The position numbers and the translations under genes are program-made. Shown here piece after piece: positions 1-34,097 of a stretch of 34,097 nt of DNA (position 1 is the first letter of the stretch; every line of letters begins with the position of its first letter). The DNA comes from Phycisphaerae bacterium. Its GTDB lineage: Bacteria > Planctomycetota > Phycisphaerae > SM23-33. Location of the stretch: the NCBI GenBank assembly GCA_011050235.1, contig DRGC01000092.1, forward strand, positions 1-34,097, written 5' to 3'. Below the pieces are notes generated by a model. The model was not told where the DNA came from, searched no databases, and worked only from the letters and a program-made list of their open reading frames with translations.

Positions 1-38
1 CCAAGGTTCAACGGCCGGCCCCGCCGCACTGGCGGGTG

Positions 39-1214
39 TCAACTGGTCAGTGGGCCTTGGTCGTTGGTCTGTTCGCTGTCGATCTTGCCGAAGATCATTC
101 GGCCGGCGGAGGTCTGCAGGGCGCTGGTGACGGTGATGTGGACGTCGCGACCGATGTGGTCGCGGCCGCCTTCGGCGACGACCATCGTCCCGTCGTCGAG
201 AAAGCCCACGCCCTGGCCGGGCTCGTCGCCGGCGCGGATGACCTTGATCGTCATGGTCTCGCCGGGCAGGACAACGGGTTTGACGGCGTTGGCGAGGTCG
301 TTGATGTTGATCACGTCCACACCGCGCAGCTCGGCGATCTTGTTGAGGTTGTAGTCGTTGGTGACCACCCGCCCGTTGAGTCGCTTGCCAAGCGCCACCA
401 ACTTGGCGTCGACGGCGATTTCGCCGCCGACATCCTCGCCACTGGCATCCATGATCTGGACGCTGAGCTTGTCATTGCTGCGGAGGCGGCTCAGGATGTC
501 CAGGCCGCGCCGGCCGCGGTTACGTTTGAGCTTGTCGCTCGCGTCGGCGATCGCCTGCAGCTCGTCCAGCACGAACCGCGGGACGATGATGTTCGACTCC
601 AGGATGCGGGTCTCGGCGATGTCGGCGATCCGCCCGTCGATGATGACGGATGTGTCCAGCAGCAGGGGACGGGCGCCCCGCATCTCACGCGAAAACTCAA
701 CATAGGGGATGATGAACCGGAAGCTGTCCCGCGTCTGCAGCACGAACGAGACGCACATGAACACCGCGGCGCTGCCGAGCAGGAGCTTGGCCAACTCGAC
801 GCTCTTGCGGAACCCGCTGGATTGCTGATAGGTCTGCAGGGCGGCTTGGTAGACATTGCGCTGGATCTGGTAGGCCTCGGCCGTCATGCCGGGCTGGCGG
901 AAGGGCTCGGCCCCGGGGTGATCGGTCATGGGCGGAGCGTATAGGTTGACGGTCAGATCGATCAGCAGACCCAGCACAAAGGCGATCACCAGCCCGGCCA
1001 GCAGCCCGAAAAACAATCCGCTGAGCGCCTGGAGGCGTTTGCGGCGCCACCACATGTCGACCAGCACCAAGCCAACCGCCGCGATCGTCGGCAGGAGAAT
1101 ATAGGTGGTGACGAACTCCGTCCCCTCGCTGTAGACATCGGGCTGAAGGGCGAAAGAAAGCGTAATCGCGAGAACCACCAGCAGAAACACCACACGAATG
1201 ACGTGAATGACCAT
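39..1214 (-). CDS. PIN/TRAM domain membrane protein, YacL-like
   Basis: This 391-residue protein has hydrophobic segments near residues 4-23, 37-54, 63-92 and 142-160, then a PIN nuclease domain (about 183-312) and a TRAM domain (about 318-377). The PIN domain opens with [13 protein letters not shown] and keeps the expected acidic residues D187, E218, D269 and D287, so it should bind a metal and cleave RNA or DNA. TRAM is a small nucleic-acid-binding beta domain. The order membrane helices, PIN, TRAM is that of the YacL/PilT N-terminal-like family, a group of membrane-anchored proteins whose substrate is poorly defined. A moderate Shine-Dalgarno (AGGG) precedes the ATG at 1214. The gene is last in a run of minus-strand genes but is separated from the one upstream by about 220 bp, so it is probably transcribed independently. 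The family call is secure; the biological role is not known. Confidence 0.9.
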
Positions 1215-1371
1215 GATGTGACCCTAGCTGATTATGATATCGATGACGACTATGATACCCCCATCCTAACGCGCCGCCGGGCAAAGGGGAACGGTGCTTT
1301 TGGCCGGCCCGGGTCGTGGGGCTCGGGGCGTGAGGGGCGAGAAGCACAGTGGCCCCTTCTCAGATGAAGAT

Positions 1372-1416
1372 GGGCGCCGCCCTTGTGCCCCCCCGGGTCA
1401 CAAAGAGACGGCGCCC
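1372..1416 (-). terminator. Candidate hairpin downstream of the GntR/ABC operon
   Basis: An inverted repeat with 8-bp arms (GGGCGCCG at 1372-1379 and CGGCGCCC at 1409-1416) plus a partly paired inner CTTGTG/CACAAAG lies 20 bp past the stop of the last gene of the minus-strand operon. It lacks a U-tract, so it may be a weak or factor-assisted terminator or an RNA-stabilising 3' structure. The rest of 1215-1436 shows no gene. Confidence 0.35.
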
Positions 1417-1436
1417 GTGTGTGCGGTCGGTCGATT

Positions 1437-3017
1437 TCAATCGGCCGGTGGGTCGGGTGTTGTTTCCGTCAGGGCCGGCAGGATCAGACGTTGCCAGATG
1501 TCAGGCTTGTTTCGGTCGAGCCCTCGGATGGCTCTGTTGGCTTCCAGGAAGTCCCGTTCGTCGCCGATGACCGTGGCTGTGAGTTGTTTGTCGACGGTCA
1601 CGATGCGGCGATACGTTCCTTCCTGGGCCAGGATGACGTAGGCGAGTTCATCGCTCATTGTCAGGTTGTCGCCGGGCTGGCTGACGACGACCAGACAAGG
1701 TCCGCTCTGAGCGCTCCTGAAAACCATCCAATTGATGGGCGGACTTGGACTGCCCTTGTAGGTGCGCCATGCCCCGCCGCCGCTCGAGCCGCGAATCGTC
1801 ACGGGAATCGGGGCCTGAGATGCCGTCAGGCTACGAGACAGCGCCCAGGCCATATCGGTCAACTCCGGCGGGGTCTGCGGTCGCTCCGCGACCTTCGCCA
1901 GGGCATCCGCGGCCGAGTCGGCGAAGAAGAACGTCTCGGCTGTCTTCATCGCGGCCAGACGACGCGTGGGCAGGGGGGCGTGCTCGTCGGTCAGGCGGGC
2001 GCGATGGGTCGCCATGGCGGCGTAATCCCAACAGACCACCAGCAGGATCACGACCGGCAGCATGACGAGCGCCCCGACGGCGTAACGCCTAAACAGCCGC
2101 GCCATGAGCAGGGCGGCCAGGATGACCAGTGGAAAGGCCAGTCCCATCCTGCCGATCAGCACGAAGGCGGGGGGGAGACCCCCGCCGTAGTCAAGGTCCA
2201 GCAGCGTCAGGCCCGACCAGGGGATCAGAGTGATCTCTCGGTCTGACGCACGATCCAGCAGCTCCGTCGCCGCCGCGGGCCGAAGCGGATCCTCCGCATC
2301 AACCAGGTGGATCCAGACCAATAGATAGGGGCCAATCTTCTCGCCGGCCGATGGTACAACCGACAGCAGCGACGACCACGATGTCTCCCGGGCGTAAGTG
2401 CCCATTCTTCGAACGTTGCCTTGGGAAAGCATCCCGCTGCCGGACTGGTACCCTCCGCGATGACTCTCCCATTTCAGGTCGTAGTTCCCCCTCAATACGG
2501 GCGCACCCGAACGTTCGCGGGTGTCGATCTCCACGTGGTTAATGCCAATGCTAAGCGTCCCACGGCAGGCGGGAGCGTTGATCTCCTTCTCGATCGACGG
2601 CGTCTTGGGCCAAGTGATCTCGAACTGCTCGACGTGCGTGATCTTGGGCGTGAGATTCGAGGCGTCGACGGTCATCACGTGAAAGAGCAGCCTGGCGCTT
2701 TGGGGCGTGTGTTCGCCGTTGGCCCATTCGGGGTGGGCGGCCACGATGTCCTCGAACGATTTCGTCGGCAGTTGAATCGTCGGCGTTTGGGCGTCGAAAG
2801 AGTCGTAGGCTGTGCGGATGTCCCACCAACTGGCAACGCTCAAGGTCGCCAGAATCACGACACCAACGCCGGCGGCGACAAAGCGGACGACCCTCCGTGT
2901 CTTCAGCCCGCGCGGAGATGGAGCTCGCACCACGGGCGGGCCCGATCGGCCCCTTGCGACCACAACGGCGGCGATAACCACCACGACCAGAAGAATCACT
3001 ACAGACACAGGCATCAT
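1437..3017 (-). CDS. Four-helix membrane protein of unknown family, downstream tandem paralog
   Basis: This 526-residue protein has helices at about 3-21, 43-64, 284-307 and 313-335. The loop between helices 1 and 2 is basic (RGLKTRRVVR), as is the turn between helices 3 and 4 (RLFRRY). By the positive-inside rule, the 66-283 domain and the C-terminal domain (336-526) should face outward. It is a close paralog of the gene directly upstream (3079-4659), with about nine in ten residues identical except in a block at 150-230 where only about half match. The start ATG at 3017 has AGGAG nine bases upstream, and the paralog's ribosome binding site is nearly identical, so the duplication included the leader. 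It is the last gene of the GntR-ABC operon. I recognise no family. The context suggests a membrane partner of the ABC module, perhaps a sensor or substrate-binding part; that role is inference. Confidence 0.8.
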   Translation of the reverse strand: MMPVSVVILLVVVVIAAVVVARGRSGPPVVRAPSPRGLKTRRVVRFVAAGVGVVILATLSVASWWDIRTAYDSFDAQTPTIQLPTKSFEDIVAAHPEWANGEHTPQSARLLFHVMTVDASNLTPKITHVEQFEITWPKTPSIEKEINAPACRGTLSIGINHVEIDTRERSGAPVLRGNYDLKWESHRGGYQSGSGMLSQGNVRRMGTYARETSWSSLLSVVPSAGEKIGPYLLVWIHLVDAEDPLRPAAATELLDRASDREITLIPWSGLTLLDLDYGGGLPPAFVLIGRMGLAFPLVILAALLMARLFRRYAVGALVMLPVVILLVVCWDYAAMATHRARLTDEHAPLPTRRLAAMKTAETFFFADSAADALAKVAERPQTPPELTDMAWALSRSLTASQAPIPVTIRGSSGGGAWRTYKGSPSPPINWMVFRSAQSGPCLVVVSQPGDNLTMSDELAYVILAQEGTYRRIVTVDKQLTATVIGDERDFLEANRAIRGLDRNKPDIWQRLILPALTETTPDPPAD

Positions 3018-3078
3018 ATCCGTGCTCCTGAACTTCGTATCAACTCAGAAAGCATTTCAGAACCCGTGGCATGGCCAT

Positions 3079-4659
3079 CTAAAAATCGGCCGGTGGGTCG
3101 GGTGTTTTTTCGTTCAGGGCCGGCAGGACCAGGCGTTGCCAGATGTCAGGCTGGTCCCGGTGGTGCCCTCGGATGGTTCTTTCGGCTTCCAGGAAGTCCC
3201 GTTCGTCGCCGATGACCGTGGCTACGAGTCGCTTGTCGACGGTCACGATGCGGCGATACGTTCCTTCCTGGGCCAGGATGACGTAGGCGAGTTCATCGCT
3301 GATTGTCAGCCTATCCCCGGGCTGGCTGACGACGACCAGACAAGGTCCGCTCTGAGCGCTCCTGAAAACCGTCCAATTGATGGGCCGACTTGGACCGCCC
3401 TTGTAGCTGCGGAATGCCCCGCCGCCGCTCAAGCCGCGGATCGTCACCGGGATCGGGGCCTGAGATGCCGCCAGGCAACGAGACAGCGCCCAGGCCATAT
3501 CGGTCAACTCCGGCGGGGTCTGCGGTCGCTCCGCGACCTCCGCCAGCGCGCCCGCGGCCGAGTCGGCGAAGAAGAACGTCTCGGCCGTCTTCATCGCCGC
3601 CAGGCGACGCGTGGGCAGGGGGGCGTGCTCATCCGTCAGGCGGGCGCGATGGGTCGCCATGGCGGCGTAATCCCAACAGACCACCAGCAGCATCACCACC
3701 GGCAGCATGACCATCGCCCCGACGGCGTAACGCCTAAACAGCCGCGCCATGAGCAGGGCGGCCAGGATGACCAGCGGGAACGCCAGTCCCATCCTGCCGA
3801 TCAGCACGAAGGCGGGGGGGAGACCCCCGCCGTAGTCGAGCTCCAGCGGCGTCAGGCCCGACCAGGGAATCAGAGTGATGCTTTCGCTCTGCGCACGATC
3901 CAGCAACTCCGTCGCCGCCGCGGGCCGAAGCGGATCATCCGCATCAACCAGGTGGACCCAGACCAATAGATAGGGGTCTACCCTTTGGCGGGCCGAAGGC
4001 ACAACCGACAGCATCGACGACCACGATGTCGCCGGGTCGAAAATGCCTATCCTTTGGACGCCGCCTTGGGACAGCGGCCCGCCGGTGGAGCTGTATCCTC
4101 CGCCATTACGTTCCCATTCCATGTCGTACCCGCCCCTCAATGCGGGCGCATCCGGGAGATCATCCTGTATGTCAATCCACACGTGGTCAATGCCAATGCG
4201 GAGCGTCACACGGCAGCCAGGAGCGTTGATCTCCTTCTCGATCGACGGCGTCTTGGGCCAAGTGATGTCGAACTGCTCGGCGTGTGTGATTTGGGGCGTG
4301 AGCTTCGAGGGGTCGATGACCATCACGTGAAAGAGGAGCCTGGCGCTTTGGGGCGTGTGGGTGCCGTCGGCCCATTCGGGGTGGGCGGCCACGATATCCT
4401 CAAACGATTTCGTCGGTAGTTGAATGGTCGGCGTTTTGGCGTCGAAGGAATCGTAGGTTGTGCGGATGTCCCACCAGCTCGCGACACTCAAGGCCGCCAG
4501 GATCGCCACACCAACGCCGGCGGCGACGAGGCGGACGACCTTCCGTGTCTTCAGTCCGCGCGGAGATGGAGCTCGCGCCACGGGTGGGCCCGATCGGCTC
4601 TTTGCGACGACAACGGCGGCGATAACCACCACGACCAGAAGAACCGCTGTGTAACCCAT
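3079..4659 (-). CDS. Four-helix membrane protein of unknown family, upstream tandem paralog
   Basis: The protein is 526 residues and shares length, topology and most of its sequence with the copy at 1437-3017. Helices lie at about 2-19, 41-62, 282-305 and 311-333. The predicted outward domain contains conserved phrases shared by both copies, such as IQLPTKSFEDIVAAHPEW and the TSWSS..LSVVPSA segment. Only 61 bp separate it from the downstream copy and 27 bp from the membrane protein upstream, so all are probably co-transcribed. AGGAG lies nine bases before the ATG at 4659. The region of residues 150-230 differs strongly from the other copy and carries a one-residue length change, while both sides are nearly identical. 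No known domain is recognised. The protein has no Walker motifs, so it is not itself an ATPase. Confidence 0.8.
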   Translation of the reverse strand: MGYTAVLLVVVVIAAVVVAKSRSGPPVARAPSPRGLKTRKVVRLVAAGVGVAILAALSVASWWDIRTTYDSFDAKTPTIQLPTKSFEDIVAAHPEWADGTHTPQSARLLFHVMVIDPSKLTPQITHAEQFDITWPKTPSIEKEINAPGCRVTLRIGIDHVWIDIQDDLPDAPALRGGYDMEWERNGGGYSSTGGPLSQGGVQRIGIFDPATSWSSMLSVVPSARQRVDPYLLVWVHLVDADDPLRPAAATELLDRAQSESITLIPWSGLTPLELDYGGGLPPAFVLIGRMGLAFPLVILAALLMARLFRRYAVGAMVMLPVVMLLVVCWDYAAMATHRARLTDEHAPLPTRRLAAMKTAETFFFADSAAGALAEVAERPQTPPELTDMAWALSRCLAASQAPIPVTIRGLSGGGAFRSYKGGPSRPINWTVFRSAQSGPCLVVVSQPGDRLTISDELAYVILAQEGTYRRIVTVDKRLVATVIGDERDFLEAERTIRGHHRDQPDIWQRLVLPALNEKTPDPPADF

Positions 4660-4686
4660 ATCCGCGCTCCTGAACTTCGTACCAAC

Positions 4687-5619
4687 CTAGTCCGACTTCG
4701 GGGTCGTTGATGGCTGCGTTCGGACAACGCTCTTTGGGTCCGACTCTGGCATAGCGTGTCCCGCTGCTTCCGTCGCCATTTCATTCACGTGTGGGCTAAC
4801 GCTTCTGGTGGAGCCCGCGCTCAATCTGACCCATGCCATAATCACGACGAGCAGCAGCACCACGATGATCAGCACCATCCACCAGTGAAGCCAGCCCGTC
4901 ACCTGGCGGGCGACGGCCTCCTTCCGTGCGTAGGCGACATCGGCCAAGGCAACGGTTCCGGCCGTAACGACGGCCAGCAGGATCAGAACAAGCTTTGCGC
5001 TGAGCTGCTCCCAACCCCAAAGCCACTCCTCAGCCCAAAAGCCCAGCAAAACCATCGCCCCCACAGCCAACGGCGAGGCGAACATCAACAGGTCCCGGAC
5101 GTTCCGCGACTTCGACATCGACGTCAGGCCGAACGCCATCCCATAGGTCGCAAGGGGGCAGGCGACGGCCAGGAAGTAGACCTTCCGATGGCTGGCCGGC
5201 CAGGGGCCGAAGGATTTGGTGAAGCCCGACTCGACCAGCACGCCCCAGATGGCCTGCGGCACGTTCCACGCGATCGCCGCCGCGCTGATGGTCGTCAGGG
5301 CCAGCACAAACGCTCCGCCCGCCAGCAGCCGCACGCGAAAGATAGGTCGGCGTACGGGCGGCAGCGAAAGGGCGAACTCCTGGATCTCGGCCTGCACCTC
5401 GGCGCTGCCCAGCCGGGCCCCGAGGACCATCCCAAAGAAGACCCCAAAGCCCAGCACCCATCCTGGATGGTTCCACACGGGCATCAGCCATCCCAGCACC
5501 AGCAGGGCCGTGGCCGCCCACAGCACCAGCGACCCCAGCCGCAGCCACGGCGCCGCCAGGAAAGGGCGGAACTTCTGACGCCACGTTGCGGCGTGTGCAG
5601 TTAGCGCGGGTTGGTTCAT
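4687..5619 (-). CDS. ABC-type permease-like membrane protein
   Basis: This 310-residue protein has about seven hydrophobic segments (near residues 25-47, 53-70, 99-120, 146-168, 177-200, 208-228 and 242-266) and a polar C-terminal tail ending TQPSTTPKSD. It carries no ATPase motif. The ATG overlaps the TGA of the upstream ABC ATPase gene in ATGA, and AAGGAG precedes it, so the two are translationally coupled. In YtrA-type GntR operons the ATPase is usually followed by such a permease, which makes this the likely membrane half of the transporter. Sequence alone does not place it in a named permease family. The substrate is unknown; related systems handle peptides, antimicrobial compounds or envelope-stress signals, but nothing here decides between them. 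Confidence 0.75.
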   Translation of the reverse strand: MNQPALTAHAATWRQKFRPFLAAPWLRLGSLVLWAATALLVLGWLMPVWNHPGWVLGFGVFFGMVLGARLGSAEVQAEIQEFALSLPPVRRPIFRVRLLAGGAFVLALTTISAAAIAWNVPQAIWGVLVESGFTKSFGPWPASHRKVYFLAVACPLATYGMAFGLTSMSKSRNVRDLLMFASPLAVGAMVLLGFWAEEWLWGWEQLSAKLVLILLAVVTAGTVALADVAYARKEAVARQVTGWLHWWMVLIIVVLLLVVIMAWVRLSAGSTRSVSPHVNEMATEAAGHAMPESDPKSVVRTQPSTTPKSD

Positions 5620-6539
5620 ACCTGGTTCTCCTTGAGTTGCGAGCTTTCCGCCGGGCCGAACAAGGCGACGAAGACCTCTTCCAGGCCGAGGGGAAAGACG
5701 TTCAGGCGAAGGTCCGAGCGGCCCTGGAGGCCGTCGAGTTGTGTTTCGCTATCGATGTTGACGATCGCGGTGACGACCGGGCCTTCGGTGGTGGTCCGTA
5801 TCGCGCCGGGGATCGTGAACCCCTCGGGCGCGCTGCCGCCGTCGAAGACGACCTGCACGCGTTTGGTGCGGCTGCGGAGATCGTCCAGCGACGCCTGGGT
5901 GACAATCTTGCCGCGATCCATGATGCCGACAAGCTCGGCGATGCGCTCCAGGTCGCTGATGATGTGCGTGCTGAACAGCACCGTGCACTCGCCGTCGCCG
6001 GTCAGCAGGTCGACGATCTCGTCGATCAACTGTCGCCGGGCGATCGGGTCCATGCCGGCGGCGGGCTCATCCAGCAGGACCACCTCCGGCCGGGCCGCGA
6101 AGGCCAGCAGGACGGCCGCCTTTCGCTGCTCGCCGCCGGACATCAGGCCGGTCGGCCTAGCCTGGTCGAGCTCGAACCGCTTGAGCAGCCGCCCGGCGTA
6201 GGCGGCGTCCCATCGCGGGTAGAGATGCCGCAGGAACTCGCAGATCTCCGCCAGCGACAGCCATCGCGGCAGGCGCAGCTCCTGCGAGACATACGTCATC
6301 CGGGCGCGATGCAGGTGGTCGGCGGTCCACATGTCTTGCCCCAGCAGCTCGGCCCGCCCGCCGGTGGGCCTCAGCAGGCCCATCAGCATGCGGATCAGTG
6401 TGGTCTTGCCGGCCCCGTTTCGGCCGATCAGGCCATAGACGGACCCGCGCGGAATCTGCACGTCCAGCCCGTCGACCGCCCGGACGCCGCCGGGGAAGAC
6501 CTTCGTCAGGTTGTGGGTTTCAATCGCTGGTTCGTTCAC
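5616..6539 (-). CDS. ABC transporter ATP-binding protein
   Basis: This is a 307-residue ABC ATPase with a complete set of motifs. The Walker A GRNGAGKTT is at 39-47, the Q-loop glutamine at about 86, the signature MSGGEQRK at 133-140, Walker B VVLLDEP at 153-159 with catalytic E158, and the H-loop histidine at about 192 in FSTHIISD. Residues after about 225 form a C-terminal extension typical of drug/lantibiotic-type exporters (CcmA/NatA-like). Translation starts at GTG 6539, and the codon overlaps the TGA of the upstream GntR gene as GTGA. The next gene overlaps its stop by four bases. The signature starts MSGG rather than LSGG, a tolerated variant. It should energise transport with the membrane protein at 4687-5619. 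Confidence 0.92.
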   Translation of the reverse strand: MNEPAIETHNLTKVFPGGVRAVDGLDVQIPRGSVYGLIGRNGAGKTTLIRMLMGLLRPTGGRAELLGQDMWTADHLHRARMTYVSQELRLPRWLSLAEICEFLRHLYPRWDAAYAGRLLKRFELDQARPTGLMSGGEQRKAAVLLAFAARPEVVLLDEPAAGMDPIARRQLIDEIVDLLTGDGECTVLFSTHIISDLERIAELVGIMDRGKIVTQASLDDLRSRTKRVQVVFDGGSAPEGFTIPGAIRTTTEGPVVTAIVNIDSETQLDGLQGRSDLRLNVFPLGLEEVFVALFGPAESSQLKENQV

Positions 6540-6919
6540 GGTTCGAATCGCTCCAATTCATCGGCCAGGATCTTCAGGACCGCCTTGGGGTCGGCCCGCA
6601 TCTGCCCGGCCTCGACGGCCAACTGTCTGGCCAGCCGTCGCAGGATCTGTTTCTTCTGCTTCTCGGACATCCGTTGTGTGGTCTGGGCCACGAAAGCTCC
6701 GCTGCCGTGCCTCATTTCGATCGCTCCCTCGTGCTGCAGCTCGGTGTAGGCCTTGACGACGGTCGTCGGGTTGACCGATAGCCGCTTGGCCATCTCCCGA
6801 ATCGACGGCAGCTTGGCCCCGGGCTTCAGCGCACCGGCGGCGATGTAGTACCGGATCTGGTCCATCATCTGCCGGTACACGGGCACGCCGGAATGCGGGT
6901 CGATCTGCAAATGGAGCAT
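6536..6919 (-). CDS. GntR-family repressor, YtrA subfamily
   Basis: This short regulator of 127 residues has a winged helix-turn-helix at about 12-78. It contains the GntR signature AGALKPGAKLPSIREMAKRL followed by SVNPTTVVKAYTELQ and the wing residues RHGSGAFV. The C-terminal part is only about 45 residues, which is the YtrA type and not the large FadR or HutC effector domains. YtrA-type regulators commonly head operons for ABC transporters and repress their own operon, which is the arrangement here. The ATG at 6919 has little Shine-Dalgarno complementarity. The stop overlaps the GTG start of the ATPase. A consensus-like promoter overlapped by a 24-bp inverted repeat lies 23-55 bp upstream, which fits autoregulation. 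Confidence 0.9.
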   Translation of the reverse strand: MLHLQIDPHSGVPVYRQMMDQIRYYIAAGALKPGAKLPSIREMAKRLSVNPTTVVKAYTELQHEGAIEMRHGSGAFVAQTTQRMSEKQKKQILRRLARQLAVEAGQMRADPKAVLKILADELERFEP

Positions 6920-6941
6920 AGGCGTTCAATTCAAGTCTACG

Positions 6942-6965
6942 ACTGTATGATAACAGTCATACAGT
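6942..6965. promoter_or_regulatory. Probable GntR operator (24-bp inverted repeat)
   Basis: Perfect 9-bp arms ACTGTATGA (6942-6950) and TCATACAGT (6957-6965) flank the 6-bp spacer TAACAG. A second, nested inverted repeat GACTGT (6941-6946) / ACAGTC (6953-6958) overlaps the same site. The site covers the spacer and -10 box of the operon promoter, so bound repressor would exclude RNA polymerase. YtrA-type GntR proteins bind this kind of symmetric site next to their own gene. The assignment is inferred from position and symmetry. Confidence 0.8.
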
Positions 6966-6974
6966 GCGAGTCAA
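6947..6974 (-). promoter_or_regulatory. Promoter of the GntR/ABC operon
   Basis: On the minus strand a -35 box TTGACT (6974-6969) and a -10 box TATCAT (6952-6947) are separated by 16 bp. The start codon of the GntR gene follows about 27 bp after the -10 box. Its overlap with the 24-bp palindrome suggests repression by the first gene product. Confidence 0.75.
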
Positions 6975-7012
6975 GGGCGCATCGAAGTTTTTTTTCGCCT
7001 CGCCGATGGGGA

Positions 7013-7142
7013 CGACAGGGATTTGGGCCGTCGCTGCGCGACGGCTTGGCAGTTGGGGCATGGCCCAACTGCATTCCACTCAGGACGGATCCAAATACAA
7101 GACAGGCCAGCCCTTTTGGGCCGGCCTATCTTGTATCGGGGC
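7013..7142 (-). repeat. Structured 130-bp repeat, copy A
   Basis: This segment is about 80 percent identical by eye to 8516-8642 and in the same orientation. It contains three consecutive hairpins: 7027-7045 (8-bp stem), 7049-7072 (9-bp stem) and 7096-7135 (a long imperfect stem with outer arms TACAAGA/TCTTGTA). Hairpins 2 and 3 are joined by the conserved stretch 7073-7096, which includes GGATCCAAAT. The segment ends with TCGGGGC at 7136-7142, which equals the discriminator base and six acceptor bases of tRNA-Pro in the other copy; no tRNA follows here. The -35 box of the GntR operon lies 38 bp away. Confidence 0.8.
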
Positions 7143-7148
7143 AACTGT

Positions 7149-7256
7149 CCGGACCATGAACCGAGCGAGGCCGTCCAGCCCTACGACACAACGTTCCTGC
7201 ACCCGCTTGAGCCTTACATCCTTCGCATCAGCAAAATGATGGGCCAGTTGGGCTGA
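7149..7256 (+). pseudogene. Possible 3' remnant of a lost coding sequence
   Basis: Downstream of repeat copy A, one plus-strand frame reads a protein-like tail containing EAVQPYDTTFLHPLEPYILR and ending KMMGQLG before TGA at 7254-7256. It has no start of its own: the open frame runs back into the repeat, where it clearly is not coding. It looks like the C-terminal end of a gene whose front was lost or replaced by the repeat. I do not recognise the family. It could also be a chance open frame. Confidence 0.3.
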
Positions 7257-7284
7257 ATCTCTAACCAGAGCAATCCCAGAGCGC

Positions 7285-8214
7285 CTAATGTCGTTGCTCG
7301 TAGTGTGCCGCTCTGGCCTTCTGGAAGAACTCCTCGTCTTGGTCATATTGGCTGATCACCCAGGAGACATACTCCCGTGAGTATTGGGGAGAAGAATACT
7401 TCGGACAATGGCAGAGATTTTCTTTGTCCCGAACATCGCAAATACGATTGATGCACTGGATATCGTAGGAATTGATCGTGGTTCTTCCTGCTAAGCCCCT
7501 GTTGATCTCCCCAATTGCTTCCTTCTGGCGAAACGGGTGCGTAAGATCGTAATCGAGCCTGCGATATGCTGGGGCGTCTGGATCGTCCACGATCCGGATG
7601 GCCCGAGCATCTGTAGATACTGACTCGCGTACATCGACCCCTGAAGGAAAAGTATAGATTTGGCTGCCTGGCGGAGCTTTGACCACCTTACGTAGCCCTT
7701 GCAACCATGACTTCCTGATCAATTCAAGCTGTCTTTCAACGACCCTCCGAAGGTCGTTGGTATTTCCAGGTTCGCTCTTTGCACCGTGTCGGAAGTAGAC
7801 GGTCCCCGCGGAGAAAGCCGTCTTCTGCTTCTTGTCGCTAACCGCATAGGTCCCAGGCTTAGTGAACACGATCGGAATAGAGACGGCTTCAACAAGAATC
7901 GCCACAAGGCGATTGCCTGCTTTTGTCTCCTCCGAGATGGTGAAAGAATCGAACTGCACGCCGGTGTATTTGTGGATGCGGTCAGTCACGACGGCTTCGT
8001 CGACATCCAGAACCGATGTCGGGTCCCACCGTGTCGGTTTGCCCTTATTGTCCAGCCCAATGAGAAGAACGCCGCCCCCGGAGTTCGCCATTGCGACCAT
8101 GTCTTTCACGATCTCGCACCATGCGTGGGGCTCCGAAAGATCCAGCTCGCCCTTGAAGTCGACGTATTTCGACTCACGCTTGGCGGCAAGTGCTCGCTGG
8201 ATATGGTCTTTCAT
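7285..8214 (-). CDS. Schlafen/AlbA_2-type putative DNA- or ATP-binding protein
   Basis: This 309-residue protein carries an N-terminal AlbA_2 (Schlafen-like) domain at about 12-150. Visible hallmarks are ESKYVDFKGE (14-23) and MANSGGGVLLIGLDNKG (42-58), followed by a strand rich in hydrophobic residues and the YFRHGAKSEPG segment. AlbA_2 domains occur in transcriptional regulators, in Schlafen nucleases and in several defence-associated proteins. A second conserved-looking region spans about 235-305, with two Cys in LCHCPK and aromatic residues in YVSWVISQYDQDEEFFQKAR; I cannot name it. The gene is visibly more AT-rich than its neighbours and is flanked by two copies of a structured repeat, one at a tRNA 3' end. 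Both features suggest acquisition by transfer. No good Shine-Dalgarno precedes the ATG at 8214. Confidence 0.75.
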   Translation of the reverse strand: MKDHIQRALAAKRESKYVDFKGELDLSEPHAWCEIVKDMVAMANSGGGVLLIGLDNKGKPTRWDPTSVLDVDEAVVTDRIHKYTGVQFDSFTISEETKAGNRLVAILVEAVSIPIVFTKPGTYAVSDKKQKTAFSAGTVYFRHGAKSEPGNTNDLRRVVERQLELIRKSWLQGLRKVVKAPPGSQIYTFPSGVDVRESVSTDARAIRIVDDPDAPAYRRLDYDLTHPFRQKEAIGEINRGLAGRTTINSYDIQCINRICDVRDKENLCHCPKYSSPQYSREYVSWVISQYDQDEEFFQKARAAHYEQRH

Positions 8215-8515
8215 CTTTGAGGCCAGTAGTTTGATTGAACGGAACTGTCCTGGTGAGCGGGGGAGATTGCCATGCTGAACAGAAAGCCAGATCGCTCTCG
8301 GAAACCCCGAAACCGTCTACACCGGATACGATTTTCGTCAGGATGCACATGACTTGCAAGCTGTTTTCGCCCGATGCCCCGGGAAGTGTTGCGCGATCGC
8401 AACCCGCTGGGGGTTGCATTGGTTCAAACTCGGGAGGCGACTGGCCAAGCCTTGAACGACCCGTAAATGCAGGAACCCGAAGGGGCCTGCTGGCTTCCTA
8501 CCTGTCACATCGGGT
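8215..8515. other. Intergenic stretch without a recognisable gene
   Basis: No convincing coding sequence was found on either strand between the AlbA_2 gene and repeat copy B. A short inverted repeat GCAACCC/GGGTTGC lies near 8399-8417. Several frames are open, but none shows protein-like composition, a start signal and a recognisable motif together. Confidence 0.5.
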
Positions 8516-8642
8516 CGACAGGGATTTGGGCCGTTGCGTTGCGACGGCTGAGCAGTTGGGCCTGTGGCCCAACTGCATTCCACTCAAGACGGATCCAAAT
8601 GCAAGAAGGGCCACCCAAGGGCGGCCCTTCTTACATCGGGGC
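8516..8642 (-). repeat. Structured 130-bp repeat, copy B, abutting tRNA-Pro
   Basis: This copy pairs with 7013-7142. Its hairpins are 8530-8548, 8552-8576 (11-bp stem) and 8601-8634 (arms AAGAAGGGCC/GGCCCTTCTT around a second CCC/GGG stem). Stem sequences differ between the copies while pairing is kept; for example the third hairpin has different arms but stays complementary. The third hairpin starts directly after the tRNA-Pro 3' end on the minus strand and could end tRNA transcription. The copy overlaps the last seven bases of the tRNA gene. Confidence 0.8.
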
Positions 8643-8710
8643 GACAGGATTTGAACCTGCGACCTCTTGACCCCCAGTCAAGCGCGCTAGCCAAACTGCG
8701 CCACGCCCCG
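8636..8710 (-). tRNA. tRNA-Pro (anticodon GGG)
   Basis: The 75-nt minus-strand sequence folds into a full cloverleaf. The acceptor arms are CGGGGCG and CGCCCCG with discriminator A, the D-arm is GCGC/GCGC, and the anticodon stem CTTGA/TCAAG holds the loop CTGGGGG, giving anticodon GGG. The T-arm is GCAGG/CCTGT around TTCAAAT. The CCA end is not encoded. The gene sits just downstream of the DHS-like gene and is followed at once by the structured repeat. Confidence 0.95.
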
Positions 8711-8757
8711 GGGTTCGTGCGATCCGCTAGGCGGGCACGAATGAATCAGTGTTGGGC

Positions 8758-8785
8758 ATTATACGCGATCGGCGGCGGCCGGCAA
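8758..8785 (-). promoter_or_regulatory. Promoter of tRNA-Pro
   Basis: The minus strand shows TTGCCG (8785-8780), a 16-bp spacer and a perfect TATAAT (8763-8758). A leader of about 40 nt with a 7-bp inverted repeat (TTCGTGC/GCACGAA) precedes the mature tRNA. The promoter begins three bases past the stop of the upstream gene. Confidence 0.75.
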
Positions 8786-8788
8786 GGG

Positions 8789-9760
8789 CTATCCGTTGCG
8801 GCTGACGATCAGGCTGTGCAGGGCTGGGATCGTGGCGCGGTGGTCGCCGCGGATGTAGAAGCTTCGCCCGCCGTCGGCGACGGTGCGGAGTAGCAGCGTT
8901 TTGAAGGGCCGGAAGTAGTACTCGGCGGTGTCCTTGGGGGCCTCGGCGCTCAGGTCGCTCGAAAGCGGCACGAGGTCGAAGACGGCTGTGGTGAAATCGG
9001 TGATCTTCCGGCCTTGCTGATGGGCGACGTTGCGGGCCATCGCCAGGGCCTTGAGGAAGACCTCCGGCGCCATCACGGCCGAGCCGAGCGACAGCACCAC
9101 GCCGCCGTCGAGGTTGTCCAGGACGTTGGCCAGGATCAGGAAGTCGCGATAGCTGGCCTCGCCGGCCGCGGCGCCGTCGAAGTTGGGGTGCTCGTGCACG
9201 ATGTCGTAGCCGATGCCCAGATGCACGGTGGCCGGGACATCGCGGGCGTATGCAGCGGCGAAGATCGATACATCCGTGTGCGGCCAATCGCGGTCGGCAA
9301 TCGCCTTGCCGACGCCCTCGCCCAGGCCTAGGCCGTCTGCATTGGCGGCGACGACGATGTCGTTCAGTTCGCCGGTCTCGGCCCACAGGCCGAACTGGCC
9401 TTGGGAGATGTAGTGGGCGACCGACTCGGTGGTCGCGCCGATGCGGGCGAGCTCGAAGTCGTGGACGATCGCCGCGCCGTTGGTCGCCAGGGCCGAGATA
9501 TGTCCGCGGCCGATCAGGTCGATCAGATAGCGGCTGAGGCCTTGTTTGATCACGTGCGCGCCGATGAGGACGACGACGGCTGCCCCGCGGGCGCTGGCAG
9601 CGGCAACGGCGTCGGCGATGGCGGGCAGGTCGGGGTGGTCGAATGGCTCGGGAGCGTCGCCGACATTCAGCAGGCGGGTCAGGTCCATCTCGTGCTTTCG
9701 CTGCGAGAGGGGTTGGAGCTTGAGGCGATTTCGATCGAACTGTGGATACTTGCTGCCCAT
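8789..9760 (-). CDS. Deoxyhypusine-synthase-like Rossmann protein
   Basis: The product has 323 residues. Motifs at VLIGAHVIKQGLSRYLIDLI (65-84) and LATNGAAIVHDFELARIG (91-108) resemble the deoxyhypusine synthase fold, where a glycine-rich strand and a TGA/NGA...HD segment bind NAD. Further conserved-looking blocks are GELNDIVVAAN, VHLGIGYDIVHEHPNFD and the C-terminal FYIRGDHRATIPALHSLI. Bacterial members of this group do not necessarily modify a translation factor, and the usual active-site lysine region is not obvious, so the reaction is unknown. I chose the ATG at 9760 because AGGA lies about ten bases upstream and the frame before it lacks conserved-looking protein. The ORF is open further upstream, but there it overlaps the exported-protein gene on the other strand. 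Confidence 0.6.
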   Translation of the reverse strand: MGSKYPQFDRNRLKLQPLSQRKHEMDLTRLLNVGDAPEPFDHPDLPAIADAVAAASARGAAVVVLIGAHVIKQGLSRYLIDLIGRGHISALATNGAAIVHDFELARIGATTESVAHYISQGQFGLWAETGELNDIVVAANADGLGLGEGVGKAIADRDWPHTDVSIFAAAYARDVPATVHLGIGYDIVHEHPNFDGAAAGEASYRDFLILANVLDNLDGGVVLSLGSAVMAPEVFLKALAMARNVAHQQGRKITDFTTAVFDLVPLSSDLSAEAPKDTAEYYFRPFKTLLLRTVADGGRSFYIRGDHRATIPALHSLIVSRNG

Positions 9761-9893
9761 GGTTGTGGTCCTGGAGGCTGTCAGCCAGGGAGGATACCGG
9801 GGCGGCCGGCCGGCGTCCAGCGTGTCACGAACAGGCCCGACCAAGCGAGGCGTGATAAGGACTGGCCAAGAATCGGCCCCGCCGGCAATAGGG

Positions 9894-9907
9894 CGCCCAA
9901 TTGGGCG
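9894..9907. promoter_or_regulatory. 14-bp perfect palindrome followed by T-run
   Basis: CGCCCAATTGGGCG is perfectly symmetric with no loop and is followed by TTTT on the plus strand. It lies between the divergent DHS-like gene and the Spy-like gene, about 100 bp before the latter. It could be a regulator site or part of a small terminator; nothing else supports either reading. Confidence 0.3.
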
Positions 9908-10004
9908 TTTTAGGAGGCAGGCACAGCCGATATGGATGTATCGGCCGGAGGGGTTACTGATGGCCAAAGGCGGCGTGGGCCGCCATCGACAGAGGAGTAC
10001 GATC

Positions 10005-10925
10005 ATGAAAACCACGACAACAACCAAGAGCGTGATGGCAGTCCTGGTGTTTCTGCTGCTGACATCCCTGACCGTCCAGGCCGAAGAGGGCGAGGGGGAC
10101 GATAGGCCTCGCGCCAGAAGGCCGGCCGAACGGATCAAGAAGCTGGACCTATCGCCGGAGAAAGAGGCGCAGGTCCTGGCGATCCTCAAGACGCATCGGC
10201 AGGCGATGGCGAACTTCCGAAGCGAGCACGCTGAGGAGTTCAAGGCTCTTCGCGAGCAGATGAAGGCGGCCCGCCAGGCCGAGGACAAGGAGAAGATACA
10301 GGCAGTTCGGCAACAGATGAAGGTGCTTAGGGACGGGCACAAGGAGCAGTTCGAGAATCTCAAGAGCCAGCTCTCCGATGTGCTCAGTGACGAGGAAGTG
10401 GCCAAAGTGCTGAAGGTGATGCGTCGCGGCCATCGCGGCGGCCAGCAGGCCGGCCAACGTGGGCAGCGTGGCGATCGTCTTGGCCTCGACGACGATCAGA
10501 AGGCCAAGGTCAAGGCGATTCTGGCCGAGGCGAAAGAGCAAGCCAAAGCCGCTGAGACGCCCAAGGAAAAGCACGAAATCATGAAGGCGGCCCGTCAGAA
10601 AATTCACAACGAGGTGTTCACCGACGAGCAGAAGGCCAAGGCCGCCGAGTTCCGCGAGCAGCGCAAAGCGAACAAGCTGACCGACGAGCAGAAGGCGCAA
10701 GTCAAAGCGATCATGGCCGAGGCGAAGGAAAAAGCCAAGGCGGCCGAGACGCGCGAGCAAAAGCGCAAGATCATGATGGCCGCTCGTAAGAAGGTCCACA
10801 CTGAGGTCCTGACCGATCAGCAGCGCAAGAGTGCGAAACAGTTTGGCGGGCCCAGACATCGCGGCGGCCGGATGGGCGGCCGCGGCCATGGCGGCCGAGG
10901 CAAACCCGAGGGATCGGACGAGTAG
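10005..10925 (+). CDS. Exported Spy/CpxP-like protein with LTxxQ-type repeats
   Basis: This 306-residue protein starts with a signal peptide (about 1-26, ending TVQA/EEGE). The rest is strongly charged, helical and rich in K, A, E and Q. Two internal repeats of about 60 residues (159-224 and 225-281) each begin with an LTxxQ-like motif (LDDDQKAKVKAI and LTDEQKAQVKAI) and end with an ARxKxH...TDxQ segment. A weaker unit (47-140) begins LDLSPEKEAQ. The C-terminus is glycine-, arginine- and histidine-rich (GGRMGGRGHGGRG). LTxxQ proteins of the Spy/CpxP type act as periplasmic chaperones or stress sensors and can bind metals. The start at 10005 has AGAGGAG eight bases upstream; longer open frames before it are not coding. 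The role is inferred from repeat type and export. Confidence 0.8.
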   Translation: MKTTTTTKSVMAVLVFLLLTSLTVQAEEGEGDDRPRARRPAERIKKLDLSPEKEAQVLAILKTHRQAMANFRSEHAEEFKALREQMKAARQAEDKEKIQAVRQQMKVLRDGHKEQFENLKSQLSDVLSDEEVAKVLKVMRRGHRGGQQAGQRGQRGDRLGLDDDQKAKVKAILAEAKEQAKAAETPKEKHEIMKAARQKIHNEVFTDEQKAKAAEFREQRKANKLTDEQKAQVKAIMAEAKEKAKAAETREQKRKIMMAARKKVHTEVLTDQQRKSAKQFGGPRHRGGRMGGRGHGGRGKPEGSDE

Positions 10926-10947
10926 ACGCCTGCCAGATTACGGCTAC

Positions 10948-10990
10948 GAAGCCCGTGTTGGCCAAGACAACGGTCAGCAGGGGCTTCTTA
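10948..10990 (+). terminator. Weak candidate terminator after the Spy-like gene
   Basis: GAAGCCC (10948-10954) and GGGCTTC (10981-10987) form a 7-bp stem with a long loop followed by TTATA. It is 23 bp past the stop codon. The large loop makes it a poor intrinsic terminator. Confidence 0.3.
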
Positions 10991-11078
10991 TAGTGCCTGC
11001 CGGGACGATGCAATGCGAGCGGGATTTTGGGGATTGATGGGATTCAGGGGGATGAAATGATTAAGGCCTGCGCTCTAA

Positions 11079-11164
11079 TGCCGGAGGTGGGAATCGAACC
11101 CACACCAGGAGTGATCCTGACAGGATTTTGAATCCTGCGCGTCTGCCAATTCCGCCACTCCGGC
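11079..11164 (-). tRNA. tRNA-Leu (anticodon CAA)
   Basis: The 86-nt class II tRNA has acceptor arms GCCGGAG/CTCCGGC with discriminator A. The anticodon stem CAGGA/TCCTG holds the loop TTCAAAA (anticodon CAA, reading UUG). The variable arm is long, and the T-arm GTGGG/CCCAC surrounds TTCGATT. The CCA end is not encoded. It lies 75 bp downstream of cysH on the same strand. Confidence 0.95.
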
Positions 11165-11174
11165 TCGCCACGAC

Positions 11175-11202
11175 AGTGTACGAGAAATTGGGCCCAACGC
11201 AA
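11175..11202 (-). promoter_or_regulatory. Promoter of tRNA-Leu
   Basis: TTGCGT (11202-11197), a 16-bp spacer and TACACT (11180-11175) precede the tRNA 5' end by ten bases, placing the transcription start a few bases before the mature tRNA. Confidence 0.6.
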
Positions 11203-11239
11203 TGGGTTGATGCAGCGAGGTCGTCGGCCCGTCGGGTCG

Positions 11240-11974
11240 TCAGATGCCGCCGCCGTCTTGGTGGAGGCCGCACTCTTTTTGGCCTTGTTCCCAGGGGAAC
11301 TTGCCCGCGCGGGGGTCGAGGCCTTCGCGGATGGGAATGTGGCAGCACGTGCAGCCAATGATGGTGAACCGCTCGCCGTAGGGTGAGACGAAGTCGTAGA
11401 GCTTGTTGTACGGCAGGCTGTGCTCGCGGGTGTATCGCTCCACATCCTCGCCGGTCCAGTCCAGCATGGGATTGAGCTTGAGGATCTTGTGCCCGCGCTG
11501 GTCGGTGATCCACGAGGCCTTGCGGGCGTTCTGGCTGCGATGCTGCGACTGGTCCGTCCGCAGGCTGGAAATCCACACGTCCAGCGTCGCCAGCGCCTTC
11601 TGCAGAGGATGCCACTTCCGAACGTGGCAGCACGAAGGGCGAGCCAGAAAGTGAGCGTACTGGCCGACGGACTTGTGGAGGTCTTCGATCTCCTGCGGGT
11701 CGGGGGCGAACCGCTCGATCGTGATGGCGTATCGCTTCTCGACTTCGGCCAGCAGGTCGTAGGTCTCGGGGTGATTGCGCTGCGTGTCGACGAAGAACAC
11801 GCGGAAGGGAATACCCAACTGGTGGGCTTGGTCGATCATCACCACGCCGGTTTTCTGCAGGCCCGTGCCGATGGCGACTCGGTCGCCGTACGTCTCGAAC
11901 GCCCACCGCAGCAGCGGCTCGGCGTCCATCTCCGCCAACCGTTCCAGATCGATTTGTGTATCTATGGTCTTCAT
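11240..11974 (-). CDS. cysH: Phosphoadenylyl/adenylyl-sulfate reductase, APS type
   Basis: This 244-residue enzyme reduces activated sulfate (APS or PAPS) to sulfite. It has the adenylyl-binding fold near AIGTGLQKTG and FVDTQRNHPET. The catalytic C-terminal motif ECGLH is at 234-238. The cysteine pairs CC at 115-116 and C208/C211 match the pattern that ligates a [4Fe-4S] cluster in the APS-reducing branch, so APS is the likely substrate with thioredoxin as donor. The ATG at 11974 begins the conserved protein, though its Shine-Dalgarno is weak; a GTG 24 bases upstream is an alternative. It follows the sulfite reductase gene by 49 bp on the same strand, so the two consecutive steps from APS to sulfide are encoded together. 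No ATP sulfurylase is in the window. Confidence 0.93.
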   Translation of the reverse strand: MKTIDTQIDLERLAEMDAEPLLRWAFETYGDRVAIGTGLQKTGVVMIDQAHQLGIPFRVFFVDTQRNHPETYDLLAEVEKRYAITIERFAPDPQEIEDLHKSVGQYAHFLARPSCCHVRKWHPLQKALATLDVWISSLRTDQSQHRSQNARKASWITDQRGHKILKLNPMLDWTGEDVERYTREHSLPYNKLYDFVSPYGERFTIIGCTCCHIPIREGLDPRAGKFPWEQGQKECGLHQDGGGI

Positions 11975-12023
11975 GTCTGCGCGTCCCCAGGTCACATATC
12001 CCTGCGGCCCTCGTCGGGCTATT

Positions 12024-13391
12024 TCAGCGCGTTTCCTGTAACGCGTTGAGGTGGAGCTGGCGGATCTGCTGGAGGACCTCGTCGGGCAGAAGTTTCTGCG
12101 CGACCGGTTGGGCCAGTTTGGCCCGTCGCCCCATGCCGCCACCGGCCACTAAATTGTAGGCTTCTTTCTTGTCGCCGTCGCGCTGCACGAGCACGCCGGA
12201 GAGGCCGATATCGGCGACCGCGCTGTGTCCGCACCCGTTGGGGCAACCCGAAACGCGCACGAACGTGCTGGGGGCGAGGTCGGGCAGTTCGGCCCGAATG
12301 CGGTCCGCCATGGTATTGGTGTGGACCAGCCCGTGGCTGCACCATCTCTGGCCCGGGCAGGCGACGACGTTCGGCTGCGGCTTGGCCGCGGCGGAGAGGG
12401 CATCGAACTCGGCGACGGCATCGGCCAGTTGCGCGGGCTCGCGGCCGAAGACGATCACACGGTGATCGTTGGCGATCCGTACGGCCGTGTCGTCTCGTCC
12501 GGCTAGGCGTCCCAGGGCCTCGGCGGCCTCGGGGGTGATGTCTCCATTGGGAAACGTCAGCGTCAGACGTTCCGCCAGACCGGCGGTCGGTTCTTCCATC
12601 GGCGGGGCGGGCCAGGACTGCTCGGCGAGCGCCTCATCAAAGGCGGCCTGCAGCATGGTCGTGAAGGCCTCATCCCCGACGCGCTCGCGCACATGGCGAA
12701 GGCGGGCGCGCCGGCGGTTGTCCCGATCGCCGTGGGCGGCAAAGACACGGACCGCGGCCGTCACCAACGGCAGGACCTCGCCGGCCGGCAGCCAGTCGGC
12801 GAACAACATGCCCACGCCCGGCTTGGCGCCGAGCGATCCGGCCACCATCACACGAAAGCCCCACTGCCGGTCGCGCTGGCGGGCGACAAAGCCCATATCG
12901 TTGATCCACGGCTGGCCGCAGTCGTCGCCGCAGGCCAGCGCGATCTTGAACTTGCGGGGCAGGTCGAAGATGCCGTCGGTGGCCTCGAGATGCTTGCGGA
13001 TCGCCCACGCCAGGGGGATCAGGTCGACTCGGCCCGTCTGCACGCCGGCGCACGGGCAGACCGTGATGTTTCGCAGCGTGTCGCCGCAAGCGCCCAGGCA
13101 CGTCAGGCCCATCTCGGCGATTCGGTGCTGGACGCCCGGGATGCGGTCAACGGTCAGCGTGTGCAGTTCGATATCCTGCCGAGTCGTCAGGTGCAGGGGG
13201 CAGTCGGGCGTGAACTGCCGCACGATTTCGGCCAGCCCGCGCCACTGCTGGGCGGTCAGATGCCCGCCGAGTATTTTGAGCCGTTGCATCCACTGGCCTT
13301 CCTGTCGCTGCGAATACAGCCCCAGCAATCTGGCGACATGGGGATCATCGGGGGCCTGCTGGCAGGGAAAACTGACATTGTTGTCGGTCAT
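12024..13391 (-). CDS. Ferredoxin-type sulfite/nitrite reductase (siroheme)
   Basis: The 455-residue protein has the duplicated nitrite/sulfite reductase half-domains. The siroheme-[4Fe-4S] ligands are visible as C345-x5-C351 (CPGQRWC) and C383-x3-C387 (CPNGC). An anion-binding arginine and lysine region appears around LHLTTRQDIELH and in the first half near VCPCAG. It lacks the NADPH-flavoprotein partner and so should take electrons from ferredoxin. It is shorter than classical plant or cyanobacterial enzymes because the N-terminal extension is missing. Sequence alone does not separate sulfite from nitrite reduction; adjacency to cysH and an Rrf2 regulator favours six-electron reduction of sulfite to sulfide. 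A hairpin lies in the 87-bp gap after the regulator gene. Confidence 0.88.
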   Translation of the reverse strand: MTDNNVSFPCQQAPDDPHVARLLGLYSQRQEGQWMQRLKILGGHLTAQQWRGLAEIVRQFTPDCPLHLTTRQDIELHTLTVDRIPGVQHRIAEMGLTCLGACGDTLRNITVCPCAGVQTGRVDLIPLAWAIRKHLEATDGIFDLPRKFKIALACGDDCGQPWINDMGFVARQRDRQWGFRVMVAGSLGAKPGVGMLFADWLPAGEVLPLVTAAVRVFAAHGDRDNRRRARLRHVRERVGDEAFTTMLQAAFDEALAEQSWPAPPMEEPTAGLAERLTLTFPNGDITPEAAEALGRLAGRDDTAVRIANDHRVIVFGREPAQLADAVAEFDALSAAAKPQPNVVACPGQRWCSHGLVHTNTMADRIRAELPDLAPSTFVRVSGCPNGCGHSAVADIGLSGVLVQRDGDKKEAYNLVAGGGMGRRAKLAQPVAQKLLPDEVLQQIRQLHLNALQETR

Positions 13392-13478
13392 GGTTTGTTT
13401 TCAGCTGCCTCTGGTTTGCCGGATGGCCGGATTGGCCGTCCGGCTGCGGGCGTCGCCAGCCTGCGGTTGCGGATGTCG

Positions 13479-13922
13479 TCAGATTGCGTAGTTCGACACG
13501 TCCCGCGCTGTCTGTTCGTCATCGATAAGATCTTGAAGGCTGGTGGCGTCGTAGACAGCCGCCAGGCCATCCGACGCCTTTTGCCACAAAGCGGCGAAAG
13601 CCTGGTCACCGTAATGCGGATGATTCTGACTGTCGCGCCGGTTGATCTGCTTGACAGGCGACAAGGGCCCGTCCAGGAATCGGATAATGTCGCCGACGGA
13701 GATCGCTGCCGGCGGCATGGCAAGCATGTAGCCGCCCCGGACGCCGCGGCGAGAGGCGACATAGCCGCCATTTCTCAGTTCGCCCAGGATCAGTTCCAGA
13801 AAGCGAGGTGGAACGCCCTGGACCTCGGCGATCAGTCCGATGCGAATCGGGCCCTGGCCCTGCTTGGTGGCCAACTCGAACAGGGCGCGCAAGGCGTATT
13901 GGCATTTTTGGGATAGGCTCAT
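13479..13922 (-). CDS. Rrf2-family transcriptional regulator (CymR-like)
   Basis: This 147-residue winged-helix protein starts MSLSQKCQYALRALFELA, the typical Rrf2 opening. The recognition helix region IAEVQGVPPRFLELILGELR and the wing VASRRGVRGGYMLA follow. Rrf2 proteins that bind Fe-S clusters, such as IscR and NsrR, carry three cysteines near residues 90-110. Here that region (LSPVKQINRRDSQNHPHYG) has none, and only C7 exists. This resembles the cluster-free CymR branch, which controls cysteine and sulfur metabolism through a protein partner. It heads the likely operon with sulfite reductase and cysH. A near-consensus promoter and a palindrome sit just upstream, which fits autoregulation. 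Confidence 0.9.
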   Translation of the reverse strand: MSLSQKCQYALRALFELATKQGQGPIRIGLIAEVQGVPPRFLELILGELRNGGYVASRRGVRGGYMLAMPPAAISVGDIIRFLDGPLSPVKQINRRDSQNHPHYGDQAFAALWQKASDGLAAVYDATSLQDLIDDEQTARDVSNYAI

Positions 13923-13934
13923 GGTGCACCGATA

Positions 13935-13953
13935 CTCGATCTAACCGATCGAG
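13935..13953. promoter_or_regulatory. Probable Rrf2 operator
   Basis: CTCGATC (13935-13941) and GATCGAG (13947-13953) form a perfect inverted repeat with a 5-bp spacer. It begins next to the -10 box and covers the expected transcription start of the regulator gene, so occupancy would block transcription. Assignment to this Rrf2 protein is inferred from position. Confidence 0.65.
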
Positions 13954-13982
13954 ATAATACTATATTTGGATCGACGTGTCAA
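13954..13982 (-). promoter_or_regulatory. Promoter of the rrf2-sulfite reductase-cysH cluster
   Basis: The minus strand reads TTGACA (13982-13977), a 17-bp spacer and TATTAT (13959-13954), close to the sigma-70 consensus. The ATG lies 31 bp after the -10 box. Confidence 0.85.
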
Positions 13983-14248
13983 GCGACTTGTTGATTCTTG
14001 CGAAATGAACACCTTACGGGCTGCTGTAACTATTTGCAAGAACATATTAAGAGGGGATTCGGAACTTTGGTGGGATGAAATAAACGGGCCGTTTGGTACG
14101 CGGAATAAGTTGGCCTGAGCGCGTGACTTACCTTCGACGATTTCTCCTGCACTACTGAACTCGCCCCTGTATTGTGCCGACGATAGCTCTGACCGTTCAT
14201 CCGGCCTAGCCCGGGCGGGCGGGCTATATTCTTCGGAGGACGGGCACC

Positions 14249-14674
14249 ATGAAGCACAGGGCCGAGGGCTTTACGCTGGCTGAGATCGTCGTGATCGTGG
14301 TGATCATTGCCGTGTTGGCTGCCTTTGCCGTGCCGAAGTTGTTGGCGTCGACAGAGCGATGCAAGGCCGCCGAGGCGTTCGAGTATCTCACGGCGGTCAG
14401 GGCCGCTCAGGAGCGGTTCCACATGCGTCGCGGCATCTACGCGCAGGATCTGGGCCTACTGAAGGTGCGGCTACCCGCTCCGGGGGACTTCGTCGCTGGC
14501 AAGATCACCGCCGGCCCAACGGGCAGCCTGAAGCATTCCTGGTCGTTGACGCTAACGCGCTTGAGCCCAACAGCCGGCTATAGCGACTACACGGTGACGT
14601 TCACCCATGAAGGCTTCGACCAGGGCGCCAGCACCATTTCCGACCACCGAGACATCAATCCGATGCAGATGTGA
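14249..14674 (+). CDS. Type II secretion/type IV pilin-like pseudopilin
   Basis: This 141-residue protein starts with a class III signal sequence. After the short leader MKHRAEG comes FTLAE, with the conserved glutamate at +5 after the cleavage site, then a hydrophobic helix (about 13-31). A prepilin peptidase would cut after G7 and methylate F8. The remainder is a small globular head of about 105 residues. The single cysteine is C38 and no disulfide pair is seen. The gene is preceded by GGAGGACGGGCACC and stands alone: no other secretion or pilus gene is nearby, and it converges on the PEPCK gene 24 bp away. It may join a filament encoded elsewhere; major and minor pseudopilin cannot be told apart here. 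Confidence 0.85.
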   Translation: MKHRAEGFTLAEIVVIVVIIAVLAAFAVPKLLASTERCKAAEAFEYLTAVRAAQERFHMRRGIYAQDLGLLKVRLPAPGDFVAGKITAGPTGSLKHSWSLTLTRLSPTAGYSDYTVTFTHEGFDQGASTISDHRDINPMQM

Positions 14675-14698
14675 GACTCTCGGCCGGGGTCGTTCACC

Positions 14699-16570
14699 CT
14701 ATAACGCCAGCGGCGAAACGTAATCGCCCTTGGCCTGCTGCAGCGATTTCAGACGATCGCGCTGGGCGGCGAGGGTATCGAGGACGACGGCCGGCGTATC
14801 GGCCACGTCGCGATAGACGGCTTCGATCCGATCGAGCTTGGCGAGGTTTTCCGGGATCCGCGTTGTGAACTGCTGGATGTAGGCATCCTGGCTGTAGTCG
14901 GTCTTAAGGTGCGCGGCGAATAGCCGGTGCAAGTCGTCGAAGGTGGGGATCGACCCAGTTGGCGTTTCGATGGCTTCGACCTCGCCGTGAACACGCAGCT
15001 CCATCCATTTCAGCCAGATGCTTTTGTCCAGCTTGCCGTTGAGGAACTGGCCGGCGGCATCCTTGAGGAAGTAGTTCGTGCCGAACACCAGCGGCGCGGC
15101 CTTGAGTCCATCGGCGAAGTTGAGATTGTTCTGGATGTACCGGCTCAGCGGGATGGCCAGGAAATCCAGGTTGCTCATCAGATTAAATGTCCGCACGCCT
15201 TCGGCCCCGAGTGTGGCGGCGGTCGTTTCGCTCTCCAGCGATGCGCCCATCGTGATCATGCCGTGCGCCCAGTCGAAGCTTTGCTGAATGGGCACGCAGG
15301 TGTCGCTGTCGCGGCCGCCGTAGATGAGGCCGCCAAGCGAGACGCCGGTCGGGTCGTCGGCCCGCTCGTCGCGGTTGGCCAGCGCGCTGATGCGGATGGT
15401 ATAGCGGGCGTTCTTGTGGGAGGGCGTGATCTCGGCGCCCTTGGCGTCGGTCTTGCCGGCGGTCCAGTCGCCCGAGTGGTTCAGCCCGGCGTCGGGGATA
15501 TCTTCACCCATGCCCAGCCAGTGGGGCACGCCGCCGGTGACTAGAACGTTGGAGAAGATCACCTCGCCGGGGCTGTTCAGGACGTCGAAGATGACCGGGT
15601 CGTCCTTGGCGTTGACGTCGCGGATGATGCCGAAGATGCCGCTCTCGACGTTGACCGCGGCGACCCGGCCGTCGACCGCGCGAAGGTAAGCCAGGTCGTC
15701 GCCGACGATCGTTTCGCCGGGCACCATGGCCGTGGAGGTCTTGCCGCAGGCGCTGGGGAACGCGCCGGCGAAGTAGGTCACGCGGTCGGCCGGGCCGTGC
15801 ACGCCCAGGACGAACATATGCTCGGCCAGCCAGCCCTCGCGGTCGGCCTTGCGGATGGCCAGGCGGAGGGAGAGCTTCTTGAGGCCCACCGTGTTGCCCG
15901 CGTACTGTGTGTTGACGCTGTAGACCATATCTTCGGCGATGTCGATGTAGATGCGGCGTTTGTCGACGTCGGCGGAGGTGTTGTTGTCGGCCAGCCGCCC
16001 GGCCGAGTGCAGAAAGCGGAAGAACTCGCCGCTATCGCCGAGCGTCTTGAACTGCTCGTAACCGGAGCGGTAAAGCATATCTTCGCTGTGGGCGACGTAG
16101 GCGCTGTCGGTGATCTGTACGCACGAGATGCTAAAGGCGGAATCCGTCGGGCCCAGGCAGTAGAACCGCACAAGCATCTGCCGGCCCGCCATCGCACCGC
16201 CCAGGAAGCTACGCACCTCCGCCAGCCCGTCGTCGCGGGCCACTTGGTTGAGCTTCTTATCCAGGTCCATCTCGGCCGGCACGAGATACTTGGTGGCGGC
16301 CTTGTCGCGGGCCTGGTCGTTATAGCCGTCGAAGTGAATCGTGTGGCCTTCGGCGGCGAGAGACGTCTCTTCCCCAAGCTCGACCGATCGCCGACGGATA
16401 TCATCGCGGTCGGCGTCGCTGTCGTCGCAGACCTTCACCGATTCGGGCTCGCACAGTTCGATGGCGCTGGCGACAAACGCGTGCAGCTTGTCGTTATTCA
16501 GGGCGGCCAACTTGGCGAAACTGTCGGCGTCGAGCTTGTCTTTCAGCACGGCTTCGTATTGCGACTTCAT
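14699..16570 (-). CDS. pckG: Phosphoenolpyruvate carboxykinase (GTP)
   Basis: The 623-residue enzyme interconverts oxaloacetate plus GTP with phosphoenolpyruvate, CO2 and GDP in the cytosol. The GTP-type kinase motif FPSACGKT lies at 271-278 and the metal-binding VGDDLAYL at 289-296. Further family blocks are AHSEDMLYRSG, the RISALANRDE segment, GGLIYGGRDSDT and FGTNYFL. Length is close to the usual 600. A good Shine-Dalgarno (GAGGGA) precedes the ATG at 16570, and a strong promoter lies 73-101 bp upstream. It is a single-gene unit flanked by convergent and divergent neighbours. Together with the Re-citrate-synthase-like gene further right it belongs to central C4 metabolism. Confidence 0.95.
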   Translation of the reverse strand: MKSQYEAVLKDKLDADSFAKLAALNNDKLHAFVASAIELCEPESVKVCDDSDADRDDIRRRSVELGEETSLAAEGHTIHFDGYNDQARDKAATKYLVPAEMDLDKKLNQVARDDGLAEVRSFLGGAMAGRQMLVRFYCLGPTDSAFSISCVQITDSAYVAHSEDMLYRSGYEQFKTLGDSGEFFRFLHSAGRLADNNTSADVDKRRIYIDIAEDMVYSVNTQYAGNTVGLKKLSLRLAIRKADREGWLAEHMFVLGVHGPADRVTYFAGAFPSACGKTSTAMVPGETIVGDDLAYLRAVDGRVAAVNVESGIFGIIRDVNAKDDPVIFDVLNSPGEVIFSNVLVTGGVPHWLGMGEDIPDAGLNHSGDWTAGKTDAKGAEITPSHKNARYTIRISALANRDERADDPTGVSLGGLIYGGRDSDTCVPIQQSFDWAHGMITMGASLESETTAATLGAEGVRTFNLMSNLDFLAIPLSRYIQNNLNFADGLKAAPLVFGTNYFLKDAAGQFLNGKLDKSIWLKWMELRVHGEVEAIETPTGSIPTFDDLHRLFAAHLKTDYSQDAYIQQFTTRIPENLAKLDRIEAVYRDVADTPAVVLDTLAAQRDRLKSLQQAKGDYVSPLAL

Positions 16571-16642
16571 GGGTCCCTCAGCATGGGTTTAGGGGTCAGC
16601 GAACGCTCCACACAGGCGTCGGTGGGCTTTGTGAGCGGTGAT

Positions 16643-16671
16643 CTTATACGCAATGACGCTCGACTCGTCAA
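16643..16671 (-). promoter_or_regulatory. Promoter of pckG
   Basis: TTGACG (16671-16666), a 17-bp spacer and TATAAG (16648-16643) are on the minus strand, giving an untranslated leader of about 65 nt. Confidence 0.75.
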
Positions 16672-16764
16672 GGGTGGGGGAGACGGCGGCTTTTCAGGGG
16701 GGGGAACTTGGGATACAGTAGCCTTTGTCCGCCCGACACACGGGCCAAAGAGGCGAAACCACAT

Positions 16765-17388
16765 ATGGCTGACGGAACAAGAATCCTGCTTTTCGGCGGC
16801 ACGTTCGACCCGGTGCACAATGGCCACCTGATCATCGCGCGGGCCGCCGCCGAGCGGCGCGGCTTTGGCCGTGTGGTGCTGATCCCCTCGGCCAGCCCGC
16901 CGCATAAGCCCTCGGCCGAGGCGTCGGCTGACGATCGGCTGGCGATGTGTCGCCTGGCTGTCGGCGACGATCCGCTTTTTGAGATCTGCGAGCTGGAGCT
17001 TCGCCGCCAGGGGGCCAGCTATACCGTCGAGACGCTCAATGCCTTCCGCCGCCAGGAGAGCGAGGCGGATCTGTACTGGCTGATCGGGGCCGACATGCTG
17101 GCCGACCTGCATCAGTGGTACCGGGCCGAGGAGGTGGTCAAGCTCACCCGCTTCATCATCGCCGCCCGCCAGCCGTGGCGCGACCAGCTCGATCCGATCT
17201 TCCAGGCGCTGGCCGAGCACTTTCCCCCGGATGTGATCGAGACCTTGCGGGGGGGCGTGACCGACACGCCGCTGGTGGACATAAGCTCCAGCGACATCCG
17301 CTGCCGCGTCGCCGGCGGCGAGCCCATCGACGATCTCGTGCCCGCGGCCGTGGCTGACTACATCGCGTCGCACAGCCTGTACCGGTAG
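16765..17388 (+). CDS. nadD: Nicotinate-nucleotide adenylyltransferase
   Basis: This 207-residue enzyme adenylylates nicotinate mononucleotide in NAD synthesis. The nucleotidyltransferase motif GGTFDPVHNGHL is at 11-22 and ISSSDIR near 175 is the family's second ATP-binding motif. PSASPPHKP and WLIGADMLADLHQWY are also typical. I use the ATG at 16765, with AGAGGCG ten bases upstream; an in-frame ATG at 16708 would add 19 residues with no family resemblance. It is transcribed divergently from pckG and converges on the MFS transporter gene. Confidence 0.93.
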   Translation: MADGTRILLFGGTFDPVHNGHLIIARAAAERRGFGRVVLIPSASPPHKPSAEASADDRLAMCRLAVGDDPLFEICELELRRQGASYTVETLNAFRRQESEADLYWLIGADMLADLHQWYRAEEVVKLTRFIIAARQPWRDQLDPIFQALAEHFPPDVIETLRGGVTDTPLVDISSSDIRCRVAGGEPIDDLVPAAVADYIASHSLYR

Positions 17389-17436
17389 GGGTTGACGACT
17401 TCTCAATTCGTCGCCGGGGCCGATCCGATCGTTATT

Positions 17437-18858
17437 CTATTGGCGCGGGCGGCGCCAGGGGAGGGCTCGCATGGGCAGCAGGAGCCCGGTGATGACGGCA
17501 TTGTAGACGCCGGCGCCTACTTGGCGTGCTGCGTGACGGACGGACTTCGAGCCCGGGTCGTGCATGCCGATCAGGAACACCAGCGACAGCGCCCGAAACA
17601 GCAGCGACGCAGCGAATGCCACGTGCCAGTTGTTGTACAGGAACGGTCCGATCAGGATCGGGTCGTCCTGCAGGAATCCCAGCGATCGCGTCAGCAGGCC
17701 GCCGATCACCCCGCCCAAAATGCCGCCCGTCGATACGTAGAACCGCGATGCGGAGACATAGCGGCTGCGGCCTTTCCCATCGGCGAAGCCCATCATCATG
17801 TTGTACTCGGCCTGCTGGATCGTTCCCCAGACGATGCCCCCAAGGACGAACGGCAGGGCGGTGAGGATGTAGAACGCCACCGGCGGCATGCCCGCGTAGA
17901 TGAACAGCCACGGAGCGATCGAGAACACCGTCCCGGCGGCGCCAAGGGCGAACACCGGCCGCCTGCCCCATTGGTCGATGGCGCGCCCGAGCGGCCGCGC
18001 GATCATCATCCACGCCAGCGGCGGGGCCACCATCCACAGCATGGTGGCGTGCAGGACATTCATGTGAAGGTTTTCGAAAATGTTCCATACGAAGTACCCG
18101 ACGGCGATGGTCTGGGCGAACGTCAGCGTCGTTCGAAACAGCACGTACTTGCGGAAATCGCGGTTGGCCATCGGCTCGAAGGCCAGCCAATGCAGGCCCC
18201 GCCAGAGGCGCGTAGCCTGATGGGCAAGCCACCAACCGGTCCGCCGCGGGCGGTCGGGCAGGACGGTCGGCTCGGCGGGCAAGACTTCGGGGATGCGGCG
18301 GAACAGGAGGATGTCGATGATGCCGCTGATGCCGCCGACGATCAGCATCCCCGCCAGCAGCCACGCCAGTACAGGCTGATCGGCGACCGTCATCTTCGCA
18401 TCGGCGTCTTCGGCCAGCCACACGCCCACCCCGACGACGATCGCGACGGGAATATGCACCAGCGAGGTCCAGACCCGTCGATGGCCCATGAAACGGCCGC
18501 GGATGCGGGGCGGAATCAGCATCCCCATCCACGTGATCCACGCCGGATGGGCGAAGGCATCGGCGCACCAGCTCATCGAGATCAGCACCAGCACGCAGAT
18601 CGCCGCAAAGGGCGTGGGAGTCGGCAGGACCAGCAGCGCCAGGCCTATGGGGATCCACAGCACGCGATGGATGGTGGCGAACCAGAGGAATTGGTACTTG
18701 GTCAGGCCCGTCCGCTCGATCAGCAGGCTGGCGATCAGTTGCAGGAATGCCCCGGCATAGAGCGCCGAGGCCAGCAACCCGCGGGTGAAGTCGTCAAACC
18801 CCACCATCCGAGTCCACTTGTCGCGATGAGGCCCCTGGGCCACCACCATCCACACCAC
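17437..18858 (-). CDS. MFS transporter (start codon unresolved)
   Basis: This hydrophobic protein of at least 473 residues has about twelve helices and cytoplasmic basic loops typical of the major facilitator family, for example IPPRIRGRFMGHRR between helices 4 and 5 and a repeat-like RPLGRAIDQWGRRPVF after helix 7. The first standard start codon is GTG 18858, but this falls inside what should be the first helix (RRVVIAWAFGVVWMVVAQG). The frame stays open and protein-like for another 36 codons, with no ATG, GTG or TTG before the upstream stop. An ATT at 18966 has GGAG seven bases before it and would give 509 residues. The real gene therefore probably runs to about 18966. The substrate is unknown. 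Confidence 0.8.
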   Translation of the reverse strand: MVWMVVAQGPHRDKWTRMVGFDDFTRGLLASALYAGAFLQLIASLLIERTGLTKYQFLWFATIHRVLWIPIGLALLVLPTPTPFAAICVLVLISMSWCADAFAHPAWITWMGMLIPPRIRGRFMGHRRVWTSLVHIPVAIVVGVGVWLAEDADAKMTVADQPVLAWLLAGMLIVGGISGIIDILLFRRIPEVLPAEPTVLPDRPRRTGWWLAHQATRLWRGLHWLAFEPMANRDFRKYVLFRTTLTFAQTIAVGYFVWNIFENLHMNVLHATMLWMVAPPLAWMMIARPLGRAIDQWGRRPVFALGAAGTVFSIAPWLFIYAGMPPVAFYILTALPFVLGGIVWGTIQQAEYNMMMGFADGKGRSRYVSASRFYVSTGGILGGVIGGLLTRSLGFLQDDPILIGPFLYNNWHVAFAASLLFRALSLVFLIGMHDPGSKSVRHAARQVGAGVYNAVITGLLLPMRALPWRRPRQ

Positions 18859-19112
18859 GCCGAATGCCCAGGCGATGACGACGCGGCGTAAGGCCCAGCG
18901 AAGAGCGGGCCCCCTGACAGCCAGGGCGGGCAGAGCGTTGTAGGACTGTCTGCGGAACGACTTAATGGCTCGACTCCAGTGCTGGCAGCACGCGACGAGA
19001 GGGATTGTAACCGCTTGTGGGCGAGATATGTCCGATCAATCCCTGCCCCGGCGTCCCTTGCCCAGCAGGACGATCGCCCCGGCCACCCGGGCCAGCATCG
19101 ACAGGGCGAAGG

Positions 19113-19607
19113 TCAAGCCTTCTGGCTGGCCGCGGCAATAAAGGCCAGCGCCTGGGGCGGGACCATGCGCGAGACATCCCCGCCGCCGCGGGCGATCTGG
19201 CGAATCAGGCCGGACGACAGAAACGCGTGGGCCGCGGATGTCGGCAGGAAGACGGTCTCCACGCCGCCGGCGGTCCGGTTGACCTCGGCCATCTGCACCT
19301 CCTCCTGCAGGTCCATGCTGTCGCGGATGCCGCGGATGATGACGGTGGCCTTTTGCTCGGTGGCGAAGTTGATGGTCAGCCCCTTGTAGGTCGCCACGCG
19401 AACGTTGGGCAGATCGGCGATGACCTGCTTGACGAGCTTGACCCGATCCTGCTGCGAGAGGAACGAGTCCTTGTCGGGGTTATCCCCGACGGCCACGACC
19501 ACTTCGTCATACAGACCGGCCGCACGGCGGATCACGTCCAGATGTCCGTTGGTGATCGGGTCGAACACCCCCGGGAATGTCGCCAGTCGCTTCGCAGATG
19601 CCGTCAT
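19113..19607 (-). CDS. coaD: Phosphopantetheine adenylyltransferase
   Basis: The 164-residue enzyme makes dephospho-CoA from 4'-phosphopantetheine and ATP. The motif FPGVFDPITNGHLDVI (11-26) holds the T/HxGH nucleotidyltransferase signature, IIRGIRD is the family's substrate-binding segment, and the C-terminal LSSGLIRQIA corresponds to the ISSSxVR motif. Length matches the family. GCGAGG precedes the ATG at 19607. It is followed on the same strand by the MFS gene, with which it may share a transcript. Confidence 0.95.
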   Translation of the reverse strand: MTASAKRLATFPGVFDPITNGHLDVIRRAAGLYDEVVVAVGDNPDKDSFLSQQDRVKLVKQVIADLPNVRVATYKGLTINFATEQKATVIIRGIRDSMDLQEEVQMAEVNRTAGGVETVFLPTSAAHAFLSSGLIRQIARGGGDVSRMVPPQALAFIAAASQKA

Positions 19608-19636
19608 GGTTAACCTCGCTGTTAGGGCTCGTGGGC

Positions 19637-19665
19637 ATTATACCGGCGAGACCTTCATGTCGGAA
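19637..19665 (-). promoter_or_regulatory. Promoter of coaD
   Basis: A perfect TATAAT (19642-19637) with a weak -35 TTCCGA (19665-19660) at 17-bp spacing lies 30 bp before the coaD ATG on the minus strand. Confidence 0.6.
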
Positions 19666-19742
19666 CCCACCCGGTGGCCAGGATGCGCCGGTTTCTTCTG
19701 CAGGACAAGCGAGGGAGAGGACGTGTGGGATGGCTTAACACA

Positions 19743-19773
19743 CAAAAAGCCCCCGGCGGCAGACCGGGGGCTT
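19743..19773 (-). terminator. Rho-independent terminator after the small lipoprotein gene
   Basis: On the minus strand AAGCCCCCGG pairs with CCGGGGGCTT around a short loop and is followed by TTTTTGTG. It lies 24 bp past the lipoprotein stop codon and ends its transcript before coaD. Confidence 0.9.
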
Positions 19774-19796
19774 GAGGATCGGTTGCATCGGTCGGC

Positions 19797-20042
19797 TCAG
19801 CGGCCAACGTGAGTCTTGTACAAAGTCAAACTGGACGTGCGCTCATACATCCACACGAAGTCCCAGTCATCCACCAACATTCGGGTGTTCAGGTTGGAGA
19901 TATGGGAGAGCCGGCGGCTTCGCTCGTCGGACTCATCGACCAATCCGTTGCTGAGATTGGCTTGGAGCATCTTCTCGGACGGCGCCTCGCACCCGAGCAG
20001 AAAACACGCCAACAAGACGCCAAACATGCACAGTCGCTTCAT
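19797..20042 (-). CDS. Small predicted lipoprotein
   Basis: The 81-residue protein begins MKRLCMFGVL, continues with a hydrophobic stretch and ends its signal with the lipobox LLGC (C18 would be lipidated). The mature part of about 64 residues is polar, contains SDERSRRLSHISNLNTR and has no recognisable domain. I prefer the ATG at 20042, because AAGGTGA sits at the right distance; a GTG three codons upstream would be too close to it. A strong terminator follows, so the gene is a self-contained unit. Confidence 0.7.
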   Translation of the reverse strand: MKRLCMFGVLLACFLLGCEAPSEKMLQANLSNGLVDESDERSRRLSHISNLNTRMLVDDWDFVWMYERTSSLTLYKTHVGR

Positions 20043-20128
20043 CGCAATCACCTTGGGTAAACCTTGTCATGCCACCAGCTCCGTATCGCCCTCGCGGACG
20101 GGCCGGTCGCCCAAAAATACAGTAACTC

Positions 20129-20674
20129 CTATATTACATTCGGATTGTTGTCCGGGGGGTCTTGAGCTTGTTCGGCCGATTTCCCGGTGGCGGGCCGATT
20201 TGCTGCCGCCGCCAGAGCGGCCGTTAATTCGACGTAATGGTAAGGGATGCCCGCCGTTTCGTGCAAGCTGGTGATCTGCTCGTGGTAGTCCTCGTAACTA
20301 GCTTCCAGATATCCCTTTACGGACTTGTCACAGAAGTACACCCGACAGCCAAGTGGCCGGCGGCCCCGCGCAGTGCAGCGAGGGCCGATCTGGTAGGGGC
20401 ATCGGCCGGGAGCAACCGGGCGCGGCGGGTCGGCATCACCAAGCAGATACGCCAGTTCGCCCGTGGTGATATACAGGCGATGGCCGGCGATATCGAACCG
20501 GCAGCAGGCGCCGCCTGCCCAGCAGACCGGGCCGAGTTCGGCCAGGTGGGCGTCCAGCTTGGCATACACTGCGGCAAGCTCGCGGGGGAAGGACGCATTC
20601 TGCCGACAGCGCCAAACCGCCTCGACGAACTCCGACGCCTCGTCGGTCGGGTTGGGGGGGTCAGGGCGTCTCAT
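20129..20674 (-). CDS. YkgJ-family cysteine-cluster protein, second of a pair
   Basis: The 181-residue protein carries the cysteine pattern of the YkgJ family (putative zinc- or iron-chelating domain). C51, C57 and C58 lie in CWAGGACC, followed by CPYQ, PRCTARGRRPLGCRVYFC and an acidic/aromatic segment DYHEQI. The ATG at 20674 overlaps the end of the upstream YkgJ gene by 14 bases, and the frame upstream of it is antisense-like composition, so this start is preferred over a longer reading. The function of the family is unknown; it is often assumed to bind metal. Confidence 0.8.
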   Translation of the reverse strand: MRRPDPPNPTDEASEFVEAVWRCRQNASFPRELAAVYAKLDAHLAELGPVCWAGGACCRFDIAGHRLYITTGELAYLLGDADPPRPVAPGRCPYQIGPRCTARGRRPLGCRVYFCDKSVKGYLEASYEDYHEQITSLHETAGIPYHYVELTAALAAAANRPATGKSAEQAQDPPDNNPNVI

Positions 20675-21098
20675 CTCGCTCGCGGTCGATCTCGTCGCGG
20701 CTGTGAACGGGCCCGCGGTTGACGCCCGGGCACCGCACGCCGGCCCAGGCCCAGGTTTGCGGCGTGGCGAGGTTGTTGGGCCAGAACGGCCAGGTGCGAC
20801 ACTGCGGCGGGCGGACGGGATAGACCGAACAGCTGCGGCCGCCATTTGTGGGCTGCAGGAAGATGCAATCCTTGGTGGTGGGATGCTCCTTGAGGCTCAG
20901 CCGCCGGCCCACCTTGCGGACGTACTGGCGGCGGAACTCCTTCTCGTCAAGGGCTATGTGCTCGGCCATTGCCGCGATCTGCTCGCCGGTGACCCAGATG
21001 TAACCTTCGTCCGGGCCCGCGCAGCAGCCACCGCACCCGGAGCACTCGAACGCCAGGCCGGCCGCATACCAGGGAGGTCTTCGGGATAGCACGCCCAT
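20661..21098 (-). CDS. YkgJ-family cysteine-cluster protein, first of a pair
   Basis: The 145-residue protein has the canonical FECSGCGGCC motif (C19, C22, C25, C26) followed by ITGxQI-like VTGEQIAAMAEH, then DCIFL, CSVYPVRPPQCRTWPFW and CPGV. These are the expected metal-ligand positions of YkgJ proteins. The ATG at 21098 has no Shine-Dalgarno, and a TATAAT box lies only ten bases upstream, so the message may be nearly leaderless. The downstream gene is a diverged member of the same family, overlapping by 14 bases. Confidence 0.85.
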   Translation of the reverse strand: MGVLSRRPPWYAAGLAFECSGCGGCCAGPDEGYIWVTGEQIAAMAEHIALDEKEFRRQYVRKVGRRLSLKEHPTTKDCIFLQPTNGGRSCSVYPVRPPQCRTWPFWPNNLATPQTWAWAGVRCPGVNRGPVHSRDEIDRERDETP

Positions 21099-21107
21099 AG
21101 GCCGATC

Positions 21108-21113
21108 ATTATA
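21108..21113 (-). promoter_or_regulatory. -10 box close to the YkgJ start codon
   Basis: TATAAT on the minus strand ends ten bases before the ATG at 21098. A start site about seven bases downstream would leave a leader of only a few nucleotides. The -35 match (TTCGCG at 17 bp) is weak. Confidence 0.5.
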
Positions 21114-21157
21114 CAGCGATTGGGCCCGCGCGCGAAACGCTGCGCGCCGATCGGTGT

Positions 21158-24100
21158 CTACTTGCCGTCGGCCCGCCGGCTGAGGCGGCGATAGTAGGCC
21201 TCCAACTCGCGGCGAAACTCGGCCGGCAGGGGGGCCTCGGCCGCATCGTGGATCGCATCGCGCAGGTGAGCGGGTAGGGCATCGGTCACGTCGGCGACGA
21301 CATCCACCCGGCCCCCAAGTGCGGCCGCCGCATCGCGCAGGCTGGTGATGGTCTTCGCGCGGATGCGAAGGGCGTTGCGGTAGCGATAACGGGCCAGGTC
21401 GTTTCGCACGCGGTTCATCAGCGTGACCGTCTCCAGCATCCGCATGCCGGCCAAGTCGCCGGCGGCGAACTTACCCGCCAGCCGCTCGGCCCGATTGACC
21501 AGCACCGCTTGCTGGGCGGCCATCCGCTCGAGCTCTTTCGCCAGCGGCGGGGGGACCGGGCCTTCGAGCCCTTCGCTGCCGGCGCCCGAGAGCTTACCGC
21601 CCCCGGTCGCCCCGCCGGGCGGCTCGGCCGAGCTGTCGCGGACTTGCCCCGCTTGGTAGGGCTCGCCCGTCAGACGCGTCGGCGTGCGCCGCCCGCCCTT
21701 GCCGACGGCCTCGTCCTGGACAAACTCGCCGCTGGACTTGCCCGTTCGGCCCTCGCCGCTTCGGCCTGATATCTCGCTGCTGTTGGGCAGAACGTTGCCC
21801 GTGACGCCCTGGGCCGACATGTTCGAGATCGGCCCGTCGGCGGCCTCCCAGCCGGCGCCCTCGTCGAGGCTGTCGGTCCACTTGCTGGTGATGTCCTCGA
21901 TCTCATCGAACAGGTCCTCTTCCTCCTCCAGCAGGTCGCCGACCATGTCCTGCAATTCGGTCGGCAGTTCGGTCTGTTCGATCGAATCGGAGTCGACGGG
22001 GTCTTCCATCGACCATTTCTGGCGATCGGGCGTATCGGGCAGCCACTTCTCGAGGTTGGTCGTCAGAGCCTGGGCGTTTTCGATGCCGGCCTCCTCCAAC
22101 GAAACCGCCATCTCCACGGCCTCGGCCGAAAGGGCATCCTTGGCCATGGTTATGTCCGTCTTGATCGACAGCAGTTCCTTGAGCAGCAGGGGGCTGGCGA
22201 AGTCCTGCCGGGCCAATTCGGACAGGTCCGTGAACACCTCGTCGAGGAAGGCCTCCCATTTGTCCTGGGCGGCGGCCAGTTCGCCCAGCAGCTTGCGGTC
22301 GTCGGCCGTTAGATCATCGGCGGGCGTCTTGGCCAGGGCCGTCGTCGCCTCGACGATCTTGCGCTGGGCCTCGATGAACTCGTCCAGGGCGGCTTTGAGG
22401 CGGGTCAGCTCCTCGCGCGCGTCGGCCGACAGATCGCCGCCGGCGGCTGGGTCGCGCTCGGTGTCGGTCGTCTTCAGCGCCGCCAGGACGGCCAGCAGCG
22501 TTTCCAGGCGGGCGATAATCGCTTCCTGCGTGCGGGCCAGCGCCGGGGCCAGCCGCTCACGCCGGGCCAGTTCGGCCAGGCCCGAAAGCGCGCCAGCCTG
22601 GGCGATGGCGGTGGCGGCTTCATTGCCGGCCAACTCGGCGAGGACGAAATGGACCGCCTGGGTGTGCTGGTCGAACGGGAAGTTGGAGGCCAGGTCGGCC
22701 AGCTCGGCTCGGACGGCTTTCTGGGCGGCCGCGATTGCGTTGGCCGTCTCGACAACCTGTCCGACGGTGGTGTGCACTGACAGACACAAGCCCGTGTTGA
22801 CTCGCTGGGCGGCTTGGAGTTTCAGTAGCGCTGTCAGACGGCGGCGAAGCTCGGCGTAGCGTTTGGCCCGCTGGTCGGCGAGCTCGGCGGCATCGCGGAT
22901 GGTGGCGGTGAAGGTCGCCGTCCGGGCCGTCTGCGGGCCGCCCACGCCAGGCAGGTCGCGGCCGTCGGCGACCTCGGCGTAATAGGTCACGATATCGCCG
23001 GCCTGCAGGCGGTCGTCGAACCGGTGGACGTAGTCGAGCCGTCCACCGACCAGCTTTGACGGATCGACCTGGTGAATGGGCCTGAAGCTCTTGCCGTCGG
23101 TGGCGGCGTAGATGGTGGCCGCCCACAGGCCGTAGTCGTCGGCGACGCTCAACTGCATCGCAAGCCGCCCGCCTTGGCCGACCGACACGTCCCCCCCCGG
23201 CGCGATAAACCGAACGGTGGGCGGCCGATCGGCGATGGCTGTGATCGGCCAAAACTCGCCGCGCTCCTCATCGCCATTGGGCTGGTTGGGGAAATGCCGA
23301 AGCACCTCGCCCCGTTCATCGCGAACGACGATGCGATACGCCCCATCGGCATCGACGGGGATCGTCGCGGTGAAGGTCCGACCGTCATCGCTACGGATCA
23401 TCGGGATCACATCGGCCTGGCGCTGCTGGATCTGGGCCCCGGGAGCGGGCGCGGAAAAGACGACCGTCAGTACAGCCGACGACCCGGCCGGCGCCTTAAT
23501 CGGCCCGGCGAAATCGTCATCGACTCGCGGCTGCAGCTTGGTGTAGGCCGGATACGTCAGACGAACGGCCATCGAGTTGACCTTGATCCGCTCGATCACG
23601 GTGACGGTATACCAGCGCCGATCCACCGGCCAGCGAGAATCGTCGATTTGGACCGCATAGCGGAGCGTCTTCTGCACCGGTCCCAGGGATGCGGCGTAGA
23701 CGGTGTTGGAGTCGGTCGGCAACATCGTGTGGACTTGGCCGCCGTCGATGACCACCTCGGCGACGTGCGGGACGCCCTGGGGGTTGTCGATGGTGGCGAT
23801 GATCTCCAGCGGTTGACCGGCGAACAGGGCCGTATCACGGGGTGACAGGCGGGTCAGCTTGATGGTGTTGTCGCGGGCGACATATCGAAGCGGCATCGCC
23901 ACAGCCAGCAGCGCGCGCCGCGTGGGGCCCGGCTGGAACGTGACCAACGCGCCGAATGCCACCACCGCCGCCAGGGCCGCGCAGGCCCAGCGACGGGACC
24001 TTCGAAACGACACCGTATCGGACCAGTCGAGGCGCCTGGCGCGTTGGGTCGTCTCCTGGATCGCTCGCTGGACGAGCTGCGGGCTGGGTTGGCCGGTGTC

Positions 24101-24454
24101 GTCGGCCAGCAGGACGGCGTTGATCAGGCCGTTCCGCAGGTGGCGGTCGTGGGCCTCGACGTACCTGGCCACCTGGGCCGGCGTCTGCCGCCAAAGAGCG
24201 GGCCGAACCACCAGGGCCCGGATCGCCACGAACCAGCCGACCGCAATCGCCACCAGCAACATCCAGCGAAGTGTCGTCGGCGGCTGATCGGGCCAGTAGC
24301 CCACAGCCAGCACAGCAACGATCAGTGACCCGCAGACCACCGTCGCCGTCGCCGCCAGCCCCGCGGCCACACGGGCCGTCCGCCGCTGCGCCTGTACGTC
24401 GGCCAGGTCGCGGTGAAGCTCGTCAATGCCCTGGTAATGTATGGCCTCGGTCAT
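21158..24454 (-). CDS. DUF4175-like giant membrane-anchored coiled-coil protein
   Basis: The 1098-residue protein has three helices near residues 30-52, 62-83 and 156-173, then a long outward part. This begins with beta-rich domains (about 180-520, including Ig-like stretches such as VRLTYPAYTKLQPR and VAEVVIDGGQ). A charged alpha-helical, coiled-coil region follows (about 560-830), then a Gly/Ser/Pro-rich linker (about 880-985) and a C-terminal helical region. This architecture matches the DUF4175-type proteins common in planctomycetes and alphaproteobacteria, often near MoxR and von Willebrand genes, which are absent here. The role may lie in envelope organisation, but it is not established. 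I prefer ATG 24454; an upstream ATG at 24508 would add 18 residues lacking family likeness. Confidence 0.75.
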   Translation of the reverse strand: MTEAIHYQGIDELHRDLADVQAQRRTARVAAGLAATATVVCGSLIVAVLAVGYWPDQPPTTLRWMLLVAIAVGWFVAIRALVVRPALWRQTPAQVARYVEAHDRHLRNGLINAVLLADDTGQPSPQLVQRAIQETTQRARRLDWSDTVSFRRSRRWACAALAAVVAFGALVTFQPGPTRRALLAVAMPLRYVARDNTIKLTRLSPRDTALFAGQPLEIIATIDNPQGVPHVAEVVIDGGQVHTMLPTDSNTVYAASLGPVQKTLRYAVQIDDSRWPVDRRWYTVTVIERIKVNSMAVRLTYPAYTKLQPRVDDDFAGPIKAPAGSSAVLTVVFSAPAPGAQIQQRQADVIPMIRSDDGRTFTATIPVDADGAYRIVVRDERGEVLRHFPNQPNGDEERGEFWPITAIADRPPTVRFIAPGGDVSVGQGGRLAMQLSVADDYGLWAATIYAATDGKSFRPIHQVDPSKLVGGRLDYVHRFDDRLQAGDIVTYYAEVADGRDLPGVGGPQTARTATFTATIRDAAELADQRAKRYAELRRRLTALLKLQAAQRVNTGLCLSVHTTVGQVVETANAIAAAQKAVRAELADLASNFPFDQHTQAVHFVLAELAGNEAATAIAQAGALSGLAELARRERLAPALARTQEAIIARLETLLAVLAALKTTDTERDPAAGGDLSADAREELTRLKAALDEFIEAQRKIVEATTALAKTPADDLTADDRKLLGELAAAQDKWEAFLDEVFTDLSELARQDFASPLLLKELLSIKTDITMAKDALSAEAVEMAVSLEEAGIENAQALTTNLEKWLPDTPDRQKWSMEDPVDSDSIEQTELPTELQDMVGDLLEEEEDLFDEIEDITSKWTDSLDEGAGWEAADGPISNMSAQGVTGNVLPNSSEISGRSGEGRTGKSSGEFVQDEAVGKGGRRTPTRLTGEPYQAGQVRDSSAEPPGGATGGGKLSGAGSEGLEGPVPPPLAKELERMAAQQAVLVNRAERLAGKFAAGDLAGMRMLETVTLMNRVRNDLARYRYRNALRIRAKTITSLRDAAAALGGRVDVVADVTDALPAHLRDAIHDAAEAPLPAEFRRELEAYYRRLSRRADGK

Positions 24455-24560
24455 GGCGATCCCGCATGGCCCAACTATAACGTCCATCGGCGTGGGCGCA
24501 CAGGTCATCCACCATGTTCAACGCATGGGGAGCGGCCTTATGGCAATGGCCGGGTGCCCG

Positions 24561-24680
24561 GAAAAAGGGGACAGGCTACTTTTTGTGCCTTTGATCCGGC
24601 TCAACCTTCTGTTGCACGAGTAGCGCTTCGCATGCGATTCGCCTGCCACCAGGAACAAAAAGTAGCCTGTCCCCTTTTTC
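24561..24680. repeat. REP-like inverted repeat pair
   Basis: Two perfect 26-bp arms, 24561-24586 and 24655-24680, are inverted copies around a 68-bp centre. Each arm contains GGGGACAGGCTACTTTTT or its complement. Arms of this type, with the GGGGACAGG core, are widespread in bacterial genomes as REP/BIME-like elements and are thought to be moved by REP-associated Y1 transposases. The centre contains the palindrome CGCATGCG. No transposase gene lies in the window. Confidence 0.85.
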
Positions 24681-24715
24681 TGTCCGCCGCGCGAGTCACC
24701 CCAATACAATGCGCG

Positions 24716-26041
24716 CTACTGACTGTTGAAGGCCAGGTCGACCCAGGTGTCCATCTCCTGGTCGCTGATGGCGGTGGTCCGCCCGTCGGTGTACTCCTGA
24801 TCGACGCGCTGGCGAATGGCCTGCAGACGGGCGTCGTCTTTGGGCACCGTCATGCCGCGGGCGGTCTTGATCCAGTGCTGAATGCCCGCCGCGCCGGACT
24901 TGTCGGTGATCGCCACGCCGGGGGGACTGTGGAGAATGTTGCCTGTGTCGAAGGGGCTGTAGATCTCTTCGCTCTTGAGCAGCCCGTCGGCGTGGATGCC
25001 GGCGCGGGTGGTGTTGAAATCGCGCCCGACCAGCGGGTAGTTGGTGGGGATCTTGTAGCCGATCTGCTGGCGGTAGTAGTCGCCGATCTCCTTGATGACA
25101 ACATAGTTGATGCGCTCATCGTGGCCGCGGAGTTGAGCGGCCTCGACCACCATCGCTTCGACCGGCGTGTTGCCCGTTCGCTCGCCGATGCCCAGCAGCG
25201 TGCCGTTGCACGTCGAACACCCGTACAGCCACGCCGTCGCCGGGTTGATCAGCACCTTGTGGAAATCGTTGTGCCCGTGCCACTCCAGCAGGTCGCCGGG
25301 GTAGCCGGCGTCGCGGATCAGGGCGGCGACGAGCTTCGGCACCGACCGCGGCAGGGCGGCATTGGGCCAGGGCACGCCGAAACCCAACGTGTCGCACAGG
25401 CGGACCTTGATATCCATGCCGCTCTCATCGCGGAGCTTGAGCAGCTCGCAGACGAACGGGACGACGAAGCCGTAGATGTCGGCCCGCGTGATGTCCTCCA
25501 GGTGGCAGCGGGGCGTGATGCCCTCGGCCAGGGCGTCCTTGACGACGCCGAGGTACTGGTTCATCGCCTGCCTGCGGGTCTTCCGGAGCTTCAGGAATAT
25601 GTGATAGTCGCTGCACGAGGTCAGGATGCCGGTCTCGGGCAGGTGCATGTCCTTAACGAGTTGGAAATCCGCCTTGACCGCGCGAATCCAGCCGGTGACC
25701 TTGGGGAACTCAAACCCGAGCTCCAGACATTTCGCCACGGCCTCGCGGTCGTGCTCGGAGTACAGGAAGAACTCGCTGTGGCGGATCAGCCCGCTGCCGC
25801 CGTCGAGCTTGTGCAGCAAGGTGTAGAGATCGACGATCTGTTCGACGGCATAAGGCGGGCGGGCCTGTTGGCCGTCGCGGAAGGTTGTGTCGCTGATGGC
25901 GAAGTGCTCAGCCGGGGCCTGGGCGACGGTGGCGTCCTCGAAGACCACACGCGGCAGCGTGGTGTACGGAAACATGTCGCGATAGAGCTCGGGCTCGTCC
26001 ACGTTCTGCAGCGGAAATTTGTCGGCTGTCTGGTCGTTCAA
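24716..26041 (-). CDS. Re-citrate synthase / homocitrate synthase family enzyme
   Basis: This 441-residue member of the HMGL-like acyltransferase family condenses acetyl-CoA with a 2-oxo acid. The catalytic opening SDTTFRDGQQ is at 50-59 with D51, R55 and D56; the metal ligands HGHND are at 255-259; GERTGN is at 286-291 and AGIHADG at 346-352. It lacks the LeuA regulatory domain. Long stretches (FFLYSEHDREAV, GWIRAVKADF, ILTSCSDYHIFLKL, RCHLEDITRADIYGF) resemble the Re-type citrate synthase of anaerobes more than ordinary LeuA or NifV. The most likely reaction is oxaloacetate plus acetyl-CoA to citrate with Re stereochemistry. Translation starts at TTG 26041, with AGGAG six bases upstream. 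A strong promoter and a leader hairpin precede it. Confidence 0.75.
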   Translation of the reverse strand: MNDQTADKFPLQNVDEPELYRDMFPYTTLPRVVFEDATVAQAPAEHFAISDTTFRDGQQARPPYAVEQIVDLYTLLHKLDGGSGLIRHSEFFLYSEHDREAVAKCLELGFEFPKVTGWIRAVKADFQLVKDMHLPETGILTSCSDYHIFLKLRKTRRQAMNQYLGVVKDALAEGITPRCHLEDITRADIYGFVVPFVCELLKLRDESGMDIKVRLCDTLGFGVPWPNAALPRSVPKLVAALIRDAGYPGDLLEWHGHNDFHKVLINPATAWLYGCSTCNGTLLGIGERTGNTPVEAMVVEAAQLRGHDERINYVVIKEIGDYYRQQIGYKIPTNYPLVGRDFNTTRAGIHADGLLKSEEIYSPFDTGNILHSPPGVAITDKSGAAGIQHWIKTARGMTVPKDDARLQAIRQRVDQEYTDGRTTAISDQEMDTWVDLAFNSQ

Positions 26042-26077
26042 CGGAGGCTCCTGAATCTTGCCCGAATCGCCTTAGGC

Positions 26078-26098
26078 GTGCGGCAGATACAGCCGCAC
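26078..26098 (-). promoter_or_regulatory. Leader hairpin of the Re-citrate-synthase-like gene
   Basis: GTGCGGC and GCCGCAC form a 7-bp stem around a 7-nt loop near the 5' end of the message. A second short stem CGCC/GGCG lies just downstream. They may stabilise the transcript; no riboswitch class is recognised. Confidence 0.4.
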
Positions 26099-26111
26099 AA
26101 GAGAAGGAAAC

Positions 26112-26140
26112 ATTGTAGCCCCTGGCCGGCCGTCTGGCAA
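26112..26140 (-). promoter_or_regulatory. Promoter of the Re-citrate-synthase-like gene
   Basis: TTGCCA (26140-26135), a 17-bp spacer and TACAAT (26117-26112) lie on the minus strand, about 70 bp before the TTG start. Confidence 0.75.
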
Positions 26141-26201
26141 GACGCACCTTCACAGGCTCATAACGCCTTTGCCGCCATGGCTCCCAGCCGGCGCCCGCTG
26201 G

Positions 26202-27305
26202 CTACAGTTGCACCTCGCCGATGCGTTCGGCGATTTCGACGATCTCTTCGATGCGCTCGCAGATCGGCAGGTGCTGGGTGCACTTGGCTTCACATTCGCC
26301 GCACTGGGTGCATTCCTTGCCGGTCTCGGCCGGTAAGGTCCAGTGGTACTGCATCCGGCCGGCCACGGCCCGGTCGTCTCCGCCGAGGACTTTGACGTTG
26401 AAGGTGTCCATGAACTTGGGAATCTCCACCCCCGCGGGGCACGGGAGGCAATACCCACAGCCCGTGCAGATGCCGTCGAACTGGTCGAGAATATTCTCGC
26501 GCAACTTCGCCAGGTGCGCGGCGCTGTGGGCCTTGAAGTTCTCGGCGGCCTCACACGCCTGGTCGACGTGATCCTTGGTCGTGAACCCCACCAGCGCGGA
26601 GGTGATGTTGGGGTTGGAGAGGTTAAACCGCAGGGCGGCCGCGACTACGTTGGGATCATCGACATCACGGATGAAGTCGAACCGCTCGGCGTTTTGCGGG
26701 ATCAGCCCGCCGCCAAGGGGGTTCATGGTGAGCACGCCCATCTGCTTCTCGCCGGCGGCCGTGACCGCCGCATCACGATACGGGAAGTTGATCGCACAGT
26801 ACCCCAGCAGCACGCCGTCGAGGTCGACTTCGTTAATGACGCCCTTGAGGTCATCGCCGGGCAGATGGCTGGAGACGGCTACATGGCGCACCAGGCCCTC
26901 GTCCTTGGCCTTGAAGGCCGCCGCCACCGCGCCGCCGTCGACGCGCTGGCGCCAGACCTCCAACGACGTGACCCACCAGATATAGAACAGGTCGAGCTGC
27001 TCGATTCCCAGCCGCTCGAGGGACTGCTCGATGCCGGCTCGCAGCTCGTCGCCGTCGGGGGACGAGCTCTTGGTGGCGATGTAAACCCGGTCGCGGTCCA
27101 TGTGCCCGATGGCGGCGCCGTAGATCACCTCACTCTGCTGGCGGCAATAGCCGGGGGCGGTGTCGAAGTGGTTGATGCCCTTGTTGTAGGCGTGCAGGAC
27201 GATTTCGGCGTTGGCGTCGGTGTCTTCCGGATTATCGAATCTCATCCCGCCGAAGCTGACGAGGCTGAAATCCATGTCGCTGCGGCCGTAGCGTCGCGTC
27301 TGCAT
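26202..27305 (-). CDS. Aldo/keto reductase with C-terminal 2x[4Fe-4S] ferredoxin domain
   Basis: The 367-residue protein joins an aldo/keto reductase barrel (1-260) to a dicluster ferredoxin tail. The cysteines are C280, C283, C286 and C289 (CTGCGYCLPCP), then C332, C335, C338 and C342 (CTQCGECEAKC). Of the AKR catalytic tetrad, D48, Y53 and K79 are present, but the position of the histidine appears as W110 (LFYIWW), whereas the paralog upstream keeps a histidine. The enzyme may thus act differently, possibly passing electrons between ferredoxin and a carbonyl substrate. It starts two bases after the stop of the paralog at 27308-28450, so they are co-transcribed. The substrate is unknown. Confidence 0.85.
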   Translation of the reverse strand: MQTRRYGRSDMDFSLVSFGGMRFDNPEDTDANAEIVLHAYNKGINHFDTAPGYCRQQSEVIYGAAIGHMDRDRVYIATKSSSPDGDELRAGIEQSLERLGIEQLDLFYIWWVTSLEVWRQRVDGGAVAAAFKAKDEGLVRHVAVSSHLPGDDLKGVINEVDLDGVLLGYCAINFPYRDAAVTAAGEKQMGVLTMNPLGGGLIPQNAERFDFIRDVDDPNVVAAALRFNLSNPNITSALVGFTTKDHVDQACEAAENFKAHSAAHLAKLRENILDQFDGICTGCGYCLPCPAGVEIPKFMDTFNVKVLGGDDRAVAGRMQYHWTLPAETGKECTQCGECEAKCTQHLPICERIEEIVEIAERIGEVQL

Positions 27306-27307
27306 CG

Positions 27308-28450
27308 TTAGGTCTCACCGCCGCTATCGTTCTTGACGGCCAGAAGTTCGTGGGCGTCGGCCAGTTGCGTTCGAATCGGGATGTTCTGCGGGCATTTGTC
27401 TTCGCATTCGCCGCAGTCGGTGCAGGCGTCGGCCTGCTTGGATTCGTCGCCCTTATGCGCGCCGATCTGGGCGTAGGCTTTTCTGGCCGCCTCCCACAGG
27501 CCGTACACGCGCCCGCGGTTGAAGTTGTGGAACACCTGCGGAATCGCCACGCCGGCCGGGCAGGGCTGGCAGTACTTGCAGTAGGTGCAGTACAACTCCG
27601 CCATCTTCTCGAGCTCGGCCATCCGGCCGGTGATTGTCTCGCGATCCTCGTCGGTCAGGCTGACCTCATCGGCCGCGGAGGCGAGGTTCTCCACCACGTC
27701 GGTCATCTTGGTCATGCCCGACAGGGCGATCGTCACGTTCGGGTTGCTCAGCACAAACCGGATCGCCAGCTCCGCCGTGCTCTTGACATCCGGGACGAAC
27801 TGCCCGAAGACCTCGCTGCTCTCGGCCAGCAGGCCGCCGCCGACGGGGCCCATCACCACCACGCCCATTCCGCTGGCGTGGGCGTAGGCGATGCCTTCCT
27901 CCAGTTGGCGATCGGCCAGGTTGTACTGCAGCGTGATCGACTCGAACGCGCCGGTGTCGACGATCTTCATCAACGCTTCGTTGTTGTCGTGGAAGCTGCA
28001 GCTGATGTGGCGGATCAGGCCTTGATCCCGGGCCTTGCTGAACCACTTGAGGGTACGCGGCTCGAGGGAGTCCTCGTAACGCTTCCAACTGACGCCGTGT
28101 TGATTGTAGATGTCGATATAGTCGACCTGCAGCAGGCGCAGGCTATCCTCGAGGTTCTTCCACCAGAGCGATTCATCCTCGTCGTAGTAGTGGTTCTTGG
28201 TCGAGATGATCACCTTGTCTCGCCAGCCCTTGAGCGCATCGCCGACGGCGCGCTGGCTATCGGCCTTGCAGTAGAACACCGCCGAGTCGACGTAGTTGAC
28301 GCCGGCCTCGAACGCGCGATGCATCATCGCGACGGTCTTGGCGGTATCGACGCGGGCGTCGTCGCCCTCGCCCACCATCGGCAGGCGCATCGCACCGAAC
28401 CCCAGTTGCGAGACCTTCAGGCCCGTTCGGCCAAGCGTGCGATAGATCAT
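27308..28450 (-). CDS. Aldo/keto reductase with C-terminal 2x[4Fe-4S] ferredoxin domain
   Basis: The 380-residue protein has an AKR barrel with D55, Y60, K85 and H118 (IYNQHG) at the expected catalytic positions and a C-terminal ferredoxin part with CTYCKYCQPCP and CTDCGECEDKC. AKR-ferredoxin fusions are frequent in anaerobes and are often annotated only as oxidoreductases. GGAGAGATGGA precedes the ATG at 28450, and a promoter lies about 30-60 bp upstream. It is the first gene of a two-gene unit with a diverged paralog. Substrate and cofactor preference are not evident from the sequence. Confidence 0.87.
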   Translation of the reverse strand: MIYRTLGRTGLKVSQLGFGAMRLPMVGEGDDARVDTAKTVAMMHRAFEAGVNYVDSAVFYCKADSQRAVGDALKGWRDKVIISTKNHYYDEDESLWWKNLEDSLRLLQVDYIDIYNQHGVSWKRYEDSLEPRTLKWFSKARDQGLIRHISCSFHDNNEALMKIVDTGAFESITLQYNLADRQLEEGIAYAHASGMGVVVMGPVGGGLLAESSEVFGQFVPDVKSTAELAIRFVLSNPNVTIALSGMTKMTDVVENLASAADEVSLTDEDRETITGRMAELEKMAELYCTYCKYCQPCPAGVAIPQVFHNFNRGRVYGLWEAARKAYAQIGAHKGDESKQADACTDCGECEDKCPQNIPIRTQLADAHELLAVKNDSGGET

Positions 28451-28480
28451 TCCATCTCTCCGTTCATTGGCAAACCACTA

Positions 28481-28509
28481 ATGATAGCACATTCGCCAGC
28501 GACCTTCAA
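28481..28509 (-). promoter_or_regulatory. Promoter of the aldo/keto reductase pair
   Basis: TTGAAG (28509-28504), a 17-bp spacer and TATCAT (28486-28481) lie on the minus strand, 30 bp before the first ATG. Confidence 0.65.
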
Positions 28510-28529
28510 ACGGCCGCAACGGGGGGTTG

Positions 28530-29819
28530 TCAGCGGGCCTGGGTGGTCGGGTGGCGGCGGACGCCTGGGGTGCGAGGGGGCTGTTCCGGCAGGGGGTCGG
28601 TTTGACGGGGGTCGGCGTAGAGGTGGACGTTGTCCAGCAGCGTCTGGCCCGGGGGCCAGTAGCAGAAAATGTCGATTCGCAGCCACTGGACGTTATCCGG
28701 CAGGCCGCCGCGCGGCGGGAAGGGGGCGGCGAAGTGCTCCCAGTCGTCGGTTTGGCTGCGACAGGCCAGGTACCAGCGGTAGCATTCCCGGCGATAACGC
28801 TCGGGGTGGGCGGCTGTGTCGGCTTTGATGAGCTTAGTGCGATCATCTTCCGGCAGGGCGGCGAAGGTCTCCGGCGTCAGGTCACGCTCGCGCAACGACA
28901 GTTCGTGCAGGCCGTCGGCGGGGGCGTCGAGGAACCCTTTCACGAAGATTCGGGGAATGGCCCCCTTGCCGGCGATGGATTTCACGTCGGCCGTCAACCA
29001 GTAGCGCCGGCCGGAGGCGGCCTTGATCCACGTACTGCGGACGTGAACGCCCTCCAGGCCCCCGAGCGATTCGTAGCTGGTGTCCGCCTCGATTGTCGGC
29101 GGGTTAGCCCGGTCGGCGTCGCCTTGGGCCAGCGCCCGGCGATAGTCCAGGTAGGGCAGACGCTTCAGATCGGTGCGAACGCGCAGCACCTTGCCGCGAT
29201 CGTCCGGGCCGGCCTCATAGAAGACCGCCACGTTATCGGCCACGTCCCAGCCGGTCTGGCCGTCGTCGAAGCTGCCGTTGACGTTCAGCGGCCGGCCGAA
29301 GGCTTCTGGCTCGGCCTCGTCACCAACCTGCGGCGGCGTCCATTGCGCCCGGCCGGCAAGGTCCTCGACAATCTGACGACAAATGACGGCCCGCCAGCGC
29401 TCGGTGTCATCGGTATAGGTGGTCGATTCAGTGGAGTTCGGGGCGGTGGTGCTCTTAACAACGACGGTCACCGTCGAGCCGGTGCGTGTGGCCCTGGCCC
29501 ACAGGAGCACGGAAGCGCCCGTGGCCTCAAAGAGCCTTTGCGGCTCGTCCCACGGTGCGACGCTGTCGTACAGGGCGTTGGTCAACTGCTGGGTGGTGAT
29601 GCGGTCGACCACGTCAAAGGCATCGTGCCGTCGCAGCTTCAGCCGCAAGCTATCGGCCAGTTTCCGGTCAAGCCCGTCGGGCCCGTTGAAGTCCAGGACG
29701 ATCACACGGATGACGGATTCGGCAGCTTCGGCGGCCTCGCCCTCGTCGCCACCGGCCAATCCCGGCCAGAGGCCAAAGGCCAACACGACGCAGCCGAGCT
29801 TCCTCAGCATGCTAACCAC
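28530..29819 (-). CDS. Exported protein of unknown function
   Basis: The 429-residue protein has a signal peptide (about 1-24, ending GLAGG). Residues 35-160 (VIRVIVLDFNGPDGLDRKLA then DVVDRITTQQL and ASVLLWARA) resemble the CsgG/FlgO-like or TolB-like amino-terminal folds found in envelope proteins, where a protein assesses or assembles small secretion components. The likeness is weak. Residues 190-300 (LNVNGSFDDGQTGWDVADN, YWLTADVKS) look like a carbohydrate-binding-type beta sandwich. The C-terminus is Pro/Arg-rich. GTG 29819 is used because AAGGGA lies seven bases upstream; an in-frame ATG follows three codons later. No partner genes are adjacent. Confidence 0.6.
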   Translation of the reverse strand: MVSMLRKLGCVVLAFGLWPGLAGGDEGEAAEAAESVIRVIVLDFNGPDGLDRKLADSLRLKLRRHDAFDVVDRITTQQLTNALYDSVAPWDEPQRLFEATGASVLLWARATRTGSTVTVVVKSTTAPNSTESTTYTDDTERWRAVICRQIVEDLAGRAQWTPPQVGDEAEPEAFGRPLNVNGSFDDGQTGWDVADNVAVFYEAGPDDRGKVLRVRTDLKRLPYLDYRRALAQGDADRANPPTIEADTSYESLGGLEGVHVRSTWIKAASGRRYWLTADVKSIAGKGAIPRIFVKGFLDAPADGLHELSLRERDLTPETFAALPEDDRTKLIKADTAAHPERYRRECYRWYLACRSQTDDWEHFAAPFPPRGGLPDNVQWLRIDIFCYWPPGQTLLDNVHLYADPRQTDPLPEQPPRTPGVRRHPTTQAR

Positions 29820-29844
29820 TTGAAGTTCCCTTCGTTAGATGCCG

Positions 29845-29872
29845 ATTATAGGGTATTAGCTCGTTGCGGCAA
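29845..29872 (-). promoter_or_regulatory. Promoter of the exported protein gene
   Basis: TTGCCG (29872-29867), a 16-bp spacer and a perfect TATAAT (29850-29845) lie on the minus strand, 25 bp before the GTG start. Confidence 0.7.
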
Positions 29873-29963
29873 TGCCGGGGCGAGTGTGCGCCCATAGACT
29901 AGATAGGCTGCAGCGCCGTATTATCCGGTGGCTAGGCCCGACCGGCAATTGCAGGAGACATTC

Positions 29964-31100
29964 ATGATCAAGCAGCGGCTCTTCACGCCCGGTCCAACCG
30001 ATGTGCCGCCCGAAGTGCTCAACGCAATGGCTCAGCCGATGTTTCACCATCGCACCCAGCGTTTCCGGGACATGTTCGCGCGCGTCGGGGCCGCCCTGCA
30101 AGAAATCCTCATGACGGGCAACGATCTGCTCACCATTGCCGGCAGCGGGACGGCCGGCATGGAGGCGGCCATCGCCTGCGCCGTGCCGCGCGATAAGAAG
30201 GTGCTCGTCGCCGACGGCGGCAAGTTCGGCGAGCGATGGGTCAAGGTCGCCAAGCGCTACGGCCTGGACGTCGATGCGGTCAAGCTCGAGTGGGGCACGG
30301 GCCTGCAGGCCGACGTCGTTGCCGACAAGCTCGCCGGCGGCGACTACGGCGCGGTCGTCACCGTCCACAGCGAGACATCCACCGCCACCGCCTGCGATCT
30401 ACAGGCGATTGCCAAGGTCGTCGCCGCGACCGATGCGATCCTGATCGCCGACTGCATCACCTCCGCCGCGGCCCTGCCGCTGCGAACCGACGAGTGGGGG
30501 GTCGACATCGTCGCCACCGGCAGCCAGAAGGCCCTGATGCTGCCTCCGGGGCTGGCGTTTCTGAGCGTCTCGGACAAGGCGTGGGCCGCCATCGACACAA
30601 TCGACGCCCCGTGCCTGTACCTGGACCTGAAGGCCTACCGAAAATCGCTGGCCAAGAACGATACGCCCTACACGGCGCCGGTCAGTCTGATTCGCGGGGC
30701 TGAGGTCGCCTTCGACATGATCAACGCCGTCGGGATCGAGACGGTTTGGCATCGCACGGCCTGCCTGGCCCAGGCGACGCGAGCGGGCTGCGAGGCGCTC
30801 GGCATGGCGGTGTTCTCCAGTCAGCCCAGCGACAGCGTGACGGCGATCTATCTGCCGGAGGGCGTCACCGACAAGCAGTTCCGCGATACGCTCCGCAATC
30901 GATACGGCTGCTCGGTCGCCGGCGGGCAGGACGAACTGAAAGACAAGGTCATTCGGGTCTCGCACATGGGCTACGTCGACCCGATCGACACGCTGGGACT
31001 GATCGGCGCCATCGAACACACGCTCGTTGCCTGCGGCGTGACGGTCGAGATCGGAACCGGCCCGGCCGCAGCGGCCAAGGCGCTGGCCGATTGGCGTTAG
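29964..31100 (+). CDS. Class V aminotransferase, serine/alanine-glyoxylate type
   Basis: The 378-residue PLP enzyme starts MIKQRLFTPGPTDVP, the usual opening of this family. The PLP-binding lysine is K189 in GSQKALMLPPG. SGTAGMEAA (61-69) contributes to cofactor binding and HRTQRF to substrate binding. The ATG at 29964 has GCAGGAGA upstream. It is followed 9 bp later by serA, so it most likely provides the phosphohydroxypyruvate-to-phosphoserine transamination, as proposed for similar class V enzymes in organisms lacking classical SerC. Alanine-glyoxylate or serine-pyruvate activity is the alternative. Confidence 0.88.
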   Translation: MIKQRLFTPGPTDVPPEVLNAMAQPMFHHRTQRFRDMFARVGAALQEILMTGNDLLTIAGSGTAGMEAAIACAVPRDKKVLVADGGKFGERWVKVAKRYGLDVDAVKLEWGTGLQADVVADKLAGGDYGAVVTVHSETSTATACDLQAIAKVVAATDAILIADCITSAAALPLRTDEWGVDIVATGSQKALMLPPGLAFLSVSDKAWAAIDTIDAPCLYLDLKAYRKSLAKNDTPYTAPVSLIRGAEVAFDMINAVGIETVWHRTACLAQATRAGCEALGMAVFSSQPSDSVTAIYLPEGVTDKQFRDTLRNRYGCSVAGGQDELKDKVIRVSHMGYVDPIDTLGLIGAIEHTLVACGVTVEIGTGPAAAAKALADWR

Positions 31101-31109
31101 GAGATCGAG

Positions 31110-32717
31110 ATGAAGATTCTGGTCGCCGATAAGCTGTCGGCTGCAGGAATAGCGTGGCTCGAGTCGCAGGATGACATCGAGGTCGACGTCCGGCCGGGCC
31201 TGTCGCCGGAGGACCTGGCGAAGGCGGCCGGCGACTGCGACGGGATGATCGTCCGCTCGGGCGCGAAAGTCACCGCCGAGGTGCTGGCGGCGGCCGGCAA
31301 GCTGCGGGCCGTCGCGCGGGCGGGGGTCGGCGTGGACAATATCGACGTCGCCGAGGCCACCACCCGTGGCGTGCTGGTGATGAACACGCCCGAGGCCAAC
31401 ACGATCTCGACGGCCGAGCTGGCGGTGACGCTGATGATGGCGCTGTCGCGGAGAATCTCGCCGGCCAACGCATCGCTCAAAGCGGGCCAGTGGAGCCGCA
31501 AGGAGTTCCAAGGCACGCAACTGGCGGGCAAGACGCTGGGCATTATCGGGCTGGGCCGGATCGGCCGGGCCGTCGCCGTCCGGGCTACGGCGCTGGAGAT
31601 GCACGTGATCGCGTTCGATCCCTATTTCCCCGAATCCGCCGACAGCCCCATCGAACTCGCCACGGGCCTGGACGATCTGTGCGCCCGGGCCGACTATATC
31701 ACCGTCCATGTCCCCAAGAGCGACGAGACGCTGGGCATGATCGGCCGCGAGCAGCTCGCGCTGATGAAGCCCACCGTTCGCCTGATCAACGCCGCCCGCG
31801 GCGGTATTATCGATGAGGCCGCCCTCGCCGACGCGCTCGAGGCCGGCAGCGTCGCCGGTGCCGCGCTGGATGTCTACACCGCCGAGCCGCCCGAGGCCGA
31901 CGTGCATCGCCGGTTGATCGACCATCCCAACGTCCTGGCCGTGCCGCATCTGGGCGCTTCGACGGAAGAGGCCCAGGATCAGGTCGCCCTGGACGCGGCG
32001 CAGGAGCTGGTGGCCGCGCTGCGGGGCGGCGAGGTCCGCAACGCCATCAATGCACCGGGCTTCGACGGGGCGCTGCCGAAGATGCTTCGTCCGTTCGCGC
32101 AGCTCGCCGAGCGGCTGGGGATGATTCTCTCGGCCGTCACCAGCGGGGCGGTGCGAAAGGTGGAGGTGACCTATCGCGGCGAACTGGGGCAGATGAACGT
32201 TCAGCCGGTGACTACGCACCTGCTGGTGGGGCTGCTTCAGGGGAAGTTCGACGGGCCCGTCAATGTCGTCAACGCGCCGGTGCTGGCCAAGCAGCGCCAC
32301 ATCGAGGTCGCCCAGACGACGTCCGAGACCGCACGCGATTTTACCAACCTGCTGGAGGTGACCGTGCAGACCGATAGCGGCTCGCGGCGCGGCAGCGGGA
32401 CGATCTTTGACGGGCGATACCCCAGGATCACGTCGCTGGACGGGTACCCGATGGAGCTCAGCCCCCAAGGCCACGTGGCGATCCTGTTCAACGAGGATCG
32501 CCCCGGCGTGATCGGCCGATACGGCAGCGTCTTCGGCGAAGCGGGCATCAACATCGCCGACATGACGGTCTCGCGCATGTCCGAAGGCATCGCCGTGGTT
32601 GCCCTGAACCTCGACCAGGCCCCCTCAGCCGACGTGATGGCCCAAATCCGCGCCATCGACTTCGTCACAGAAGCCCACGCCCTAGACCTCCCCCCCTTAC
32701 CCCCACCCGCCAGCTGA
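31110..32717 (+). CDS. serA: D-3-phosphoglycerate dehydrogenase
   Basis: The 535-residue enzyme catalyses the first step of serine synthesis, oxidising 3-phosphoglycerate with NAD. The order is substrate domain, NAD domain with GLGRIGRAVA (about 148-157), catalytic arginine in NAARGGII, catalytic histidine in PHLGASTEEAQ, an ASB-like intermediate domain (about 325-450) and a C-terminal ACT domain (about 458-528, with FNEDRPGVIGRYG). The long form with both ASB and ACT domains is serine-regulated in several bacteria. AGGAGA precedes the ATG at 31110, which lies 9 bp from the aminotransferase stop, making a two-gene serine operon. Confidence 0.95.
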   Translation: MKILVADKLSAAGIAWLESQDDIEVDVRPGLSPEDLAKAAGDCDGMIVRSGAKVTAEVLAAAGKLRAVARAGVGVDNIDVAEATTRGVLVMNTPEANTISTAELAVTLMMALSRRISPANASLKAGQWSRKEFQGTQLAGKTLGIIGLGRIGRAVAVRATALEMHVIAFDPYFPESADSPIELATGLDDLCARADYITVHVPKSDETLGMIGREQLALMKPTVRLINAARGGIIDEAALADALEAGSVAGAALDVYTAEPPEADVHRRLIDHPNVLAVPHLGASTEEAQDQVALDAAQELVAALRGGEVRNAINAPGFDGALPKMLRPFAQLAERLGMILSAVTSGAVRKVEVTYRGELGQMNVQPVTTHLLVGLLQGKFDGPVNVVNAPVLAKQRHIEVAQTTSETARDFTNLLEVTVQTDSGSRRGSGTIFDGRYPRITSLDGYPMELSPQGHVAILFNEDRPGVIGRYGSVFGEAGINIADMTVSRMSEGIAVVALNLDQAPSADVMAQIRAIDFVTEAHALDLPPLPPPAS

Positions 32718-32986
32718 CCCACGCGTTACATCGCCATCCTTGAGCCGTGGGGCCAATTCGCAGCCGTTAGCCTACCCACCTTCGTCATCGCACTGCTCCG
32801 CTACGATGGGCCGTTGGCTTGGGGGGAGGGTCAAGTCACTTGTATCGTTGGGTCAATGGCGATAGTGTGTTCTTGTAGAGCGGGGGCCGTTGGCTGGGCC
32901 TTTGCGAAACTGCAAGCGATTCTGATTGAAGAAGCAATCTTGTGGGCAACAAGCTGCCCACCAACGGACTTGCGAGTGAGAGAGAA

Positions 32987-33313
32987 ATGCCAAACGAATA
33001 TCCAGACAGAATCGAGTTATACGATCACGTTTCCAACAGTGGTATCGTGCACTTGCCTGGCCGGCGGTTCCCCGGAATCACGATCCAAGGCGACTCGATG
33101 AGCAGTCTCTTGTCTGAGACGCTGTATTTCATGCAGAAGGCAAGAGAGCATGCTGACGAGGATATGTACTACGGGGCACGCAATATGGCGGAGGTACTCC
33201 GTGGGCATCTTCTGCACTACGAAGAGATACTGGAACGCGAGGGCTTCGAGAAGCCGTACACTCTTGACGTAGCGGGCCTAAGTCTAGAGGAGGAATTTGA
33301 GGACTCATGCTAA
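32987..33313 (+). CDS. Small DUF6959-like protein
   Basis: The 108-residue protein contains HLPGRRFPGITIQGDS (37-52 in the longer reading, near 22-37 from this start), a pattern seen in the DUF6959 group, followed by an amphipathic helical part with alternating hydrophobic and acidic residues and a C-terminal PYTLDV. I use the ATG at 32987 with GAGAGAG upstream; the in-frame ATG 45 bases earlier adds residues lacking family likeness. No function is known. It stands alone with no clear operon partner. A short 7-bp hairpin lies at 32942-32961 just before it. Confidence 0.6.
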   Translation: MPNEYPDRIELYDHVSNSGIVHLPGRRFPGITIQGDSMSSLLSETLYFMQKAREHADEDMYYGARNMAEVLRGHLLHYEEILEREGFEKPYTLDVAGLSLEEEFEDSC

Positions 33314-33396
33314 TCAAGGGACACAATGCACATTTAGTCATGTAGCCAGTTTCCGGGCCCGCAGCGCCGACCGACGTCGTACGGGAGAACTTGCCA

Positions 33397-33810
33397 ATGT
33401 CGAGACCACGAACGTTACTGCCGGTGATGATCGCCATCGCTTTCATGTTCTTGGGCGGGTGCGTCAGCGACGAGCCTCGGCTGAGAATGGGAGAAGAGCG
33501 GGTCATCTTCATGGGCACAGTCGAGAAGGTGGAACCCCTCGGACGGCGCAAGGCAACCGTATACCCCGTCGGGGTCAATCCCTTGTTCCTGCTGGTGGTA
33601 AAGGTGAACGCCGTCGAAAAGAACCAGCATTCGCCGATTGCCGGTGACGAGAGCATCAATTTCGCCATCCACAGCCCTTCACGGCTCCTCGGCACGGAGG
33701 ACCCGATCGGCAGGGAGTTCCGATTCAAGGCAACATGGGTGTTTGGGCCAGAACGGCCCAAGCGTTTCTCCTGGCTGCAGGCCCGTCCCGGAACAGCTGG
33801 AGATAAGTAG
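33397..33810 (+). CDS. Small predicted lipoprotein
   Basis: The 137-residue protein has a signal peptide with lipobox FLGGC (C22 would be lipidated). The mature part has a beta-rich look (ERVIFMGTVEKVEPLG, FLLVVKVNAVEK, REFRFKATWVFG) and no named domain. GGGAG lies ten bases before the ATG at 33397; a TTG two codons earlier is too close to it. It may be an envelope protein of unknown role. Confidence 0.6.
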   Translation: MSRPRTLLPVMIAIAFMFLGGCVSDEPRLRMGEERVIFMGTVEKVEPLGRRKATVYPVGVNPLFLLVVKVNAVEKNQHSPIAGDESINFAIHSPSRLLGTEDPIGREFRFKATWVFGPERPKRFSWLQARPGTAGDK

Positions 33811-33968
33811 CTTCTTTGCCCTTGAGCTAATCGGGACGAGCCAATCGCGGCTGGCCGCTGGAGGGCGATAAGTTTATTAGCAAGCTGCGCAGGTAGTGGG
33901 GGGTCGTGTATAATCTTGCGTCACTGTGTCCGGCATAGGGGTCGGGCGATAGATTTGGGAGATGGGTC

Positions 33969-34097
33969 ATGAATCGATGCGGACGAAATGTTGCCAATCA
34001 TGGGAAATTGCTTGCCGGCGGGGTGTTGTTGGCGGTTATTGCGGCGGGGTGGTTGTGTTTGGGGCCGGGGGCGATCCAGGCCGGGCCGGTTGGGGAG
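33969..34097 (+). CDS. Start of an exported protein, cut by window end
   Basis: GGGAGATGGGTC precedes the ATG at 33969. The 43 visible codons encode MNRCGRN, then a hydrophobic stretch with LLAGGVLLAVIAAGWLCLG and PGAIQAGPVG, consistent with a signal peptide or membrane anchor. The frame is open to the end of the window. Nothing further can be said about the product. Confidence 0.6.
   Translation, partial: MNRCGRNVANHGKLLAGGVLLAVIAAGWLCLGPGAIQAGPVGE

Follow-up and report, generated by a model that had tools for sequence, protein, structure and literature searches.

Two bacterial ABC transporter systems have been described that come close to the locus considered here. In Bacillus subtilis, ytrGABCDEF is a GntR-regulated ABC operon reported to affect cell-wall homeostasis (PMC8060467; PMC12772383), and its product YtrF is a further membrane-attached protein that is called a substrate-binding protein (PMC8060467) and is reported to carry an FtsX-like C-terminus. 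For BceAB, an outer domain is described whose conservation falls below that of the whole permease and which sets the substrate spectrum (PMC12484072).

The DNA analyzed here, referred to as the window, is a stretch of 34,097 nucleotides from a Phycisphaerae bacterium (GCA_011050235.1, contig DRGC01000092.1). Within its first 7 kb the minus strand carries a single run of genes for a GntR regulator, an ATPase, a permease and two paralogous proteins, A and B, with the following features:

6536-6919, minus strand: short GntR regulator, 127 aa (Pfam GntR, 60.4 bits, at residues 15-77)
5616-6539, minus strand: ABC ATPase (Pfam ABC_tran, 91.9 bits)
4687-5619, minus strand: permease, 310 aa, about seven predicted TM segments (open reading frame, hydropathy)
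4657-4686, minus strand: leader with AGGAG ahead of A, the upstream border of the duplicated unit (repeat)
3079-4659, minus strand: paralog A, 526 aa (open reading frame)
3967-4191, minus strand: divergent block in A, residues 157-231, alignment columns 159-233 (codon tests)
3015-3044, minus strand: copy of the leader with AGGAG ahead of B, 93% identical to the A leader
1437-3017, minus strand: paralog B, 526 aa, tandem copy downstream of A (open reading frame)
2322-2543, minus strand: divergent block in B, residues 159-232, one residue shorter (alignment, codon arithmetic)

The reading frames of the GntR, ATPase and permease genes overlap or adjoin. The permease matches no Pfam family of its own and corresponds, according to BLAST of the halves, to the N-terminal half of a fused protein in two relatives. 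Directly downstream of B, a PIN-TRAM protein with a hydrophobic N-terminal part is encoded (39-1214, minus strand; Pfam PIN 36.5 bits, TRAM 22.1 bits).

Like the ytr operon as it is described, the window combines a GntR regulator with a neighboring ABC ATPase and membrane subunits, among them an additional membrane-attached protein. Two traits of the YtrA type are present, i.e., a short GntR protein (127 aa) without a large effector domain, and an ATPase and a permease that adjoin in one gene run, the permease being recognized by its TM count and by the fusion. The NCBIfam matches of the GntR protein include PmtR, below the cut-off of that model, and we take PmtR and YtrA to represent one GntR subfamily. 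The window differs from ytr in having a single ATPase and a single permease and, unlike what is reported for YtrF, no FtsX-like domain was found in A or B: FtsX and MacB families are absent among the Pfam matches up to E=1 for A, B and five homologs. The likeness to BceAB consists in an outer domain of lower conservation. In BceAB, as described, this domain is part of the permease and the system is associated with a two-component system, whereas the window encodes a separate protein and a GntR regulator; neither the permease nor A or B has a Pfam FtsX match, and the regulator located by the ATPase is of the GntR type.

Proteins A and B score above the cut-off for no Pfam or NCBIfam family. The scores for DctQ (PF04290) are 14.8 and 11.5 bits, compared to a gathering score of 28.3, and those for DUF4131 (PF13567) 11.3 and 14.8 bits, compared to 31.6. 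Sequence searches of the PDB with the A/B family and with the permease returned matches at chance level only, and among the titles and opening lines of abstracts listed for duplication and conversion, none concerns the A/B family.

With a homolog threshold of E<=0.001 and the window's own genome included in the counts, the A/B family is rare: it occurs in 3 of 60 relatives, 3 of 397 genomes of the class and 4 of 392 genomes of the phylum. Besides the window genome, homologs are present in G029, G033, G412, G457 and G613, as a single copy in all five cases; two of the relatives are Phycisphaerae MAGs. Weak matches in the phylum (G490, E 0.0028; G473, E 0.0088; maximum E of 0.01) were not counted as homologs. 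Searches of genome contigs for closer orthologs found none with A alone and only the two known relatives with a four-row alignment, no A/B homologs were found in viral contigs, and the 60 relatives searched include no genome of the same genus besides the window's own. On the best reading of these sequence comparisons, the A/B duplication would be lineage-specific.

The fourth gene follows the permease gene in six genomes. In G029 and G033, permease and fourth-gene protein are joined in a single reading frame of 894 and 895 aa, respectively (L003:424-3108 and L004:418-3105, plus strand), while they are separate in the window and in three other genomes. In the latter, G613, G412 and G457, the fourth gene stands behind the permease gene and its product ends at 365-399 aa; the C-terminal ~130 residues of A (~3079-3470) and B (~1437-1830) are missing in these homologs and thus turned up only in the window's taxonomic family. 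In G033, G412, G457 and G613, a GntR protein with 48-61% identity is encoded close by and shares the contig with the operon, so that this arrangement is present in five of the six genomes, the window's included; in G029, the operon contig is cut and the GntR gene resides on another contig. In G033, two adjacent GntR homologs directly precede the fused operon (G033:C4:26081-26299 and 26366-26737; L022, L033, L038) and two adjacent ones are also present on the separate contig of G029 (G029:C123; L035, L039), the first homolog of each pair being short and matched over 70-73 residues. Judging from these sequences, G029 and G033 seem to have duplicated the regulator, in contrast to the window, where the duplication concerns the fourth gene.

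In the codon alignment, A and B share 82% amino-acid identity overall. By segment, identity amounts to 0.92 for residues 62-110, 0.80 for 111-150, 0.56 for 151-230, 0.85 for 231-282, 0.96 for TM3-TM4 and 0.84-0.94 for the C-terminal part; outside residues 151-230 it lies at 0.80-0.96 in segments of at least 40 residues. An earlier note, made from the letters alone, had stated that only about half of the positions match at residues 150-230, with a one-residue length change, between end parts that are nearly identical. Its coordinates are right (3970-4212 in A, 2328-2570 in B), 44 of 79 positions (56%) match over A residues 151-230, and the length change is a gap in B at alignment column 170. 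To call the end parts nearly identical is slightly generous, given the first ~8 residues, which are poorly alike, and the last ~40, which are only 75% identical.

Hydropathy and structure models of A predict TM1 at residues 1-19, TM2 at 41-59, a beta-rich outer domain at 62-283, TM3 at ~285-307, TM4 at ~312-330 and a C-terminal part at 332-526. The loop at residues 21-40 contains six K/R and no D/E, and RR is present at 308-311 between TM3 and TM4, which according to the positive-inside rule places 62-283 as well as 332-526 outside. The location of the block outside the membrane, proposed earlier on the basis of the same rule, therefore agrees with hydropathy and charge as a prediction.

Since the full-length model of A was poor (pLDDT 44.8), it was kept out of the fold search, and the outer domain was modeled alone with seven rows. 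The resulting model (pLDDT 62, pTM 0.66) is beta-rich, with a low-confidence loop at domain residues 136-166. Differences between A and B affect 14 of 32 positions in this loop (domain residues 137-168), 6 of 8 in the loop at domain residues 104-111 (A residues 165-172) and 5 of 16, 5 of 12 and 4 of 9 in the strands around both loops, and far fewer changes are present in the domain's first half. In terms of this model, residues ~157-231 would correspond to the last strands and a long, poorly modeled loop of the outer domain. The best fold match is CcsBA (7s9y; Foldseek E 3.1e-3, prob 0.96), to which the likeness consists in a beta-rich region and is weak (VIA Z 6.2, rmsd 3.4, 104 aligned residues, 7% identity), a Z of 6.2 being in the range common for models without clear match; among the matches listed, only CcsBA and the type 3 secretion component 7ah9 (6.0) exceed a Z of 5. 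Cytochrome-maturation (ResB/CcsB) families are absent among the Pfam matches up to E=1 for A and B.

The clustering of A/B differences is not due to chance. The best window of 75 codons contains 34 differences, a number reached in none of 10,000 permutations and in none of 300 codon simulations with a homogeneous rate in which the block was chosen freely (maximum 28). Even divergence across the gene, as expected for pure drift of a duplicate, is rejected on the same counts (0 of 300 simulations, 0 of 10,000 permutations).

The main cause of the contrast between the block and its surroundings is a local difference in amino-acid constraint. It was assessed by pairwise codon maximum likelihood (F3x4, own script), with alignment columns before 9 dropped owing to the poorly alike starts, and with kappa, which came to 3.3-3.4 when fitted, fixed at 3.4 in later fits. 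Divided into two parts, the alignment yielded w 1.07 and t 1.04 for the block (74 codons) and w 0.39 and t 0.51 for the rest (444 codons), separate w being supported with p=0.016 and separate t with p=0.06 in a two-part LRT. Across fits, w was about 1.02-1.13 (CI 0.59-2.24) and t about 1.03-1.06 for the block, compared to w 0.27 (CI 0.17-0.52) and t 0.76-0.77 for the N flank and w 0.47 (CI 0.30-0.82) and t 0.38-0.40 for the C flank. Residues ~157-231 thus evolve at dN/dS near 1, whereas the flanks of A and B are under purifying selection. A higher dN/dS in the block than in the flanks, as the earlier note had anticipated, is borne out (~1.1 vs. 0.4, LRT p=0.014-0.016), with a p of ~0.06 when the post-hoc choice of the block is allowed for. 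Compared to the N flank, the block stands apart in w (p=0.006) but not in t (p=0.40), so that toward the N-terminus the contrast reflects amino-acid constraint. Compared to the C flank, it is t that separates the block (p=0.019), with less clear separation by w (p=0.084), so that toward the C-terminus part of the contrast lies in fewer changes of any kind. When the post-hoc choice of the block was repeated inside simulations (300 runs for each model), the observed w contrast was reached in 5.7% of runs with the homogeneous model and in 2.0% with the conversion-only model, and the observed t contrast in 5.3% with the selection-only model. These outcomes favor a difference in constraint and leave room for a contribution of conversion.

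Variability of the same region in relatives points in this direction. Between G029 and G033, identity in the block is 0.35, compared to 0.43-0.55 in most segments outside TM1 (0.30) and residues 401-450, which are least conserved in this pair (0.21) and have an A/B identity of 0.86. Sites that differ between A and B also tend to differ between G029 and G033 (odds ratio 1.75, p=0.02). Low constraint is therefore a property of that region. It does not suffice as an explanation, since the ratio of block to rest, with branch lengths free for each part, is ~5.2 in A+B and 1.35 in G029+G033, an approximately fourfold excess implying that something specific to the duplication acted (unlinked vs. proportional branch lengths, 2dlnL=26.3, 4 df, p=2.7e-5, with saturated internal branches and distant outgroups; columns before A residue 41 and those with more than one gap dropped). 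Candidates for this factor are a further relaxation, positive selection on part of the sites, and flank conversion. With the duplication, therefore, either the block was freed further, or the flanks were spared change, or both. Of the sites with a derived state in one copy, 5 belong to A and 11 to B within the block (p=0.21), compared to 15 and 22 overall (p=0.32), and we consequently claim no faster copy. A longer B branch, suggested by maximum likelihood branch lengths for the block and the N flank, was rejected because the outgroups are too far away (~2 substitutions per site).

Taken together, we consider it fairly probable that A and B, the two products of a tandem duplication of a transporter partner, diverged mainly under uneven constraint, with a small and uncertain share of partial conversion in the C-terminal half.

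An explanation that we regard as doubtful is that the flanks of A and B are repeatedly homogenized by conversion, from which the block is exempt through divergence-blocked exchange or through selection against converted copies. Silent differences are found at 19 of 124 sites in the N flank, 9 of 39 in the block and 21 of 249 in the C flank, i.e., the block exceeds the C flank (p=0.010) as well as the rest (p=0.035), and the longest silent-identical stretches are located in the C half. N flank and block combined differ from the C flank in silent differences (28 of 163 vs. 21 of 249, p=0.008) and in t (p=0.008), both for a split picked post hoc. On the other hand, silent divergence of the N flank is the same as that of the block (Fisher p=0.33, LRT p=0.40), which makes conversion unnecessary on the N side. 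Over the whole alignment, the longest silent-identical run is unremarkable in a GENECONV-like test (p=0.52) and a Kuiper test of silent sites is not significant (p=0.066). As the w contrast appeared in only 2% of the 300 conversion-only simulations, conversion is unlikely as the sole cause. The earlier proposal that conversion homogenized the remainder of the genes consequently finds no backing for the N flank, whereas it may apply to the C half; even synonymous divergence, which would speak against that proposal, likewise applies to N flank and block and not to the closer C half.

We consider it unlikely that diversifying selection acted on a ligand- or inhibitor-contacting block and created two specificities, possibly in one heteromeric complex, and just as unlikely that two diverged subunit copies dock to the same permease, with a selection-diversified block providing two interchangeable or paired recognition faces. 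The fourfold excess over relatives (5.2 vs. 1.35, p=2.7e-5) and the loop-rich location of the block would be consistent with such selection, individual sites above 1 could be masked by an average w near 1 across the 74 codons, and in BceAB the outer domain is reported to set the substrate spectrum (PMC12484072). Yet w of the block, for which the earlier note had suggested diversifying selection, is not above 1 (dlnL vs. w=1 of 0.02; CI 0.59-2.24), and among windows of 30, 40, 50 and 74 codons none has w>1 with an LRT >3.5, the highest values being located at 410-449, outside the block, where there is almost no silent change. Nor are radical changes enriched (24 of 33 in the block vs. 14 of 21 and 22 of 33 in the flanks). 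A w above 1 as demonstrated cause is therefore rejected, as no codon window supports it, although positive selection may still have acted in the block.

Finally, a recombination event that brought a divergent allele from another lineage into the block of A or B, or a strain-mixed contig as an assembly artifact, is very improbable, because the lower GC3 of the block (0.68-0.70 vs. 0.77-0.81) is found in both copies alike and is thus a trait of the region and not of an import, and because the silent divergence of the block, although nominally the highest (t 1.03), is no different from that of the N flank.

Comparison of the operons shows that the fourth gene of an operon encoding a GntR regulator, an ATPase, a permease and an outer-domain protein with four TM segments was duplicated in tandem, giving rise to A and B. 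Under the favored explanation of duplication followed mainly by uneven constraint, both proteins would probably be anchored beside the permease, and the fusion of permease and fourth protein into one chain in two relatives implies a 1:1 pairing. Through their membrane helices and C-terminal part, both proteins probably still touch the common permease. The contrast would mainly result from loss of constraint in the block after duplication, with partial gene conversion of the C-terminal half contributing a smaller, uncertain share. ABC permeases generally work as dimers; if this also applies here, A-A, B-B or A-B forms could be built. From the operon context, A and B are most likely accessory or sensor subunits of an envelope transporter, the outer faces of which may now contact different things. 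The block possibly confers altered recognition, which is plausible solely by analogy with the spectrum-setting outer domain reported for BceAB.

As it stands, the A/B pattern is the expected product of duplication and uneven constraint, and it constitutes a clean natural case of a duplicated transporter subunit in which constraint was lost in one exposed block and retained elsewhere. The protein family concerned is covered by no Pfam or NCBIfam model and is linked to a GntR-regulated ABC operon. Should specificity reside in the block, the A/B pair would allow a direct test by block swaps.

Follow-up and report, generated by a model that had tools for sequence, protein, structure and literature searches.

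The three-hairpin repeat found twice behind a tRNA-Pro(GGG) gene of this Phycisphaerae bacterium is best explained, with a probability of roughly 0.55, as the terminator of the tRNA gene joined to the scar of an insertion that duplicated the tRNA tail, the whole being repeated in tandem. Read in the sense of the tRNA, the repeat would be a 3'-flanking module of tRNA-Pro genes, in which a first hairpin (H1), beginning on the last tRNA bases, would end or trim the tRNA transcript. An insertion at the 3' end of the tRNA would leave a linker, two further hairpins (H2 and H3) and a second copy of the same tRNA's 3' end, the insert bringing a tRNA tail and a terminator while the original tail is pushed outward. 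At tRNA-Pro(GGG), at least two such insertions would have taken place in tandem, with an acquired SLFN_AlbA_2 gene caught between them. The locus would thus offer a concrete case of a tRNA flank rebuilt repeatedly, with tail and stop hairpin restored each time. If true, this accounts for the fast sequence turnover behind tRNA genes and provides small, testable units for studying how tRNA-targeting elements avoid host harm; it is also a reminder that hairpins which covary behind a tRNA are not necessarily a new regulatory RNA.

The repeat and its locus

The window, i.e., the whole stretch of DNA analysed, is contig C92 with its 34,097 bases, part of a draft genome of 4.0 Mb in 98 contigs that is ~95% complete. 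Downstream of tRNA-Pro(GGG), the two copies of the repeat flank the SLFN_AlbA_2 gene, all on the minus strand. Within the window, the direct repeats are 7006-7112 and 8509-8616; the three-hairpin copies cover 7137-7006 (copy 1) and 8637-8509 (copy 2), and the whole element, from the tRNA end to the copy of the tRNA tail, covers 7145-7006 and 8637-8509, respectively. Upstream of the tRNA lies a putative sigma-70-like promoter (TTGCCG-16-TATAAT, 8758-8785), taken from a consensus scan that gave 2 matches in 2 kb vs 0.8 expected. The tRNA-Pro(GGG) gene itself (8636-8710; ARAGORN; Rfam RF00005, 63.9 bits) does not encode CCA. In copy 2, the H1 hairpin of ~18 bp (8598-8637), a probable terminator, is followed by the aligned linker TGGATCCGTCTTGAGTGGAAT (8577-8597), an H2 of 11 bp with a triloop (8552-8576), an H3 of 8 bp with one C-A mismatch (8530-8548) and a distal copy of the tRNA-Pro(GGG) 3' end (8509-8527), which reads AAATCCCTGTCGACCCGAT vs AAATCC-TGTCGCCCCGAT in the tRNA. 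This tail is separated from copy 1 by ~1.36 kb containing the SLFN_AlbA_2 gene (7285-8214, identified by domain search). Copy 1 is preceded by a sequence resembling the tRNA-Pro 3' end (7135-7145, GTTGCCCCGAT vs GTCGCCCCGAT) and consists of H1 (~20 bp, 7094-7137), the aligned linker TGGATCCGTCCTGAGTGGAAT (7073-7093), H2 (9 bp, 7049-7072), H3 (8 bp, 7027-7045) and a more decayed distal copy of the tRNA 3' end, AAATCCCTGTCGTCCCCAT (7006-7024).

The first-pass annotation had confined the element to 7027-7135, which is too short for a unit that spans from the tRNA end to the tail copy, and it had ordered the hairpins along the plus strand, so that its "third" hairpin is the one nearest to the tRNA when read on the minus strand. 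The strand, the distal copy of the tRNA 3' end and the insertion-hotspot context had gone unnoticed. Two other repeats were seen elsewhere in the window, namely a 1.64-kb tandem gene duplication with blocks 83-92% identical, forming adjacent 526-aa frames on the minus strand (1437-3017 and 3079-4659), and a 30-nt inverted repeat that is 97% complementary with its arms 60 nt apart (24561-24680, GAAAAAGGGGACAGGCTACTTTTTGTGCCT).

Pairing, strand and the role of the first hairpin

The two window copies fold into three successive hairpins whichever strand is folded, as the first-pass annotation had described. Compared with shuffled sequences, the minus strand is the more stable, with a folding z of -7.6 and -7.3, while on the plus strand both copies reach -5.8; none of 200 shuffles folds as well on either strand. 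Three details reported earlier were also borne out between copies 1 and 2: H2 lengthens from 9 to 11 bp, the linker is almost unchanged (20/21 identical), and H1 keeps its pairing under a changed sequence, 11 of its 39 aligned positions being different. A covariance-model search, for which the first-pass annotation had named the lack of further copies as a refuting outcome, found one on contig C29 and one on contig C90, both with the pairing kept, so that the proposal withstood its own check. In the alignment of all four copies, 140 of 143 cells at 38 pairs are paired (97.9%), falling to 32-47% when the partner is slid by 1-3 columns, and two-sided changes occur at 11 pairs, which is matched by none of 500 shuffles; these statistics rest on four sequences in which several H1 changes are shared among copies and hence are not independent events. 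Part of the apparent compensation may moreover be the exchange of whole hairpins, because the copies are mosaic: the C90 copy and copy 2 are identical at 36/39 positions in H1 and at only 13/21 in the linker, but copies 1 and 2, with their nearly identical linkers, agree at 28/39 positions in H1. A pairing of the tail copy with the linker was also considered; judged by eye, the four copies do not preserve it.

The polarity of the non-Watson-Crick cells, with 10 G-U against 1 A-C in the tRNA sense, argues that the structure, if it matters, would do so as RNA of the minus strand, i.e., in the sense of tRNA-Pro. The earlier proposal of selection on an RNA or single-stranded DNA structure is thus favoured in its RNA half, and mobility as single-stranded DNA of the REP type is disfavoured.

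In both copies linked to a tRNA, H1 abuts the gene as a GC-rich hairpin directly on its 3' side, with the stem beginning on the last tRNA bases. It is best read as a tRNA terminator or trailer hairpin because comparable hairpins, with a stem of at least 10 bp starting at most 14 nt from the tRNA end, follow 19 of 47 tRNAs in the same genome (control, 4/46) and 22 of 29 tRNA-Pro genes in relatives (control, 2/28), the controls being stretches 180-200 nt further on. Within 50 nt downstream of the genome's own tRNAs, the sense fold is the more stable one in 32 cases vs 14 (p = 0.011), and this strand bias is gone further downstream. Many of the relatives' hairpins have A-tract/U-tract arms as in intrinsic terminators of the bidirectional type, with UUUUUU after the stem in several of them. 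H1 thus resembles the intrinsic terminators of tRNA genes in being a strong hairpin directly after the tRNA, in its A/U-rich outer arms and in its sense polarity; it differs in that the stem begins within the tRNA and in the weak U-tract of the own copies (UUCUUGCAUU / UGUCUUGUAUUU), which were not called by a terminator scan. Terminators keep their pairing while their sequence changes. On this comparative evidence, it is quite probable that H1 terminates or trims the tRNA-Pro transcript. The first-pass suggestion of an undescribed tRNA-linked terminator or processing element therefore needs dividing: a structured RNA that is linked to the tRNA and includes a terminator-like element seems well founded, but the terminator part is already known in kind, hairpins directly 3' of tRNAs being common in this genome and its family.

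Distribution of the repeat and copies of the tRNA tail

Four copies of the repeat are present in the genome: two in the window, one directly behind tRNA-Pro(CGG) on C29, a contig that stops ~100 bp beyond the element, and one on C90 without a tRNA, which retains TCGCCCCGATG at the end of H1. The repeat was not found in 396 other genomes of the class, with no second genome of its genus among those searched. A covariance model reduced to linker, H2 and H3 recovers the same four copies and no more in the own 4.0-Mb genome, and has no match in the 396 others; these three parts are confined to this genome, and other sequences fill their place in the genomes of the family. A DNA search of 60 genomes likewise gave matches in the own genome only, and the exact linker pattern had no match in viral contigs and a single one in 84,980 genomes, on a Bryobacteraceae contig without matching structure there. 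Weak matches of the first covariance model in the family (24-33 bits) were discarded, as they mainly reflect an H1-like hairpin, often right behind tRNA-Pro.

The main rival for H2 and H3 is a functional regulator in which H1-H2-H3 would be a small RNA processed from the tRNA-Pro transcript, as rtT RNA is in the tyrT operon of E. coli. In that operon, ~19 nt of the tRNA 3' end are duplicated in each repeat, and the layout of non-coding repeat units behind a tRNA is the same; the tRNA-sense polarity, the folding z of about -7.5 and the pairing kept in H2 and H3 too would suit such an RNA. RtT RNAs are indeed released from tRNA operon transcripts (PMC4986893). The units described here, however, are ~130 nt long with three hairpins, at tRNA-Pro and with one orphan, and the Rfam RtT covariance model found no match in them (cmscan, E up to 5). 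With the linker, H2 and H3 lacking in the 396 other genomes of the class and two of the four copies not adjoining any tRNA, we consider this explanation doubtful.

The linker, H2 and H3 are tied to the tRNA by the last 19 nt of the repeat, which duplicate the 3' end of the adjoining tRNA. The tail of copy 2 equals the 3' end of tRNA-Pro(GGG) with one inserted base (C) and one mismatch, and that of the C29 copy the 3' end of tRNA-Pro(CGG) with one inserted base. With a 25-nt query, the match of copy 2 (score 13.0) was equalled by none of 4000 resampled sequences, and the same holds for the C29 tail; with a 40-nt query, 4/4000 were as high as the match of copy 2. Distal tail copies also occur behind tRNA-Pro in the relatives L106, L107, L119, L103, L091 and L111, and less exactly in L094. 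In a 9 x 9 comparison, the own tRNA gives the best match in 7 rows (ties included); L087 misses by a single base, a near-identical tRNA scoring higher, and only L094 departs from the pattern, its tail resembling the family's commoner tRNA-Pro. In the own genome, tRNA-Asn, tRNA-Val, tRNA-Gly(TCC) and tRNA-Gly(CCC) have tail copies as well.

It is difficult to reconcile these tails with a simple duplication of the segment 3' of tRNA-Pro, in which slippage or unequal recombination would have acted without a mobile element and the hairpins would be kept as H1 is a terminator. The low number of copies, their tandem position at tRNA-Pro and their partial mosaicism speak for it, but the layout recurs behind another tRNA-Pro, there with the tail of that tRNA, one copy (C90) lies at a site unrelated to these, and tail copies of a similar kind stand behind other tRNAs in this genome and in relatives, which makes this explanation improbable. 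The first-pass annotation had also offered a REP-type element. Such a palindromic element, REP- or MITE-like and mobilised in single-stranded form by a Y1 transposase, is very improbable: the hairpins are short extragenic palindromes, one copy is an orphan and Y1_Tnp genes are present in the genome (five clear ones, plus a sixth that matches weakly), but there are only four copies of a tRNA-linked multi-hairpin unit in 4.0 Mb where REP/REPIN elements (PMC8266576) number tens to hundreds per genome, no GTAG stands 5' of the palindromes H2 or H3, and the G-U polarity points to RNA. Integron attC sites were likewise rejected on inspection, the GTTGGGC/GCCCAAC boxes lying in one palindrome in the wrong order, with no cassette array seen.

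Insertion at the tRNA end

That the whole unit arose when an insertion at the 3' end of the tRNA restored the tail, an event that would have happened twice in tandem here, is probable, since a displaced copy of the cognate tail marks insertion into tRNA genes. Islander recognises islands in tRNA genes by an intact tRNA gene and a displaced cognate 3' fragment downstream (PMC4383910). Both are present here in the same orientation, together with a tandem arrangement and a cargo gene of patchy distribution. The intervals, however, are 0.13 and ~1.4 kb vs the Islander filter of >2 kb, and the stretches from the tRNA to the two displaced tails contain neither an integrase nor another mobility gene. 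The window units fall outside the formal definition of an island because there is no integrase within them, and they could represent scars, non-autonomous units or simple duplications, H2 and H3 being possibly passengers or part of the inserting unit. The shortest unit, at only ~130 bp and without a mobility gene, and the imperfect tail copies count against the insertion.

In the family, tRNA-Pro(GGG) serves as an integration site: a tyrosine integrase starts right behind it in G008, and in G034 a GIY-YIG gene is accompanied there by an exact tail copy of 31 nt and by the C-terminus of an integrase. Between 7006 and 8636, the SLFN_AlbA_2 gene is the only convincing gene, based on the list of open reading frames and a domain search of that frame. 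It has no homologue in 34 family genomes and, with a C-terminus similar to PDC-S19 / EC042_2821 REase-like proteins, resembles candidate defence proteins, as cargo often does.

The layout seen here, made up of tRNA-Pro, H1, structured stretch, cognate tail and second hairpin, recurs in L106, L107 and L119, with an intervening stretch of different sequence whose four-way-junction fold partly uses an inverted tail copy. Such a four-way-junction element, with inverted and direct copies of the tRNA 3' end behind tRNA-Pro, is seen in L094, L106, L107 and L119; it spans genera and occurs twice in tandem in L119. The L094 form has relatives at 83-95% identity in three other genera, where each genome has one or two pieces; one of these copies has no tRNA nearby. 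One joint alignment of the relatives' elements was poor. A broader and still speculative idea, unlikely as it stands, is that the 3' ends of tRNAs are the targets of a class of structured mobile units of ultra-short length (~130-180 nt), each with a new tail and a terminator hairpin of its own, the three-hairpin repeat and the four-way-junction elements being two sequence-unrelated versions.

Several other genes were observed at tRNA ends. All of the single-domain GIY-YIG genes detected in the genome, four in number, namely L142 (C11:8081), L143/L145 (C25:8383), L141 (C11:25305) and L140 (C62:59013), follow a tRNA gene (Asn, Val, Ala) or the tmRNA gene on the same strand, either immediately or at a distance of a few hundred nt, and look like selfish genes associated with tRNA and tmRNA ends; the exception is a long GIY-YIG frame on C63 (466 aa, possibly UvrC) that is not behind a tRNA. 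Literature searches on rtT/tyrT, and on GIY-YIG or IVP genes downstream of tRNAs, gave no account of the arrangement seen in this genome. In L070 and L083, the pair with GIY-YIG frames behind tRNA-Asn/tRNA-Val, a partial second tRNA with a ~20-nt palindrome inserted in its T-loop lies behind the frame, at +270 to +355 and at +255 to +330 after the tRNA, respectively; what seems to be a second, decayed copy of GIY-YIG comes next in L083. Behind the tRNA-Pro of G019 (L107), a 23S_rRNA_IVP (S23, four-helix) protein frame is found a few hundred bases downstream, with a similar start in L103. Finally, the contig ends L027:1-20 and L028:2907-2925 carry an apparent Nextera transposon mosaic end (AGATGTGTATAAGAGACAG), an adapter left untrimmed in the assembly.
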